Part shown: piece by piece, positions 1 to 41,743 of the stretch
Position numbering within the stretch: the stretch's first letter is position 1
Layout: each line of letters opens with the position of its first letter
From: a virus
Direction: 5' to 3' (one strand)
DNA length: 41,743 bases
Virus record (IMG/VR): IMGVR_UViG_3300046817_000504
Coordinates: 1-41,743 of that record
Notes under the pieces: generated by a model
Databases searched by the model: none
The model's input: the letters and a program-made list of their open reading frames with translations, nothing else
Told to the model about the DNA's origin: nothing
Position numbers and translations under genes: made by a program

Positions 1-2487
1 CCTGCGTGGCAGCCGCTTCGTCTTGGTGCGGGCGGGCAGATTACATGGATCACAGCGCCGCTATCTGATGGTACGATTCTCATCAGAGATGATACCTATG
101 GCGCCTATCTCTATGTGCCCTCCGCAGGCACATGCACCTACGGCGGTACTTCGTTTTCACCGCCGTGTTGGCGCCAATTAGTGACTGCAACATCTATTCC
201 CAGTCTTACGATTGACATGGCTAATGGGGCTGGAGGCGTTATTGAGATTGTAGGGGCACCAAGTAATCCCAATGTGCTTTATATGTTGTGGCAGACTCAC
301 TTATACGTCAGCGTTAACAAAGGGACAAACTGGTTCATAACAACGCTCACTACCACACAGAATGCGAATAACAACAATCAAAAAGCACGCGGCCCGTATA
401 TTGCGGTTGACCCGAACAACGCTGATATTGTCTATATCGGGACCGATCTGGCTTCATCGAAAACCACTAATGGAACAGCGAGCGCCAGCGGGGGAACGAC
501 AACTTTTTCTACCGTTACCGGGATCGGCACTGCTACTACCTATGGGAATATATGGTGTTTTGCACAAGGCTCGTCGTCGCACATCATCACAGGCACCTAT
601 AGTGATGGATTTTACGAAAGCATAAATAGTGGGGGTAACTGGTCGAAGATAACTGGCTCAACTATCACTATGTCGCAGGTTTACGCCGACAAGTTCGGTC
701 AGTTTTGGTTCATTGATAACGGGCAGACGAACCTTTACAAGTACGCCAGCGGCTCAATTACATCTCTCTCCCCTGGCAATGGACAGGGCATCACAGTCTC
801 ATTTGCGTCTGATCCAACTAGCGCATCTGTTGGTGCCAATCACATCATGGTTACTGATTTTACAGGGCAACTGAACCTCAGTACCGATAACGGGGCGACA
901 TGGAGTGAAGCAACGCGCACCAACAATCAAACTTTCACTGCAACGGCACCGCAGCCAGTGTGGCTAGGTGTTGCCAACCAAGGCTCCGGGAACGGAAATC
1001 TTAATGGTTGGAGCGTTATATTTGACGCTTCAGGCAACATCCAATTTGCTGGTGGTCTTGGTGTATGGCTGGCTCCCGCACCAATCGTAACCAACGGCAC
1101 CGTTTGGGCATCAAATAATGTTGGTATTGAGCAGTTAACCTCGGTCTTGGTTGTCTCGTCGGCTGGTAACTCTCCGACTGCGGGCGTATGGGATAAGGGA
1201 TTTTTCAAGATCGCCAACCCCGATGTATTCCCATCTACCTATTGGGACAGTAATTCATCGCTCAATCCGATCCTTGGAGGATGGGCCGTTGATTGGGCAA
1301 GCAATAATTCATACTTCTTTACGGGATGGGAAAGTTCCAACATCAGCGCGTCACTCGCGCCTGCGTCATCCACCAACGGCGCGAATACATGGACGCTTTG
1401 GGGGACTTCACCTTCCCATATAGGCGTACAGGGCGGCGTGATTGCTGCGTTGACCAGCCAAAAGTGGGCGCTAGTCACCTCCCCTGGTGAGACTATGGCC
1501 TACACTCTCAACGGGGGTACCAATTGGAACACATCCACTATCTCTGGAACCCCAACAAATTGGGTGGGAAATACTGGCGTTGGCATACAGTTAGCTGCTG
1601 ATCGAGTGGCCCCTGACACATATTGCGCATTTCGCGCAAATGGGGGAGCTGTTCTTTTCTATAAATCCACTGATGCAGGGGTAAACTTTGCATCTACTGC
1701 CGCAACGGTGGACGGCTCTATAAATGAATCCTTTGTGCGTTCCGTACCGGGGCAATCTGGCCATTTCTGGTATACATCGGGCGGTCAAGGCGGCTCTCAC
1801 CCCGCAGCAACGCATTTGTGGAAATCAACTAATGCCTGCACAAGCTTCGCCAGTGTCAACGCAAATGTCGCAGAAGTTATTGCCTTTGGTTTCGGGGCCG
1901 ATCCGCCGACCGGCGGTACTTACGGCGTCACGGCTTACATATACGGTTGGTATAATAGCGTACTAGGATTCTATCAATCAATCGACGGTGGCGCGACATG
2001 GACGGCGATCAACATCCCTGGGAGTCAAACACCATGGCCGCTTAATAGCGCTGATTTGGTGCAATTTATTGAAGGCGATGCCAACATTTATGGGCGAATT
2101 TACCTGATGTTTCGCGGTTCTGGTGGGACCTACATCGACACTGCCGATGCTTGCCCGTGGGTTAATTTTACTAACACAAATCCCAACGCAGCGCTGACCG
2201 GAACCGTGACGCTGCAGGCGCAGCATTCCGGTTTGGTGCCAGTGTCGAGCGTCAATTTCTATGTAGATGGGTCTTTGATCGGGACGCAAACAAGCGGCTC
2301 CGGCACACCAACGACCTATTCGCAGTCTTGGGTGACTGGTGGGGTTGCCCACGGTGCGCATACGCTCAAAGTCGAGGCGGTTGGCAATGGCTGTACGAAT
2401 GCCGGGAATTCATTCTCAATCCCGATCACGACCAGCCAATTGATCGCCAACGACAACACGCCGATGTGGCTCAATGAGGTAGGCTGA
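1..2487 (+). CDS. GH74-like Asp-box beta-propeller tail protein, 5' partial
   Basis: The frame is open from the first base, so the true start lies outside the window; 828 residues are visible. The first codons (WQPLRLGAGG..., then RDDTYGAYLY) resemble the opening blade of phage and GH74-type propellers. Asp-box (BNR) motifs recur, for example STDNGATW at nt 880-903 and SIDGGATW at nt 1978-2001. The block EVIAFGFGAD...GFYQSIDGGATW...YGRIYL resembles the last blades of GH74 xyloglucanases. About nt 2160-2430 looks like a bacterial Ig-like domain (VNFYVDGSLIG, HTLKVEAVG). The likely role is binding or cutting a surface polysaccharide as part of the tail. Catalytic aspartates could not be placed, so enzyme activity is inference. 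The gene is visibly AT-richer than its neighbours, which suggests separate acquisition. The stop overlaps the next start (TGATG). Confidence 0.75.
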   Translation, partial: PAWQPLRLGAGGQITWITAPLSDGTILIRDDTYGAYLYVPSAGTCTYGGTSFSPPCWRQLVTATSIPSLTIDMANGAGGVIEIVGAPSNPNVLYMLWQTHLYVSVNKGTNWFITTLTTTQNANNNNQKARGPYIAVDPNNADIVYIGTDLASSKTTNGTASASGGTTTFSTVTGIGTATTYGNIWCFAQGSSSHIITGTYSDGFYESINSGGNWSKITGSTITMSQVYADKFGQFWFIDNGQTNLYKYASGSITSLSPGNGQGITVSFASDPTSASVGANHIMVTDFTGQLNLSTDNGATWSEATRTNNQTFTATAPQPVWLGVANQGSGNGNLNGWSVIFDASGNIQFAGGLGVWLAPAPIVTNGTVWASNNVGIEQLTSVLVVSSAGNSPTAGVWDKGFFKIANPDVFPSTYWDSNSSLNPILGGWAVDWASNNSYFFTGWESSNISASLAPASSTNGANTWTLWGTSPSHIGVQGGVIAALTSQKWALVTSPGETMAYTLNGGTNWNTSTISGTPTNWVGNTGVGIQLAADRVAPDTYCAFRANGGAVLFYKSTDAGVNFASTAATVDGSINESFVRSVPGQSGHFWYTSGGQGGSHPAATHLWKSTNACTSFASVNANVAEVIAFGFGADPPTGGTYGVTAYIYGWYNSVLGFYQSIDGGATWTAINIPGSQTPWPLNSADLVQFIEGDANIYGRIYLMFRGSGGTYIDTADACPWVNFTNTNPNAALTGTVTLQAQHSGLVPVSSVNFYVDGSLIGTQTSGSGTPTTYSQSWVTGGVAHGAHTLKVEAVGNGCTNAGNSFSIPITTSQLIANDNTPMWLNEVG

Positions 2488-2798
2488 TGGGAACAGGATC
2501 AACGACATACCCGAGTCCGAACGGGCTCACCACGCCGACCGTCAGCAACACGACAACGGTGGTTGCGCAGCCTAACCTGCAGCGGGCCGGGCTCTACGTG
2601 TTCAACCCGTCCTCGACGGTGACGATCTATGTGTCCCCGACCGGGACGGCGGCGACGGCCACTGGCTCGATCGCCATCCAGCCGCAGCAGGGGCAGATGT
2701 TCGGCCCGCCGAATACCCCGGTCTGGACCAACGGGATGAACGCTATAGCCTCTGCGCCGGGTGCTAACGTGCTTGTTGTACTTGAATTTTACCAGTAG
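2487..2798 (+). CDS. Small virion-associated protein of unknown function
   Basis: 103 residues, starting in a TGATG overlap with the propeller gene, so it is probably translationally coupled to it. The sequence is rich in Thr, Pro and small residues, with beta-prone stretches (GLYVFNPSSTVTIYVSPTG, VLVVLEFYQ). No signal peptide or membrane segment is seen. It resembles the small beta-sandwich proteins often placed next to phage tail-fibre genes. The function is not recognised. A structural or decoration role is inferred only from position and composition. Confidence 0.7.
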   Translation: MGTGSTTYPSPNGLTTPTVSNTTTVVAQPNLQRAGLYVFNPSSTVTIYVSPTGTAATATGSIAIQPQQGQMFGPPNTPVWTNGMNAIASAPGANVLVVLEFYQ

Positions 2799-2807
2799 GA
2801 GCTACCC

Positions 2808-4643
2808 ATGAAGTGGCTCGCCTCAGTCCTGTTCGCCCTGTTCATTGCCGGCGCCGTGCAGGCCCAGCAACAGCCGGTTACCGTGGTTGGTCCGATCACA
2901 CCGGGGGATTGCGCCAAGTTTCAGAGCGTGACCGTCCTGGTCGATGCCGGGGCGTGCGGTGGTGGCGGCGGTTCCGGAGGGTTCACCATCGGGTCTCCCA
3001 TTACCGGAGGCACGCCCAACGGGCTCATCTACGACAATGCCGGCAACGTGGGCAATCTGGCGACCGCCAACAACGGCGTTGTAGTCACGACTGCGGCCGG
3101 CGTTCCGATGGTCAGCTCGTTCCTGCCCCTCGCGGTTCAGGGCAACATTACTGAGACCGGGACGCTGACCAGCGGCTCTACGGGCACCGGGTTCACGGTA
3201 TCTCTTGTCTCGAGCACCATTCTCGGGATTCTGCCGAAAGCCAATGGCGGGCTTGGGTTCAACGCTACGGCAACAGGCGGCGCGTCGGAAGTGCTGCGGC
3301 AGAGCTCGCTCGGCGGCGCCATAACGGTCAGTCAATTGGCCTGCGCCGACCTCTCGAATGGCGTAGCATCATGCTCGACCGACACGACCAACGCCACCAA
3401 CATCATTTCCGGGACGCTGCCGACCGGGCGGTTGACCGGCTCCTATACGGGCATTACCGGGGTCGGTACGTTGACCGCGGGTGGCACCGGAGCAGGGTTC
3501 GCCATCGACCTGACCTCCTCGGCCCTCAGTGGGATCGTCCCGGTCGTGAACGGCGGCACCGGGGCCGCGACCCTGGTGGCTCACAGCATCCTGGGCGGCA
3601 ACGGCACGGTCGCGATCAACCAATATGCACCGACCGGGGCCGGACAGGTTCTTCGGGTCGGGACAGCCGGGACCGATCCTGCCTTCTCGAACATCATTGG
3701 CCTGGGTGCCGCCAGCGACGGCTCGACCATCGACATCACCAACAGCGTCGTCATCAACGCCTCGAATCTCGGCGGCGGCAAGTTCTCCCCGACCTTCAGC
3801 GGGACCATAGACAACATAGCCGACCTATTCCTCGAGCCGGTATTTTCCGGGACTGCGGCGGTCACCAATTTCTATGGAATGAGCATCAACGACGCCTTTG
3901 TGACGGCCGGAGGCACGATCACCAATCAGTACGGCCTCAAGGTCAATTCCCCGACCCACGGGGGGACGATCAATCAGGCGATATGGACCACGACTGGAGG
4001 CCTCATCGGACTTGGAACATCGTCGGCACAGGCGCCCTTCCATTGGAACGCCAACGCGCTGCAGCAGCCGGCCGCCGCGTTGCCGGGCAATGTCGTTGCC
4101 TTGTTCACGCCCGCGGACGCGGCCGGGTCATCGATCATCATCGACGGGTTCGGCGGGGCTTTTGCCAATCCGCAGATGCTGGGGCGCATAGCCTCGGGAA
4201 CGGCAGCGAGCAAATCGAGCATCCCGACCGGGCAGACCGTGTTCCAGTTCTTCGGAGAGGGATACGATGGGACGACTTATGCCCCGGCCGGCCGCATCGA
4301 TTTCTTGAGCGCGGAGCCGGGAAACTGGTCCGGCACGGCCCACGGTGGGCAAATCGACCTCTATACGACTCCGGTAGGGACGACAAGCAACACAAGGGCC
4401 GTCCGCGTCTGGGCCTCCGGGGGCCTCGCAGTCGGGAACGGGGCGAATGATCCTGGACTCGGAAACCTCTCTACTCTCCCGATGCTTGTCGGGAATCTGC
4501 CGACCTGTAATGCAGCCCATACCGGGGTCCGCGCTTTTGTCACTGATCAGAATACGGGCGTGGCCTATCATGGCGCCGTGACGGGCGGCGGAACGAGCAA
4601 GCAGGCGGTCGTTTGTGACGGAACAAACTGGTATCAGGCATGA
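2808..4643 (+). CDS. Tail-fibre-like protein with signal peptide
   Basis: 611 residues, preceded by a good ribosome-binding site (taggagctaccc). The N-terminus MKWLASVLFALFIAGAVQA followed by QQQ is a convincing Sec signal peptide, which is unusual for a tail fibre. The body is Gly/Thr/Ser-rich and holds fibre motifs such as NGGTGAATLVAHSILGGNGT. Two diverged copies of a GTLT-GxTGxGF...LPxxNGG module lie at about nt 3159-3252 and 3466-3560. The C-terminus (FVTDQNTGV...VVCDGTNWYQA) resembles the tips of many phage fibres. The probable role is an elongated receptor-binding or appendage protein. It overlaps the endolysin gene by ATGA. Alternatively it is an exported surface protein that is not part of the virion. 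Confidence 0.75.
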   Translation: MKWLASVLFALFIAGAVQAQQQPVTVVGPITPGDCAKFQSVTVLVDAGACGGGGGSGGFTIGSPITGGTPNGLIYDNAGNVGNLATANNGVVVTTAAGVPMVSSFLPLAVQGNITETGTLTSGSTGTGFTVSLVSSTILGILPKANGGLGFNATATGGASEVLRQSSLGGAITVSQLACADLSNGVASCSTDTTNATNIISGTLPTGRLTGSYTGITGVGTLTAGGTGAGFAIDLTSSALSGIVPVVNGGTGAATLVAHSILGGNGTVAINQYAPTGAGQVLRVGTAGTDPAFSNIIGLGAASDGSTIDITNSVVINASNLGGGKFSPTFSGTIDNIADLFLEPVFSGTAAVTNFYGMSINDAFVTAGGTITNQYGLKVNSPTHGGTINQAIWTTTGGLIGLGTSSAQAPFHWNANALQQPAAALPGNVVALFTPADAAGSSIIIDGFGGAFANPQMLGRIASGTAASKSSIPTGQTVFQFFGEGYDGTTYAPAGRIDFLSAEPGNWSGTAHGGQIDLYTTPVGTTSNTRAVRVWASGGLAVGNGANDPGLGNLSTLPMLVGNLPTCNAAHTGVRAFVTDQNTGVAYHGAVTGGGTSKQAVVCDGTNWYQA

Positions 4644-5263
4644 CCAAGATCATCGACACCAACCACGACACGAGTCGCCGGCTGGACCGGCTCAAAGCGG
4701 CCGGAGTCGAAACGATCATCCGCTATCTCTCGCCTATCAACCCGGCTGGGGAAAAGTGCATCAAGGCTGCGGAGGCCCGGATGATCGCCGCTGCGGGCCT
4801 CAAGCTGGGGCTGGTCTGCGAGGGCTGGGGCGACTTCGCCCATGGCGGCATCAGCGCCGGGTCAGGCGAGCGGGATGCGCAATGGTGCTTCGACTACCTC
4901 CCGACGATCGGGGCCGTTCCCAACGCCTGCCTCTATTTTGCTGTCGATGTGGACGCCAACCCGCCTCAGATCGCCAAGCTGGTCATCCCCTATTTCCAGT
5001 CGATCTACGCCGTTTTCACCGACGACAATCCGTACCGGGTGGGCGTTTATGGTTCCGGCGCGGTCTGCCAAGCGGTGACGGATGCCGGCCTCTGCGACCT
5101 CACCTGGCTGTCCTGCTCCATGGGCTGGGACGAAAGCCGGGACTATCTGGCATCGAAGAAATGGGCGATCCGGCAGCATGTTCCGCAGGTCATTGCCGGG
5201 ATCGACACGGATCCCGACGATGCCAACGGGGACATAGGCGACTTTACACCCTTCGCAACTTAG
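4640..5263 (+). CDS. DUF1906-type glycoside hydrolase-like endolysin
   Basis: 207 residues. The opening (IIDTNHDTSRRLDRLKAAG...IIRYLSP), the central strand LYFAVDVDA and the strand VGVYGSG are typical of the DUF1906/Rv2525c-like TIM-barrel family, related in fold to GH25 lysozymes. In phages this domain usually acts as the peptidoglycan-degrading endolysin. Acidic residues in FAVDVDAN and near the C-terminus (GIDTDPDD) sit at positions expected at the mouth of the barrel. No signal peptide is seen, so release would need a holin, and a holin candidate follows directly. The start overlaps the previous stop (ATGA). The family call is fairly firm; the lytic role is inferred from family and context. 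Confidence 0.8.
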   Translation: MTKIIDTNHDTSRRLDRLKAAGVETIIRYLSPINPAGEKCIKAAEARMIAAAGLKLGLVCEGWGDFAHGGISAGSGERDAQWCFDYLPTIGAVPNACLYFAVDVDANPPQIAKLVIPYFQSIYAVFTDDNPYRVGVYGSGAVCQAVTDAGLCDLTWLSCSMGWDESRDYLASKKWAIRQHVPQVIAGIDTDPDDANGDIGDFTPFAT

Positions 5264-5276
5264 GGGATAAGAAGGC

Positions 5277-5675
5277 ATGACCCAGGAAGAACTGGACAAA
5301 TTGCTGGCGTCCGGCCGTCAAATCGTCACTTTTGGCGCCGGTATCCTGACGGCCCTGGGCATCCAGACCTTCACCAACCCGCAAGACCTGATCACCGACT
5401 TCGATCACATGGTCAATGGGGCCAAGGAATTCATGGTCGGCGCCGGCCCCCTCATCGCTGCCGCCATGGTGGCGTGGTCGCGCTACAAGGCCAGCCGCGC
5501 CCAAAAGATCGCCTCGGTTAGCGCGACACCGGGAACCATGGTCATCACGGCGACCCCCTCGGCCAATACCGTAGCGATGGCTGACAAGATCGCCACGTTG
5601 CCGGAAGTCAAAAGTGTCATTTCAACGCCCGCGGTGGCGACGGCTACCGCCAGCAGCAAGGTGGTTTCTCCATGA
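5277..5675 (+). CDS. Putative holin
   Basis: 132 residues, starting 13 nt after the endolysin with a short ribosome-binding site (ggggataagaaggc). Two hydrophobic segments are visible: about residues 15-32 (QIVTFGAGILTALGIQTF) and 53-68 (VGAGPLIAAAMVAWSR). A basic stretch (RYKASRAQK) and a long Ala/Thr/Val-rich soluble tail follow. Two-TM proteins of this layout directly after an endolysin are commonly holins, which permeabilise the inner membrane so that the endolysin can reach the wall. The last codons overlap the start of the lipoprotein-like gene. The assignment rests on topology and position. Confidence 0.6.
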   Translation: MTQEELDKLLASGRQIVTFGAGILTALGIQTFTNPQDLITDFDHMVNGAKEFMVGAGPLIAAAMVAWSRYKASRAQKIASVSATPGTMVITATPSANTVAMADKIATLPEVKSVISTPAVATATASSKVVSP

Positions 5676-6061
5676 AACGGATCGCACTTATCCTGCTTCT
5701 GTCCGTATCACTCGGCGATTGTGCTCTGCTGTCGAAGCTCAGCGAGCCGGTCAATAACCCGATAACTTCCCGCGGCATCTACGAGCTCCGCGCTGGGTAC
5801 GACGCCGCGTTCCTCATCCCGGCTACGAATTACTCCCGGCTGCCTTTGTGTCTGACGGGGCATAAATTCACGACAGCGGCGCCATGTGCGCAGCGTTCCG
5901 TCATCTTGAGACTGCAGAAGGTCGACCAGGCGGCCCAGGGCGCGCTCGACCGGCTGCAAAGATACACCTTGGCCAATCCGACCCTCGACGCCTCTGCCTA
6001 TATTTCGGCCGCGCAGAACGCCATCATAGAGGCCGAAAACCTCTTGGCCCTTACACAGTAG
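5672..6061 (+). CDS. Exported, possibly lipidated protein of the lysis block
   Basis: 129 residues starting in an ATGA overlap with the holin candidate. The N-terminus MKRIALILLLSVSLGDC is a signal sequence with a cysteine at position 17. The residue before it is Asp, so the lipobox is imperfect. The mature part is mostly helical (LRLQKVDQAAQGALDRLQRY, and a C-terminal Ala-rich helix) and has two further cysteines. Its place just after the endolysin and holin suggests a job in the outer membrane or periplasm during lysis, such as an outer spanin, but it lacks the Pro-rich stretch of Rz1-type proteins. Function unassigned. Confidence 0.65.
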   Translation: MKRIALILLLSVSLGDCALLSKLSEPVNNPITSRGIYELRAGYDAAFLIPATNYSRLPLCLTGHKFTTAAPCAQRSVILRLQKVDQAAQGALDRLQRYTLANPTLDASAYISAAQNAIIEAENLLALTQ

Positions 6062-6071
6062 CGGAGCCGAC

Positions 6072-6287
6072 ATGGAAGCCTTTCTTACCGCAGCACTCAA
6101 CCTGGCACCCAAGCTGGTTGCGTTCGGACTGGATTTGGTGCCCCTGGTCAAGAAGCTGACCGATATGTGGAATACCGGGAACGACCCAACCGACCAGGAC
6201 TGGGCCGATCTGGCAGCGCTCGAGAAGCCCTTCCGGGATGAGTTGCAAAGGCCTCTCATACCTGATGACGGAACGACCACCACATGA
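6072..6287 (+). CDS. Small hypothetical protein
   Basis: 71 residues with start codon after cggagccgac. The N-terminal half is amphipathic or hydrophobic (LTAALNLAPKLVAFGLDLVPLVKKL) and is followed by an acidic segment and a Thr-rich end. It may attach to a membrane surface. It overlaps the next gene by ATGA, so the two are probably co-translated. Not recognised. Confidence 0.6.
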   Translation: MEAFLTAALNLAPKLVAFGLDLVPLVKKLTDMWNTGNDPTDQDWADLAALEKPFRDELQRPLIPDDGTTTT

Positions 6288-6595
6288 CATGGTGGGAACA
6301 CCGATCAAACGATGCAATCCTGCGTCGTTTGGACCGCATCGAGACAACATTGGAGAAAATCATGAGCCTATCAAAAGACGCACTCGCCGCAGTCACCGCG
6401 GAAAGCACCAGGGTCGACAGTCTGATCGCCGCGTTCGATGGCATCAAGAAAGCGCTTGCCGATGCTCTTGCCGGGGTCACTCTGCCCCCAAATGTGCAGG
6501 CTGACATCGACGCGATTACCAGCATGTCGACCGCAGATGCCGCAAAGCTGGACGCGGCCCTGAATACCAACACGCCGCCTCCCGCCACGCCCTGA
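6284..6595 (+). CDS. Small coiled-coil protein
   Basis: 103 residues, ATGA overlap with the upstream gene. The N-terminal part (NDAILRRLDRIETTLEKIMSL) has a clear heptad pattern. The middle repeats short helices, with Ala and Asp common, and the end is Pro-rich. There is no membrane segment. It could be a soluble oligomer or a partner of the adjacent small membrane protein. Function unknown. Confidence 0.6.
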   Translation: MTWWEHRSNDAILRRLDRIETTLEKIMSLSKDALAAVTAESTRVDSLIAAFDGIKKALADALAGVTLPPNVQADIDAITSMSTADAAKLDAALNTNTPPPATP

Positions 6596-6596
6596 C

Positions 6597-6815
6597 GTGA
6601 TCGAGGATGTCGGCATATTCCTAATGGGTGCAGGCAACTTCATGTTTGCCTGCATCGCTGTCTATAATTTGATGGTGCAGCGTAGTCACGCCGCTGCGAT
6701 ACAAGGCCTGGAAAAGAACACCAACAGCATCAAGGATCAATTGGTAAAGGTCACGGGGGAAGCCGAGCGCGCAAAGGGCGTCCTGGAAGGAAAAGCTGAA
6801 AGGGATTCGACATGA
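6597..6815 (+). CDS. Single-TM coiled-coil protein (inner-spanin-like candidate)
   Basis: 72 residues starting with GTG just 1 nt after the previous stop. One N-terminal membrane segment (about residues 6-26, GIFLMGAGNFMFACIAVYNLM) precedes a charged coiled-coil tail (about 35-70). This N-in, one-TM plus periplasmic helix layout is that of small i-spanins, but it is also common to other tiny phage membrane proteins. Neighbouring lysis genes favour a lysis role. It overlaps the following two-TM gene by ATGA. The spanin idea is inference only. Confidence 0.55.
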   Translation: MIEDVGIFLMGAGNFMFACIAVYNLMVQRSHAAAIQGLEKNTNSIKDQLVKVTGEAERAKGVLEGKAERDST

Positions 6816-6982
6816 GCATAGGTCTTCTGTTCTGGGTTCTGATGATTCTTTGGTTTTTCTCATGGATGGGGACGCGCTGGGGAGGCATGGCCGGCCCCTG
6901 GGTATATGCCAGCGAGCTCCTGATGTTCGTATTGCTGTTCCTGCTCGGCTGGCACGCTTTCGGCTTCGTCATTCATGCCTAG
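6812..6982 (+). CDS. Tiny two-TM membrane protein (second holin/antiholin candidate)
   Basis: 56 residues, ATGA overlap with the coiled-coil gene. Two Trp/Phe/Leu-rich membrane segments are visible (about residues 4-18 and 36-54), joined by a short loop (GTRWGGMAGP). The size and topology fit small class II holins or antiholins. No family is recognised. It ends inside the start of the next tiny gene. Confidence 0.55.
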   Translation: MSIGLLFWVLMILWFFSWMGTRWGGMAGPWVYASELLMFVLLFLLGWHAFGFVIHA

Positions 6983-7088
6983 ACGGGTTCGCCTGGCGAC
7001 TGACCGTAAGGCCGTGTTCGCGGTTTTCGTGATCATCATCGCCGCCATGCTGGCTCTGTATGCCTGCGGCAGTCCGGGGCCGACCTGA
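6975..7088 (+). CDS. Tiny lipoprotein-like peptide
   Basis: 37 residues, overlapping the end of the two-TM gene by 8 nt in another frame. It has a basic N-terminus (PRRVRLATDRK), a hydrophobic stretch (VFAVFVIIIAAMLAL) and a lipobox-like YAC at about residues 29-31, leaving a mature tail of only seven residues. That is shorter than a normal outer spanin. It could be an entericidin-like peptide or simply a membrane anchor. The overlap and lipobox support it being real; function unknown. Confidence 0.45.
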   Translation: MPRRVRLATDRKAVFAVFVIIIAAMLALYACGSPGPT

Positions 7089-7105
7089 AAACATGGGGGG
7101 TTATC

Positions 7106-7573
7106 GTGATAAAGACCGCTCTTGCGATCGCGTTTATGCTTTGTCTTTTTTCAACCGTCGCGCAGGCGCGTTCACATCATGAACATCACCGCGGTCATCA
7201 TCCTGTGGCCCATCATTCTCACCGCGGCGGCCGTCATCATTTCCGGCATTATCATGGCTTGGATGTAAGTCCGGCGCAGATCGTCAGCCACCCGGCCGGC
7301 TGTCCGGCGGTTGACTTCTGTGGCTGCGGCGCGGCGGTGGAGATATTCGGCAAGCCCATCCGGGATCTGTGGCTGGCAGCAAATTGGTTCCGGTTCCCGC
7401 CGGCCCAGCCCGCCCCTGGCATGGTAGCCGTGAGAACTCACCACGTCATGGTCATCAGGAGCGTAGTCGGTCCGGGTGTTGCTGTGGTCTATGACGCCAA
7501 CAGCGGGCATCATCTAACGCGCGTGCATACCACTTCATTGTCGGGGTATTCGATCCGAAACCCCCGCGGATGA
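7106..7573 (+). CDS. Exported His-rich protein with CHAP/NlpC-like core
   Basis: 155 residues with GTG-rich upstream and ribosome-binding site gggggttatc. Signal peptide MIKTALAIAFMLCLFSTVAQA, then a His-rich linker (about residues 23-50). The core starts near GCPAVDFCGCGAAVEIFG and continues with RDLWLAANW, PAPGMVAVRTHHVMVIRSV and VYDANSGHH. I recall very similar proteins in Bradyrhizobium genomes. The order Cys-rich segment, then His in HHVMVI, then Asn/Asp in DANSG resembles a papain-like (NlpC/P60 or CHAP) arrangement, so a peptidoglycan amidase is possible. That reading is tentative. The His-rich linker may bind metal. Its 3' end overlaps the convergent gene at 7535 by 39 nt. Confidence 0.7.
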   Translation: MIKTALAIAFMLCLFSTVAQARSHHEHHRGHHPVAHHSHRGGRHHFRHYHGLDVSPAQIVSHPAGCPAVDFCGCGAAVEIFGKPIRDLWLAANWFRFPPAQPAPGMVAVRTHHVMVIRSVVGPGVAVVYDANSGHHLTRVHTTSLSGYSIRNPRG

Positions 7574-7870
7574 TGCTGCAATTCCAAGGGCTTCGCGTGC
7601 TACCCGAACAAAGTGGCATGTCGGGCAAGCATCTCCATCGCCATGGTTGCCACTTTCTCCGAGTTGCAGGCCCATCGTCAGAGCTTTTTCAACCGCAAGG
7701 CATCGACTATAGAGTCGGTCTATTGCCCCCTGCGCGGTGTCAACGGCGACCCCGGCCTGAAAGCGGGTGACGCCGACTCGTAATTCCTGTGGTAATTTTC
7801 CGCTCATCACCCGCAGACGCTCGATCTCGTCAACCAACTCCTCGAATTTCAACATTTCGTCGGTTCTCAT
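7535..7870 (-). CDS. Hypothetical protein, last gene of the first minus operon
   Basis: 111 residues, with an AAGAAGG ribosome-binding site upstream on the minus strand. The N-terminal third is helical with heptad spacing (LKFEELVDEIERLRVM). A CPTC pair near residue 82 could bind metal, though no second pair is evident. Its last 39 nt overlap the convergent plus-strand gene. Located at the distal end of a minus-strand operon that begins near 9039. Not recognised. Confidence 0.65.
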   Translation of the reverse strand: MRTDEMLKFEELVDEIERLRVMSGKLPQELRVGVTRFQAGVAVDTAQGAIDRLYSRCLAVEKALTMGLQLGESGNHGDGDACPTCHFVRVAREALGIAASSAGVSDRIPRQ

Positions 7871-7900
7871 TCTGCACGACCTTCTTTTTGTGTGCTGCGA

Positions 7901-8305
7901 TCAGAACGGAATATCGTCGTCCATATCCGCACCCGGCGCCGGGTTCTCGGTCTGGACGGGCTTGAGCTGCGTCACCGGCTTGGCCTGCGGCGCCCGCTCC
8001 CGCGCGTTCGGCGGCCGGATGCGGATGGCCGGCACGGAGCGGCCCTGGAAGTCCACCATGGCCTCGTACAGCACGACCTCTTTGCCGGTCCAATCTTCGG
8101 TGTCGTCGCCATAGGCTGCGGCGATATTGTTCGCGTTGGTCTTGTTCAAGATGCAACCCTTGTCCTTGCCCTGGAAAAAGACGGCCGGCTTGTGATCGTC
8201 GCCCACGTCGCGCATCTCGACATGGGAAATGACGACTTTGATCTGCCGCCCCTGTAAATCGGCGGCTCGCAGGTATTCACTCGGGAAGGCGTCGGAAACG
8301 CGCAT
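7901..8305 (-). CDS. OB-fold-like DNA-metabolism protein with SSB-type C-terminal tip
   Basis: 134 residues with a good minus-strand ribosome-binding site (AGAGGA, 6 nt before ATG). It opens VSDAFPSEYLRAADLQGR and holds LNKTNANNIAAAYGDDTEDWTGKEV, a pattern I recognise from a widespread family of small phage proteins that often sit with replication genes. The C-terminus is low-complexity and ends MDDDIPF, which matches the acidic protein-interaction tip of bacterial single-stranded DNA-binding proteins. The likely role is single-strand binding or recruitment of host SSB partners during phage replication. Family recognition is good; biochemical function is inferred from the tip. Confidence 0.7.
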   Translation of the reverse strand: MRVSDAFPSEYLRAADLQGRQIKVVISHVEMRDVGDDHKPAVFFQGKDKGCILNKTNANNIAAAYGDDTEDWTGKEVVLYEAMVDFQGRSVPAIRIRPPNARERAPQAKPVTQLKPVQTENPAPGADMDDDIPF

Positions 8306-8317
8306 GTATTTGTCCTC

Positions 8318-8578
8318 TCACGGGTTGACGTTGTGATTTTCCAAAAGTTTCTCGCGCAGATCGTCCAGCTTGGCGGCGGTCTTACGCAACATCTTAGCGG
8401 CAGCCATCAGGTGAATGGTTTCCAGCGTTTCGGGGTGCAGCCCGACACCAACAGCAAGAGCAGCTTCAATTTTATCGACGTACCCGCCGACATTCCAAAT
8501 ATGTTCCTCGAGACTGTTTACGCGCGTATCGAGATACGTCAGCGCCAAATTCATCCGGTGCCGCGCCGCGCTACTCAT
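8318..8578 (-). CDS. Small helical hypothetical protein
   Basis: 86 residues on the minus strand, 12 nt upstream of the SSB-tail gene. Predominantly helical, with two likely coiled-coil stretches (NLALTYLDTRVNSLEEHI and MLRKTAAKLDDLREKLLEN). Its start overlaps the end of the tiny membrane-protein gene at 8571. Co-transcription with the replication-like protein suggests an accessory role in DNA metabolism, but nothing specific is recognised. Confidence 0.65.
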   Translation of the reverse strand: MSSAARHRMNLALTYLDTRVNSLEEHIWNVGGYVDKIEAALAVGVGLHPETLETIHLMAAAKMLRKTAAKLDDLREKLLENHNVNP

Positions 8579-8663
8579 GTTTCCCCCTGATCTTGTACTG
8601 TGCCAGCCAAAGCACGACCAGCGCGTAGAATATGATGGCGGCGGTGATGTAGAGCCAGATCAT
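8571..8663 (-). CDS. Tiny single-TM protein
   Basis: 30 residues: one Ile/Leu/Val membrane helix (about 2-21) followed by a short basic tail (QYKIRGKHE). It overlaps its upstream neighbour by ATGA and its downstream neighbour by 8 nt, which supports translation. Function unknown. Confidence 0.5.
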   Translation of the reverse strand: MIWLYITAAIIFYALVVLWLAQYKIRGKHE

Positions 8664-8800
8664 TGTTTCAGCCTTCGCTCTATCGACTTCACCCAATCAA
8701 GCAATTCCCGCTGGCCCTTCGCATTGGAGAGCACGCCCACTGCGAGCAAAATAATGCCGAAACTATTCAGCGCGTTGATGATGAATTGGCCTGTGCTCAT
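8660..8800 (-). CDS. Tiny single-TM protein
   Basis: 46 residues: a membrane segment at about 6-24 (FIINALNSFGIILLAVGVL), then a charged amphipathic tail (GQRELLDWVKSIERRLKQ). The layout is like small holin-associated or superinfection-exclusion peptides. It is coupled to neighbours on both sides by ATGA-type overlaps. Function unknown. Confidence 0.5.
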   Translation of the reverse strand: MSTGQFIINALNSFGIILLAVGVLSNAKGQRELLDWVKSIERRLKQ

Positions 8801-9039
8801 ACCGCCCACCCGTCCTGCCGCTCCTCGTCGTGGTCCTTCTGCTGCTCGCGCTGCTTCTCATGCTCGGTGCGGGACAGCCCATGCCGCGGCACCAGCTTGT
8901 CCAGATCAAGCCAGAACTGGGCGCGTAGGGATGCTTCGAGGACGCGCAGACGGCTGGTCAAAAGCTGCTGGGCCAGCACAAACGGCTTCCCTTGTATGTC
9001 GGCAATTATGTTCAAGGCCATGTCGTCGTAGCGGTCCAT
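8797..9039 (-). CDS. First gene of the minus operon, hypothetical
   Basis: 80 residues. I chose the ATG at 9039 because AGAGG lies six bases upstream on the minus strand; a longer reading to 9156 would run through the divergent RHH gene. The protein is helical, and the C-terminal third is strongly charged (EHEKQREQQKDHDEERQ). The middle resembles a dimerisation helix (VLAQQLLTSRLRVLEASLR). It heads the operon leading to the SSB-tail gene. Not recognised. Confidence 0.6.
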   Translation of the reverse strand: MDRYDDMALNIIADIQGKPFVLAQQLLTSRLRVLEASLRAQFWLDLDKLVPRHGLSRTEHEKQREQQKDHDEERQDGWAV

Positions 9040-9050
9040 TTGTTTGCCTC

Positions 9051-9079
9051 TTGATTTCTGCTTCGATTTGTGTGATAGC
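9051..9079 (+). promoter_or_regulatory. Candidate promoter for the RHH gene; possible leaderless start
   Basis: TTGATT at 9051-9056 and GATAGC at 9074-9079 are separated by 17 nt. The ATG of the RHH gene is only 7 nt beyond the -10-like box, and no Shine-Dalgarno is visible, so the transcript may start at or next to the ATG. TGTG-atag-CACA (about 9071-9082) is an imperfect dyad that could be an operator. The short gap also holds the divergent start region of the minus operon. Confidence 0.4.
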
Positions 9080-9086
9080 ACAGCAC

Positions 9087-9269
9087 ATGAGCACGCGCAA
9101 GCAGAAAAGTGATACCACACGCAAATGGCGGCCAAGTCCCAATACGGGCAAGGCAATTATGGTCCGTCTAAACCCACATGAAATCAAACTTGTGGACCGT
9201 TTCAGGCGCAGCCGACAACTTTCATCGCGTCCGGCCGTATTGCGCTACTTGCTGGAAACATTCGCATGA
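9087..9269 (+). CDS. Ribbon-helix-helix regulator
   Basis: 60 residues. After a basic N-terminus (STRKQKSDTTRKWRP), the segment AIMVRLNPHEIKLVDRFRRS continues into a second helix ending LRYLLETFA. This beta-strand plus two helices is the RHH (Arc/CopG) fold, in which paired strands read the DNA major groove. It is the first gene of the rightward early operon and faces the minus operon across only 47 nt, so it is a natural autoregulator of both. The start is fixed by context; longer in-frame readings would cover the opposite-strand genes. Confidence 0.65.
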   Translation: MSTRKQKSDTTRKWRPSPNTGKAIMVRLNPHEIKLVDRFRRSRQLSSRPAVLRYLLETFA

Positions 9270-9625
9270 TCCGGTCATCCCCTTTAACAGATAGTGACCG
9301 GGCTCTGTATCGCAGGCGCAGCAAATACGGCGCCGTCAAAACGGTCGTGGACAACATCACGTTTCACAGCAAGCGCGAGGCGGCGCGGTACGGCGAGCTC
9401 AAGCTCTTGGAAAAATCGGGCTACATCAGCCGGCTTGAGCTGCAGCCGGTCTACCCGATCGAGATCGACGGAACGCACATCTGCAAGGTGATCCTGGACT
9501 TCCGCTATTTCGAGGGCGCCCAGCGGGTGGCGGAAGATACGAAAGGCCAGGACAATGCGCTGTCGCGGCTCAAGCGCAAGCTGGTCGAGGCGCAATATCG
9601 GATCAAGGTGAGAGTGGTGAAATGA
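9266..9625 (+). CDS. DUF1064 nuclease-like protein
   Basis: 119 residues, ATGA overlap with the RHH gene. The segment KYGAVKTVVDNITFHSKREAARYGELKLLEKSG, then LELQPVYPIEI, then VILDFRYFE and VAEDTKGQ follows the pattern of DUF1064 phage proteins. That family has a restriction-endonuclease-like core (E in the SKREA helix, D in DFRY, E/D-x-K in EDTKG). Such proteins are thought to act on branched or phage DNA, similar in role to Holliday-junction resolvases. The catalytic-looking residues are all present. An 11-codon reading frame starting at 9622 follows in ATGA overlap, with no obvious meaning. Confidence 0.75.
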   Translation: MIRSSPLTDSDRALYRRRSKYGAVKTVVDNITFHSKREAARYGELKLLEKSGYISRLELQPVYPIEIDGTHICKVILDFRYFEGAQRVAEDTKGQDNALSRLKRKLVEAQYRIKVRVVK

Positions 9626-9758
9626 CGACTCTGCCCGAACGATTTGAAAATGAATAAATTGCCCGCAGACTCCGGTTACCGACCGAGGGCTGAGCGCTGC
9701 GGGGTCCTGGGATGCTCTCGGGAGGCAGCCAGCCGCAACCTCAGAACTGGACTGGCCG

Positions 9759-9784
9759 GGCGGGAGCCAGGACCGAATCCCGCC
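9759..9784 (+). promoter_or_regulatory. Hairpin upstream of the GcrA-like gene
   Basis: Perfect 7-bp inverted repeat GGCGGGA / TCCCGCC with a 12-nt loop, inside the 184-nt space between the DUF1064 and GcrA-like genes. No T-run follows, so it is unlikely to be an intrinsic terminator. It could fold in the leader of the GcrA-like mRNA, whose ribosome-binding site (gggagg) is at about 9799-9804. Confidence 0.4.
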
Positions 9785-9809
9785 GCTAACGGTAAGCAGG
9801 GAGGACACG

Positions 9810-10403
9810 ATGACCGAAACCTACAGGCCAGGCTGGGACCCCGATCACGAATATGTCAGAATTAAGTATCATTGGACGGCCGAGGAAGTGGTGAAATTGC
9901 GGCGGCTACTGGGCGAGGGCTTGTCGGCCAGCCAGATTGGCGCCGCATTCAAGAAGACCAGGAGCGCGGTCATGGGCAAGGCATTTCGGCTGGGGCTGGT
10001 TGTCGGCGGCGGGCGGAAAGACCCGATGTCGGCAGAGGAGCGTCTGGCCCGCAAACGAACCGCCCAACGCAAGCGCCGTGACCCGGATGGCACCAGAAGC
10101 CATAAGAAGGCCGGTGGTGGGCCATCCATGGCGGGGCGGTATAAGCCACCCCGCCCCGACTGGGCCGCCTACGGGCCTCCGCTGGCCGTTCCTGCGGGTG
10201 AGATATGGCAGCCGCTGCCGGATGTGGCCGCGGTGAAGCTCCTCGAGCTGACCGATGCCCATTGCCGGTGGCCGCTGGGCGAACCGTCCGAAATGCTCTA
10301 TTGCGGTGCAACACCGGCCGGAGGGGGGCCGTACTGCGGACCCCATTGCCGGCTCGCGTACCGGCCGCGGATGAGCCTTGACGGCGCCGGCCGTGGCGAA
10401 TAA
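9810..10403 (+). CDS. GcrA-family transcriptional regulator
   Basis: 197 residues with a strong ribosome-binding site (cagggaggacacg). Residues about 21-63 form the GcrA DNA-binding domain (HWTAEEVVKLRRLLGEGLSA, SQIGAAF, AVMGKAFRLGL). A basic linker (80-110) leads to the C-terminal GcrA signature: HCRWPLGEP, YCGAT, and YCGPHCRLAY, with Cys152, Cys165, Cys176 and Cys180. In Caulobacter and relatives GcrA binds sigma70 holoenzyme and activates promoters that carry GANTC sites methylated by CcrM. The phage copy probably redirects or mimics this cell-cycle control. It lies in the early operon before a structured gap. Identification is firm; its targets are unknown. Confidence 0.88.
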   Translation: MTETYRPGWDPDHEYVRIKYHWTAEEVVKLRRLLGEGLSASQIGAAFKKTRSAVMGKAFRLGLVVGGGRKDPMSAEERLARKRTAQRKRRDPDGTRSHKKAGGGPSMAGRYKPPRPDWAAYGPPLAVPAGEIWQPLPDVAAVKLLELTDAHCRWPLGEPSEMLYCGATPAGGGPYCGPHCRLAYRPRMSLDGAGRGE

Positions 10404-10738
10404 AAAGATTGCGCAGAGGCTGAGCTACATTCGATTCCTGTCGGGTTCCTCCGACCATCCAGCAACGCGAAGCACATTCCGACCCGCCCTGAGCCACCAC
10501 AGGCTCGGGGCGGCCGTGTGATCTTGTGGGCGCGCAGGTGTAGGGGTTTCCCCGTCTGGATGCGCGTAGTGATAAACGCCGGACAGGCCCGATTCCCGAC
10601 GCTGGCTCCATACGGACAGCTCGAATCGAAGCCCGCTCCCCTGCCCTACATGGTCAATTCCATGGGGGGTAGGGGGGTGTGGCCTTCAAACCCTCAGCTT
10701 CACCACCGGACAGAGACTAGAAAGAAGGGTTAATAGGG
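10404..10738. other. Hairpin-rich noncoding gap beside the replication-like genes
   Basis: 335 nt without a convincing gene. A GTG reading frame at 10393-10521 (42 residues) and an ATG-less region after it look non-coding. Several dyads are present: GTCGG-gttcct-CCGAC at 10440-10455, a 12-bp stem at 10484-10513, AGGGGTTTCCCC near 10541-10552, and CCCTACATGG...CCAT...GTAGGG at about 10644-10676. A ribosome-binding site for the next gene (agaaggg) ends the gap. Candidates are a replication origin, a structured leader or a small RNA. Confidence 0.5.
10484..10513. repeat. 12-bp stem hairpin
   Basis: CCGCCCTGAGCC pairs with GGCTCGGGGCGG across a 6-nt loop (accaca). All pairs are Watson-Crick except one T-G wobble. 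No T-tract follows on either side, so it is not a standard terminator. It is the strongest secondary structure in the 10404-10738 gap. Confidence 0.6.
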
Positions 10739-10921
10739 ATGAGTATTCTAAACGATCATGCAGAGGCGGTGAAGGTCTTAAACAAGGCCGGTATCACGAT
10801 TGCCGCAATGGAATGTGCGTTGCGACAAGTCATAAACTCGCTGGAAACTCTTGGCGAGGATGGGTGGAGCGAGGCTCCATATCTTTTGCGGGAATGCCGG
10901 AAGGCACTGGAGGAACTATGA
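10739..10921 (+). CDS. Small helical hypothetical protein
   Basis: 60 residues with a ribosome-binding site (agaaagaaggg) upstream. Almost entirely helical (EAVKVLNKAGITIAAMECAL, then LLRECRKALEEL). It overlaps the replisome-organiser-like gene by ATGA, so a role in regulating or assisting replication is plausible. Not recognised. Confidence 0.6.
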   Translation: MSILNDHAEAVKVLNKAGITIAAMECALRQVINSLETLGEDGWSEAPYLLRECRKALEEL

Positions 10922-11343
10922 TCGAGGATTGGTTCCACGAATTCTGGCAGGCCTACCCGTTCCGCCCCGGTAACCCAAAGAAGCCGGCATTTGAGATTTA
11001 TAAGAAGGCAATAGCCCGAGGGGTGTTCCCTTCTACAATCTTGAATGCGGCCAAGGAATACGCTGCTACTCGCTCCGGCGAGGACCCCAAATACACAGCC
11101 ATGGCGCGGACGTGGCTCGGACAGGAGCGGTGGACCTGTGAATACGAGCTCAAGGGGGTGAACGAGACCGTTCTGGCCCATGGCTTCTATGCGGTGGCCG
11201 ATTCGCCTCAGATGGCGGCCTGGGATGCGGTCTACCGGGCCAGGAAGGGTATCAACGGGCCGCGCGATCGCAAAGGCGGGTGGCTGTTCCCGACCGAATG
11301 GCCGCCGGATGGAAATATCGTGTCAATCAAGAGGACAGCATGA
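10918..11343 (+). CDS. Replisome-organiser/DnaT-like replication protein
   Basis: 141 residues. I chose the ATG in the ATGA overlap at 10918. The segment WFHEFWQAYPFRPGNPKKPA, the helix FEIYKKAIARGV, and then EYAATRSGEDPKY and ARTWLGQERW matches the C-terminal domain of many phage replication proteins (FWxxYPxRxGKxxAxxxF...DPxxTPxxxTWLxQxRW). This domain is seen in phage O-like and DnaT-like primosomal proteins, which load the host helicase at the phage origin. No N-terminal DNA-binding wing is present, so it would need a partner. The C-terminal part (MAAWDAVYRARKG...FPTEWPP) is a common phage extension. It is the best replication candidate in the window. Confidence 0.6.
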   Translation: MIEDWFHEFWQAYPFRPGNPKKPAFEIYKKAIARGVFPSTILNAAKEYAATRSGEDPKYTAMARTWLGQERWTCEYELKGVNETVLAHGFYAVADSPQMAAWDAVYRARKGINGPRDRKGGWLFPTEWPPDGNIVSIKRTA

Positions 11344-11519
11344 TGGATTTTCTGACGGGAGCGGCCCTTGGCGCCTGGCTTGGATTTATTATCGGATTCG
11401 ACATAGCCACTCAAATCGGCCGAAAGCATTTGGAGGTTATGAAAAATCTGTGGATTACAAGCAGAGAGAAACCGCCGGACGGCGCCTCGCGCTCGCCGCT
11501 GGGGGACAACCCGACATGA
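11340..11519 (+). CDS. Small single-TM protein
   Basis: 59 residues, overlapping the upstream stop by ATGATG, so a start at 11343 is also possible. One membrane segment at about residues 4-21 (FLTGAALGAWLGFIIGFD) with a basic, Pro-containing tail. It is coupled to the next gene by ATGA. Function unknown. Confidence 0.55.
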   Translation: MMDFLTGAALGAWLGFIIGFDIATQIGRKHLEVMKNLWITSREKPPDGASRSPLGDNPT

Positions 11520-11818
11520 GGGAACTACCGGCCGATCTGCTGGCGACGTTCGGCGGCCTCGCGGACGAGCTCGACGAGGAGGGCGGCTGGGATGAAATCA
11601 TCCTATCTCCCTCCCACTTGACGCGGATGCAGGCGCAGGCGTTGCTGACCCATACCGGGCTGCCGGCCAATGGCGTTCTAACCCAGTCTCACCCGGCCGT
11701 ACCGGAAGGGATCGGAATTCTCAAGAACCACGGGAAAGTAGTTGGAATAATGGACTTTTCCGCCCGTGCAATCACATTTCTGGCAAGGAGCAAACATGGC
11801 CGAAAACTCAACGCTTAA
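11516..11818 (+). CDS. Hypothetical protein
   Basis: 100 residues. The start at 11516 is in ATGA overlap with the membrane protein. An acidic, helical N-terminal half (DLLATFGGLADELDEEGGWD) is followed by a Ile/Gly-containing beta-prone half. No known motif is visible. It overlaps the next gene by about 20 nt. Confidence 0.55.
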   Translation: MRELPADLLATFGGLADELDEEGGWDEIILSPSHLTRMQAQALLTHTGLPANGVLTQSHPAVPEGIGILKNHGKVVGIMDFSARAITFLARSKHGRKLNA

Positions 11819-12116
11819 CGCCGCCCAAATCCAAGTGGTGCAGAAACTTGCGCGTGAATGGTTTGCTAGTACTATGACGCAGATGGAATTGCGGAAATGG
11901 GCGATAGAACAAGCAATTGGAATTTATTCCTCACCTGGCGTGGTAGGTCTTGAATCGAGCATGACCAAGATGGCCGAGCAGATTTATGATTTTGTGGCCA
12001 AGCCGGCGCTCGAGTTCAAGGTGGATCAGGCGGCGACGGCGCCGGCAGAGCCGCAGGAGCGCGGCCCGGTAAATTGGCCGCCTGGAGCCAAGCCAGCTCG
12101 AGCCGAGCGATTATAA
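11796..12116 (+). CDS. Hypothetical helical protein ending the rightward early operon
   Basis: 106 residues. ATG at 11796 is preceded by aaggag at a good distance. The helical body (VVQKLAREWFASTMTQMELR) is followed by a Pro/Ala-rich tail. The last 101 nt run tail-to-tail through the convergent gene at 12016-12222. Both overlapping ends are low-complexity, which is how such an overlap could evolve. Not recognised. Confidence 0.6.
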   Translation: MAENSTLNAAQIQVVQKLAREWFASTMTQMELRKWAIEQAIGIYSSPGVVGLESSMTKMAEQIYDFVAKPALEFKVDQAATAPAEPQERGPVNWPPGAKPARAERL

Positions 12117-12222
12117 GGGCGGCTTCCCAATCCAGATCGCACCCGTAGAACGACTCGGCCCGGTCCATCAGGGCCGACCATACGGCGTGGATTTCTGATG
12201 GCCTGGGCGTGTCATAGGTCAT
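12016..12222 (-). CDS. Hypothetical protein, distal gene of the second minus operon
   Basis: 68 residues. The N-terminal 50 residues look like a folded helical domain (SEIHAVWSALMDRAESF, ALIIARLELAWLQA). The rest is Pro/Ala-rich and encoded inside the convergent gene. It starts in overlap with the tiny membrane gene. Function unknown. Confidence 0.55.
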   Translation of the reverse strand: MTYDTPRPSEIHAVWSALMDRAESFYGCDLDWEAALIIARLELAWLQAANLPGRAPAALPAPSPPDPP

Positions 12223-12316
12223 GATGGTTCACCCAATCGAGAGCGATCATAACGACCATCATGGCCAGTCCTGGCAGGAGAACGAAGGCCAGCATGGGGA
12301 TGGTCGAGTCGGTCAT
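12212..12316 (-). CDS. Tiny single-TM protein
   Basis: 34 residues. A Met/Leu/Val-rich membrane helix (about 6-25) is followed by DWVNHHDL. It starts 3 nt after the stop of the zinc-ribbon gene and overlaps the start of the next gene, so translation is plausible. Function unknown. Confidence 0.45.
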   Translation of the reverse strand: MTDSTIPMLAFVLLPGLAMMVVMIALDWVNHHDL

Positions 12317-12319
12317 TGG

Positions 12320-12532
12320 TCAATCTCCACAGGTTGGATCGTGCGGGGTCTGGCGTTCAGGATCATCGGGGCCGCCATCGCCAAGTTGGCGGATATTGCC
12401 AGACCTGTCCGAATAGGTTGAGTATTTGGTATAGCTCAATCCCCATTTGCGGCAATTACCGCAGCGGTTGACGGCAACTCCGTCGATAGGCTCGGATTGC
12501 CATCCGCAGTGGGGGCAGGAATAGATGATCAT
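12320..12532 (-). CDS. Zinc-ribbon protein
   Basis: 70 residues. CPHCG at about residues 6-10 and CGNC at 24-27 form a classic four-cysteine zinc ribbon. The rest is polar and probably flexible. Small zinc ribbons of this kind in phage early operons often touch nucleic acid or protein partners. A GAGGAATAGCC leader gives it a good minus-strand ribosome-binding site. Target unknown. Confidence 0.65.
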   Translation of the reverse strand: MIIYSCPHCGWQSEPIDGVAVNRCGNCRKWGLSYTKYSTYSDRSGNIRQLGDGGPDDPERQTPHDPTCGD

Positions 12533-12534
12533 GG

Positions 12535-12708
12535 CTATTCCTCGTTTGTTGGGTCTTGCAGAATTTCAACGAGGTCTAGTTGTAGCCCGTCATCCGACCA
12601 AAGCCCGATGTCGCAAGGTTGCTGCGGCTTGGAGGGCTTCAGGCCCTCCTGCCATTTGCGTTGCGCGAACGTGCGCTGGTCGGCGGCGAGGCGGTTGAGG
12701 GGGATCAT
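12535..12708 (-). CDS. Small hypothetical protein
   Basis: 57 residues. A basic N-terminal half (NRLAADQRTFAQRKWQEG) is followed by an acidic C-terminal half (GLQLDLVEILQDPTNEE). It overlaps the upstream gene by ATGA. Not recognised. Confidence 0.5.
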   Translation of the reverse strand: MIPLNRLAADQRTFAQRKWQEGLKPSKPQQPCDIGLWSDDGLQLDLVEILQDPTNEE

Positions 12709-12860
12709 TGTTTCCCCGTAATCTCAAACCATTGTGGGCCGTATTCGTGCAAAATGGCCGCTTCTATTTCATCGAGTCGACGCAGATCCGCTGGTGTTTT
12801 CGGCTCTTTTAGCAAGAGCTCGTCGTATTCGTTTTGGAGCACTTCCCAATCATCGAACAT
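12705..12860 (-). CDS. Small acidic hypothetical protein
   Basis: 51 residues, acidic and helical (EVLQNEYDELLLKEP, LRRLDEIEAAILHEYG). Acidic small proteins in phage early operons sometimes mimic DNA or bind host enzymes, but nothing specific supports that here. Coupled to the next gene by ATGA. Confidence 0.5.
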   Translation of the reverse strand: MFDDWEVLQNEYDELLLKEPKTPADLRRLDEIEAAILHEYGPQWFEITGKQ

Positions 12861-12869
12861 TGGAATACC

Positions 12870-13088
12870 TCAGAATGGAAAATCGGTTTCGGGGACATAA
12901 TCGCCGCGAACGGATGCCCGTTCATTGTGCGACCATGCGCGGAAGTCTGAATAGATTGCCGCAACCATGTCCATCACAGTGTCGCGGCCGGCATCGCGTG
13001 CGGTAATCTCGGCACGGCTGATTTCCCGCATGGATTTAGCCTTGCCCAGGGTGCCGCGGGCTGCCTTAGCGGCCCGGGCCCGGTTCAT
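12870..13088 (-). CDS. Small protein with SSB-tip-like C-terminus
   Basis: 72 residues. A basic, Ala/Arg-rich N-terminus (NRARAAKAARGTLGKAKSM) leads to a helical middle (VMDMVAAIYSDFRAW). It ends PETDFPF, which resembles the acidic DxPF tip of single-stranded DNA-binding proteins. With the basic end binding nucleic acid and the tip binding SSB partners, a DNA-metabolism role is possible. Inference only. Confidence 0.55.
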   Translation of the reverse strand: MNRARAAKAARGTLGKAKSMREISRAEITARDAGRDTVMDMVAAIYSDFRAWSHNERASVRGDYVPETDFPF

Positions 13089-13108
13089 GTAGGTATGCCA
13101 GTCGTGGG

Positions 13109-13309
13109 TTATGACTGCACCTTAGCGTCGCCGATTTGGTTAATGTGCCATTGGTCCTTAGTGAATTCGCAAGAGCCGTTGCAGATATTCCAGCGCTGGC
13201 CCTTATCGTTGCGGTAGTACTCGACATAGCCAGGGCATCCCGGATAGCCAAAGGAAGCTGTCCATTTGGTGCCGGCTGGTAATTCTGCGATTGCAAGAGC
13301 GTATGTCAT
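13109..13309 (-). CDS. Small cysteine-containing protein
   Basis: 66 residues with a minus-strand ribosome-binding site (cgggagacgggatc). Aromatic and beta-rich (WTASFGYPGCPGYVEYYRND, RWNICNGSC), with three cysteines. It is preceded by one of two duplicated control regions (13310-13401). I preferred this frame over an overlapping 76-codon reading because of its start signal and composition. Function unknown. Confidence 0.6.
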   Translation of the reverse strand: MTYALAIAELPAGTKWTASFGYPGCPGYVEYYRNDKGQRWNICNGSCEFTKDQWHINQIGDAKVQS

Positions 13310-13401
13310 GATCCCGTCTCCCGTTGTTGATGACTAGACAATGGTACGTTTTGCGATGTGCGGATACCGGAAAGATTGGCAAATATCCGCACATTTCCGC
13401 A
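13310..13401 (-). promoter_or_regulatory. Control region 1, with 10-bp inverted repeat
   Basis: A gene-free 92 nt upstream of the 13109-13309 gene. On the minus strand it reads CTAGTGCGGAAATGTGCGG..., then AACGTACC 55 nt after the CTAG. A perfect inverted repeat TGTGCGGATA / TATCCGCACA lies at 13357-13366 and 13384-13393. A third GTGCGGA half-site follows at about 13396-13402. The block is matched by 13768-13862. It is probably a promoter with operator half-sites one helical turn apart. Confidence 0.55.
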
Positions 13402-13767
13402 CTAGGCTGCGATCCAACCCTTGCGCATAAGCTTTTCCCAACGACCATCTCGCCATCGGAGCTCGGTTCGGCATTTCGGACGCGGGATATCGATGGTCTC
13501 GGTCTTGATGGATTTGGTCTGGCCGCCGTCGACTAAGCCGCCGTCAAGGTAATTGCCATTCCCGAGATAGACCGAAACGCGGCCATCTTGGATTGTGGCG
13601 GGCTTCCCAATGGCGTCCTCGATTGAGGCGCATGACATGCCGCGAAACCGATAGTAGCCAAGCGGCCAGACATTGCGGATCGCCTTGGGTTGGTCGTACA
13701 TGGCTGATTGATACTCAACCGCCACCGTCCTTGCGTCGAATTGGATTAGCTTGCCTTGAAGCGCCAT
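13402..13767 (-). CDS. Hypothetical protein of the second minus operon
   Basis: 121 residues. ATG at 13767 has a perfect AGGAGG five to six bases upstream on the minus strand, so I prefer it over an upstream ATG at 13806. The protein is mixed alpha/beta with several aromatics (GYYRFRG, VSVYLGNGNYLDGG) and a basic C-terminus (KCRTELRWRDGRWEKLMRKG). The stop codon sits within the CTAGTGCGG box of control region 1. Strong translation signals suggest high early expression. Not recognised. Confidence 0.65.
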   Translation of the reverse strand: MALQGKLIQFDARTVAVEYQSAMYDQPKAIRNVWPLGYYRFRGMSCASIEDAIGKPATIQDGRVSVYLGNGNYLDGGLVDGGQTKSIKTETIDIPRPKCRTELRWRDGRWEKLMRKGWIAA

Positions 13768-13862
13768 GTTGTCCTCCTGTTGCTGGGCAAAGGTACGTTT
13801 AGACATGATGGATTGAAACCGTAAATATCAGTAAAAAACCGCACAAATCCGCACTAGGGCGG
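13768..13862 (-). promoter_or_regulatory. Control region 2, homologous to region 1
   Basis: A 95-nt gap upstream of 13402-13767. Read on the minus strand it carries CTAGTGCGGATTTGTGCGG and, 58 nt after the CTAG, AACGTACC, matching control region 1 at both blocks. The GTGCGG half-sites are direct repeats 10 bp apart. The part between the blocks is AT-rich and probably holds the promoter. The AACGTACC box ends about 25 nt before the start codon. Confidence 0.55.
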
Positions 13863-14096
13863 CTACATCCACCACAGCTTGCCGCAATTGCTGCAGCGAA
13901 AGCGCTTGTGGAGGGCGGTATTGACGCGGCCGGAATGCCCGCAATGGCATTTCAAGGTGCCAGGACCGAGCGTCACCGATTGACGGCGCTGTGGCGGTCT
14001 ATCGAGCTCGGCCACATAGCGGGCATCGTCAATCTCGGCGCGGCGGCTTATGTGCCCCTGCTGCCGGCGCCGGCTTTTCGACCAGTCTAGACCCAT
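13863..14096 (-). CDS. C-terminal zinc-finger protein
   Basis: 77 residues from the ATG at 14096. The N-terminal part is basic (KSRRRQQGHISRRAEI). The C-terminus carries CHCGHSGRVNTALHKRFRCSNCG, a four-cysteine zinc ribbon with histidines, and ends LWWM. It overlaps the end of the HTH gene in another frame by 68 nt. Likely a nucleic-acid-binding accessory protein. Confidence 0.55.
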   Translation of the reverse strand: MGLDWSKSRRRQQGHISRRAEIDDARYVAELDRPPQRRQSVTLGPGTLKCHCGHSGRVNTALHKRFRCSNCGKLWWM

Positions 14097-14289
14097 TGTG
14101 CATTTCTCTGCGCCACAACACGGCCAGGCGGCGCCTTCTGATCTTTCGCCACTGTACGCCGGCCGAGGTCGCCCAGTAGCGGGCGGTCTGGCGCGAAACC
14201 CCGGCCAGTCGAGCGGCATCCGAAACGGTAACCTCGCCCCTGGCCAGAAGCGCCACCACCGCCTGCCGCGTCTCGAAATCGTCGATCAT
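14029..14289 (-). CDS. Helix-turn-helix regulator, first gene of the second minus operon
   Basis: 86 residues from the ATG at 14289. The segment TRQAVVALLARGEVTVSDAA, then RLAGVSRQTARYW is a clear HTH of the homeodomain/resolvase type, followed by a basic arm (RKIRRRRLAVLWRRE). The promoter-proximal position next to an inverted repeat (CTTGTCA-ag-TGACAAG) that directly abuts its start suggests an autoregulator, possibly the lysis/lysogeny or early repressor. The longer upstream reading to 14373 would run through those operator-like repeats. The function is inferred from fold and place. Confidence 0.65.
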   Translation of the reverse strand: MIDDFETRQAVVALLARGEVTVSDAARLAGVSRQTARYWATSAGVQWRKIRRRRLAVLWRREMHNGSRLVEKPAPAAGAHKPPRRD

Positions 14290-14485
14290 GCTTGTCAAGT
14301 GACAAGTTGGAAATGGCGTGTCAAGAGCAAAGATGCTCATATGGATTGACAATAACGAGAGATCGTGGTTCATTTCCAGCCGCCACGATCTCGCCTCGCG
14401 CCCGCTTATCCTCTAAGGGCGTTCTATCGAGCCCGCCGCTAAGGAGCGCAAGCGCGACGCGGCATCCAACCCAGGACACGGACAG
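14290..14485. promoter_or_regulatory. Divergent control region with TGACA dyads
   Basis: 196 nt between two divergent HTH genes. CTTGTCA and TGACAAG form a 7-bp dyad with a 2-nt spacer at 14291-14306. TGTCAA at 14319-14324 is a -35-like TTGACA for the minus operon. TTGACA at 14346-14351 points rightward. The four related TGACA/TGTCA words could be both operators and promoter boxes. No convincing -10 box is evident in either direction. The rest of the gap holds no visible gene. Confidence 0.5.
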
Positions 14486-14713
14486 ATGACACCCGAGCAG
14501 GTGCTAACCGAGCTGCGTCTAATCAGGTACGGCCGAGCATCGGTCCCAACGATCTCGTCGGTCGCTGCAGCGGCTGGTGTCAGTCGCGTTACTGTCTATG
14601 AAGCCATGCACTCAGGAAGGCTATCTGCTGCTGTTGCGGAAGCGCTGGGTAGGGCTTTACAGGCTGTTCGAAACAGGCGGGTATTAGAACCGCCGTCCAG
14701 CGCCCATTTATAG
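14486..14713 (+). CDS. Small HTH regulator
   Basis: 75 residues. The segment VPTISSVAAAAGVSRVTVYEAM followed by a basic helix is a LacI/resolvase-like HTH. The protein is too short for an effector domain. It faces the other HTH gene across a shared operator region, an arrangement like the cI/cro pair of temperate phages. The ribosome-binding site (ggacacggacag) is weak. Function inferred. Confidence 0.6.
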   Translation: MTPEQVLTELRLIRYGRASVPTISSVAAAAGVSRVTVYEAMHSGRLSAAVAEALGRALQAVRNRRVLEPPSSAHL

Positions 14714-15228
14714 GGGTTTGTGAGGCCTTCTACGGGCTGTTTTGCTCCTGCCAGGACCAGCTCGAGCCCAGATACACCCACCATATCTTGTGTTGCTGAA
14801 TAACGGTCGTTTTCCAGGACTACATGTAGTGGCATCAGGTGCTTGTTGCTACCAGATGTATGTCCATGACAGCGCGCAGCCGGGCTGGGCAGCAGCCGAT
14901 GGGTCTTGAGATGTGAGAAAAGGTTGCCCCGCACATGTTTCAATTAAAAAATTCCATCGCCAAAAAATCCTGCCCAACACAAATATACCAGTATATGCAA
15001 TGAGTTAACCATGAAAGGCAGGTGATGCGACATACCTCCGTATGAACCCGGACGCGCCATAAGACGCTGCCCCCGCTGTCCTGACTTGACGGCGGGGGCG
15101 CTTTGGTGAAAGGTGCGTTTGATTGTCGAGACCAAGCCCAGGCATGGCAGCGAGTGGCCTCGCCAGCGGTGCACCGTTCAAGGCCACCCAGCGGGTGAAA
15201 AGCCCGCACATTTCCTTCGGGGCATCCC
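14714..15228. other. 515-nt noncoding region with palindromes
   Basis: No convincing gene on either strand; the minus-strand open frames here lack start signals and protein-like composition. Visible structures are a perfect 12-bp palindrome ACTACATGTAGT at 14819-14830, an AT-rich stretch at about 14939-15005 containing ATATAC-ca-GTATAT (14983-14996), the dyad GCCCCCGC/GCGGGGGC at 15069-15076 and 15092-15099, and GCGGG/CCCGC just before the methyltransferase. It could hold an attachment site, origin or promoter. Confidence 0.5.
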
Positions 15229-15939
15229 ATGAAACCGCTGGCGATCGACCTGTTCTGTGGGCTTGGCGGCTGGGCAGAGGGGCTGCTGGCCGAGGGCTAT
15301 GAGGTGGTCGGCTTCGACATCGAGCGGCATGTCTACGGCGAGCACCGCTACCCCGCGCAGTTGGTGCTCCAGGACGTTCTGACCCTGCACGGCAGCCAGT
15401 TCAAGGATGCCGCCCTCATCGTGGCCAGCCCTCCGTGCCAGGCCTACAGCTATCGAGCCATGCCGTGGAAGCGGGCAAAGGCGCTGCCGCCGCCGGACAA
15501 CACGCTGTTCGAGACGTGCTTTCGCATCCAGCTCGAGGCGATCGCGGCGGCCGGCCGGCACATCCCGCTGGTGGTCGAGAACGTCCGGGGGGCGCAGAAG
15601 TGGGTGGGGCGAGCTCGCTGGAACTTCGGCTCGTTCTATCTGTGGGGCGATGTGCCGGCCCTGATGCCGGTGACGTTCAAGGGGTCAAAGGTTCCGGGCT
15701 TCCGATTCGATGGCAGCGGCGCGAGCTTTCAAACGGCATCGGTCGGCATCAACCTCTCAGAAATCGGCTTCAACGTCGCCAATGCACGCGAGTTCGGCCA
15801 CATGGTCGAGGGCGCGGAATACCGGCGCACCGCAGACGACAAGCGCCAGCACATCGGCAAAGCCCGCAAGTTCGCCAGCGCCATGATAGCCAAGATACCT
15901 CAGCCGCTGGCCCGGCATATCGGCCGCACCTACGCATAA
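15229..15939 (+). CDS. C5-cytosine DNA methyltransferase
   Basis: 236 residues. Motif I is DLFCGLGGW (residues 7-15, SAM binding). Motif IV is SPPCQAYS with catalytic Cys70. Motif VI is ENVRG (Glu117). Near the end, HIGKARKFA stands where the motif IX/X QxGNxxxP usually lies. The enzyme is short for the Dcm family (usually 300 or more residues), with a small target-recognition region. It would methylate cytosine in phage DNA, most likely to escape host restriction. No cognate endonuclease is nearby, so it is an orphan. It heads the accessory block before the terminase. Identification is firm; target sequence unknown. Confidence 0.9.
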   Translation: MKPLAIDLFCGLGGWAEGLLAEGYEVVGFDIERHVYGEHRYPAQLVLQDVLTLHGSQFKDAALIVASPPCQAYSYRAMPWKRAKALPPPDNTLFETCFRIQLEAIAAAGRHIPLVVENVRGAQKWVGRARWNFGSFYLWGDVPALMPVTFKGSKVPGFRFDGSGASFQTASVGINLSEIGFNVANAREFGHMVEGAEYRRTADDKRQHIGKARKFASAMIAKIPQPLARHIGRTYA

Positions 15940-15951
15940 CCCACGTTTCTC

Positions 15952-15980
15952 TTGACACCCTCTCCTGGGGCGGTAAGGTA
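15952..15980 (+). promoter_or_regulatory. Candidate promoter after the methyltransferase
   Basis: TTGACA at 15952-15957, about 16-17 nt before TAAGGT/AAGGTA. The -10 match is weak. The word GGTACGTT (about 15977-15984) overlaps its downstream side and also occurs in both minus-operon control regions. A good ribosome-binding site (agggaggacttcc) for the 16004 gene follows. Confidence 0.4.
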
Positions 15981-16003
15981 CGTTATCGACAGGGAGGACT
16001 TCC

Positions 16004-16222
16004 ATGGATCAGGTCATTGAATTTCAGGAGCGGCTGACGCTCGAGCAGCAGTTCATGCTGGTGGCGATCGCGCATGAGACGAAGGACGAGGCTGTGAAGG
16101 CGGCGGCTCTGGAGTTGCTGGCTACATTGCACCCGCCGAAGAAACCAATGGGCGTCTACATGCCGGGCACCGGGTATCATTCGTTCAGGGACAAAGACTT
16201 CGGCCCCGAGACGGGCAAGTAG
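16004..16222 (+). CDS. Small hypothetical protein
   Basis: 72 residues, with agggagg before the ATG. The N-terminal two thirds are helical (FQERLTLEQQFMLVAIAHET, AVKAAALELLATL). The C-terminus is polar with Gly and His (GYHSFRDKDFGPETG). It has its own promoter candidate and lies 2 nt before the recombinase. Function unknown. Confidence 0.6.
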   Translation: MDQVIEFQERLTLEQQFMLVAIAHETKDEAVKAAALELLATLHPPKKPMGVYMPGTGYHSFRDKDFGPETGK

Positions 16223-16224
16223 CC

Positions 16225-16674
16225 ATGACCCTCGTCGCCTACGCCCGCGTCAGCACGGCCGATCAGGATCCGCAGTTGCAGTTGGATGCCCTGGCTGCGG
16301 CCGGCTGTGACAAGATGTTCGTCGAGAAGGGCTCTGGGGCCGATCGGGACCGGCCGGCGCTGGCCAAGTGCATGGCTTTCCTGCGCAAGGGCGACGTACT
16401 CCTTTTTTGGAAGCTCGATCGGCTGGCCCGCTCTGTCGTGCACCTGGGTCAGATCGCGGAGGACTGCGAGAAGCGCGGCGTGGGGCTGCGCTGCCTGACC
16501 CAGCCGATAGACACGACGAGCAGTACTGGAAGATTGATGTTCTCGATCCTGGCCAGCTTTGCCGAGTTCGAGCGCGACATCATCCGCGAGCGCACCCTGG
16601 CCGGTCTGGCGGCGGCACGGGCGCAGGGACGGATCGGGGGGCGGCCGCGGAAGGTGAAGGAGGCATCCCCATGA
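16225..16674 (+). CDS. Serine recombinase, catalytic domain only
   Basis: 149 residues. YARVSTADQ holds the nucleophile Ser10. ADRDRPAL, WKLDRLARS (about 62-70) and STGRLMFSILASFAEFERD with RER complete the resolvase/invertase catalytic core and the start of the E helix. The chain stops at GRIGGRPRKVKEASP, where a full resolvase continues into a C-terminal HTH, so the usual DNA-binding domain is missing. It could act with a partner, use an AT-hook-like GGRPRK tail, or be a degraded integrase or resolvase. The next gene starts in ATGA overlap, so the truncated end looks fixed rather than a sequencing error. Confidence 0.85.
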   Translation: MTLVAYARVSTADQDPQLQLDALAAAGCDKMFVEKGSGADRDRPALAKCMAFLRKGDVLLFWKLDRLARSVVHLGQIAEDCEKRGVGLRCLTQPIDTTSSTGRLMFSILASFAEFERDIIRERTLAGLAAARAQGRIGGRPRKVKEASP

Positions 16675-16916
16675 GCAATCTTCATCCGGTCCATTTTTCG
16701 TTGCATGGGAAGCAAAGACTCCCACTGAACATGGGTCGTGTGCGTTTAGACCCGGCCATGAAGACGGACATGGCCGCCGTGGCCATTTCCATATTCATCG
16801 ATTGCGTGAATGTAGCAGTTCCGTTTCAAGACGCCCTGCTCGCCGTCTACTTAAGCGGGCTGCAACATGGCCAAGCATTGGCCAAGGAGATCGATGATGC
16901 ACCCCACGACTTATGA
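16671..16916 (+). CDS. Hypothetical protein
   Basis: 81 residues from the ATGA overlap with the recombinase. The N-terminal part is basic (HFSLHGKQRLPLNMGRVRLD). The C-terminal half is hydrophobic and helical (MAAVAISIFIDCVNVAVPFQ, ALLAVYLSGLQHG) but too polar for a clear membrane span. It overlaps the Acb2-like gene by about 20 nt. Not recognised. Confidence 0.55.
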   Translation: MSNLHPVHFSLHGKQRLPLNMGRVRLDPAMKTDMAAVAISIFIDCVNVAVPFQDALLAVYLSGLQHGQALAKEIDDAPHDL

Positions 16917-17112
16917 ATATCTTAAGCCAACCGAATCTCAGATTGAGCAGATGGCGAAGGTCCGTGCTGCCGCCAAGGCTTACAACGATGTTCTGGACGA
17001 TGTTTTGCCCGATGGTCCCGATAAGACCTTTGTGATTCGCGCTCATCGATCCAATGCCATGTGGGCGAACGTTGCCATTACTCGCCTGCCGGACGGCACA
17101 CCGCGCACATGA
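16894..17112 (+). CDS. Acb2/Tad1-like small protein (possible cyclic-nucleotide sponge)
   Basis: 72 residues from ATGATG, with aaggag 4 nt upstream. YEYLKPTESQIEQMAKVRAA is followed by a helix, LPDGPDKTFVIRA, and the final helix HRSNAMWANVAITR. This order (helix with KVRxxAK, a DK/DR turn, then AMWANxAI) is one I associate with the Acb2/Tad1 hairpin-domain family. Those proteins bind cyclic oligonucleotide or gcADPR signals and so block CBASS or Thoeris immunity. The usual acidic residues of the last helix (KLREA) are here RAHRSNA. Position beside an orphan methyltransferase fits a counter-defence block. Family call is by eye; ligand unknown. Confidence 0.6.
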   Translation: MMHPTTYEYLKPTESQIEQMAKVRAAAKAYNDVLDDVLPDGPDKTFVIRAHRSNAMWANVAITRLPDGTPRT

Positions 17113-17164
17113 CCCGCCTCCTGATCATCATCGAATGGATGCGGTCGTGGTGGGAGCGGCGGCG

Positions 17165-19033
17165 GTGACGACCGCGTTCGTCCCGATCGCGTCGACCCCG
17201 GCCGCGCCGGAGCCGGAGAAGTTCGAGCTCAAGTTCACCAAGGTTGCGCCGTTCCCGCGTGATCGTTTCCTGTCGTTCATCTCCAAGTGCAAGGTGCAGT
17301 CGAAGGACTACGGTCTGATCCCGTTCAAGATGCTGGGCTCGCAGCGGTATATCCTTGAGGAGATTTGTGCCGGCCTCGCCGAAGGGATTACCACATTCTA
17401 CATCTTGAAGGCGCGGCAGCTCGGCTCATCTACGTTCTTCTTGTTGTTGGACGTGTTCTGGTCGATGGAGCACAAGGGCCTGCTCGGCGTGTTCCTCACA
17501 CATAAGGAGGAATCGAGGGATGATTTCCGCGCGGCCATTGAGGTCTTTTTTGCAGAAACGCCGAAGGGCTTTCTCGTTAAATACGTCCGCCACAATCGCA
17601 ATCTGCTTATACTCAAGAACGGATCGAAATTCCGCTATCTCATCGCTGGAACGTCGGAGAATAGAAAAGGCGGGTTGGGTCGATCTGGCTCGGCTAATTT
17701 CGTCCATTCGACTGAAACCGCGTTCTATGGCAATGGCGACGACCTTAATGAATTTCGGTCGCAGACAAGTTCACTATACCCTCATCGACTTCAAATCTAC
17801 GAAACGACCGCGAACGGCTTCAACTGGTTCTCGGACGAATGGGATTTGGCGGTCAAGGACCCGACCAAGCGGGCGATATTCGTCGGCTGGTGGCGGGATG
17901 AAAGGAACCAACTACCCATCGACCATCCCTTCTTTGCCAAGTACATGCACGATGGCCTATCGTCTACGCTCTCCGCATTGGAACGAAAGAGAATTCGAGA
18001 GGTACGCGAAGCGTATGATTTCGAAATATCGCTTCAGCAGGTCGCATGGTATCGCTGGCATCTGGAATCGGAAAAGGCTGGGGATCAGTCGCTCATGGAT
18101 CAGGAATATCCTTGGACGACCGATGACGCCTTTCAGGCGACCGGCTCTCAGTTCTTTACCGCGGAGGCCTTGACCACCTGCACGCGCGAGGCCCGCAAGC
18201 ATCCGTTCCAGGTGTATCGGTATAAGCTCGGCACCAAGTTCGAGGACACGGTTCTGCAGCAGACACGCGACACCCGCTCGCCCCTGCGCATCTGGGAGGA
18301 AGCATCGAAGTTCGGATACTACGCGCTCGGCTGCGACCCGGCCTATGGCTCATCGGACGAAGCCGACCGCACCTGTATCTCGATCTGGCGCTGTTTCTCC
18401 GACGCCATGGTGCAGGTGGCCGAGTTCTGCTCCACCGAGCCGTCGACCTACCAATGCGCCTGGGTGCTTGCGCATCTGGCCGGCTATTACGGTCTCACTT
18501 ACATCATGCCGGTCCTGGAAATCACCGGGCCGGGGCAGTCCGTGTTCGATGAGTTGCAGAAGGTCCATAAGCACGCTTCCGAAATCAAGGCGAACGAGGA
18601 CTATGCCGGCATCCGCAACATTCTCGCCAACATGCGGCATTTCATGTACAAAAGAATCGACTCGTTGTCCGGCGGTCTGGTCTACCAGTGGCGCACATCC
18701 CACGAATTGAAGACGCGGATGATGAACTCCTATAAGAATGGTATCGAGCTCGGCCGCGTCGTCCCCCGCTCGGTTCCGCTGCTCGAGGAAATGCGCCGCA
18801 TCGTAAACGATGAAGGCACGATCGGCGGACAGGGACGCGCCAAGGACGATCGCGTGATGGGAGCGGCGCTCGCCTACCAGGGGTGGAACATGTGGGCGCA
18901 GCCCAAGCTAAAGGCCATGGGCATGACCATGAAGGCGGCGGCCGAGATCGACCAGCGCGGCGGAACCGAGCCGGTCGACCGACTGGTGGTCAACTACTTG
19001 AAGCGCATGAACATCGGAGTCCCCTCCACATGA
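17165..19033 (+). CDS. Terminase large subunit
   Basis: 622 residues from GTG 17165, chosen because gggag lies upstream and its codon overlaps the stop of a 19-codon frame (17109-17168). ATG 17135 is an alternative but lacks a Shine-Dalgarno. The ATPase Walker A variant is KARQLGSST (residues 82-90). The Walker B region ends STETAF with Glu184. The nuclease half shows GCDPAYG with Asp391, a middle VLEITGPGQ strand and AKDDRVMG with Asp561/562. This motor cuts concatemeric DNA and pumps it into the prohead through the portal. Small terminase is not clearly identified; the DNA-binding-like product at 19030 or the 37031 product could serve. Confidence 0.92.
   Translation: MTTAFVPIASTPAAPEPEKFELKFTKVAPFPRDRFLSFISKCKVQSKDYGLIPFKMLGSQRYILEEICAGLAEGITTFYILKARQLGSSTFFLLLDVFWSMEHKGLLGVFLTHKEESRDDFRAAIEVFFAETPKGFLVKYVRHNRNLLILKNGSKFRYLIAGTSENRKGGLGRSGSANFVHSTETAFYGNGDDLNEFRSQTSSLYPHRLQIYETTANGFNWFSDEWDLAVKDPTKRAIFVGWWRDERNQLPIDHPFFAKYMHDGLSSTLSALERKRIREVREAYDFEISLQQVAWYRWHLESEKAGDQSLMDQEYPWTTDDAFQATGSQFFTAEALTTCTREARKHPFQVYRYKLGTKFEDTVLQQTRDTRSPLRIWEEASKFGYYALGCDPAYGSSDEADRTCISIWRCFSDAMVQVAEFCSTEPSTYQCAWVLAHLAGYYGLTYIMPVLEITGPGQSVFDELQKVHKHASEIKANEDYAGIRNILANMRHFMYKRIDSLSGGLVYQWRTSHELKTRMMNSYKNGIELGRVVPRSVPLLEEMRRIVNDEGTIGGQGRAKDDRVMGAALAYQGWNMWAQPKLKAMGMTMKAAAEIDQRGGTEPVDRLVVNYLKRMNIGVPST
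19007..19033 (+). repeat. Terminase 3'-end direct repeat, copy A
   Basis: The last 27 nt of the terminase gene (encoding MNIGVPST and stop). A second copy with 22 of 27 matches lies at 19476-19502, in the same relation to the following gene. The two copies flank the 19030-19479 gene exactly, which suggests that gene was inserted with duplication of the terminase end. Confidence 0.65.
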
Positions 19034-19479
19034 AAAGCAATGAAGCAAGAGGACACCGCCCTGTCGGCAATAGAGTTACCGCCAGAGGAGTGCACGCTTT
19101 CGACACCGAGGCGCGCACGATCGAGCAAGCTGTGGACATCATAAGATGGCAACAAATCAAAAAGAGACAGGCAGATACTCTCAAGGGTAAAAAACGGTCA
19201 TTGCGACAAGAATTTGCGCTGGCCAAATTCGTCGCCCTCAGTAAGAAAAATGCGGGAAAAATTTCCCTGGCCGGAGGCATGACCAGCACTATTAAACGAC
19301 CCAATAGCCCTAAGCCGAAAACACCTCATCCATTTTTGGATTTACCGGACGATAAAAAACAACAGAAATGCCGGGAAATGTACGACAGCGGATGTTGGGG
19401 GATTGGGGTTCCCGCTTTTCGACGGTTGGCTAAAGTGTTCAAAGTCACTGTGGGGCAGGTATTGGAGTGGAACGCATGA
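19030..19479 (+). CDS. Inserted basic HTH-like protein
   Basis: 149 residues from an ATGA overlap with the terminase. It is very basic (HRPVGNRVTARG, IKKRQADTLKGKKRSLRQ) and ends with a likely HTH (GVPAFRRLAKVFKVTVGQVLEW). It is AT-richer than the terminase. Near-identical copies of the terminase 3' end stand at both of its borders, so it looks like a recent insertion (moron). It could be a DNA-binding regulator or take part in packaging. Function not known. Confidence 0.7.
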   Translation: MKSNEARGHRPVGNRVTARGVHAFDTEARTIEQAVDIIRWQQIKKRQADTLKGKKRSLRQEFALAKFVALSKKNAGKISLAGGMTSTIKRPNSPKPKTPHPFLDLPDDKKQQKCREMYDSGCWGIGVPAFRRLAKVFKVTVGQVLEWNA

Positions 19480-19502
19480 ACATAGGAGTACCCGCCGGAT
19501 GA
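19476..19502 (+). repeat. Terminase 3'-end direct repeat, copy B
   Basis: Reads as M-N-I-G-V-P-A-G-stop in its own frame, a remnant of the terminase C-terminus (22 of 27 nt match copy A). Its ATGA overlaps both the end of the inserted gene and the start of the next tiny gene, so it restores the original gene junction. Confidence 0.6.
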
Positions 19503-19597
19503 TCTTGATATTTATCGCCGCCGCCATCGCCCTTATGGCCGCTATGATCGCTGCCGCGCTCTGGATCGCCTACATCGACGCACGCTACCTCTCATAA
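19499..19597 (+). CDS. Tiny single-TM protein
   Basis: 32 residues, one Ile/Ala-rich membrane helix (MILIFIAAAIALMAAMIAAA), then WIAYIDARYLS. Start in ATGA overlap with the terminase-end remnant. First of four tiny genes in series; function unknown. Confidence 0.5.
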   Translation: MILIFIAAAIALMAAMIAAALWIAYIDARYLS

Positions 19598-19606
19598 GTG
19601 GCTGGC

Positions 19607-19684
19607 ATGGTGATCAACCTCCTTCTACTCGCGTTCACCCTGTTCCTGATCTGGCGGATTCGTGTTGCGTGGCATCCAAAATGA
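19607..19684 (+). CDS. Tiny single-TM protein
   Basis: 25 residues: a membrane helix (VINLLLLAFTLFLIW) with a basic tail (RIRVAWHPK). Overlaps the next tiny gene by ATGA. Function unknown and existence only moderately supported. Confidence 0.4.
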   Translation: MVINLLLLAFTLFLIWRIRVAWHPK

Positions 19685-19770
19685 TCACTGACGATACGGC
19701 GGCCATGTACTTCCTGTTTTCCTGCGCCGCGCTCGCCATACTGGCGCTGGTCATCGTGAGGCTGGAATGA
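19681..19770 (+). CDS. Tiny single-TM protein
   Basis: 29 residues: a short acidic start (MITDDTAAM), then one membrane helix (YFLFSCAALAILALVIV). Coupled to neighbours on both sides by ATGA overlaps. Function unknown. Confidence 0.45.
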   Translation: MITDDTAAMYFLFSCAALAILALVIVRLE

Positions 19771-19928
19771 TTTGGATCATTATCGGAACCGTCTGCACCA
19801 CGACGACCTGCCATGAAGTTCCTACGGACAGGCGGTTCGAGAGCGCCATTGAATGCCGGCACTATGCCGACGACTGGCTTAAACATACGGCAATGTACTT
19901 CAAGCTGAGTTGCAAACGGGAAGCGTGA
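19767..19928 (+). CDS. Small cysteine-containing, possibly exported protein
   Basis: 53 residues from ATGA. A short hydrophobic start (IWIIIGTVC) may be a weak export signal. The body has four cysteines and an amphipathic helix (FESAIECRHYADDWLKHTA), which could form disulphides outside the cytoplasm. Similar small CxxxxxC proteins occur in rhizobial phages. Function unknown. Confidence 0.5.
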   Translation: MIWIIIGTVCTTTTCHEVPTDRRFESAIECRHYADDWLKHTAMYFKLSCKREA

Positions 19929-19967
19929 GACTGTAATAATGTTAACGTCTCGGGAATAGAGCGGCGC

Positions 19968-20237
19968 ATGAACGATCTTTGCCAGTGCCCTACGTGCGGG
20001 CGAATGCACCGGCACCTTGGAAGCCCGCCATGGAGAAATACAATGCAGCCACATCAGCAGCGGGTTGTTGATGAGAAGAAGGAACTGGATGAGAAGCTCG
20101 ACAAGCTCAAGGCGTTCATCGAGACCAGCCCGATATTCAAGGGGCTGCACCAGGACGAGCGTGGGCGCCTCAATCGCCAGTTCGATGTAATGGCCGAATA
20201 TTCGAGCATCCTGGCGCAGCGCATCGCGGAGTTTTGA
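19968..20237 (+). CDS. Small helical phage protein with N-terminal CxC..C motif
   Basis: 89 residues from ATG 19968. The N-terminus has CQCPTCGRMHRH, a possible metal knuckle. An internal ATG at 20043 has a better ribosome-binding site (ggagaaataca) and would start the conserved part: RVVDEKKELDEKLDKLKAF, IFKGLHQDERGRLNRQ and YSSILAQRI. This helical pattern is typical of a widespread small phage family (crAss001_48-related type). Its role is not known. Either or both starts may be used. Confidence 0.65.
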   Translation: MNDLCQCPTCGRMHRHLGSPPWRNTMQPHQQRVVDEKKELDEKLDKLKAFIETSPIFKGLHQDERGRLNRQFDVMAEYSSILAQRIAEF

Positions 20238-20272
20238 AGTCCCGAACTCGCGGACATTCGTGTGTTACTCTC

Positions 20273-20302
20273 TTGACCCCCCGCCCATAGCGCCCGTATC
20301 TT
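20273..20302 (+). promoter_or_regulatory. Candidate late promoter; possible leaderless mRNA
   Basis: TTGACC at 20273-20278 and TATCTT at 20297-20302 are 18 nt apart. The ATG of the next gene is at 20308, so transcription would begin at the start codon. No Shine-Dalgarno is present in this gap. The word TCTTGACCC occurs twice (20271-20279 and 20299-20307). Confidence 0.4.
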
Positions 20303-20307
20303 GACCC

Positions 20308-20775
20308 ATGTCCTACATCCTGCGCTCATGGTCCTGCCTGTCTCCGCGCTGTGCGGCTGAGTTCACGTCGCCTGAGCCGGCGCCGGCCTGTCCCACCTGC
20401 GGCAATGTGCGTGTGAACTGGATTCCGGGCGGCGGCCATGTCGGCGGCACCGCCAAGGCGGCCGATTCCGAGTTGCGCGCCTTGATCGACGTGTTCAAGC
20501 TGCCTGACATCAATTCGGCCGAGCGTGGACGCGGTGCCAAGAAGATCGCCAGCCAGCCGGTGGTCGACCAGAAGTCCGGCCCGATGCATCAATTTGCCCC
20601 CGGCTTCGCCACCGTGGTCCAGCCCGGCGCCCGCGCCATGTGCGTGCCGTCGCAGCAGAAGGTGGATTTCAAGGCCAAGCTCGGGACTGGCGTGGCGCTC
20701 GGCCCCGGCAAGCTCGGTCTCCCCGGCGTGCAGGCCGGCACCGCCATCGAAGCCAGCCATAGGCCTCCCCGATGA
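20308..20775 (+). CDS. Zinc-ribbon hypothetical protein upstream of the portal
   Basis: 155 residues. Two Cys pairs (SCLSPRC and CPTCG, about residues 9-31) make an N-terminal zinc ribbon. The middle has an acidic helix (SELRALIDVFKLPD), and the C-terminal half is Pro/Gly/Val-rich. Proteins of this type are common just before phage portal genes. Function unknown. The next gene starts in ATGA overlap. Confidence 0.7.
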   Translation: MSYILRSWSCLSPRCAAEFTSPEPAPACPTCGNVRVNWIPGGGHVGGTAKAADSELRALIDVFKLPDINSAERGRGAKKIASQPVVDQKSGPMHQFAPGFATVVQPGARAMCVPSQQKVDFKAKLGTGVALGPGKLGLPGVQAGTAIEASHRPPR

Positions 20776-20906
20776 CCGAGCCTTTCATCTTGCGGCGGCG
20801 GCCATGGTATCAGAGGATGGCTCGAAGCTATATTTGCTATCGTCGCTCCGGCGTGCCGAGGCTCGAGTCCATGCGCTGCGCCTGGGTTTTGTGCTGGATG
20901 AAATAA
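20772..20906 (+). CDS. Small basic protein
   Basis: 44 residues, strongly basic and aromatic (ILRRRPWYQRMARSYICYRR), with LESMRCAWVLC near the end. It resembles short phage proteins of the RxHYRxxRxxG...S.RAAW type. Coupled by ATGA upstream and TAATG downstream. Function unknown. Confidence 0.5.
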   Translation: MTEPFILRRRPWYQRMARSYICYRRSGVPRLESMRCAWVLCWMK

Positions 20907-20998
20907 TGGCCCTCACGATCGCAATCATCGCCCTGGTCGTCGCCGTGCTGGCGCTCGCCGCCGCGCTCATCACCTGGCTTTCGTGGATACACGCATGA
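20906..20998 (+). CDS. Tiny single-TM protein
   Basis: 30 residues, almost all one Ile/Val/Ala/Leu membrane helix ending TWLSWIHA. It starts in TAATG overlap with the basic protein and ends in ATGA overlap with the next gene. Function unknown. Confidence 0.5.
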   Translation: MALTIAIIALVVAVLALAAALITWLSWIHA

Positions 20999-21183
20999 AC
21001 GAAATCACGATCACCTGTGTCGGCCGCGAGGCCCTGAAATCCTGCAAGCCTGACGGCGAAGGCTGGGAGCGCGTGTCGGATCGGTGGGTGCGCGGCGAGG
21101 GGCGTCTTCTCGGATACTACAGCGAAGGCCCGCTGTACGAGCGGCAGATCTATGAGGCGACGTTCCGGCGGGTGACCGCATGA
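20995..21183 (+). CDS. Small hypothetical protein before the portal
   Basis: 62 residues from ATGA. Mixed composition with Trp and Gly (GEGWERVSDRWVRGEGRLLG). Its stop overlaps the portal start (ATGA), so it is co-translated with the portal. Not recognised. Confidence 0.55.
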   Translation: MNEITITCVGREALKSCKPDGEGWERVSDRWVRGEGRLLGYYSEGPLYERQIYEATFRRVTA

Positions 21184-22931
21184 TCATCCCCCCGCCCGGC
21201 AAGGACCGCGAGGACTACCTACAGTTCATCCTTGATACGTGCCTGGCGTCCAAGAAGGACAGAAAGGACTTGTATGATCGTCGTCGCCAATTCTTCCTAT
21301 TTGGAACCGCCCAGGATAACGACATTCTTTACAATCGAATTGAATCACACCTCGATCTTGTGTGTTCATTCTTGTATTCCCCTGATCATGCCGAATTCTC
21401 CCTGTCCGCCCCTGCAAATGCCGGGGATGCCGACGTTAAACAGTTCATGGCCGCCCAGGACGCATTCAACGGTGATTTCCGCGACGCAGGCCTGTTCGAC
21501 ATCTTCTCGGACGCCCTGATCTGGTCGACCGTCTTCGACAGCATGATCCTCAAGATGGGCTGGTCGGACACCCGCGAGGAGGAAACCTGCACCCTGGTCG
21601 AGCCCTGGAAGTTCGGCGTGTTCTCGGAGGAATTGACCGACCTGGACGCGCAGCAGGCCTTCGTCCACTCCTATCATATCGACTACGACAATGCGGTGCA
21701 GCGGCTGTTCAAGGCCGGGTTGGGCGACAAGGTATCCAAGCTGGCTGTGGTCAACACCCCGTTCGAGTCGCCGTTCCCCGAACTCATCACCCGCATGATC
21801 ATATCGTCCACATCGGGCGAGAACCTGTCCGGCAACGTCACCGGGTCGATCAATCCACAATACGTCGCGCGACCGTCCTACCGGGCGAAAGTCGACCGCC
21901 CGCTGGTCGGCTTCCATGAGCTCACCGTCTGGGACGACGAGTGCGAGGACTACCGGGTGTTCTTCATCGTCGATCCCGGAATCGTCATATCGGACAGCAA
22001 GGACACCATCGGAGTGCTCAAGAAGACCGGCGACTTCAAGGCCGTGCGCCGGCAGCAGGAGCCGTTCTACAACACCCAGTGCAACCCGTTTTTCCCCAAG
22101 GACCACCCTTATGTCCAGGTGAAGCCCTATTCGATCTACGAATATTTCTGGGGGAAGGCGCATATCGAGTCGCTTATCCCGCTGCAGAATTGGTCGAACG
22201 AGCGGCTCGAGCAAATTCACGACATCCTGGAGCGGCAGGCCTATCCGCCGCGGGTCGGTTCCGGCTTCATGGGGCTGTCCGACGAGAAGATGGACGCTTT
22301 TGGCGGCGCCGATTCGTGGGTCATGGACCAACTGCCGCAGGCCAGCATCAAGGAGCTCTATCCCGAGATGCCGCCCGACATATTCCAGGACTATATGTCG
22401 ATCGGCGCGCTGTTCATTGAGGCGTCAGGTCTGACCGAAACCGTAACCGGGAAGGGAGAATCAGGTGTCCGATCAAAGAACCATGCCAAGCAGCTCGTTA
22501 CCACCGGATCAGGACGAATCAAGAAAACGGCCACCCGGATCGAAGCGCCGCTTGTACGTATGGGGGACCTTTCCCTGCGGCTCAATATGCGTAATAACGA
22601 TGAGCCCATACAGCCGGACCCAAAGGATGACGGACAGCCCGGAGAGCCGTTCTATTACTCAAACCTCCCGCACAACTACTCCCTGACCATCGCCGGACAC
22701 AGCCACTCGCCGTTGTTTGTGGATGACACGCGAGAGCTTGCTGCCTTGCTATTTAAAGCTCAAGCTGTGGACCAGGAAGGCCTTATCAGGCTCATGAACC
22801 CGCCCAATAAAAACAATCTCATTCATTCCCTGCGCGCCCGGCAGAAGAAGGCGGCGGCCGCGGCGGCCCGGCGCGAGCAAATGGGCATCCAGCAACCGAA
22901 GGCGGGGTCTAAGCCTAGGGCTGTCGGGTAG
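21180..22931 (+). CDS. Portal protein
   Basis: 583 residues. Position after the terminase, length and sequence style (DRRRQFFLFGTAQDNDILYN, early strand/helix; FWGKAHIESLIPLQNWSNER; long helical C-terminal part ending KKAAAAAARREQ) fit a podovirus-type portal. Twelve copies would form the dodecameric vertex ring through which the terminase packages DNA and the tail attaches. The segment AHIESLIPLQNWSNERLEQIHDIL-type is a known portal signature. It is followed by a terminator and promoter, so it ends a transcription unit. Confidence is high from synteny and pattern. Confidence 0.85.
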   Translation: MIIPPPGKDREDYLQFILDTCLASKKDRKDLYDRRRQFFLFGTAQDNDILYNRIESHLDLVCSFLYSPDHAEFSLSAPANAGDADVKQFMAAQDAFNGDFRDAGLFDIFSDALIWSTVFDSMILKMGWSDTREEETCTLVEPWKFGVFSEELTDLDAQQAFVHSYHIDYDNAVQRLFKAGLGDKVSKLAVVNTPFESPFPELITRMIISSTSGENLSGNVTGSINPQYVARPSYRAKVDRPLVGFHELTVWDDECEDYRVFFIVDPGIVISDSKDTIGVLKKTGDFKAVRRQQEPFYNTQCNPFFPKDHPYVQVKPYSIYEYFWGKAHIESLIPLQNWSNERLEQIHDILERQAYPPRVGSGFMGLSDEKMDAFGGADSWVMDQLPQASIKELYPEMPPDIFQDYMSIGALFIEASGLTETVTGKGESGVRSKNHAKQLVTTGSGRIKKTATRIEAPLVRMGDLSLRLNMRNNDEPIQPDPKDDGQPGEPFYYSNLPHNYSLTIAGHSHSPLFVDDTRELAALLFKAQAVDQEGLIRLMNPPNKNNLIHSLRARQKKAAAAAARREQMGIQQPKAGSKPRAVG

Positions 22932-23025
22932 CTTGACCTACTAGATATTGTGCCGTAGCTTGTTGGTGTCGGGCGGGGTGGAGCAATCCACTGTCGCCCC
23001 CCCTCCAACAAGGAAGGAGCGCATC

Positions 23026-23076
23026 ATGGCACGGCGACGCAAGCACAAGCGCGGTCGGCGCAGCAAGCGCAAGTAA
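23026..23076 (+). CDS. Possible 16-residue Arg/Lys-rich peptide
   Basis: MARRRKHKRGRRSKRK, preceded by aaggaaggagcgcatc, a very strong ribosome-binding site at the correct distance. Eleven or more of 16 residues are basic, so it could bind nucleic acid. It lies in the 286-nt gap after the portal, just before the terminator. Too short to identify by similarity. Confidence 0.45.
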   Translation: MARRRKHKRGRRSKRK

Positions 23077-23142
23077 AGGACGGACGGCCTCCCCGAAAGT
23101 CCTGTCAGGCGAAGCCTCCGCGCAGCCCCAGTCCTCCCCGAC

Positions 23143-23170
23143 AACCCCTGGCGCGGGGGTTTCGTTTTTT
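23143..23170 (+). terminator. Rho-independent terminator after the portal unit
   Basis: AACCCC (23143-23148), a 7-nt loop, GGGGTT (23156-23161), then TCGTTTTTT. The stem plus T-run is a standard intrinsic terminator for rightward transcription. It would separate the portal unit from the scaffold/capsid unit. Confidence 0.75.
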
Positions 23171-23180
23171 GGGCAATAGG

Positions 23181-23210
23181 TTGACAAGCACGCTTAAAGA
23201 GGAATACCAA
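23181..23210 (+). promoter_or_regulatory. Candidate promoter for the capsid unit; possible leaderless mRNA
   Basis: A perfect TTGACA (23181-23186), 18 nt, then TACCAA (23205-23210), a weak -10. The ATG of the next gene is only 7 nt farther on, so transcription could begin at the start codon. AGAGGA in the spacer is too far from the ATG to be a normal Shine-Dalgarno. The promoter lies directly after the terminator, which supports its reality. Confidence 0.5.
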
Positions 23211-23217
23211 TTGCGCC

Positions 23218-23643
23218 ATGCCAGATTTAGTGGGCGGCGCACCTTCACCTACCAGCCCTAGCGGCCCTCCCGCAGGTGCGCCTGCCATCCCAAAGTCTCC
23301 GATGGGCGGCCCCGGTGGTCCCGGCCCTTCTCCGATGATGTCGCCCGGTGGCGGCGCCGGCAACAAAGCTGCGTCAATTCAGAAGATCAAGGTCGCGACT
23401 TCCGCGCTGCTGGTCGCCAGCATGTCGTTCGAGACCGGGAGTAAGGAACAGCAGGCCATCTTGCGCGCAATCTCATCGCTCAACCCACTGTTCGGCAAAG
23501 CAGAAGGCACCGACATGGTCCCGGCGGGCATTGCCGCAATGGCGCGAGACGCCTCACAGGGGCCGCCAAAAGCGGCCCCACCGCCCGGCGCCGCGCCGCC
23601 CCCCGAACCCCCAGCTTCACCCGGCTTGCCGGGGATGGCGTAG
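23218..23643 (+). CDS. Pro/Gly-rich structural or morphogenesis protein
   Basis: 141 residues. The first 48 and last 30 residues are Pro/Gly/Ala-rich and probably disordered. The middle (AASIQKIKVATSALLVASMS, KEQQAILRAISSL) is helical. Such proteins between portal and scaffold are common in podoviruses of this type. A minor head component or scaffold partner is possible. Not recognised specifically. Confidence 0.65.
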   Translation: MPDLVGGAPSPTSPSGPPAGAPAIPKSPMGGPGGPGPSPMMSPGGGAGNKAASIQKIKVATSALLVASMSFETGSKEQQAILRAISSLNPLFGKAEGTDMVPAGIAAMARDASQGPPKAAPPPGAAPPPEPPASPGLPGMA

Positions 23644-23645
23644 TC

Positions 23646-24125
23646 ATGAGCAAACTTCCCGCCAGGATCGAAGACAAGATCATACCGGAGCCCATGTCTG
23701 GGTGCTGGCTGTGGTTGGGCGCTGTGGACAAGGACGGGTACGGGAAGACCTCGGACAGCGCTAGTGGTTTGAAGCGGTATGTCCGCGCCCACCGTTTGGT
23801 TTATGAGCTTCTTGTCGGCTCAATCCCAGAAGGGGAAAATCTGCTCCACAGTTGCGACAATCCTTATTGTGTCAATCCCGACCATCTTTGGCCCGGTAGT
23901 CAGGCGGATAATGTCCGCGACCGAGACCGCAAGGGGAGAACCAATAGGGCGCCCTGCCCAGGCGAGAAAAACAACCGGGCAATTCTCAATGAGGCGAAAG
24001 TTATCGAAATTAGGGCGTCGAAAGAGCCTTTGAAGGTTCTTGCCGATCGCTATGGAGTGAGCGTCCCTTGCATCAAGGGCGTTCGTGGGCGGGTCAACTG
24101 GAAACATGTGGAGGATTTGCCGTGA
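23646..24125 (+). CDS. HNH homing-endonuclease-like protein
   Basis: 159 residues. CWLWLGAVDKDGYGK (residues 20-34) is the usual opening of phage HNH enzymes. VRAHRLVYELLVG and LLHSCDNPYCVNPDHLWPG (His68, Asn77, His80) hold the beta-beta-alpha-metal site. The C-terminal HTH (KVLADRYGVSVPCIKGVRGR) resembles a NUMOD-type DNA reader. It would nick or cut DNA, probably as a free-standing homing endonuclease. It sits between head genes with minimal spacing (2 nt upstream, GTGA overlap downstream), as such selfish genes often do. Confidence 0.85.
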   Translation: MSKLPARIEDKIIPEPMSGCWLWLGAVDKDGYGKTSDSASGLKRYVRAHRLVYELLVGSIPEGENLLHSCDNPYCVNPDHLWPGSQADNVRDRDRKGRTNRAPCPGEKNNRAILNEAKVIEIRASKEPLKVLADRYGVSVPCIKGVRGRVNWKHVEDLP

Positions 24126-24331
24126 CAGAATATCTCAGACCCAAATATCGGACCCCGACCATCAATCGAACGATGGAAAATGGAATTTTTCGCAACCCGC
24201 CCGTGTACACCTCGCTCGGCGGCTTCACGTCCTCGCAGAAATTGACCGACCCGACCGGCCAGCGCAACAAGATCGGCGGCATGACGCTCGAGCGCGGCGG
24301 CCCATCGTCCCAGAAGGGCAAGCCGATCTGA
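24122..24331 (+). CDS. Small conserved-looking head-region protein
   Basis: 69 residues starting at GTG in overlap with the HNH stop. ATG 24173 would give a shorter form. The protein is polar, with RTPTINRTMENGIF, VYTSLGGF and KIGGMTLERGGP. No membrane or catalytic motif. The location suggests a head morphogenesis role. Not recognised. Confidence 0.55.
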   Translation: MTEYLRPKYRTPTINRTMENGIFRNPPVYTSLGGFTSSQKLTDPTGQRNKIGGMTLERGGPSSQKGKPI

Positions 24332-24441
24332 TGACCCCCGGCGGCCCGAAATACGGCAAGGGCTCGCGCGTGCCGCGGCTCAATCCGTCATTCTCGGGCC
24401 GCAAGCGACGCAGCCGCCGATCGCGGCGCGGGAGACGGTGA
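24331..24441 (+). CDS. Small Arg-rich protein
   Basis: 36 residues. A Gly/Pro start (TPGGPKYGKGSRVPRLNPSF) leads to an Arg-rich end (SGRKRRSRRSRRGRR). It starts in TGATG overlap and ends directly before the scaffold ATG. It could bind packaged DNA or the scaffold, or be a protamine-like head peptide. Composition is similar in spirit to the 16-residue peptide at 23026. Confidence 0.5.
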   Translation: MTPGGPKYGKGSRVPRLNPSFSGRKRRSRRSRRGRR

Positions 24442-24987
24442 ATGAACGCCCAGCCCAAATTTGATCCGGCGACAGCCGAAGACCTCGCCGCGCTCCTGCA
24501 CGAACTGTCGCACAACAAGGAAACGCGGCGCGATCTCGGCAAGCTGATCAAGAAGGCCAAGCCGGATTCGCCGCATGCCGCCGCCTTCGCGGATGTTGAT
24601 ATTGAGGACAAGTTCGAGTCGTTCCGCGCCGAGCAGGAGAAGAAGGAGCTGGAGCGCCAGCAACAGGCCGCGCTCGACCGCATGAATCGCCAGCGCTCGC
24701 GCCTTCTGACCGGCGGCGAGGATGGCGAGGGCCGCAAGTATTCCGAGGAGGATGTCGGCAAGATCGAAGCTCTGATGCAGAAAAAGGGCCTGACCGACTA
24801 CGAGGACGCCGCCGTGCTCTACGCCGCGACGCTCCCGCCGGAGAATCCGCAGCCCAACACTCCGATTCCCGGCCAGCACGGGCAGACCTGGGAATTCCCC
24901 GAATGGGGCAAGTTCGGGGCCGACCCCGTGAAGGCCAGCCGCGACACCGCTCACCAAGTCATAACCGAGTTCATGCGCAAGCGCTGA
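24442..24987 (+). CDS. Scaffolding protein
   Basis: 181 residues, acidic and highly helical, with a charged coiled coil (FRAEQEKKELERQQQAALDR) and a helix-rich N-terminus. Position directly upstream of the major capsid gene, size and composition are those of phage scaffolding proteins, which guide prohead assembly and then leave or are cleaved. The C-terminal RDTAHQVITEFMRKR is basic, as in scaffold coat-binding ends. The call is from synteny and composition. Confidence 0.7.
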   Translation: MNAQPKFDPATAEDLAALLHELSHNKETRRDLGKLIKKAKPDSPHAAAFADVDIEDKFESFRAEQEKKELERQQQAALDRMNRQRSRLLTGGEDGEGRKYSEEDVGKIEALMQKKGLTDYEDAAVLYAATLPPENPQPNTPIPGQHGQTWEFPEWGKFGADPVKASRDTAHQVITEFMRKR

Positions 24988-25001
24988 TATAGGAGGCTAA
25001 T

Positions 25002-26012
25002 TTGCCAATTCTGGGTACGGGCATCGTTCCCGCTTCGGGCGCAGTCGCCTCCGAACTTTCCGCCGTCGTCCGTCGGGCGTTTATGCCCCGCGTATATGTC
25101 CAAATCTGGAAATCGGCGCCGCTCATCGCCGCCATGCTGGCCTCCGCGCAGGTGGCATCCGGCGGCTTGTCGCCCATCACCGCGCCAGTCCAGGGCACCC
25201 CCATGGTGTCCGGACAGTGGGTCGATTATTCGGGCTCGTTCCAGCAACCCGGCGTGCAGCCTGGCATCCAGGACGCCGAATTCAACCTCAAGGCCTTCGT
25301 CTCGACCATCCCCATGCTCGGCATGGAAGGCCTGGTGCAGTTGGATTACTCGGTCGTTCCGCTGATCGAAGCGCGCATGAACGATTCGACCAACGTCACC
25401 ATCGACACCTTCGCGATCTCGATGTTCAACAATGTCGCCAACAGTCAGCAGATGATCGGTCTGCCGGCCGCCATCGACGACGGCACCTTCGCGGCCAACT
25501 ATGGCGGCATTCCCAGGGCCACCAATACCTTCTGGAAATCGACCTACGTGCACGGCAACGGCAACGTCACCCCGACCCGCAACCTGATGCTGCAGTATAT
25601 CAGCCAGGTCTCCAAGACCACGGGCGAGATGCCGTCGCTGGGTATCATGGGATTCGGCACCTGGACGCTGTTGGCGCAGGATTTCACCTCGCAGGAGCGC
25701 TACAACATCACCCCCGGCAACGCGTTCGGGGCCGACAAGAAGGCCGAGGCTCTGTTCCGCGCGCTCGACGTGGCCGGCGTGCCGTTCTACGCCGATCCGT
25801 ACTGCCCGGAGGGGACGCTTTACCTCATCAATACCAACTACCTGTCGCTCTACCTGCACGAACGGGCGGCATTCAGTTTCACCGGCTTCGAATCGACCCT
25901 GCCGAACAACCAGCTCGGCTATGTCGGGGCCATCCTGTCGCTGCTCGAGCTCGTCGACGTGAAGTGCAAGGCGCACGGCAAGTTCGACGGGCTGGCCTTC
26001 CTGAACATCTGA
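25002..26012 (+). CDS. Major capsid protein
   Basis: 336 residues from a TTG start with AGGAGG five bases upstream (24991-24996). The sequence (RRAFMPRVYVQIWKSAPLIA, then long beta-rich stretches such as YSVVPLIEARMND and MFNNVANSQQMIGLPAAID) is that of phage HK97-fold coat proteins of podovirus-like genomes. It follows the scaffold gene and precedes a decoration-like protein. Hundreds of copies would form the icosahedral shell. The strong ribosome-binding site fits high expression. Confidence 0.85.
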   Translation: MPILGTGIVPASGAVASELSAVVRRAFMPRVYVQIWKSAPLIAAMLASAQVASGGLSPITAPVQGTPMVSGQWVDYSGSFQQPGVQPGIQDAEFNLKAFVSTIPMLGMEGLVQLDYSVVPLIEARMNDSTNVTIDTFAISMFNNVANSQQMIGLPAAIDDGTFAANYGGIPRATNTFWKSTYVHGNGNVTPTRNLMLQYISQVSKTTGEMPSLGIMGFGTWTLLAQDFTSQERYNITPGNAFGADKKAEALFRALDVAGVPFYADPYCPEGTLYLINTNYLSLYLHERAAFSFTGFESTLPNNQLGYVGAILSLLELVDVKCKAHGKFDGLAFLNI

Positions 26013-26023
26013 GGTAAACGAAC

Positions 26024-26929
26024 ATGGCTCGCATCGGCGGCGCATTTCCCTTCCCCCTCGCCCAAGTCCAGGAAGGCGGCACCAGGATCGAACTCGGCTC
26101 CGGCGGCGTGTTTTACCTGCCGGCCGGCGAGTACATCATCCTCAACGACACCCATAACGTGGTTGAGTGGTGGGGGCCGCAGACCCAGACCTGGCAGACC
26201 ATGATCCCGGTTTCCAGCGGCGGATATGTGTCGGCGGACGGCTTCAATTACCGGGTCCGCAACATCTTCGGATCGTTCTCCTCGCTCACCATTACGGCCG
26301 GGTCCGGCATGACCAACGGCATCGGCTCGGTTGCGACCGGGCTTTCCGCGGCCGTGGCGGCGTCCGATACCACCGGCTACCCGACCATTACCCTGCAGCC
26401 GATCGTCGGCGGCACCGTGGCGGCCCCGACCATCACGCAGGCCGGCTCCGGCTTCCTGGTCCCGCCCACCATCATCATCGATCCGCCCCCGCCCGGCGGC
26501 ATTCAGGCCACCGCCTATGCGGTCCTCTCGGCCGCCGGCGCCATCACCGCGGTCACGATCGACAATGCCGGCGCCGGCTACACGGCCATCCCGAATTTCT
26601 GGATCGCGCCGCAGCCCGACCGCTACCAGGGCGGCCCGTCGCTCGGCATCACGGCCGGCGCCATCCCGCCGCCCGGCCTGGTCTACCCAACCAATGCGTT
26701 GCCGGGGAACCAGAACACCTCGCCCACCGGGGCGCAGTTGACCGGCGTGGCGCTGACCGGATCCGGCACCCTGACCGGCTTGGTCCCCGTCAACTACGGC
26801 GGCGGCTACACCACTGCCAACCCGGCCGTGTCCTTTGTCGGCGGTGCGGGCGGCGTGGCCTCGACCCTGACGGTCACGAATAACACCAACGTCCGCGGCG
26901 TTTCCGTGGCGCAGCCGCGCGTCCAATAG
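26024..26929 (+). CDS. Capsid-adjacent decoration-like protein with GSGY module
   Basis: 301 residues. The N-terminal 80 residues form a beta-rich domain (FYLPAGEYIILNDTHNVVEW). After it comes a module of about 60 residues: ITQAGSGFLVPPTIIIDPP, then AYAVLSAAGAITAVTIDNAG, then GYT. The same module is found in the next two large virion genes. The C-terminus has another related stretch (LVPVNYGGGYTTANPAVSF). A head fibre or decoration role is likely from position and beta-rich repeats. The exact fold is unknown. Confidence 0.7.
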   Translation: MARIGGAFPFPLAQVQEGGTRIELGSGGVFYLPAGEYIILNDTHNVVEWWGPQTQTWQTMIPVSSGGYVSADGFNYRVRNIFGSFSSLTITAGSGMTNGIGSVATGLSAAVAASDTTGYPTITLQPIVGGTVAAPTITQAGSGFLVPPTIIIDPPPPGGIQATAYAVLSAAGAITAVTIDNAGAGYTAIPNFWIAPQPDRYQGGPSLGITAGAIPPPGLVYPTNALPGNQNTSPTGAQLTGVALTGSGTLTGLVPVNYGGGYTTANPAVSFVGGAGGVASTLTVTNNTNVRGVSVAQPRVQ

Positions 26930-26938
26930 GAGAGATTC

Positions 26939-27232
26939 ATGGCAACGGTTGATTCGACCTTGGCCCCGGCCAAGATTCTGTCCGTCACGGAGCTCAAGAA
27001 CGGCAACGTCTATGTCGCGACGGAAGCCAAGATTTACCAGCTTCTGGACGGCAAGCTGCGGCCGCTGATCTGGGCCGACGCCGAGCACGAGGCCGTTCTT
27101 GCCGGCGCCGTGCCCGCGGCCGCCGGTGCGGTCCCGGCCGCCCCGCCGCCCCCACCCCCGCCGGCTCCGGTCAAGCCCGCCTCGACGGGGATGTTCGTAA
27201 CCACCACAAACCTTGCGCCGGTCACGACCTGA
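26939..27232 (+). CDS. Hypothetical head-region protein with Pro-rich linker
   Basis: 97 residues with taggagagattc before ATG. A short beta-rich start (ILSVTELKNGNVYVATEAK) leads to a long Pro/Ala linker (about residues 58-80). It ends in TGATG overlap with the next gene. Function unknown. Confidence 0.6.
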   Translation: MATVDSTLAPAKILSVTELKNGNVYVATEAKIYQLLDGKLRPLIWADAEHEAVLAGAVPAAAGAVPAAPPPPPPPAPVKPASTGMFVTTTNLAPVTT

Positions 27233-27669
27233 TGACCGACATCGGAGAGGCCCGCGTCCACTACGTTCGGGTGACCAACGGCCTCGCGGTGCCGTTCACC
27301 GACCGCTATGACGGCGTGCCGGTGACGCTTCCGCCCGGTAAGACGGAGAATATTCCGCTCGACATGGCGGCGCATTTCTTCGGCTATCATCTGGACGTGG
27401 ACCGGGCCACTATGCTGCGGCACGTCGCGCGCCGGCAGGGCTGGAACACGCCGGAATACGTCAAGCAGAACCCCGAGACCCACAAGACGCTGGCCGAGGA
27501 CTATTTCGACAAGCTCAAGATCGAGCCGGTCATGTACAAGATGGTCGAGGTGGTCGAGCCGGATCCCAGGCGCCCGGTCCCGGCCGACCCGGAGGTGCCG
27601 GGAGAAATCCGCCGCGGCCCAGGCCGCCCGCCCAAGCCGCCAGAGGCCCAGCCAGGGGCGCGAGCGTGA
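27232..27669 (+). CDS. Head-completion-like protein
   Basis: 145 residues in TGATG overlap. The N-terminal part is beta-rich (YVRVTNGLAVPFTDRYDGVP, VTLPPGKTENIPLDMA) and the middle helical. The C-terminus is basic/Pro-rich with an AT-hook-like RRGPGRPPKPP. Small proteins here in podoviruses often join head and connector. Not recognised specifically. Confidence 0.6.
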   Translation: MTDIGEARVHYVRVTNGLAVPFTDRYDGVPVTLPPGKTENIPLDMAAHFFGYHLDVDRATMLRHVARRQGWNTPEYVKQNPETHKTLAEDYFDKLKIEPVMYKMVEVVEPDPRRPVPADPEVPGEIRRGPGRPPKPPEAQPGARA

Positions 27670-27672
27670 TGA

Positions 27673-28635
27673 ATGCTACTCTCCGATTATATCGCGCAGG
27701 TCCAGTTCCTTCTGCATGACCAGACCAATGCGGATTTCTCCCAGGCCGAACTGATCAGCGCGATCAACAACGCGCGCCGGGCGGTCTCGCTCGACTTCCA
27801 CTGCTGCCGCGGCATCTACCTATGCCCGGTGAATAACGCCCCGAACCTGAACCAGTACGCTCCGGTCGGGGTCATCCCGAATCAGGAAATCTACCCGCTG
27901 CAAGGGCCGAACGGGCTCAACGGCCAGGTCGTCGGGGCTTTGGTTACCAACGGCGGGACGGGCTATACGGCCGCCACCACCGTCACCTTTGCGGCCGGGC
28001 CGGCCGGAAGCGTGCGCGCCACCGCCGTACCTGTCATCGATAACGGCGTCATCACCGCCATCAACATGACCTCCTGGGGTTCCGGATATACCCCGGCGCT
28101 GCCCGGCACCGCAGGCGTCCCGGCCATCACGATTGCGGACGCGGGCGGCGGGGTCAACGCGGTGGCCAATGCCGTCATGTTCAACAACGTGTTCCAGATC
28201 ATCTCGATCTCGTACATCTGGGGCAATCAGCGTTACATGCTCTGCTTCCGCGGCTTCACGCTGTTCCAGGCCTATATGCGCTCGCAGCAATTCTTCACCC
28301 AGCGCGGGCTCATCACCACGATCCACCAGCAGGCCGGATATGTCCTGATCCAGCCGCCGCCTGACCAGGGCTATCAGACTGAATGGGATGTGATCTTCTC
28401 GCCGCTTGATCTGGCCGCCCCGACCGACCGGGACACGCAGGTTCTCGACCCCTGGAATGACGCCGTGCAGTACTACGCGGCGCAGCTTTGCCTCAACAAG
28501 CTGCAGAATTTCAATCAGGCCGAATACTACCTGAAACTCTATTCGGCGCGCGTTCCCAAGATCATCATCGGGGCCGGTGCGACCCGCATACCCAACCCGT
28601 ATCACAAGACTTTCCAGCGCCGCGTATCGAGGTAG
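27673..28635 (+). CDS. Head-tail connector/adaptor protein with inserted GSGY module
   Basis: 320 residues from ATG 27673. The N-terminus (LLSDYIAQVQFLLHDQTNAD, FSQAELISAINNARRAVSLD) and the C-terminus (YYAAQLCLNKLQNFNQAEYY) fit a podovirus adaptor (gp4/gp11-like) that docks under the portal. About residues 90-155 (LVTNGGTGYTAATTVTFAAG, VIDNGVITAINMTSWGSGYTP) form a repeat module shared with the proteins at 26024 and 28638, apparently inserted in the adaptor fold. It would connect the portal to the tail hub. Confidence 0.75.
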   Translation: MLLSDYIAQVQFLLHDQTNADFSQAELISAINNARRAVSLDFHCCRGIYLCPVNNAPNLNQYAPVGVIPNQEIYPLQGPNGLNGQVVGALVTNGGTGYTAATTVTFAAGPAGSVRATAVPVIDNGVITAINMTSWGSGYTPALPGTAGVPAITIADAGGGVNAVANAVMFNNVFQIISISYIWGNQRYMLCFRGFTLFQAYMRSQQFFTQRGLITTIHQQAGYVLIQPPPDQGYQTEWDVIFSPLDLAAPTDRDTQVLDPWNDAVQYYAAQLCLNKLQNFNQAEYYLKLYSARVPKIIIGAGATRIPNPYHKTFQRRVSR

Positions 28636-28637
28636 TC

Positions 28638-30857
28638 ATGCCTCAACCGATGCCCGGCGAAGGCCAGCGCTCACAGACCAAGTTCATCGTCTTCGAGAAT
28701 TTCGAGAAGATGAACACGCAGAGCGTCCGGCAGTCGCTCAAGGAAAGCGAGCTGGCATGGCTGGAAAATCTGCAGCCGATCGCACCGAACAATCTGCGCA
28801 CCGTGCCGGCTCCGGCGACGGCGGCGCTCGCTACGATTACCGGCACCGTCAGCGAAATATTCTATGCCGATCTGAATGGCATAGATTACTTTATCGTGTT
28901 CACGCAGGCCGGCTCCGGTTACGCCATCAACATCGCCAACGGCGCCGTCAGTCATTTTGCGCCCGATGGTACTTTCAGTCCATTCCCGGACGTGACCACA
29001 TGGCAGGCGTCGCGCCTCCTGATTGCCGATCCTCTTGCCGGTTACTCTACCTTTGACGGCGGAATTTATGTGAAGCAGGGCGGCGTGTCGCCCAACATCA
29101 CCGTCACCAACGGCGGATCGGGCTACTCGTCGCCGCCTACAGTTATCATCTCAGGTGGTCACGGAATGGGTGCCACCGCCCATTCTGTTATTCAAAGCGG
29201 CGTCGTCATCCAGGTCGTCCTGGACAATCCCGGCACCGGCTATCAAGTCGGAGATGTCCTGACCGTGACATTCGGGACCGGCGTCGGCTCCGGTGCGACC
29301 GGGCACGCCATTATGACCGGGTTTCCGATCGCGTCCCTAAGTTTGGTCAACAACACGGCATGGAACCCGCCCAACGGACCTAATTTTGGCAACTTCTCCA
29401 TTACCTTCACGGGCGGCGGTGGCGTAGGAGCAGCCGGGTTTGTCACTGTGGGGAATGACGGTGCCGGCAATCGCACCGTTGCCGCCGTCACGCTCACTGC
29501 GCCAGGGTCGGGCTACACCAGCGCGCCGGCTTGCACATTCGGCGGCGGGTTCAGCTTTCCTTCGCCCCCGACCGTCATCGCCAATCTCGGGACCGAAGCG
29601 GTGGCGAGTCTCGTCAAGGACACGAGCGGCACAGGCTATATTGCGCCACCGAATGTCTCCATTCAGGGTGGCGGTGCGAGCGTGGCAGCGACGGCTCACG
29701 CCACACTGGCAGGAACCGCCGTCAATACGCTGGTTCTCGACACGCCGGGCTCCGGCTACACCTCCACCCCGATTGTCGTCATCGGCACCGGCACCGGGGC
29801 TGCGGCGTCCGCTCACGTCTGGCCGTTCATCAACTCGACCATCGCGGCTAATGCCTATATGACCGTAGCGGTGTTCCAGGGCCGGGTGTGGCTCGCGGGC
29901 GGTCAACTGCTGACCTGGAGCGGCACCGGAGCGAGCTTCGGCAATGTCGCCTATGACGATTTCCTGGCCGCCGATGCCTCCGGTTCGCTGCTCCTGTCGG
30001 ATGCCGACCTGATCCACGCCATAACGGCGCTGCGGGCATTCAACAACTATCTGTGGATCATGGGTGATCAGTCTATCAAGCAGATCGGCAATGTATCGGT
30101 CAACGGGTCCGAAACGCTGTTCACCATCCTCACGCTGTCGTCGGACCAAGGCACGATCTACAAGAAGTCGTGCATCTCCTACAATCGCGTGTTCATGTTC
30201 GCCAATACCAACGGTATTTATGGCGTGTTCGGCTCGTCGGTGCAGAAGCTATCCGGCGACCTCGATGGCATATGGGAAAGGGTTGATTTCAGCCAGCCGC
30301 CGCAGGGTGCGCTTGCCGACATCAACTCCATCCATAATGCGGTATTTCTGGTTCGTTACGAGGTCATCGATGCCGCTACGCGCTCGATCATGTTGGCCTT
30401 CGATGGCAAGAAGTGGTTCGTCATCAGCCAGGGAGATTCCCTGACTGCCATCGCCACGTCGGCCTCGTTGACGACCGGCCAGAATTCGCTCTATGGAAGT
30501 TCCGGCTCTGATGTGACCAATTTGCTGTCGCGCCCCGATTTGGAGGTTTCATTCAAGTTGCAGTCGGCACTGACCCACCATGGCAATGCGGTGCAGGGCA
30601 AGAAGACCGTGCGAGCCGGGTTTGCCTATTCGTTCGAGCATACGGTGGGTAATGTCACCATGACGCTCGACACCGATCCGAATTTCGGCGGACAAGCCAT
30701 CGTCGTCCCGCTGTCGATCGGCTTTGGGGTACCGCATCGGTCGATCGAGGGGTCCGGCACCTATCTGGGCATGACCTTGACTGGCTCGCTGCCGGGGCTG
30801 ACGTTCACGAATATGATATTAGAGTTCCAGGATACGCCGCTGTGGAGGGGATCATGA
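28638..30857 (+). CDS. Tail hub/stabilisation protein with GSGY-module array
   Basis: 739 residues from ATG 28638. The N-terminal and C-terminal parts (SIKQIGNVSVNGSETLF; YDDFLAADASGSLLLSD; VFMFANTNGIYGVFG) form a propeller-like tail hub as in P22 gp10 or T7 gp12. Inserted between are several GSGY modules (ITVTNGGSGYSSPPTVIISG, TAPGSGYTSAPACTF, VLDTPGSGYTSTPIVVIG). They look related to those in the two upstream genes. The probable role is to close the tail tube and carry fibres. The array is large, so it may form surface-exposed beta-structures. Confidence 0.75.
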   Translation: MPQPMPGEGQRSQTKFIVFENFEKMNTQSVRQSLKESELAWLENLQPIAPNNLRTVPAPATAALATITGTVSEIFYADLNGIDYFIVFTQAGSGYAINIANGAVSHFAPDGTFSPFPDVTTWQASRLLIADPLAGYSTFDGGIYVKQGGVSPNITVTNGGSGYSSPPTVIISGGHGMGATAHSVIQSGVVIQVVLDNPGTGYQVGDVLTVTFGTGVGSGATGHAIMTGFPIASLSLVNNTAWNPPNGPNFGNFSITFTGGGGVGAAGFVTVGNDGAGNRTVAAVTLTAPGSGYTSAPACTFGGGFSFPSPPTVIANLGTEAVASLVKDTSGTGYIAPPNVSIQGGGASVAATAHATLAGTAVNTLVLDTPGSGYTSTPIVVIGTGTGAAASAHVWPFINSTIAANAYMTVAVFQGRVWLAGGQLLTWSGTGASFGNVAYDDFLAADASGSLLLSDADLIHAITALRAFNNYLWIMGDQSIKQIGNVSVNGSETLFTILTLSSDQGTIYKKSCISYNRVFMFANTNGIYGVFGSSVQKLSGDLDGIWERVDFSQPPQGALADINSIHNAVFLVRYEVIDAATRSIMLAFDGKKWFVISQGDSLTAIATSASLTTGQNSLYGSSGSDVTNLLSRPDLEVSFKLQSALTHHGNAVQGKKTVRAGFAYSFEHTVGNVTMTLDTDPNFGGQAIVVPLSIGFGVPHRSIEGSGTYLGMTLTGSLPGLTFTNMILEFQDTPLWRGS

Positions 30858-31054
30858 TGTGGTCTTTTGTGATTTTTGGACTTGTCTTTGGCGTGGTAAT
30901 GACGAAAGAGGTTATTTCCTTTGCTGTTGAGCGCGGTCCGGTGACCTATCTATTTCAAATTCGTCCATTTGTTAATCTTGTGAGAATAGAGGAAAAAGAC
31001 GGATTTTTAAGGCGGTCAGAATGGACCAAAACTAGGGCTAGGAAGGGCATATAA
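30854..31054 (+). CDS. AT-rich small membrane protein, likely insertion
   Basis: 66 residues in ATGATG overlap with the hub gene. One membrane helix at about residues 3-20 (WSFVIFGLVFGVVMTKEV), then a charged tail (IRIEEKDGF-like, RRSEWTKTRARKG). It is AT-richer than its neighbours and splits otherwise adjacent virion genes, so it is probably a moron. Function unknown; superinfection exclusion is one possibility. Confidence 0.55.
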   Translation: MMWSFVIFGLVFGVVMTKEVISFAVERGPVTYLFQIRPFVNLVRIEEKDGFLRRSEWTKTRARKGI

Positions 31055-31404
31055 TGCCCAACTTCCAGCCCGATCAGGTGACGTTCCAGGACCAAGCCGG
31101 CTATGGCCTGTGGGACACGGCCCATTGGCGCGAGCATATCCAGTTTGTTCAGGTGCTCGCCGCCCAGACGCCGCCGGTTCTGCTCAGCGACTACGATTTT
31201 TCGTCAATATTGACCGGAGGCGGGGCACAGAAGTGGGACCAGGAGAGCCACCAGACCGCGCATGAGCTCCTGGCGGACATAACCGGAGCGACGGCGCCGG
31301 ACTTTGCCGATTTCGACCTCAACAACCCGGAAGACTTTTCGTCATTTCTGTCCTATCATTCCGCCCACCACGCCCAGATCAGGCAATTCCTAGGAATCGT
31401 GTGA
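31054..31404 (+). CDS. Hypothetical virion-region protein
   Basis: 116 residues starting in TAATG overlap. Aromatic and acidic with several His (DTAHWREHIQFVQVLAAQTP, YHSAHHAQIRQFLG). The segment LSDYDFSSIL lies in the middle. It is located between hub and ejection genes. Not recognised. Confidence 0.6.
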   Translation: MPNFQPDQVTFQDQAGYGLWDTAHWREHIQFVQVLAAQTPPVLLSDYDFSSILTGGGAQKWDQESHQTAHELLADITGATAPDFADFDLNNPEDFSSFLSYHSAHHAQIRQFLGIV

Positions 31405-31721
31405 TGTTCGGAAATTTCGCAGAAAACTTCGGTCTCAACTTTCCGTTACAGGGCGCGGACGTTCAAGGCGGCATGTTCGGGCAGAATGCGCCTGCGCCGG
31501 AAACCGGGGGCGCCTCACAGGGCGGGTTACCGGCACCGACTCCACCTCCTGCCGCAGCCCCCGCGGCAGGAATGGCTGCTCCGTCAGCCGCGCCCCAGTC
31601 ATCCCCGCTCGCCAGCCCGCTCGGCCCCGGCCAGCAGCAACAGCCGCAGCCGTCCTTGCCCGATCAGGCCGCTGCCCCGGCGGTCGGGGTCGGATCACCC
31701 CTTGGAAAGCCAATGCTATGA
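31404..31721 (+). CDS. Pro/Ala/Gln-rich protein
   Basis: 105 residues; GTG at 31401 in a GTGA overlap is an alternative start. From about residue 27 it is low-complexity (Pro, Ala, Gln, Gly). It is probably a disordered virion or assembly protein. It overlaps the next gene by ATGA. Confidence 0.6.
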   Translation: MFGNFAENFGLNFPLQGADVQGGMFGQNAPAPETGGASQGGLPAPTPPPAAAPAAGMAAPSAAPQSSPLASPLGPGQQQQPQPSLPDQAAAPAVGVGSPLGKPML

Positions 31722-32365
31722 GCTTCGTTGACAGCGGAACGTCTGCATCAAGCGGTGGTGGCCTGTCCTCGTCCAACCTACTAGGGCTAGGGGCTCTGGG
31801 CGTCGGCGCGGCTGGTCTGGGCACTATGCTGGCCCGCGGCCCCGCCCCGTTGCCGCAGGAATTCAGCCAATTGACCGGCTCGGTGCCGAATCTGCGCAGT
31901 CAGGCGGCGGGGCTGGAGGCGACCGGATCAACTCTGACCGGGCAGGGCCAGTCTGTTCTTTCGATGGCTGGACAGGGCCAATTGACCGCCCCGCAACAGG
32001 CCCAGCTCGACCAATATAACCAGGGTTTGAAAAATCAGGCGGCGCAAACCTTTGCCTCGATGGGCCGGAATATAAACGAGGACACAACCGGGATCAGCGT
32101 GCAGGCCGACATCGATAGTAAGGTCAACGCTATGGCGCAACAGGACATTCAATCGAGCATTCAACTCGGCTTGGGTGAATTGTCGTCTGGTTCCAGCTTC
32201 ACCAGCGCCGGGCTTGGTTTCGAGAACGCCGCCAACAACGCCCTGATCGAGGCCGGAAAGGAACAGATAGCGTCGGACAAGTCGTACAGTGATTCTCTCA
32301 CTGCCGCGTTCACCGGAATCGCGTCCCTGTTCGGCACGGTCGCCAAGGCGGGGCTGTTCGCATGA
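31718..32365 (+). CDS. Internal virion/ejection-type protein
   Basis: 215 residues. A Gly-rich hydrophobic segment (LLGLGALGVGAAGLGTMLA, residues about 21-39) could insert in membranes. The rest is helical and Gln/Ser/Ala-rich (GRNINEDTTGISVQADIDSK). This composition and location resemble small podovirus ejection proteins (P22 gp7 or T7 gp14 role), which leave the head with DNA. Its last 40 nt (ending LFGTVAKAGLFA) are duplicated downstream at 33272-33311, flanking a small-gene cassette. Confidence 0.65.
   Translation: MSFVDSGTSASSGGGLSSSNLLGLGALGVGAAGLGTMLARGPAPLPQEFSQLTGSVPNLRSQAAGLEATGSTLTGQGQSVLSMAGQGQLTAPQQAQLDQYNQGLKNQAAQTFASMGRNINEDTTGISVQADIDSKVNAMAQQDIQSSIQLGLGELSSGSSFTSAGLGFENAANNALIEAGKEQIASDKSYSDSLTAAFTGIASLFGTVAKAGLFA
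32326..32365 (+). repeat. 40-bp direct repeat, copy A (ejection-gene 3' end)
   Basis: The last 40 nt of the 31718 gene, from CCTGTTCGGCAC to GTTCGCATGA. A copy with 38 of 40 matches is at 33272-33311. A partial third copy (AAGGCGGGGATGTTCGCAT) ends the 32362-32547 gene. The repeats bracket three to four small genes. Confidence 0.8.
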
Positions 32366-32547
32366 GCAACACTGAGCAAGACAGGCAGGATTTCTTGTGG
32401 GCATTGATCAATTGCTATGGCGATGCTTTGGGGAAAATAAGGGATGGGGTCGATAACCCAAAGCTCACCGCAGGGCTAGCTATCGAGGCTGAGACAAGGC
32501 CGGGATTTGTGGCCAAGTGGCGGAACAAGGCGGGGATGTTCGCATAA
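32362..32547 (+). CDS. Small cassette protein with ejection-gene-like end
   Basis: 61 residues starting in ATGA overlap. Helical N-terminus (SNTEQDRQDFLWALINCYGD), then a polar middle. It ends KWRNKAGMFA, which at DNA level repeats the end of the upstream ejection gene. This shows it was assembled by recombination within the repeat family. Function unknown. Confidence 0.6.
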   Translation: MSNTEQDRQDFLWALINCYGDALGKIRDGVDNPKLTAGLAIEAETRPGFVAKWRNKAGMFA

Positions 32548-32577
32548 AATCAGGCTTATAACCAAGGAGGGCTGACT

Positions 32578-32889
32578 ATGGGTAAAAGTAAATCGACCAA
32601 GGTTTTCGATAGGTATTTGGACCATCTTCATGGGTTGGAAGATAACAAGAAAACATCAGGTAACATCACTGCCTTGGAATCGATGGTCAAGCTTACAATA
32701 GCAACTCTAACCAATGGACTTTCGAAGGCAGAGTTCGAGGACGGGACGAAGGAAAGAGAGGCGTTGATGGCCGCTATCATTATTCTTTCTACTGTATGGA
32801 AGGCGAATGAAATCCCCTATGTGCCAGCGGGGTTGATTTCTTTTCTGAAGCCCCCAAAGACTGTTGAAAAAAGCGCAAAGGAGGGCTGA
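32578..32889 (+). CDS. AT-rich small cassette protein
   Basis: 103 residues with aaggaggg before ATG. Basic start (GKSKSTKVFDRYLDHLHGLE), then helical (LIATLTNGLSKAEF-like, ALMAAIIILSTVWKANEI) and a Pro/Lys end. AT-richer than the virion genes. It lies between 40-bp repeats, so it is probably a moron with host-related or exclusion function. Not recognised. Confidence 0.6.
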   Translation: MGKSKSTKVFDRYLDHLHGLEDNKKTSGNITALESMVKLTIATLTNGLSKAEFEDGTKEREALMAAIIILSTVWKANEIPYVPAGLISFLKPPKTVEKSAKEG

Positions 32890-32891
32890 CT

Positions 32892-33191
32892 ATGAGCGAC
32901 TTCGATAGGTGCATTGAAAGAGTGAGGGCGTCTGCCTTCAACAAGGACGCTGCCGAGTACATGATTCGTAATGCGGGAGAGCCAATGAGCGCTAGGCTGG
33001 TGAACGGCTTGCTCAATGAAAACTGCGTGATAATTGACGATGCCGTGAAGGAATCAGAAGCATATTGGCTGAGGTGTGCCAACTTCGGCAAAGTCTCTCT
33101 CTCTGAGTTGAAAAAACTCCTATGGAAAAGGGGTTTGTATTTCGGGTTTTACCGAGACACAGACAGCAACTTTCTGGAAGCGAGTGGATGA
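32892..33191 (+). CDS. AT-rich small cassette protein
   Basis: 99 residues starting 2 nt after the previous stop, with its own ggagggctgact. Helical (FDRCIERVRASAFNKDAAEY, VSLSELKKLLWKRGLYF). AT-rich like its neighbour and inside the repeat-bounded cassette. It overlaps the next gene by ATGA. Function unknown. Confidence 0.6.
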   Translation: MSDFDRCIERVRASAFNKDAAEYMIRNAGEPMSARLVNGLLNENCVIIDDAVKESEAYWLRCANFGKVSLSELKKLLWKRGLYFGFYRDTDSNFLEASG

Positions 33192-33448
33192 CTGACACCG
33201 TAGACGCCACCGATATCAAACTGGACGCCGACAAGTCCGGCATAAACCCGGCCAATCCCGGCAAGCCCGTTCCTGTTCGGCACAGTCGCCAAGGCGGGGA
33301 TGTTCGCATGATTAGGTTCGGTCTTTTTACAAAAATGGGGATGGTAAACTTTTGGGAAGTTTCCAAAGGGCTGCGGCGCGATGGTCATTCGTGGCCCTGG
33401 TCTCTTTGGCGTGCATATAGAGTTGGCCGCGACATGGGGTGCATATAA
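33188..33448 (+). CDS. Chimeric small gene crossing the repeat copy
   Basis: 86 residues from ATGA. The first 40 residues are polar (TDTVDATDIKLDADKSGINP). The middle (VPVRHSRQGGDVR) is the 40-bp repeat read in a different frame from the ejection gene. The last 46 residues (MIRFGLFTKMGMVNF...) have their own ATG at 33308, in ATGA overlap with the repeat's stop. So the original gene may be 33308-33448, and the longer frame a by-product of the insertion. Function unknown. Confidence 0.5.
   Translation: MTDTVDATDIKLDADKSGINPANPGKPVPVRHSRQGGDVRMIRFGLFTKMGMVNFWEVSKGLRRDGHSWPWSLWRAYRVGRDMGCI
33272..33311 (+). repeat. 40-bp direct repeat, copy B
   Basis: 38 of 40 nt match 32326-32365, including the terminal TGA/ATGA junction. 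It reads LFGTVAKAGMFA-stop in the ejection-gene frame but has no full gene in front of it, so it is a duplicated tail. It marks the right border of the inserted cassette. Confidence 0.8.
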
Positions 33449-35031
33449 TGGCCGGCGCACTAGAAAATAACGAATACCCAATCAGCGAGACGGTTGACGG
33501 ACAGCCGACCGCGCCGTTCCCGCCCCCCGGCGCCCCAAAGCAACAACTCGGCCCCGGTGGTGGCTCACCGCTGGAGCGTCCCGATCTGGGCCAGCCCGAT
33601 CCTAATGTTGAAATGGCACGGAAGGGATTTGAGAAGTACCAAGCCAAGGCCGAACAGGACTATGAGGAGGGCGAGAAGAGGCTGGCCCCGCAGCGGGAAA
33701 AGCTTCTCGGCGTTCTCAATAGTCCGGTGAAGGCGCAGGCGCATTTGAAGGAAGTCCAGGAGCAACCCAAGCCGGAGGACTACCGCAAGGGCGCGATGGA
33801 GTTCGCCGCGTCCATGGCGGTGGTCGGCGCCATCTTCGGCCGCGGTTCGCGCAACGCCGGCAATGCTGCGCTCAATGCTTTTGCCGGCGCCATGAAGGGC
33901 TGGAAGGAAGGCAATCTGGAAGCCTACACCCAGGCCACCAAGGAATGGGAGGAGGCGACCAAGAAGACCATCGAGAACAACAATCTTGAACTCGAAAAGT
34001 ACCGCATGGTCATCGAGGACAAGAAGCTGAACATCGACCAGATGTCGGCGGCTCTCAACGTTGTGTCAACTGAGACGGGGAACAAGGTCTTATTCGATCA
34101 GACCATGGCGAAGAATTTCACCGGATATTTGAACACCTACGACAAAATGATTTCTTCCCAAGAACGCTTGAAATTGGCTCTCGATAAAAGTCAAGGTCTT
34201 GATGAAAAATCTCAGGCCCCCCTTCGGGCCGGCGTCGAGGAAGCTATTAAAAACCCAGACATTGTCAACAAATGGGATTCCGCAATGTATTTGAGGATCA
34301 AAGGATATGCGGACACGATCGGGGTTAAAATACCCGATCAAGTGAGTCCCAAAGGAAGTCAGCCGAGGTCCGCGCCTGCCATGGCTCTACAGCAGTTTAT
34401 TGAGGAAAAGAGGAAAGCCGGAAGCGAACCGACATCGCAGGAGATTGCCGATTTCAACGCTCATCAACAGGGACAACTCAGGGCAACGAGAGATTTTGCA
34501 ACAGGCAAGCAGGGTCAGCAGATCAATTCATTGAATGTTGGCATATCACATCTTGAAACATTGCGATCCTTGGGAGACGCCCTGAAAAATGGCAGCGTCA
34601 AGCGGTTCAACGAAATTGCTCAGAAGTGGGCGGAGGAAACTGGTAACCCGGCCCCAACAAACTTCGATACTGCAAAGGACATCGTTGGCGCTGAGGTCAT
34701 GAAGGCAATCGTGGTCGGCGGCGGCGGCGTAACCGAACGTAATGCTATAAGGGACCAATTTGCTAGAGCCGGCTCTCCTGCCGCAATCGGGGGGGCGATC
34801 GATACGGCCGAGAAACTTCTGGCTGGACAATTTGTAGGGCTCAAAAGGCAGTACGAGCAGACCACCGGCCAGACTGATTTCGATAGCCGTATGACCGATG
34901 AGGCTTTGTCTATTTATCAAAAACTAAGCCCGGCCGGGGGAGCGGCGTCTGTATCTGATGGTGGGAAGCCGAAACAGGTAATCCAGAATGGCCACACTTA
35001 TGATCTGCAGCCGGACGGCAGTTACAAATAA
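33448..35031 (+). CDS. Large internal virion/DNA-ejection protein
   Basis: 527 residues from ATG 33448 in TAATG overlap. A Pro-rich start (to about 50) is followed by long helical stretches (KGFEKYQAKAEQDYEEGEKR, EEATKKTIENNNLELEKYRM). A hydrophobic GAMEFAASMAVVGAIFG segment lies near residue 122. The size, helical composition and location after the smaller ejection-type gene fit podovirus internal proteins that form a conduit across the envelope. No enzyme motif is visible. The final residues are polar (HTYDLQPDGSYK). Assignment from context. Confidence 0.65.
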   Translation: MAGALENNEYPISETVDGQPTAPFPPPGAPKQQLGPGGGSPLERPDLGQPDPNVEMARKGFEKYQAKAEQDYEEGEKRLAPQREKLLGVLNSPVKAQAHLKEVQEQPKPEDYRKGAMEFAASMAVVGAIFGRGSRNAGNAALNAFAGAMKGWKEGNLEAYTQATKEWEEATKKTIENNNLELEKYRMVIEDKKLNIDQMSAALNVVSTETGNKVLFDQTMAKNFTGYLNTYDKMISSQERLKLALDKSQGLDEKSQAPLRAGVEEAIKNPDIVNKWDSAMYLRIKGYADTIGVKIPDQVSPKGSQPRSAPAMALQQFIEEKRKAGSEPTSQEIADFNAHQQGQLRATRDFATGKQGQQINSLNVGISHLETLRSLGDALKNGSVKRFNEIAQKWAEETGNPAPTNFDTAKDIVGAEVMKAIVVGGGGVTERNAIRDQFARAGSPAAIGGAIDTAEKLLAGQFVGLKRQYEQTTGQTDFDSRMTDEALSIYQKLSPAGGAASVSDGGKPKQVIQNGHTYDLQPDGSYK

Positions 35032-37022
35032 TGGACAAGCCTCCGTTTGACCCATCGCAGCCGTTCAAGCCCGCGGATGACAGCGGTGGCAAGCCCGCGT
35101 TCGACCCGGCGAAACCATTTGAACCGGCCGCCAAGCCCGATTCGTTTCTGTCCCGCGTCGGTCACGGCACCGAGGACCCGGTTTATGGCTTAGGCCAGCT
35201 TGTGGAACACGGCAATGAAGCGCCGCCCATAAAAAATGAAATGCCGGGGCGGGCCAGGATCAGGGAATCTCATGAAAGGTCCAAGGCTGAGCTCGACACG
35301 AAAATCCAGGAGCGCGAGAAGGCATACAAGCCGCCCGAAGGAATCGATGTCGGGCGCGCTCTCGGCAATGTTGTCGGCGCGTCTCCCCTTGCTGCAGTCG
35401 GGGGACCTTTGGCGGCTGGCGCTCTAGCCGGGGCGGTGGAGCCGGTTGCCAACACAAAGAATTTCGGGGCAGAGAAGGCAACACAAATAGGCGTCGGAAC
35501 GGTTACGGGTGGCATATTTGCAGGGGCTGGGAAGGCGGCCAATTATGGCATGAAGGCGTTGGGCGACTATCTGGCCCGCGAATACCCCGAAAACGTCATG
35601 ACAGCGGCGGTGCAGAAAATCCTCAAACGCATGGGGCAGGACGAGGCGGCGGGCGGCGCAACGGCCAAGGATGCGATCGATCTGATCAATGAGGCGTCCA
35701 GCAAGGGCAAGCCCATGACGCTGGCGGACGTTGGCGGCGAGAATGTCCGCGCTCTTGCCGGCAACGTGGCACGGCAGCCGGGCGAATCGCGCAACATCAC
35801 CAGGCAATTCCTCGAGCAGCGCGACCAGGGGGCGGCACAGCGATTACAGGGCGATATATCGCGGTATGTTCATGGCGGCGCTACTATGCACCAGACCGCC
35901 GGCGCCTTGCTTGAGGCCCGCAGCGCGGCGGCCAAGCCGGCCTATGAGCAAATGCGGGCAATGGAGGGCGTGTGGAGCCCGCGCCTACAGCAGTTCATCG
36001 ATTCTCCATATTTGCGGACCGGATTGGCGCGCGGGTATAACATAGAGCGAGGTCTGTCGCTGGCAGAAAATCGCCCGTTCAATCCAACTCAGATGGGCGT
36101 TGACCTTGACGCGCAAGGTAACATTCAGATCATCAAAGCTCCGAATATGCGCGCCCTCGACATGGGTAAGCAGGGCTTAGATGCCATGATCGCGGATAAT
36201 CGAGACAAGATCACTGGTAGGCTCAATGCCGATGGATACATGCTGGAGCAGGTTCGCCAGACTTATCTTGATGAAATCGACAGGTTGGATACCAGCGGGA
36301 TATATCGAAAAGCTAGGGGAATATGGGCTGGACCATCTCAGAGTTTAGACGCTATTCGTATGGGGCGGGGGGTTTTTAGCAACTCCCCAGAAGAGAATGT
36401 GGCCGCATTCGCCAAGTTGTCGCCGGGGAATCAGGAGTTCGCCCGCGTCGGGGTGGCCGATATTCTTCGGGAAAAGCTCGCCAAGACCGGCTTGAGCGGC
36501 GACGAGGCCAAGGCGCTCATTAAAAACCCCTGGATGCGAGATCAGTTGAAACCCTACTTCCCGACTACCGCCGATTTCGACGGATTTGTGGATTCCGTCA
36601 CGGCTGAATCCAAGATGTTCGGCACCAAGTTCGATGTTCTGGGCGGGTCACAGACGGCCAAGCGGCTGGCCGAGGACGAATCGACCGAGAATAGAGTTGC
36701 TGCTGACGCGATGAATCTCGGGGTACAGGTGGCGACCGGGCGGCCCCATTCGGCCATTCATACCGCTATCCGCATGTGGCGGGACCGGCAGGATCGGAAG
36801 GGCAACCCGAAGCTCAACGAACAGATTTCCAAGATTCTGTTCCAGACCCCGATCGACCCGGAGAGCGAGATAGCCCAGCGCTTGACTGGGACGTACAAGG
36901 GTCCGCCGCCGGTCAATCGGCTGGCCCCGGCTGGAGAGGCTATCGAACAGGGCGCGGCGGCGCTGGCTCCTGGGGCGGCATCGGCCCTTGCTCCCGTGAC
37001 GCCGCTTGCCCCTGGCCAATAG
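35031..37022 (+). CDS. Largest internal virion/ejection protein
   Basis: 663 residues in TAATG overlap. The N-terminus has repeated F-D-P-x-K/Q-P-F motifs (PPFDPSQPFKPA; PAFDPAKPFEPA), likely a virion-targeting tag. A Gly/Ala-rich hydrophobic stretch (about residues 110-145: NVVGASPLAAVGGPLAAGAL) could contact membrane. The rest is mostly helical. It has the size and place of P22 gp16/T7 gp15-16-type proteins, but no lytic transglycosylase motif is seen. Probably delivered into the cell with DNA. Function inferred. Confidence 0.65.
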   Translation: MDKPPFDPSQPFKPADDSGGKPAFDPAKPFEPAAKPDSFLSRVGHGTEDPVYGLGQLVEHGNEAPPIKNEMPGRARIRESHERSKAELDTKIQEREKAYKPPEGIDVGRALGNVVGASPLAAVGGPLAAGALAGAVEPVANTKNFGAEKATQIGVGTVTGGIFAGAGKAANYGMKALGDYLAREYPENVMTAAVQKILKRMGQDEAAGGATAKDAIDLINEASSKGKPMTLADVGGENVRALAGNVARQPGESRNITRQFLEQRDQGAAQRLQGDISRYVHGGATMHQTAGALLEARSAAAKPAYEQMRAMEGVWSPRLQQFIDSPYLRTGLARGYNIERGLSLAENRPFNPTQMGVDLDAQGNIQIIKAPNMRALDMGKQGLDAMIADNRDKITGRLNADGYMLEQVRQTYLDEIDRLDTSGIYRKARGIWAGPSQSLDAIRMGRGVFSNSPEENVAAFAKLSPGNQEFARVGVADILREKLAKTGLSGDEAKALIKNPWMRDQLKPYFPTTADFDGFVDSVTAESKMFGTKFDVLGGSQTAKRLAEDESTENRVAADAMNLGVQVATGRPHSAIHTAIRMWRDRQDRKGNPKLNEQISKILFQTPIDPESEIAQRLTGTYKGPPPVNRLAPAGEAIEQGAAALAPGAASALAPVTPLAPGQ

Positions 37023-37030
37023 GGCGCGTA

Positions 37031-37219
37031 ATGTCGCCACCTAAGAAACCGGCCGAACCGCGTGAGTTCATTGATGTTTTGGAGGACAGCATACGATCTG
37101 TCCTGAAAGACAAGGAAGCCACGGTGGGCGAGCGCATGGCGGCGATCAATACGGGCGCGAAGATACTGCTGGCGCGGTACAAGATCAGCGGCGACGATGA
37201 AAAGAACTTTTTCTCATGA
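37031..37219 (+). CDS. Small hypothetical protein
   Basis: 62 residues from ATG 37031. A basic/Pro start (SPPKKPAEPREF), then two helices (IDVLEDSIRSVLKDKEATVG, ERMAAINTGAKILLARYK). The helical pair resembles small DNA-binding or terminase-small-type proteins, but no firm match. It ends in ATGA overlap. Confidence 0.55.
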   Translation: MSPPKKPAEPREFIDVLEDSIRSVLKDKEATVGERMAAINTGAKILLARYKISGDDEKNFFS

Positions 37220-37386
37220 CCCATATTCCGCAGATACGGAAAATTGAGGCGTTGGTTCACGGCTATAGCCAGGACGAGGTTGATAGTGATTCTTGGGTTT
37301 GGGTATGGATGTTCGATAAACTTGATGAAAATGGCATAGAAGTAGGCCATTTCGATTGGGTTTTTAGGGAAAATGAGTCGGCATGA
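37216..37386 (+). CDS. AT-rich small acidic protein, likely insertion
   Basis: 56 residues from ATGA. Acidic and Trp-rich (DSDSWVWVWMFDKLDENG), beta-prone. AT-richer than both neighbours and joined to them by ATGA overlaps, as in the other suspected morons. No flanking repeat is visible here. Function unknown. Confidence 0.5.
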   Translation: MTHIPQIRKIEALVHGYSQDEVDSDSWVWVWMFDKLDENGIEVGHFDWVFRENESA

Positions 37387-37649
37387 CCGAACCAACGCAC
37401 CTCCGATTTGTCGAAGATACGCCGCCCGGCCCGGCTGCGGCCGACATCGGCCCGTCCTATGTCGAGATGGCCCGCGCGATTGCAGCCATCTGTGCAACGC
37501 GCGTCCTGCTCCTGATCGCGGTGCTCACCGGCTCGGTCATCTGGGTGTGGACGACCTGGCAGCCGACCCAGGATCGCCTGTTCGTCGCCGTCGCCTTCTC
37601 ACTCGTGTTCGTGCTGCCCCAAGTCTTTCTCTACCACCGGAAAGGGTGA
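37383..37649 (+). CDS. Two-TM membrane protein
   Basis: 88 residues. Soluble N-terminus, then two membrane helices (about residues 36-56, ATRVLLLIAVLTGSVIWVW; and 65-82, LFVAVAFSLVFVLPQVF) and a basic end (YHRKG). It starts the right-hand envelope-related region. It could be holin-like or an envelope modifier. Function unknown. Confidence 0.6.
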   Translation: MTEPTHLRFVEDTPPGPAAADIGPSYVEMARAIAAICATRVLLLIAVLTGSVIWVWTTWQPTQDRLFVAVAFSLVFVLPQVFLYHRKG

Positions 37650-37653
37650 AATC

Positions 37654-38040
37654 ATGCGAATCCTCAGTCTATTGATCGCCGGCATCCTCGCCAGCGCCAT
37701 GTCGTTCGGCGTGGTCTTTGCCCAGACCGGGCAATTGGCCCCGGTTGCCACCGTGACCCCCCTTACTGCCGGGGTGGCAACGCAGATCATCGGCACCAAT
37801 GCTAGCCGCAAGACCATCCAGATCTGCAATGTCGGTACCACGGTCGTCATGATCTGGCCGGGGCCGGCGACCACCACGTTTGTCAGCGCCTACGAACTCC
37901 CGGCACTGTCCAGCGGCACCACGGTCTGCTTCACCCCACCGAACGGGTTCCAGCCGGGTCAGGGCGGCAACAGCGCCGGCAATTCCTGGGGCGCCAATTC
38001 GTTCACCAGCACCGGGTCGATCACTGTGATGGAATGGTGA
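37654..38040 (+). CDS. Exported small beta-rich protein
   Basis: 128 residues. A signal peptide MRILSLLIAGILASAMSFG-VVFA precedes QTGQL. The mature part is beta-rich (TIQICNVGTTVVMIWPGP, TTVCFTPPNGFQPGQGGN), with a Cys pair that may form a disulphide. It resembles small phage head/tail decoration proteins, but its signal peptide suggests it reaches the periplasm or surface. Function unknown. Confidence 0.65.
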   Translation: MRILSLLIAGILASAMSFGVVFAQTGQLAPVATVTPLTAGVATQIIGTNASRKTIQICNVGTTVVMIWPGPATTTFVSAYELPALSSGTTVCFTPPNGFQPGQGGNSAGNSWGANSFTSTGSITVMEW

Positions 38041-38043
38041 TGA

Positions 38044-39069
38044 ATGTTCGTCCTGGGCCTGCTCCTGTCGGTAGCGTATTGGCCGGGTTGGGTAAGCCCG
38101 GCCATGTCGCCACGGTGGGCGGTCCTGTCCGTCTTGGCGACCGGGCTCCTGTCGTGGGGACGGGAGCCCGTACCCTTTACGCGGGCGCATCTCGCGGGCT
38201 GTGCCTTGGTGCTCTGGGCTGCGCTAACGGTGCTCTGGACCCCCATCCGCCTCGATAGCATCGACGCGCTGTGGCAGACGGTTGCCCTCCCTTCCGTCTG
38301 TTTCTGTCTGGGGTCGCAGGCGCGGTCCCTGCGGCCCCTTTTTTACGGGGCGGCGATCGGTCTCGGGGTGTCCGGCGCTGTCGCCATCGTCCAGGTGCTC
38401 GGCTGGCATCCCTTGCCCGAAGTCGCCAGCCCGTCCGGCCTGTTCGTGAACCGAAACTATATGGCTGAGCCGGCCGCCTTGGTGGCGGTTTGGCTGGTCT
38501 CCGAAGGGCTGTGGTGGTGGCTCATCCCGGTCGCCCCGGCGGCGCTGCTCCCCATGGCCCGCGGTGCGTTGCTGGGCTTTGCTGCCGCCATGAGCGTGCG
38601 CAGCCGCACCTTGGTTGGCGCCGCCGCCATCCTCGTGGCTGTTCTGACGCTTGCCCGCCCCGGCGCGCTCACCGGCATGAGCGAGCGCATGGACATCTGG
38701 AGCAACACCATTGCCGGCCTGTCCTGGCTCGGCAGTGGCATCGGCTCGTTCTGGGCCATTCATCGCGAGCTCTATCCTGACGGGTTGGCAGAACATGCGC
38801 ACAACGACTTCCTCGAGCTGGCCTCTGATCTCGGGGCGATCGGCATCGCGCTTTTGGGGTGGCTTGCGTGGGAGCTACGTGGTCCGCTCGACTCGGCCCG
38901 CCTCGTCCTCGTCGCGCTCGCCGCAGAGGCGTGCTTTGCCTTCCCGACCCATACTCCACTCACCCTCGCGCTTGGGGCGCTGTGCGCGGGTCATGCTGTT
39001 CGGAATAGCCCTGTGGTACGCGGTTTCTCTCTGCGTCGCGGAAACCATCTTCGGGAGGTCCTTCAATGA
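38044..39069 (+). CDS. O-antigen ligase/polymerase-like (Wzy_C) membrane protein
   Basis: 341 residues, with about ten hydrophobic segments. Family signatures are FVNRNYMAEP (residues 134-143), MARGALLG (171-178), RMDIW (215-219), LGSGIGSFW (229-237) and HAHNDFLELASDLGAIG (251-267). The HxHNxxLE/D loop in a periplasmic region is typical of the O-antigen ligase/Wzy_C superfamily (WaaL, Wzy). Such enzymes join or polymerise lipid-linked O-antigen. A phage copy probably alters lipopolysaccharide to exclude other phages or change host surface. It is about 341 residues, near the short end of the family. It overlaps two further reading frames at its end. Confidence 0.8.
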   Translation: MFVLGLLLSVAYWPGWVSPAMSPRWAVLSVLATGLLSWGREPVPFTRAHLAGCALVLWAALTVLWTPIRLDSIDALWQTVALPSVCFCLGSQARSLRPLFYGAAIGLGVSGAVAIVQVLGWHPLPEVASPSGLFVNRNYMAEPAALVAVWLVSEGLWWWLIPVAPAALLPMARGALLGFAAAMSVRSRTLVGAAAILVAVLTLARPGALTGMSERMDIWSNTIAGLSWLGSGIGSFWAIHRELYPDGLAEHAHNDFLELASDLGAIGIALLGWLAWELRGPLDSARLVLVALAAEACFAFPTHTPLTLALGALCAGHAVRNSPVVRGFSLRRGNHLREVLQ

Positions 39070-39244
39070 ATCGGATCGTCGCCTCGCCACGCAGCATCTT
39101 GTCTGGGCTCGCACGATATTCCCGCTCAATCATCGTTTCCGCGATTATGCTGATGCCATGGTCGCCGGCTTTCGCGCAGCAGACGCAGCCCTACCATTTG
39201 ATCAGCGCAGCTACCACGAATTCGACCAGCATCAAGGGAACTAA
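38993..39244 (+). CDS. Overlapping small membrane protein (candidate Wzy_C partner)
   Basis: 83 residues in a third frame. It overlaps the end of the Wzy_C-like gene by 77 nt and the start of the next exported-protein gene by 179 nt. A membrane segment (LFGIALWYAVSLCVAETIFG) is followed by RLATQHLVWARTIFPLNHRF. The pattern A..IFPLNHRFRD resembles the TPR-like partner often found with O-antigen-polymerase-like genes. The last 15-20 residues look non-protein-like. Its ribosome-binding site is weak. Possible but not certain gene. Confidence 0.45.
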   Translation: MLFGIALWYAVSLCVAETIFGRSFNESDRRLATQHLVWARTIFPLNHRFRDYADAMVAGFRAADAALPFDQRSYHEFDQHQGN

Positions 39245-39524
39245 CGGCGGGGTCATCAGCATCGTCGCGATCAATACCACGGCGACGATCTATTATCTCA
39301 AGTTCTATGACACCGCCGCGGCGCCGACCTGCAATACGACCGCGGTAGCGCTGACCTTCCCGATCCCGGCCACGGCCTCGAGCACCGGCGGCGGTCTGGT
39401 CGTATCGCTGCCGCAGGAGGCCCGGTTCCTCAGCGGCATCGGCATCTGCCTGGTGGGCGGCATTGCCGACAACGACAACAGCAATGCCGCGACCGGCGTG
39501 GCGGTTGACGTGTTCTTCAAATGA
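39066..39524 (+). CDS. Exported small beta-rich protein
   Basis: 152 residues from ATG 39066, which has cgggaggtccttca upstream. The signal sequence is long: a basic start, then SIIVSAIMLMPWSPAFA before QQTQP. The N-terminal 25 residues may be shaped by the overlapping frame. The body (GVISIVAINTTATIYYLKFYD, LVVSLPQEARFLSGIGIC) is beta-rich with a Cys pair. It resembles small phage fibre-associated proteins but carries a signal peptide. Function unknown. Confidence 0.65.
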   Translation: MNRIVASPRSILSGLARYSRSIIVSAIMLMPWSPAFAQQTQPYHLISAATTNSTSIKGTNGGVISIVAINTTATIYYLKFYDTAAAPTCNTTAVALTFPIPATASSTGGGLVVSLPQEARFLSGIGICLVGGIADNDNSNAATGVAVDVFFK

Positions 39525-39712
39525 GGACCGCCGTAGCCATCATTCTGTCCCTGCTGATCTCGGCGGCGTCGGCGCAATTGCTGACCACCGGGGTCGGCCC
39601 AGGCGGGTTCGGGACGGGTACGGGCGGCGGGGGTGGTGGCGGGGCCTGTACCGGGGCACTCGATCTTTCAACCGGCTGCGCGCAGCTCGTGGCCTTTGGA
39701 GTGTTATTCTGA
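39521..39712 (+). CDS. Exported Gly-rich small protein
   Basis: 63 residues from ATGA. Signal peptide MRTAVAIILSLLISAASA, then QLLTTG and a Gly-rich tract (GTGTGGGGGGG), ending ACTGALDLSTGCAQLVAFG. Short Gly-rich proteins of this kind precede fibre genes in several alphaproteobacterial phages. The TGATG overlap with the next gene suggests co-translation. Function unknown. Confidence 0.6.
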   Translation: MRTAVAIILSLLISAASAQLLTTGVGPGGFGTGTGGGGGGGACTGALDLSTGCAQLVAFGVLF

Positions 39713-41403
39713 TGACCAGAAACGGCAAACTCCTTCTCGCCGCCTTCGTCCTGCTTGTCGGGCCGGTCGCGGCGGTCGCCACCAACGACACCATCGGGGT
39801 CACGGTCGGATCGGGCAAGATCGCCAACCTGCTCAAGTTCGGCTCCGGCAATGTCATCAGCGAAACCGGCGTATGCGATGCCACGACCGAGAATCAATGT
39901 GCGGCCGTCAGCGCAGGCGGGGGACTGTCTACAGTAAGTCTTACCGGCTCGACCACGGCGGTGACGCAGCCTACGGGAACGAATCTTCACGCGGTTCTCG
40001 ACACCACCTCAACTACCGCTGTCACCCAGGCGACCGCCGCGAACCTCAAGGCCACCGTTACCACCGACCAGACCACGCCCGGCACGACCGATCTTGTGCA
40101 TTCAAAGTTGTGCGACACGTCTGCGCCGACGACTTGCGCGCCAGTCAGCGCAACAAATGGCGTGAGTGTCACTATTGTCGGCAGCAACGGCAATGTTACC
40201 AGTGCAGCGGTTCCGGCGGATGCGTTCTCAAACGGAAACAGCGGTTTTCTGACTCTTGGCTACAACCTCGTTTTCAACGGTACGACTTGGGATCGCGCTC
40301 GTGGCACTGCCGCCGGCGGACAATTTATACAAGGCCCCGCCGCTACCGGCGCAACCCTCGCCGGCAATCCCGTCCGCGTCGGCATGTCGGACGGTACCAA
40401 CGCGCAGAACTGGCTCGCCGCCATTGCGCTGTCCCCGACCGCCGGGGTGAACGGCAACAACACCGGAGCGGTGGTCAACTATCTTTATAACGGTTCCGGC
40501 TATGTCGCCATGCCGGGGACGGTCAGCGGCGCATTGGTCATGCCCGGAACAAACGGCACCTGGGGCCTCGCCGCGACTTCGCAGAACGTCTCCCCGCCGA
40601 CTAACGGCATGGTGGTCATGGGGCAGTTCACGACCAGCCCCACGACGCTGAGCACCACCAACGTCTCTCCGCTCCAGATGGACAACAGCGGGAAGCTTCT
40701 GGTCAATTGCACGGGTTGTTCCGCCGCGTCCACTGTTAACCCGACGACGATCGCAACTTGGGGACTTGCGGCGGCGAGCCAAAATGTTGCCGCGCCGACC
40801 AATATGCAGGTTGTCGGCTGTCAGTTCACGACGAGCCCAACGACGATCACCACGACGAACGTGAGCCCGTTCCAGTGCGATAACGCGAACAACCTGCTGG
40901 TCAACGTCAAGACCGCGACAGGGCTTGCGCAGGGGTCAACCACTTCTGGGCAAACCGGCTCCCTCACGATGGCGGCGGTGACCGCTGCCAATCCGACCTA
41001 CACGACCGCGCAGACCGCCTACACCTCGCAGGATGTGAAGGGAAACACGCGTGTCGTCCTCGGTGGCGGCATTCCCGAAACCGCCTCCGCGACTGGTACG
41101 ACTGGCGCGACAACCGCCACACTCGCAACCGCTGCCGCGACCACGACCTACATCTGCGGCTTCTCGATCCGCGCCAATGCGACCGCAGCCGCGACCGGCA
41201 ATGCTACCGTAACCGGCACGATCACCGGGACGCTCAACTTCACCCAATGGACTGCTCCGCTCGCCAGCGGCCTCGGCGTGACTGAGGAAACCTTCACGCC
41301 CTGCATCCCAGCGAGTGCGGTCAATACCGGCATCGCCGTGGTGTCTGCTGCGCCCGGAACCGGAGGAGTCGTGTCCGTTACTGCCTGGGGCTACCAGCAA
41401 TGA
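39712..41403 (+). CDS. Fibre-like protein with signal peptide and internal duplication
   Basis: 563 residues from ATG 39712. The signal peptide is MTRNGKLLLAAFVLLVGPVAAVA before TNDT. The body is Thr/Ala/Gly-rich beta structure as in tail fibres. A module is duplicated: WGLAATSQNVSPPTN...NVSPLQMDNSGKLLVN (nt about 40552-40722) and WGLAAASQNVAAPTN...NVSPFQCDNANNLLVN (about 40749-40915). Like the 2808 protein it seems destined for export, so it may be a surface protein rather than a classic fibre. It ends in ATGA overlap with the last gene. Confidence 0.7.
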   Translation: MTRNGKLLLAAFVLLVGPVAAVATNDTIGVTVGSGKIANLLKFGSGNVISETGVCDATTENQCAAVSAGGGLSTVSLTGSTTAVTQPTGTNLHAVLDTTSTTAVTQATAANLKATVTTDQTTPGTTDLVHSKLCDTSAPTTCAPVSATNGVSVTIVGSNGNVTSAAVPADAFSNGNSGFLTLGYNLVFNGTTWDRARGTAAGGQFIQGPAATGATLAGNPVRVGMSDGTNAQNWLAAIALSPTAGVNGNNTGAVVNYLYNGSGYVAMPGTVSGALVMPGTNGTWGLAATSQNVSPPTNGMVVMGQFTTSPTTLSTTNVSPLQMDNSGKLLVNCTGCSAASTVNPTTIATWGLAAASQNVAAPTNMQVVGCQFTTSPTTITTTNVSPFQCDNANNLLVNVKTATGLAQGSTTSGQTGSLTMAAVTAANPTYTTAQTAYTSQDVKGNTRVVLGGGIPETASATGTTGATTATLATAAATTTYICGFSIRANATAAATGNATVTGTITGTLNFTQWTAPLASGLGVTEETFTPCIPASAVNTGIAVVSAAPGTGGVVSVTAWGYQQ

Positions 41404-41743
41404 TCTGGACTAGGGTTCTAGTCTCACTTCTGCTTACTGCGGGGCTGTTCTGCCTTGCGCAGGCGCGACCGGGGCCGGATAGTAATTACAACATCAGTGT
41501 TGGCGCTCCTGCTGGGTTCACCGGCCCTGGTGATGTTGTAGCTTTTAATTTTTGGGTAGGGCTTAGGGCTTATACGAGCGCAACTCGGGGGACTGCGGCT
41601 ATAAATCTATGCGACAATACTGGGGCCAATTGTTCTGATATAAATACTGACGCTACGACTGGGGCCTTGAGCAATCCAGGGACGCATGGCGCAAACAACT
41701 GTGCCACAAGCGGGACTTGTCTTATACATACGATTTACGATAA
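41400..41743 (+). CDS. Arabinofuranosidase-like exported protein, 3' partial
   Basis: 114 codons are visible before the window ends. The signal peptide is MIWTRVLVSLLLTAGLFCLA-QA before RPGPD. The segment NFWVGLRAYTSATRGTAAIN, LCDNTGANCSDI, then CATSGTCLIHTIYD matches the start of the alpha-L-arabinofuranosidase B catalytic domain (YGLRAYxxAY...CxxxTCLIxxIYDQSG). The sequence is AT-richer than upstream genes and similar in base use to the propeller gene at the left window end. It could be the N-terminal part of the same kind of carbohydrate-active tail protein. Confidence 0.7.
   Translation, partial: MIWTRVLVSLLLTAGLFCLAQARPGPDSNYNISVGAPAGFTGPGDVVAFNFWVGLRAYTSATRGTAAINLCDNTGANCSDINTDATTGALSNPGTHGANNCATSGTCLIHTIYD

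Follow-up and report, generated by a model that had tools for sequence, protein, structure and literature searches.

The phage record IMGVR_UViG_3300046817_000504 carries, at 38044..39069 on the plus strand, a gene for an integral membrane glycan transferase of 341 residues, which we assign with high confidence to the Wzy_C/WaaL superfamily. The 3′ end of this gene is overlapped by a second, conserved gene (38993..39244, plus strand), which the original prediction for this DNA missed and which is read in the +1 frame. With this pair, the phage probably modifies sugars carried either by the cell that it infects or by exported proteins of its own. The window referred to below is the whole stretch of DNA that was analyzed, 41,743 nucleotides (41.7 kb) of a soil phage, with genes for terminase at 17054, portal at 21180 and the major head protein at 25002.

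Family, fold and active site of the transferase

The transferase ORF begins with the ATG at 38044, and its stop codon ends at 39069. The original prediction had described a membrane protein with VNRNYMAEP and HAHNDFLE signatures and had placed it in the Wzy_C/O-antigen ligase superfamily. The coordinates, both motifs and the strong hydrophobicity were confirmed, and the superfamily assignment is borne out by a profile of 32 relatives, which matches the O-antigen ligase WaaL (7tpg) at E 1.9e-11, as well as by the fold and the catalytic residues described below. The proposed search with PF04932 gave a divided result: residues 157-271 match at E 5.6e-6 and 25 of the 32 family members match as well (E <= 0.01), but the window protein alone scores 26.7 bits and stays below the Pfam gathering cut-off of 31.7 bits, which seven of the nine relatives in capsid-sharing records exceed. 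Homologs with about 30-53% identity are present in related phage records.

The AlphaFold (AF2) model of the transferase (pLDDT 84.9, pTM 0.86) has 7tpg as its sole significant match when compared with the PDB by Foldseek (E 9.4e-5, probability 1.00, TM 0.59), and its only match in the viral structure library is a weak one, to a protein of Arthrobacter phage Faja. A chance match between hydrophobic sequences was considered and is ruled out by the invariant polar residues and by the restriction of the fold match to WaaL.

The alignment of 32 sequences shows no variation at R215, H253 and N254, and R173 is present in at least 90% of the sequences. R173 (codon 38560..38562), R215 (38686..38688) and H253 (38800..38805 together with N254; all on the plus strand) align in the HMMER alignment to 7tpg with R191, R265 and H313 of WaaL, respectively, the WaaL numbers having been counted by hand along this alignment. 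We take these three WaaL residues to be catalytic, with support from PMC12800693; by analogy, R173 and R215 would handle the pyrophosphate, and H253 would be the catalytic base. The histidine H324 of PglS has been equated with the catalytic histidine of WaaL (PMC12800693). The conserved residues, the profile match to 7tpg and the match to the WaaL fold support the prediction that the transferase faces the periplasm and uses undecaprenyl-linked glycans.

The likeness to WaaL of Cupriavidus metallidurans (7tpg, 7tpj) thus lies in the fold, the equivalents of the three catalytic residues and the PF04932-type core; the differences are a sequence identity of about 16% and a shorter protein (341 residues as against 413). 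To our knowledge, no TPR-like partner ORF accompanies WaaL. Wzy polymerases are characterized by RX10G or RX15G motifs in two periplasmic loops (PMC12004945); in the phage transferase, R215 and G230 form RX14G, and no second motif was identified in the 32-sequence alignment. Because WaaL ligases, some polymerases and protein O-oligosaccharyltransferases (O-OTases) share the same core (PMC12800693; PMC13228068), the acceptor is not readable from the sequence.

The overlapping partner gene

The partner gene (38993..39244) encodes 83 residues, comprising one transmembrane (TM) helix and a TPR-like half-repeat (ARTIFPLNHRFRD), and its ATG sits over the codons of G316 and H317 of the transferase. 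It was exposed as a third-frame ORF by GC content at the codon positions, which indicates a switch of frame near 38,850-39,150. Within the overlap, GC at the three codon positions of the partner frame is 0.57/0.48/0.73, a pattern like the one that the transferase body shows when read in its proper frame (0.60/0.46/0.70), and the tail of the transferase in the overlap is unconserved. An HMM built on four seed sequences and refined iteratively against 34 loci (7,634 ORFs in six frames) detected 37 domains in 30 of the 34 loci at E below 0.01, counts in which the four seeds, as members of the set, match by construction and some loci are near-duplicates. All of these domains lie in a +1-frame ORF that crosses the transferase stop codon, and no off-target match occurred among the 7,634 ORFs. 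The partner also accompanies the transposed transferase copies G025 and G042, and is missing from L022, L144 and L145. In the partner, a single hydrophobic helix precedes a motif of the type AARLFPW....R; TPR similarity is weak and is seen in longer versions, the best Pfam E-value (0.0016) coming from a relative. We have little doubt that the partner is a real gene.

In most loci, an ATG, TTG or GTG is located at or near the same place as the start of the partner. Three loci (L125, L138 and L190) have no such codon near the partner helix, and for this reason we only infer that the partner is initiated and translated separately.

In cellular Novosphingobium relatives (L221 and L222), the equivalent segment is fused in frame with the Wzy_C core. 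The core of these proteins matches profile A3 (E about 1e-17) and is followed by a basic loop, a TM segment and a helix with RLMPW or RLAPW, which resembles the partner motif; they differ from the phage pair in being cellular and in consisting of one fused protein of 848-878 residues with a long C-terminal extension. When the partner HMM was applied to 72 cellular Wzy_C loci, the top three of 6,279 ORFs came from Wzy_C genes, a match that is suggestive at E-values of only 0.12-0.24. The fusions in the cellular relatives point to the partner as a possible missing subunit. Separate TM-plus-repeat ORFs with weak matches are also found near a Wzy_C gene in gammaproteobacterial genomes (L174:6671-7412 and L194:6209-6911), and are possibly a cellular counterpart of the phage partner.

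Distribution and genomic surroundings

No relative was found in viral contigs (by direct look-up) or in named phages when the transferase alone served as the query; relatives were reached through the capsid protein (80 loci) and then with an alignment query. A transferase homolog is carried by nine of the 50 capsid-sharing records searched, and each of the nine was detected with PF04932 as well as with the transferase sequence as query. The gene lies at the same site in five of these records, downstream of genes like those at 37383 and 37654, and elsewhere in G025, G042, G008 and G009; in G004 and G006, the flanking genes are kept and the transferase is absent. The transferase gene is an accessory gene. 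The alignment query yielded 32 viral loci with relatives, and 21 of 23 further records (eight of the 21 being longer than 40 kb) have no detectable homolog of the window capsid protein. One more relative lies on contig L190, which belongs to the bin of a Rhizobiales genome and on which the neighboring genes have matches in portal and head families of phages; apart from it, cellular matches are remote, and the searches gave no close homolog from cells. Contamination by host DNA is ruled out by the synteny of the relatives among phage structural genes.

The position among exported genes that had been claimed for the transferase was upheld. Directly upstream, the gene at 37654..38040 (plus strand) encodes a small beta-rich protein with a Sec signal-peptide-like start, whose relatives (30-58% identical) lie upstream of the transferase in syntenic records, with more distant ones near transposed copies. 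Its AF2 model (pLDDT 71.9) is all beta, and comparison of this fold with the PDB gave nothing below E 5e-3. Directly downstream, a beta-rich protein with a Sec signal-peptide-like start (39066..39524, plus strand) is homologous to part of gp046 of Caulobacter phage KSC; its gene overlaps the partner gene, and its true start is uncertain. Signal-peptide-like starts are also present on a small Gly-rich protein (39521..39712, plus strand), on a large Ser/Thr-rich fibre-like protein without a convincing PHROG match (39712..41403, plus strand) and, of the Sec type, on the ORF from 41400 to the end.

Exported-looking genes were called with a crude rule rather than with a trained predictor, and in the window also by eye. 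By the rule, they account for 32 of the 55 immediate neighbors as against 12 of 128 distant genes (Fisher p 1e-11). This difference should be read as a trend: the loci are related and the rule is crude, so that the p-value overstates it. It carries weight because the same pattern is seen at sites where head genes surround the cassette: in L121 and L190, an exported protein is encoded directly beside the transferase. In L144, L145 and L022, one is located within about 1 kb.

Sec signal-peptide-like starts occur on many large fibre-like phage proteins, including those of 500-800 residues, in the window (2808-4643 and 37654-41743), in L116, L125 and L129-L135, and in others. At the site in L115 (G019; 16862-19968) that corresponds to 37654-41403 of the window, the small beta-rich-looking proteins mostly have no signal peptide, and export therefore seems to have been gained or lost within this phage group.

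Carbohydrate-active domains at both ends of the window had been part of the original argument for control of the host surface, and this part of it is largely wrong. The one clear domain of this sort, an Rv2525c-like glycoside-hydrolase-like domain (PF08924) at 4640-5263, is grouped with endolysins in PHROGs and its protein is probably a phage lysis enzyme; nothing comparable is found at the right end. The scan of window genes (most early genes being unclassified) revealed neither a depolymerase or other gene of a glycan pathway nor an integrase or a repressor; a serine recombinase of 149 residues (16225-16674) is closest to phage DNA invertases (phrog_125, E 4e-60). A homolog of the GcrA-type cell-cycle regulator (9810-10403) presumably indicates an alphaproteobacterial host, and the phage may tune the cell-cycle transcription of this host with it and with a partial C-5 cytosine methylase (15229-15939). 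Because ORFs are cut at both window ends (41400-41743 and 1-2487) and the records of relatives open at other points, the genome is suggested to be circularly permuted, with a small piece missing from the record.

Possible roles of the pair

The model that we favor, at slightly less than an even chance, is a late two-part periplasmic membrane transferase that remodels the surface glycans of the host. Both parts would be expressed late in infection. The Wzy_C core, a GT-C enzyme resembling WaaL, would work on the periplasmic side, where undecaprenyl pyrophosphate would supply it with a glycan made by the host. The partner would be a membrane-anchored, periplasmic TPR-like piece that stands in for the C-terminal domain fused to the core in some cellular relatives; its probable task would be to position the acceptor or the complex. 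We consider it most likely that the host surface polysaccharide would acquire a new linkage or a new attachment, and related phages would then be hindered in re-adsorption or superinfection. The computation itself shows the enzyme class, the catalytic residues, the conservation of the overlapping partner and the spread among phages, and the model adds late expression, separate translation of the partner, a complex of the two, the donor, the acceptor and the benefit as inferences.

Surface remodeling is favored because phage precedents do this. A Wzy_C-family enzyme of Acinetobacter prophages, adjoining a depolymerase gene, is assigned to capsule conversion (PMC13228068), and P. aeruginosa has a phage-acquired Wzy-beta (PMC4815439). 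The former case makes control of the host surface, as originally predicted, plausible by analogy. Seroconversion by the transferase is likewise plausible, although its classical lysogenic form is without support because no integrase or repressor was identified in the window genes that were scanned. Wzy2Ph (PMC13228068) is also phage-borne and of the Wzy_C family, and lies near the depolymerase gene towards one prophage end. Compared by description only, it and other prophage Wzy enzymes differ in belonging to temperate gammaproteobacterial prophages, and the available parts of their descriptions mention no overlapping partner gene (PMC13228068; PMC4815439). Since Wzy_C enzymes of phages have already been described near tail genes, the transferase is not a new kind. 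The open-access papers searched did not describe this separate phage family, its link to exported proteins or the TPR-like partner in another frame, and none dealt with a phage oligosaccharyltransferase like this one or with the overlapping gene.

The frequency of exported phage neighbors counts against surface remodeling, since protein glycosylation would account for it no less well. Also on the negative side are the scan of window genes without a depolymerase, other glycan-pathway gene, integrase or repressor, the score of the window protein below the Pfam cut-off, the weak TPR similarity of the partner and the three loci that lack it. The pair could instead be a phage O-OTase (PglL/PglS/Tfp-like) that glycosylates the adjacent Sec-exported phage proteins in the periplasm, which is possible, if doubtful, because Sec-exported neighbors recur and the partner is TPR-like. 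These neighbors are Ser/Thr-rich and low in charge, their enrichment extends to head-gene sites, and the partner may resemble the membrane-attached periplasmic C-terminal domain of PglS as described (PMC12800693). PglL, PglS and TfpM share with the phage pair a Wzy_C core, and H324 of PglS corresponds to the catalytic histidine of WaaL (PMC12800693). They are single host-encoded polypeptides with a periplasmic C-terminal domain, whereas the candidate counterpart of this domain in the phage is a separate overlapping gene. TfpM is the best NCBIfam match of the transferase, though sub-threshold (14.7 of 600 bits), and no curated OTase model reaches its cut-off. Against protein glycosylation, the exported array of G006 occurs without the transferase, no clearly exported protein is encoded next to the copies in G025 and G042, and the enrichment carries the limits given above. 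A little more doubtful is the broader proposal of a widespread phage family with its own split O-OTase, composed of the Wzy_C core and the overlapping-frame TPR-like membrane subunit and glycosylating Sec-exported phage proteins periplasmically.

It is improbable that the transferase is ordinary moron cargo, acquired by recombination into a permissive late region, with the overlapping ORF a decaying, unmade remnant of a fused C-terminal domain. Patchy presence, varying sites, the three partners without a nearby start codon and the in-frame fusion of cellular relatives would fit such an origin, but the partner is conserved across divergent loci, the coding signature of the overlap follows the partner frame, and the catalytic residues are invariant. 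A programmed +1 frameshift yielding a fused transferase-TPR protein would account for the constant +1 frame, the three loci without an obvious start codon and the cellular fusions, but is very unlikely on topology, the partner helix starting where the last transferase helix ends, with no room for the cytoplasmic loop of the cellular fusions, and most loci keep a start codon at or near the same place, while no slippery site was found by eye.

The known examples of phage genes that alter bacterial surface sugars come mostly from temperate phages that infect a small number of pathogens. The phage-borne Wzy_C family described here is present in many uncultivated phages, almost always with an overlapping partner, which is conserved and which annotation pipelines would probably miss. 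The link to exported proteins makes it testable whether lipid-linked glycans of the host are placed on the host surface or on the phage's own exported proteins.
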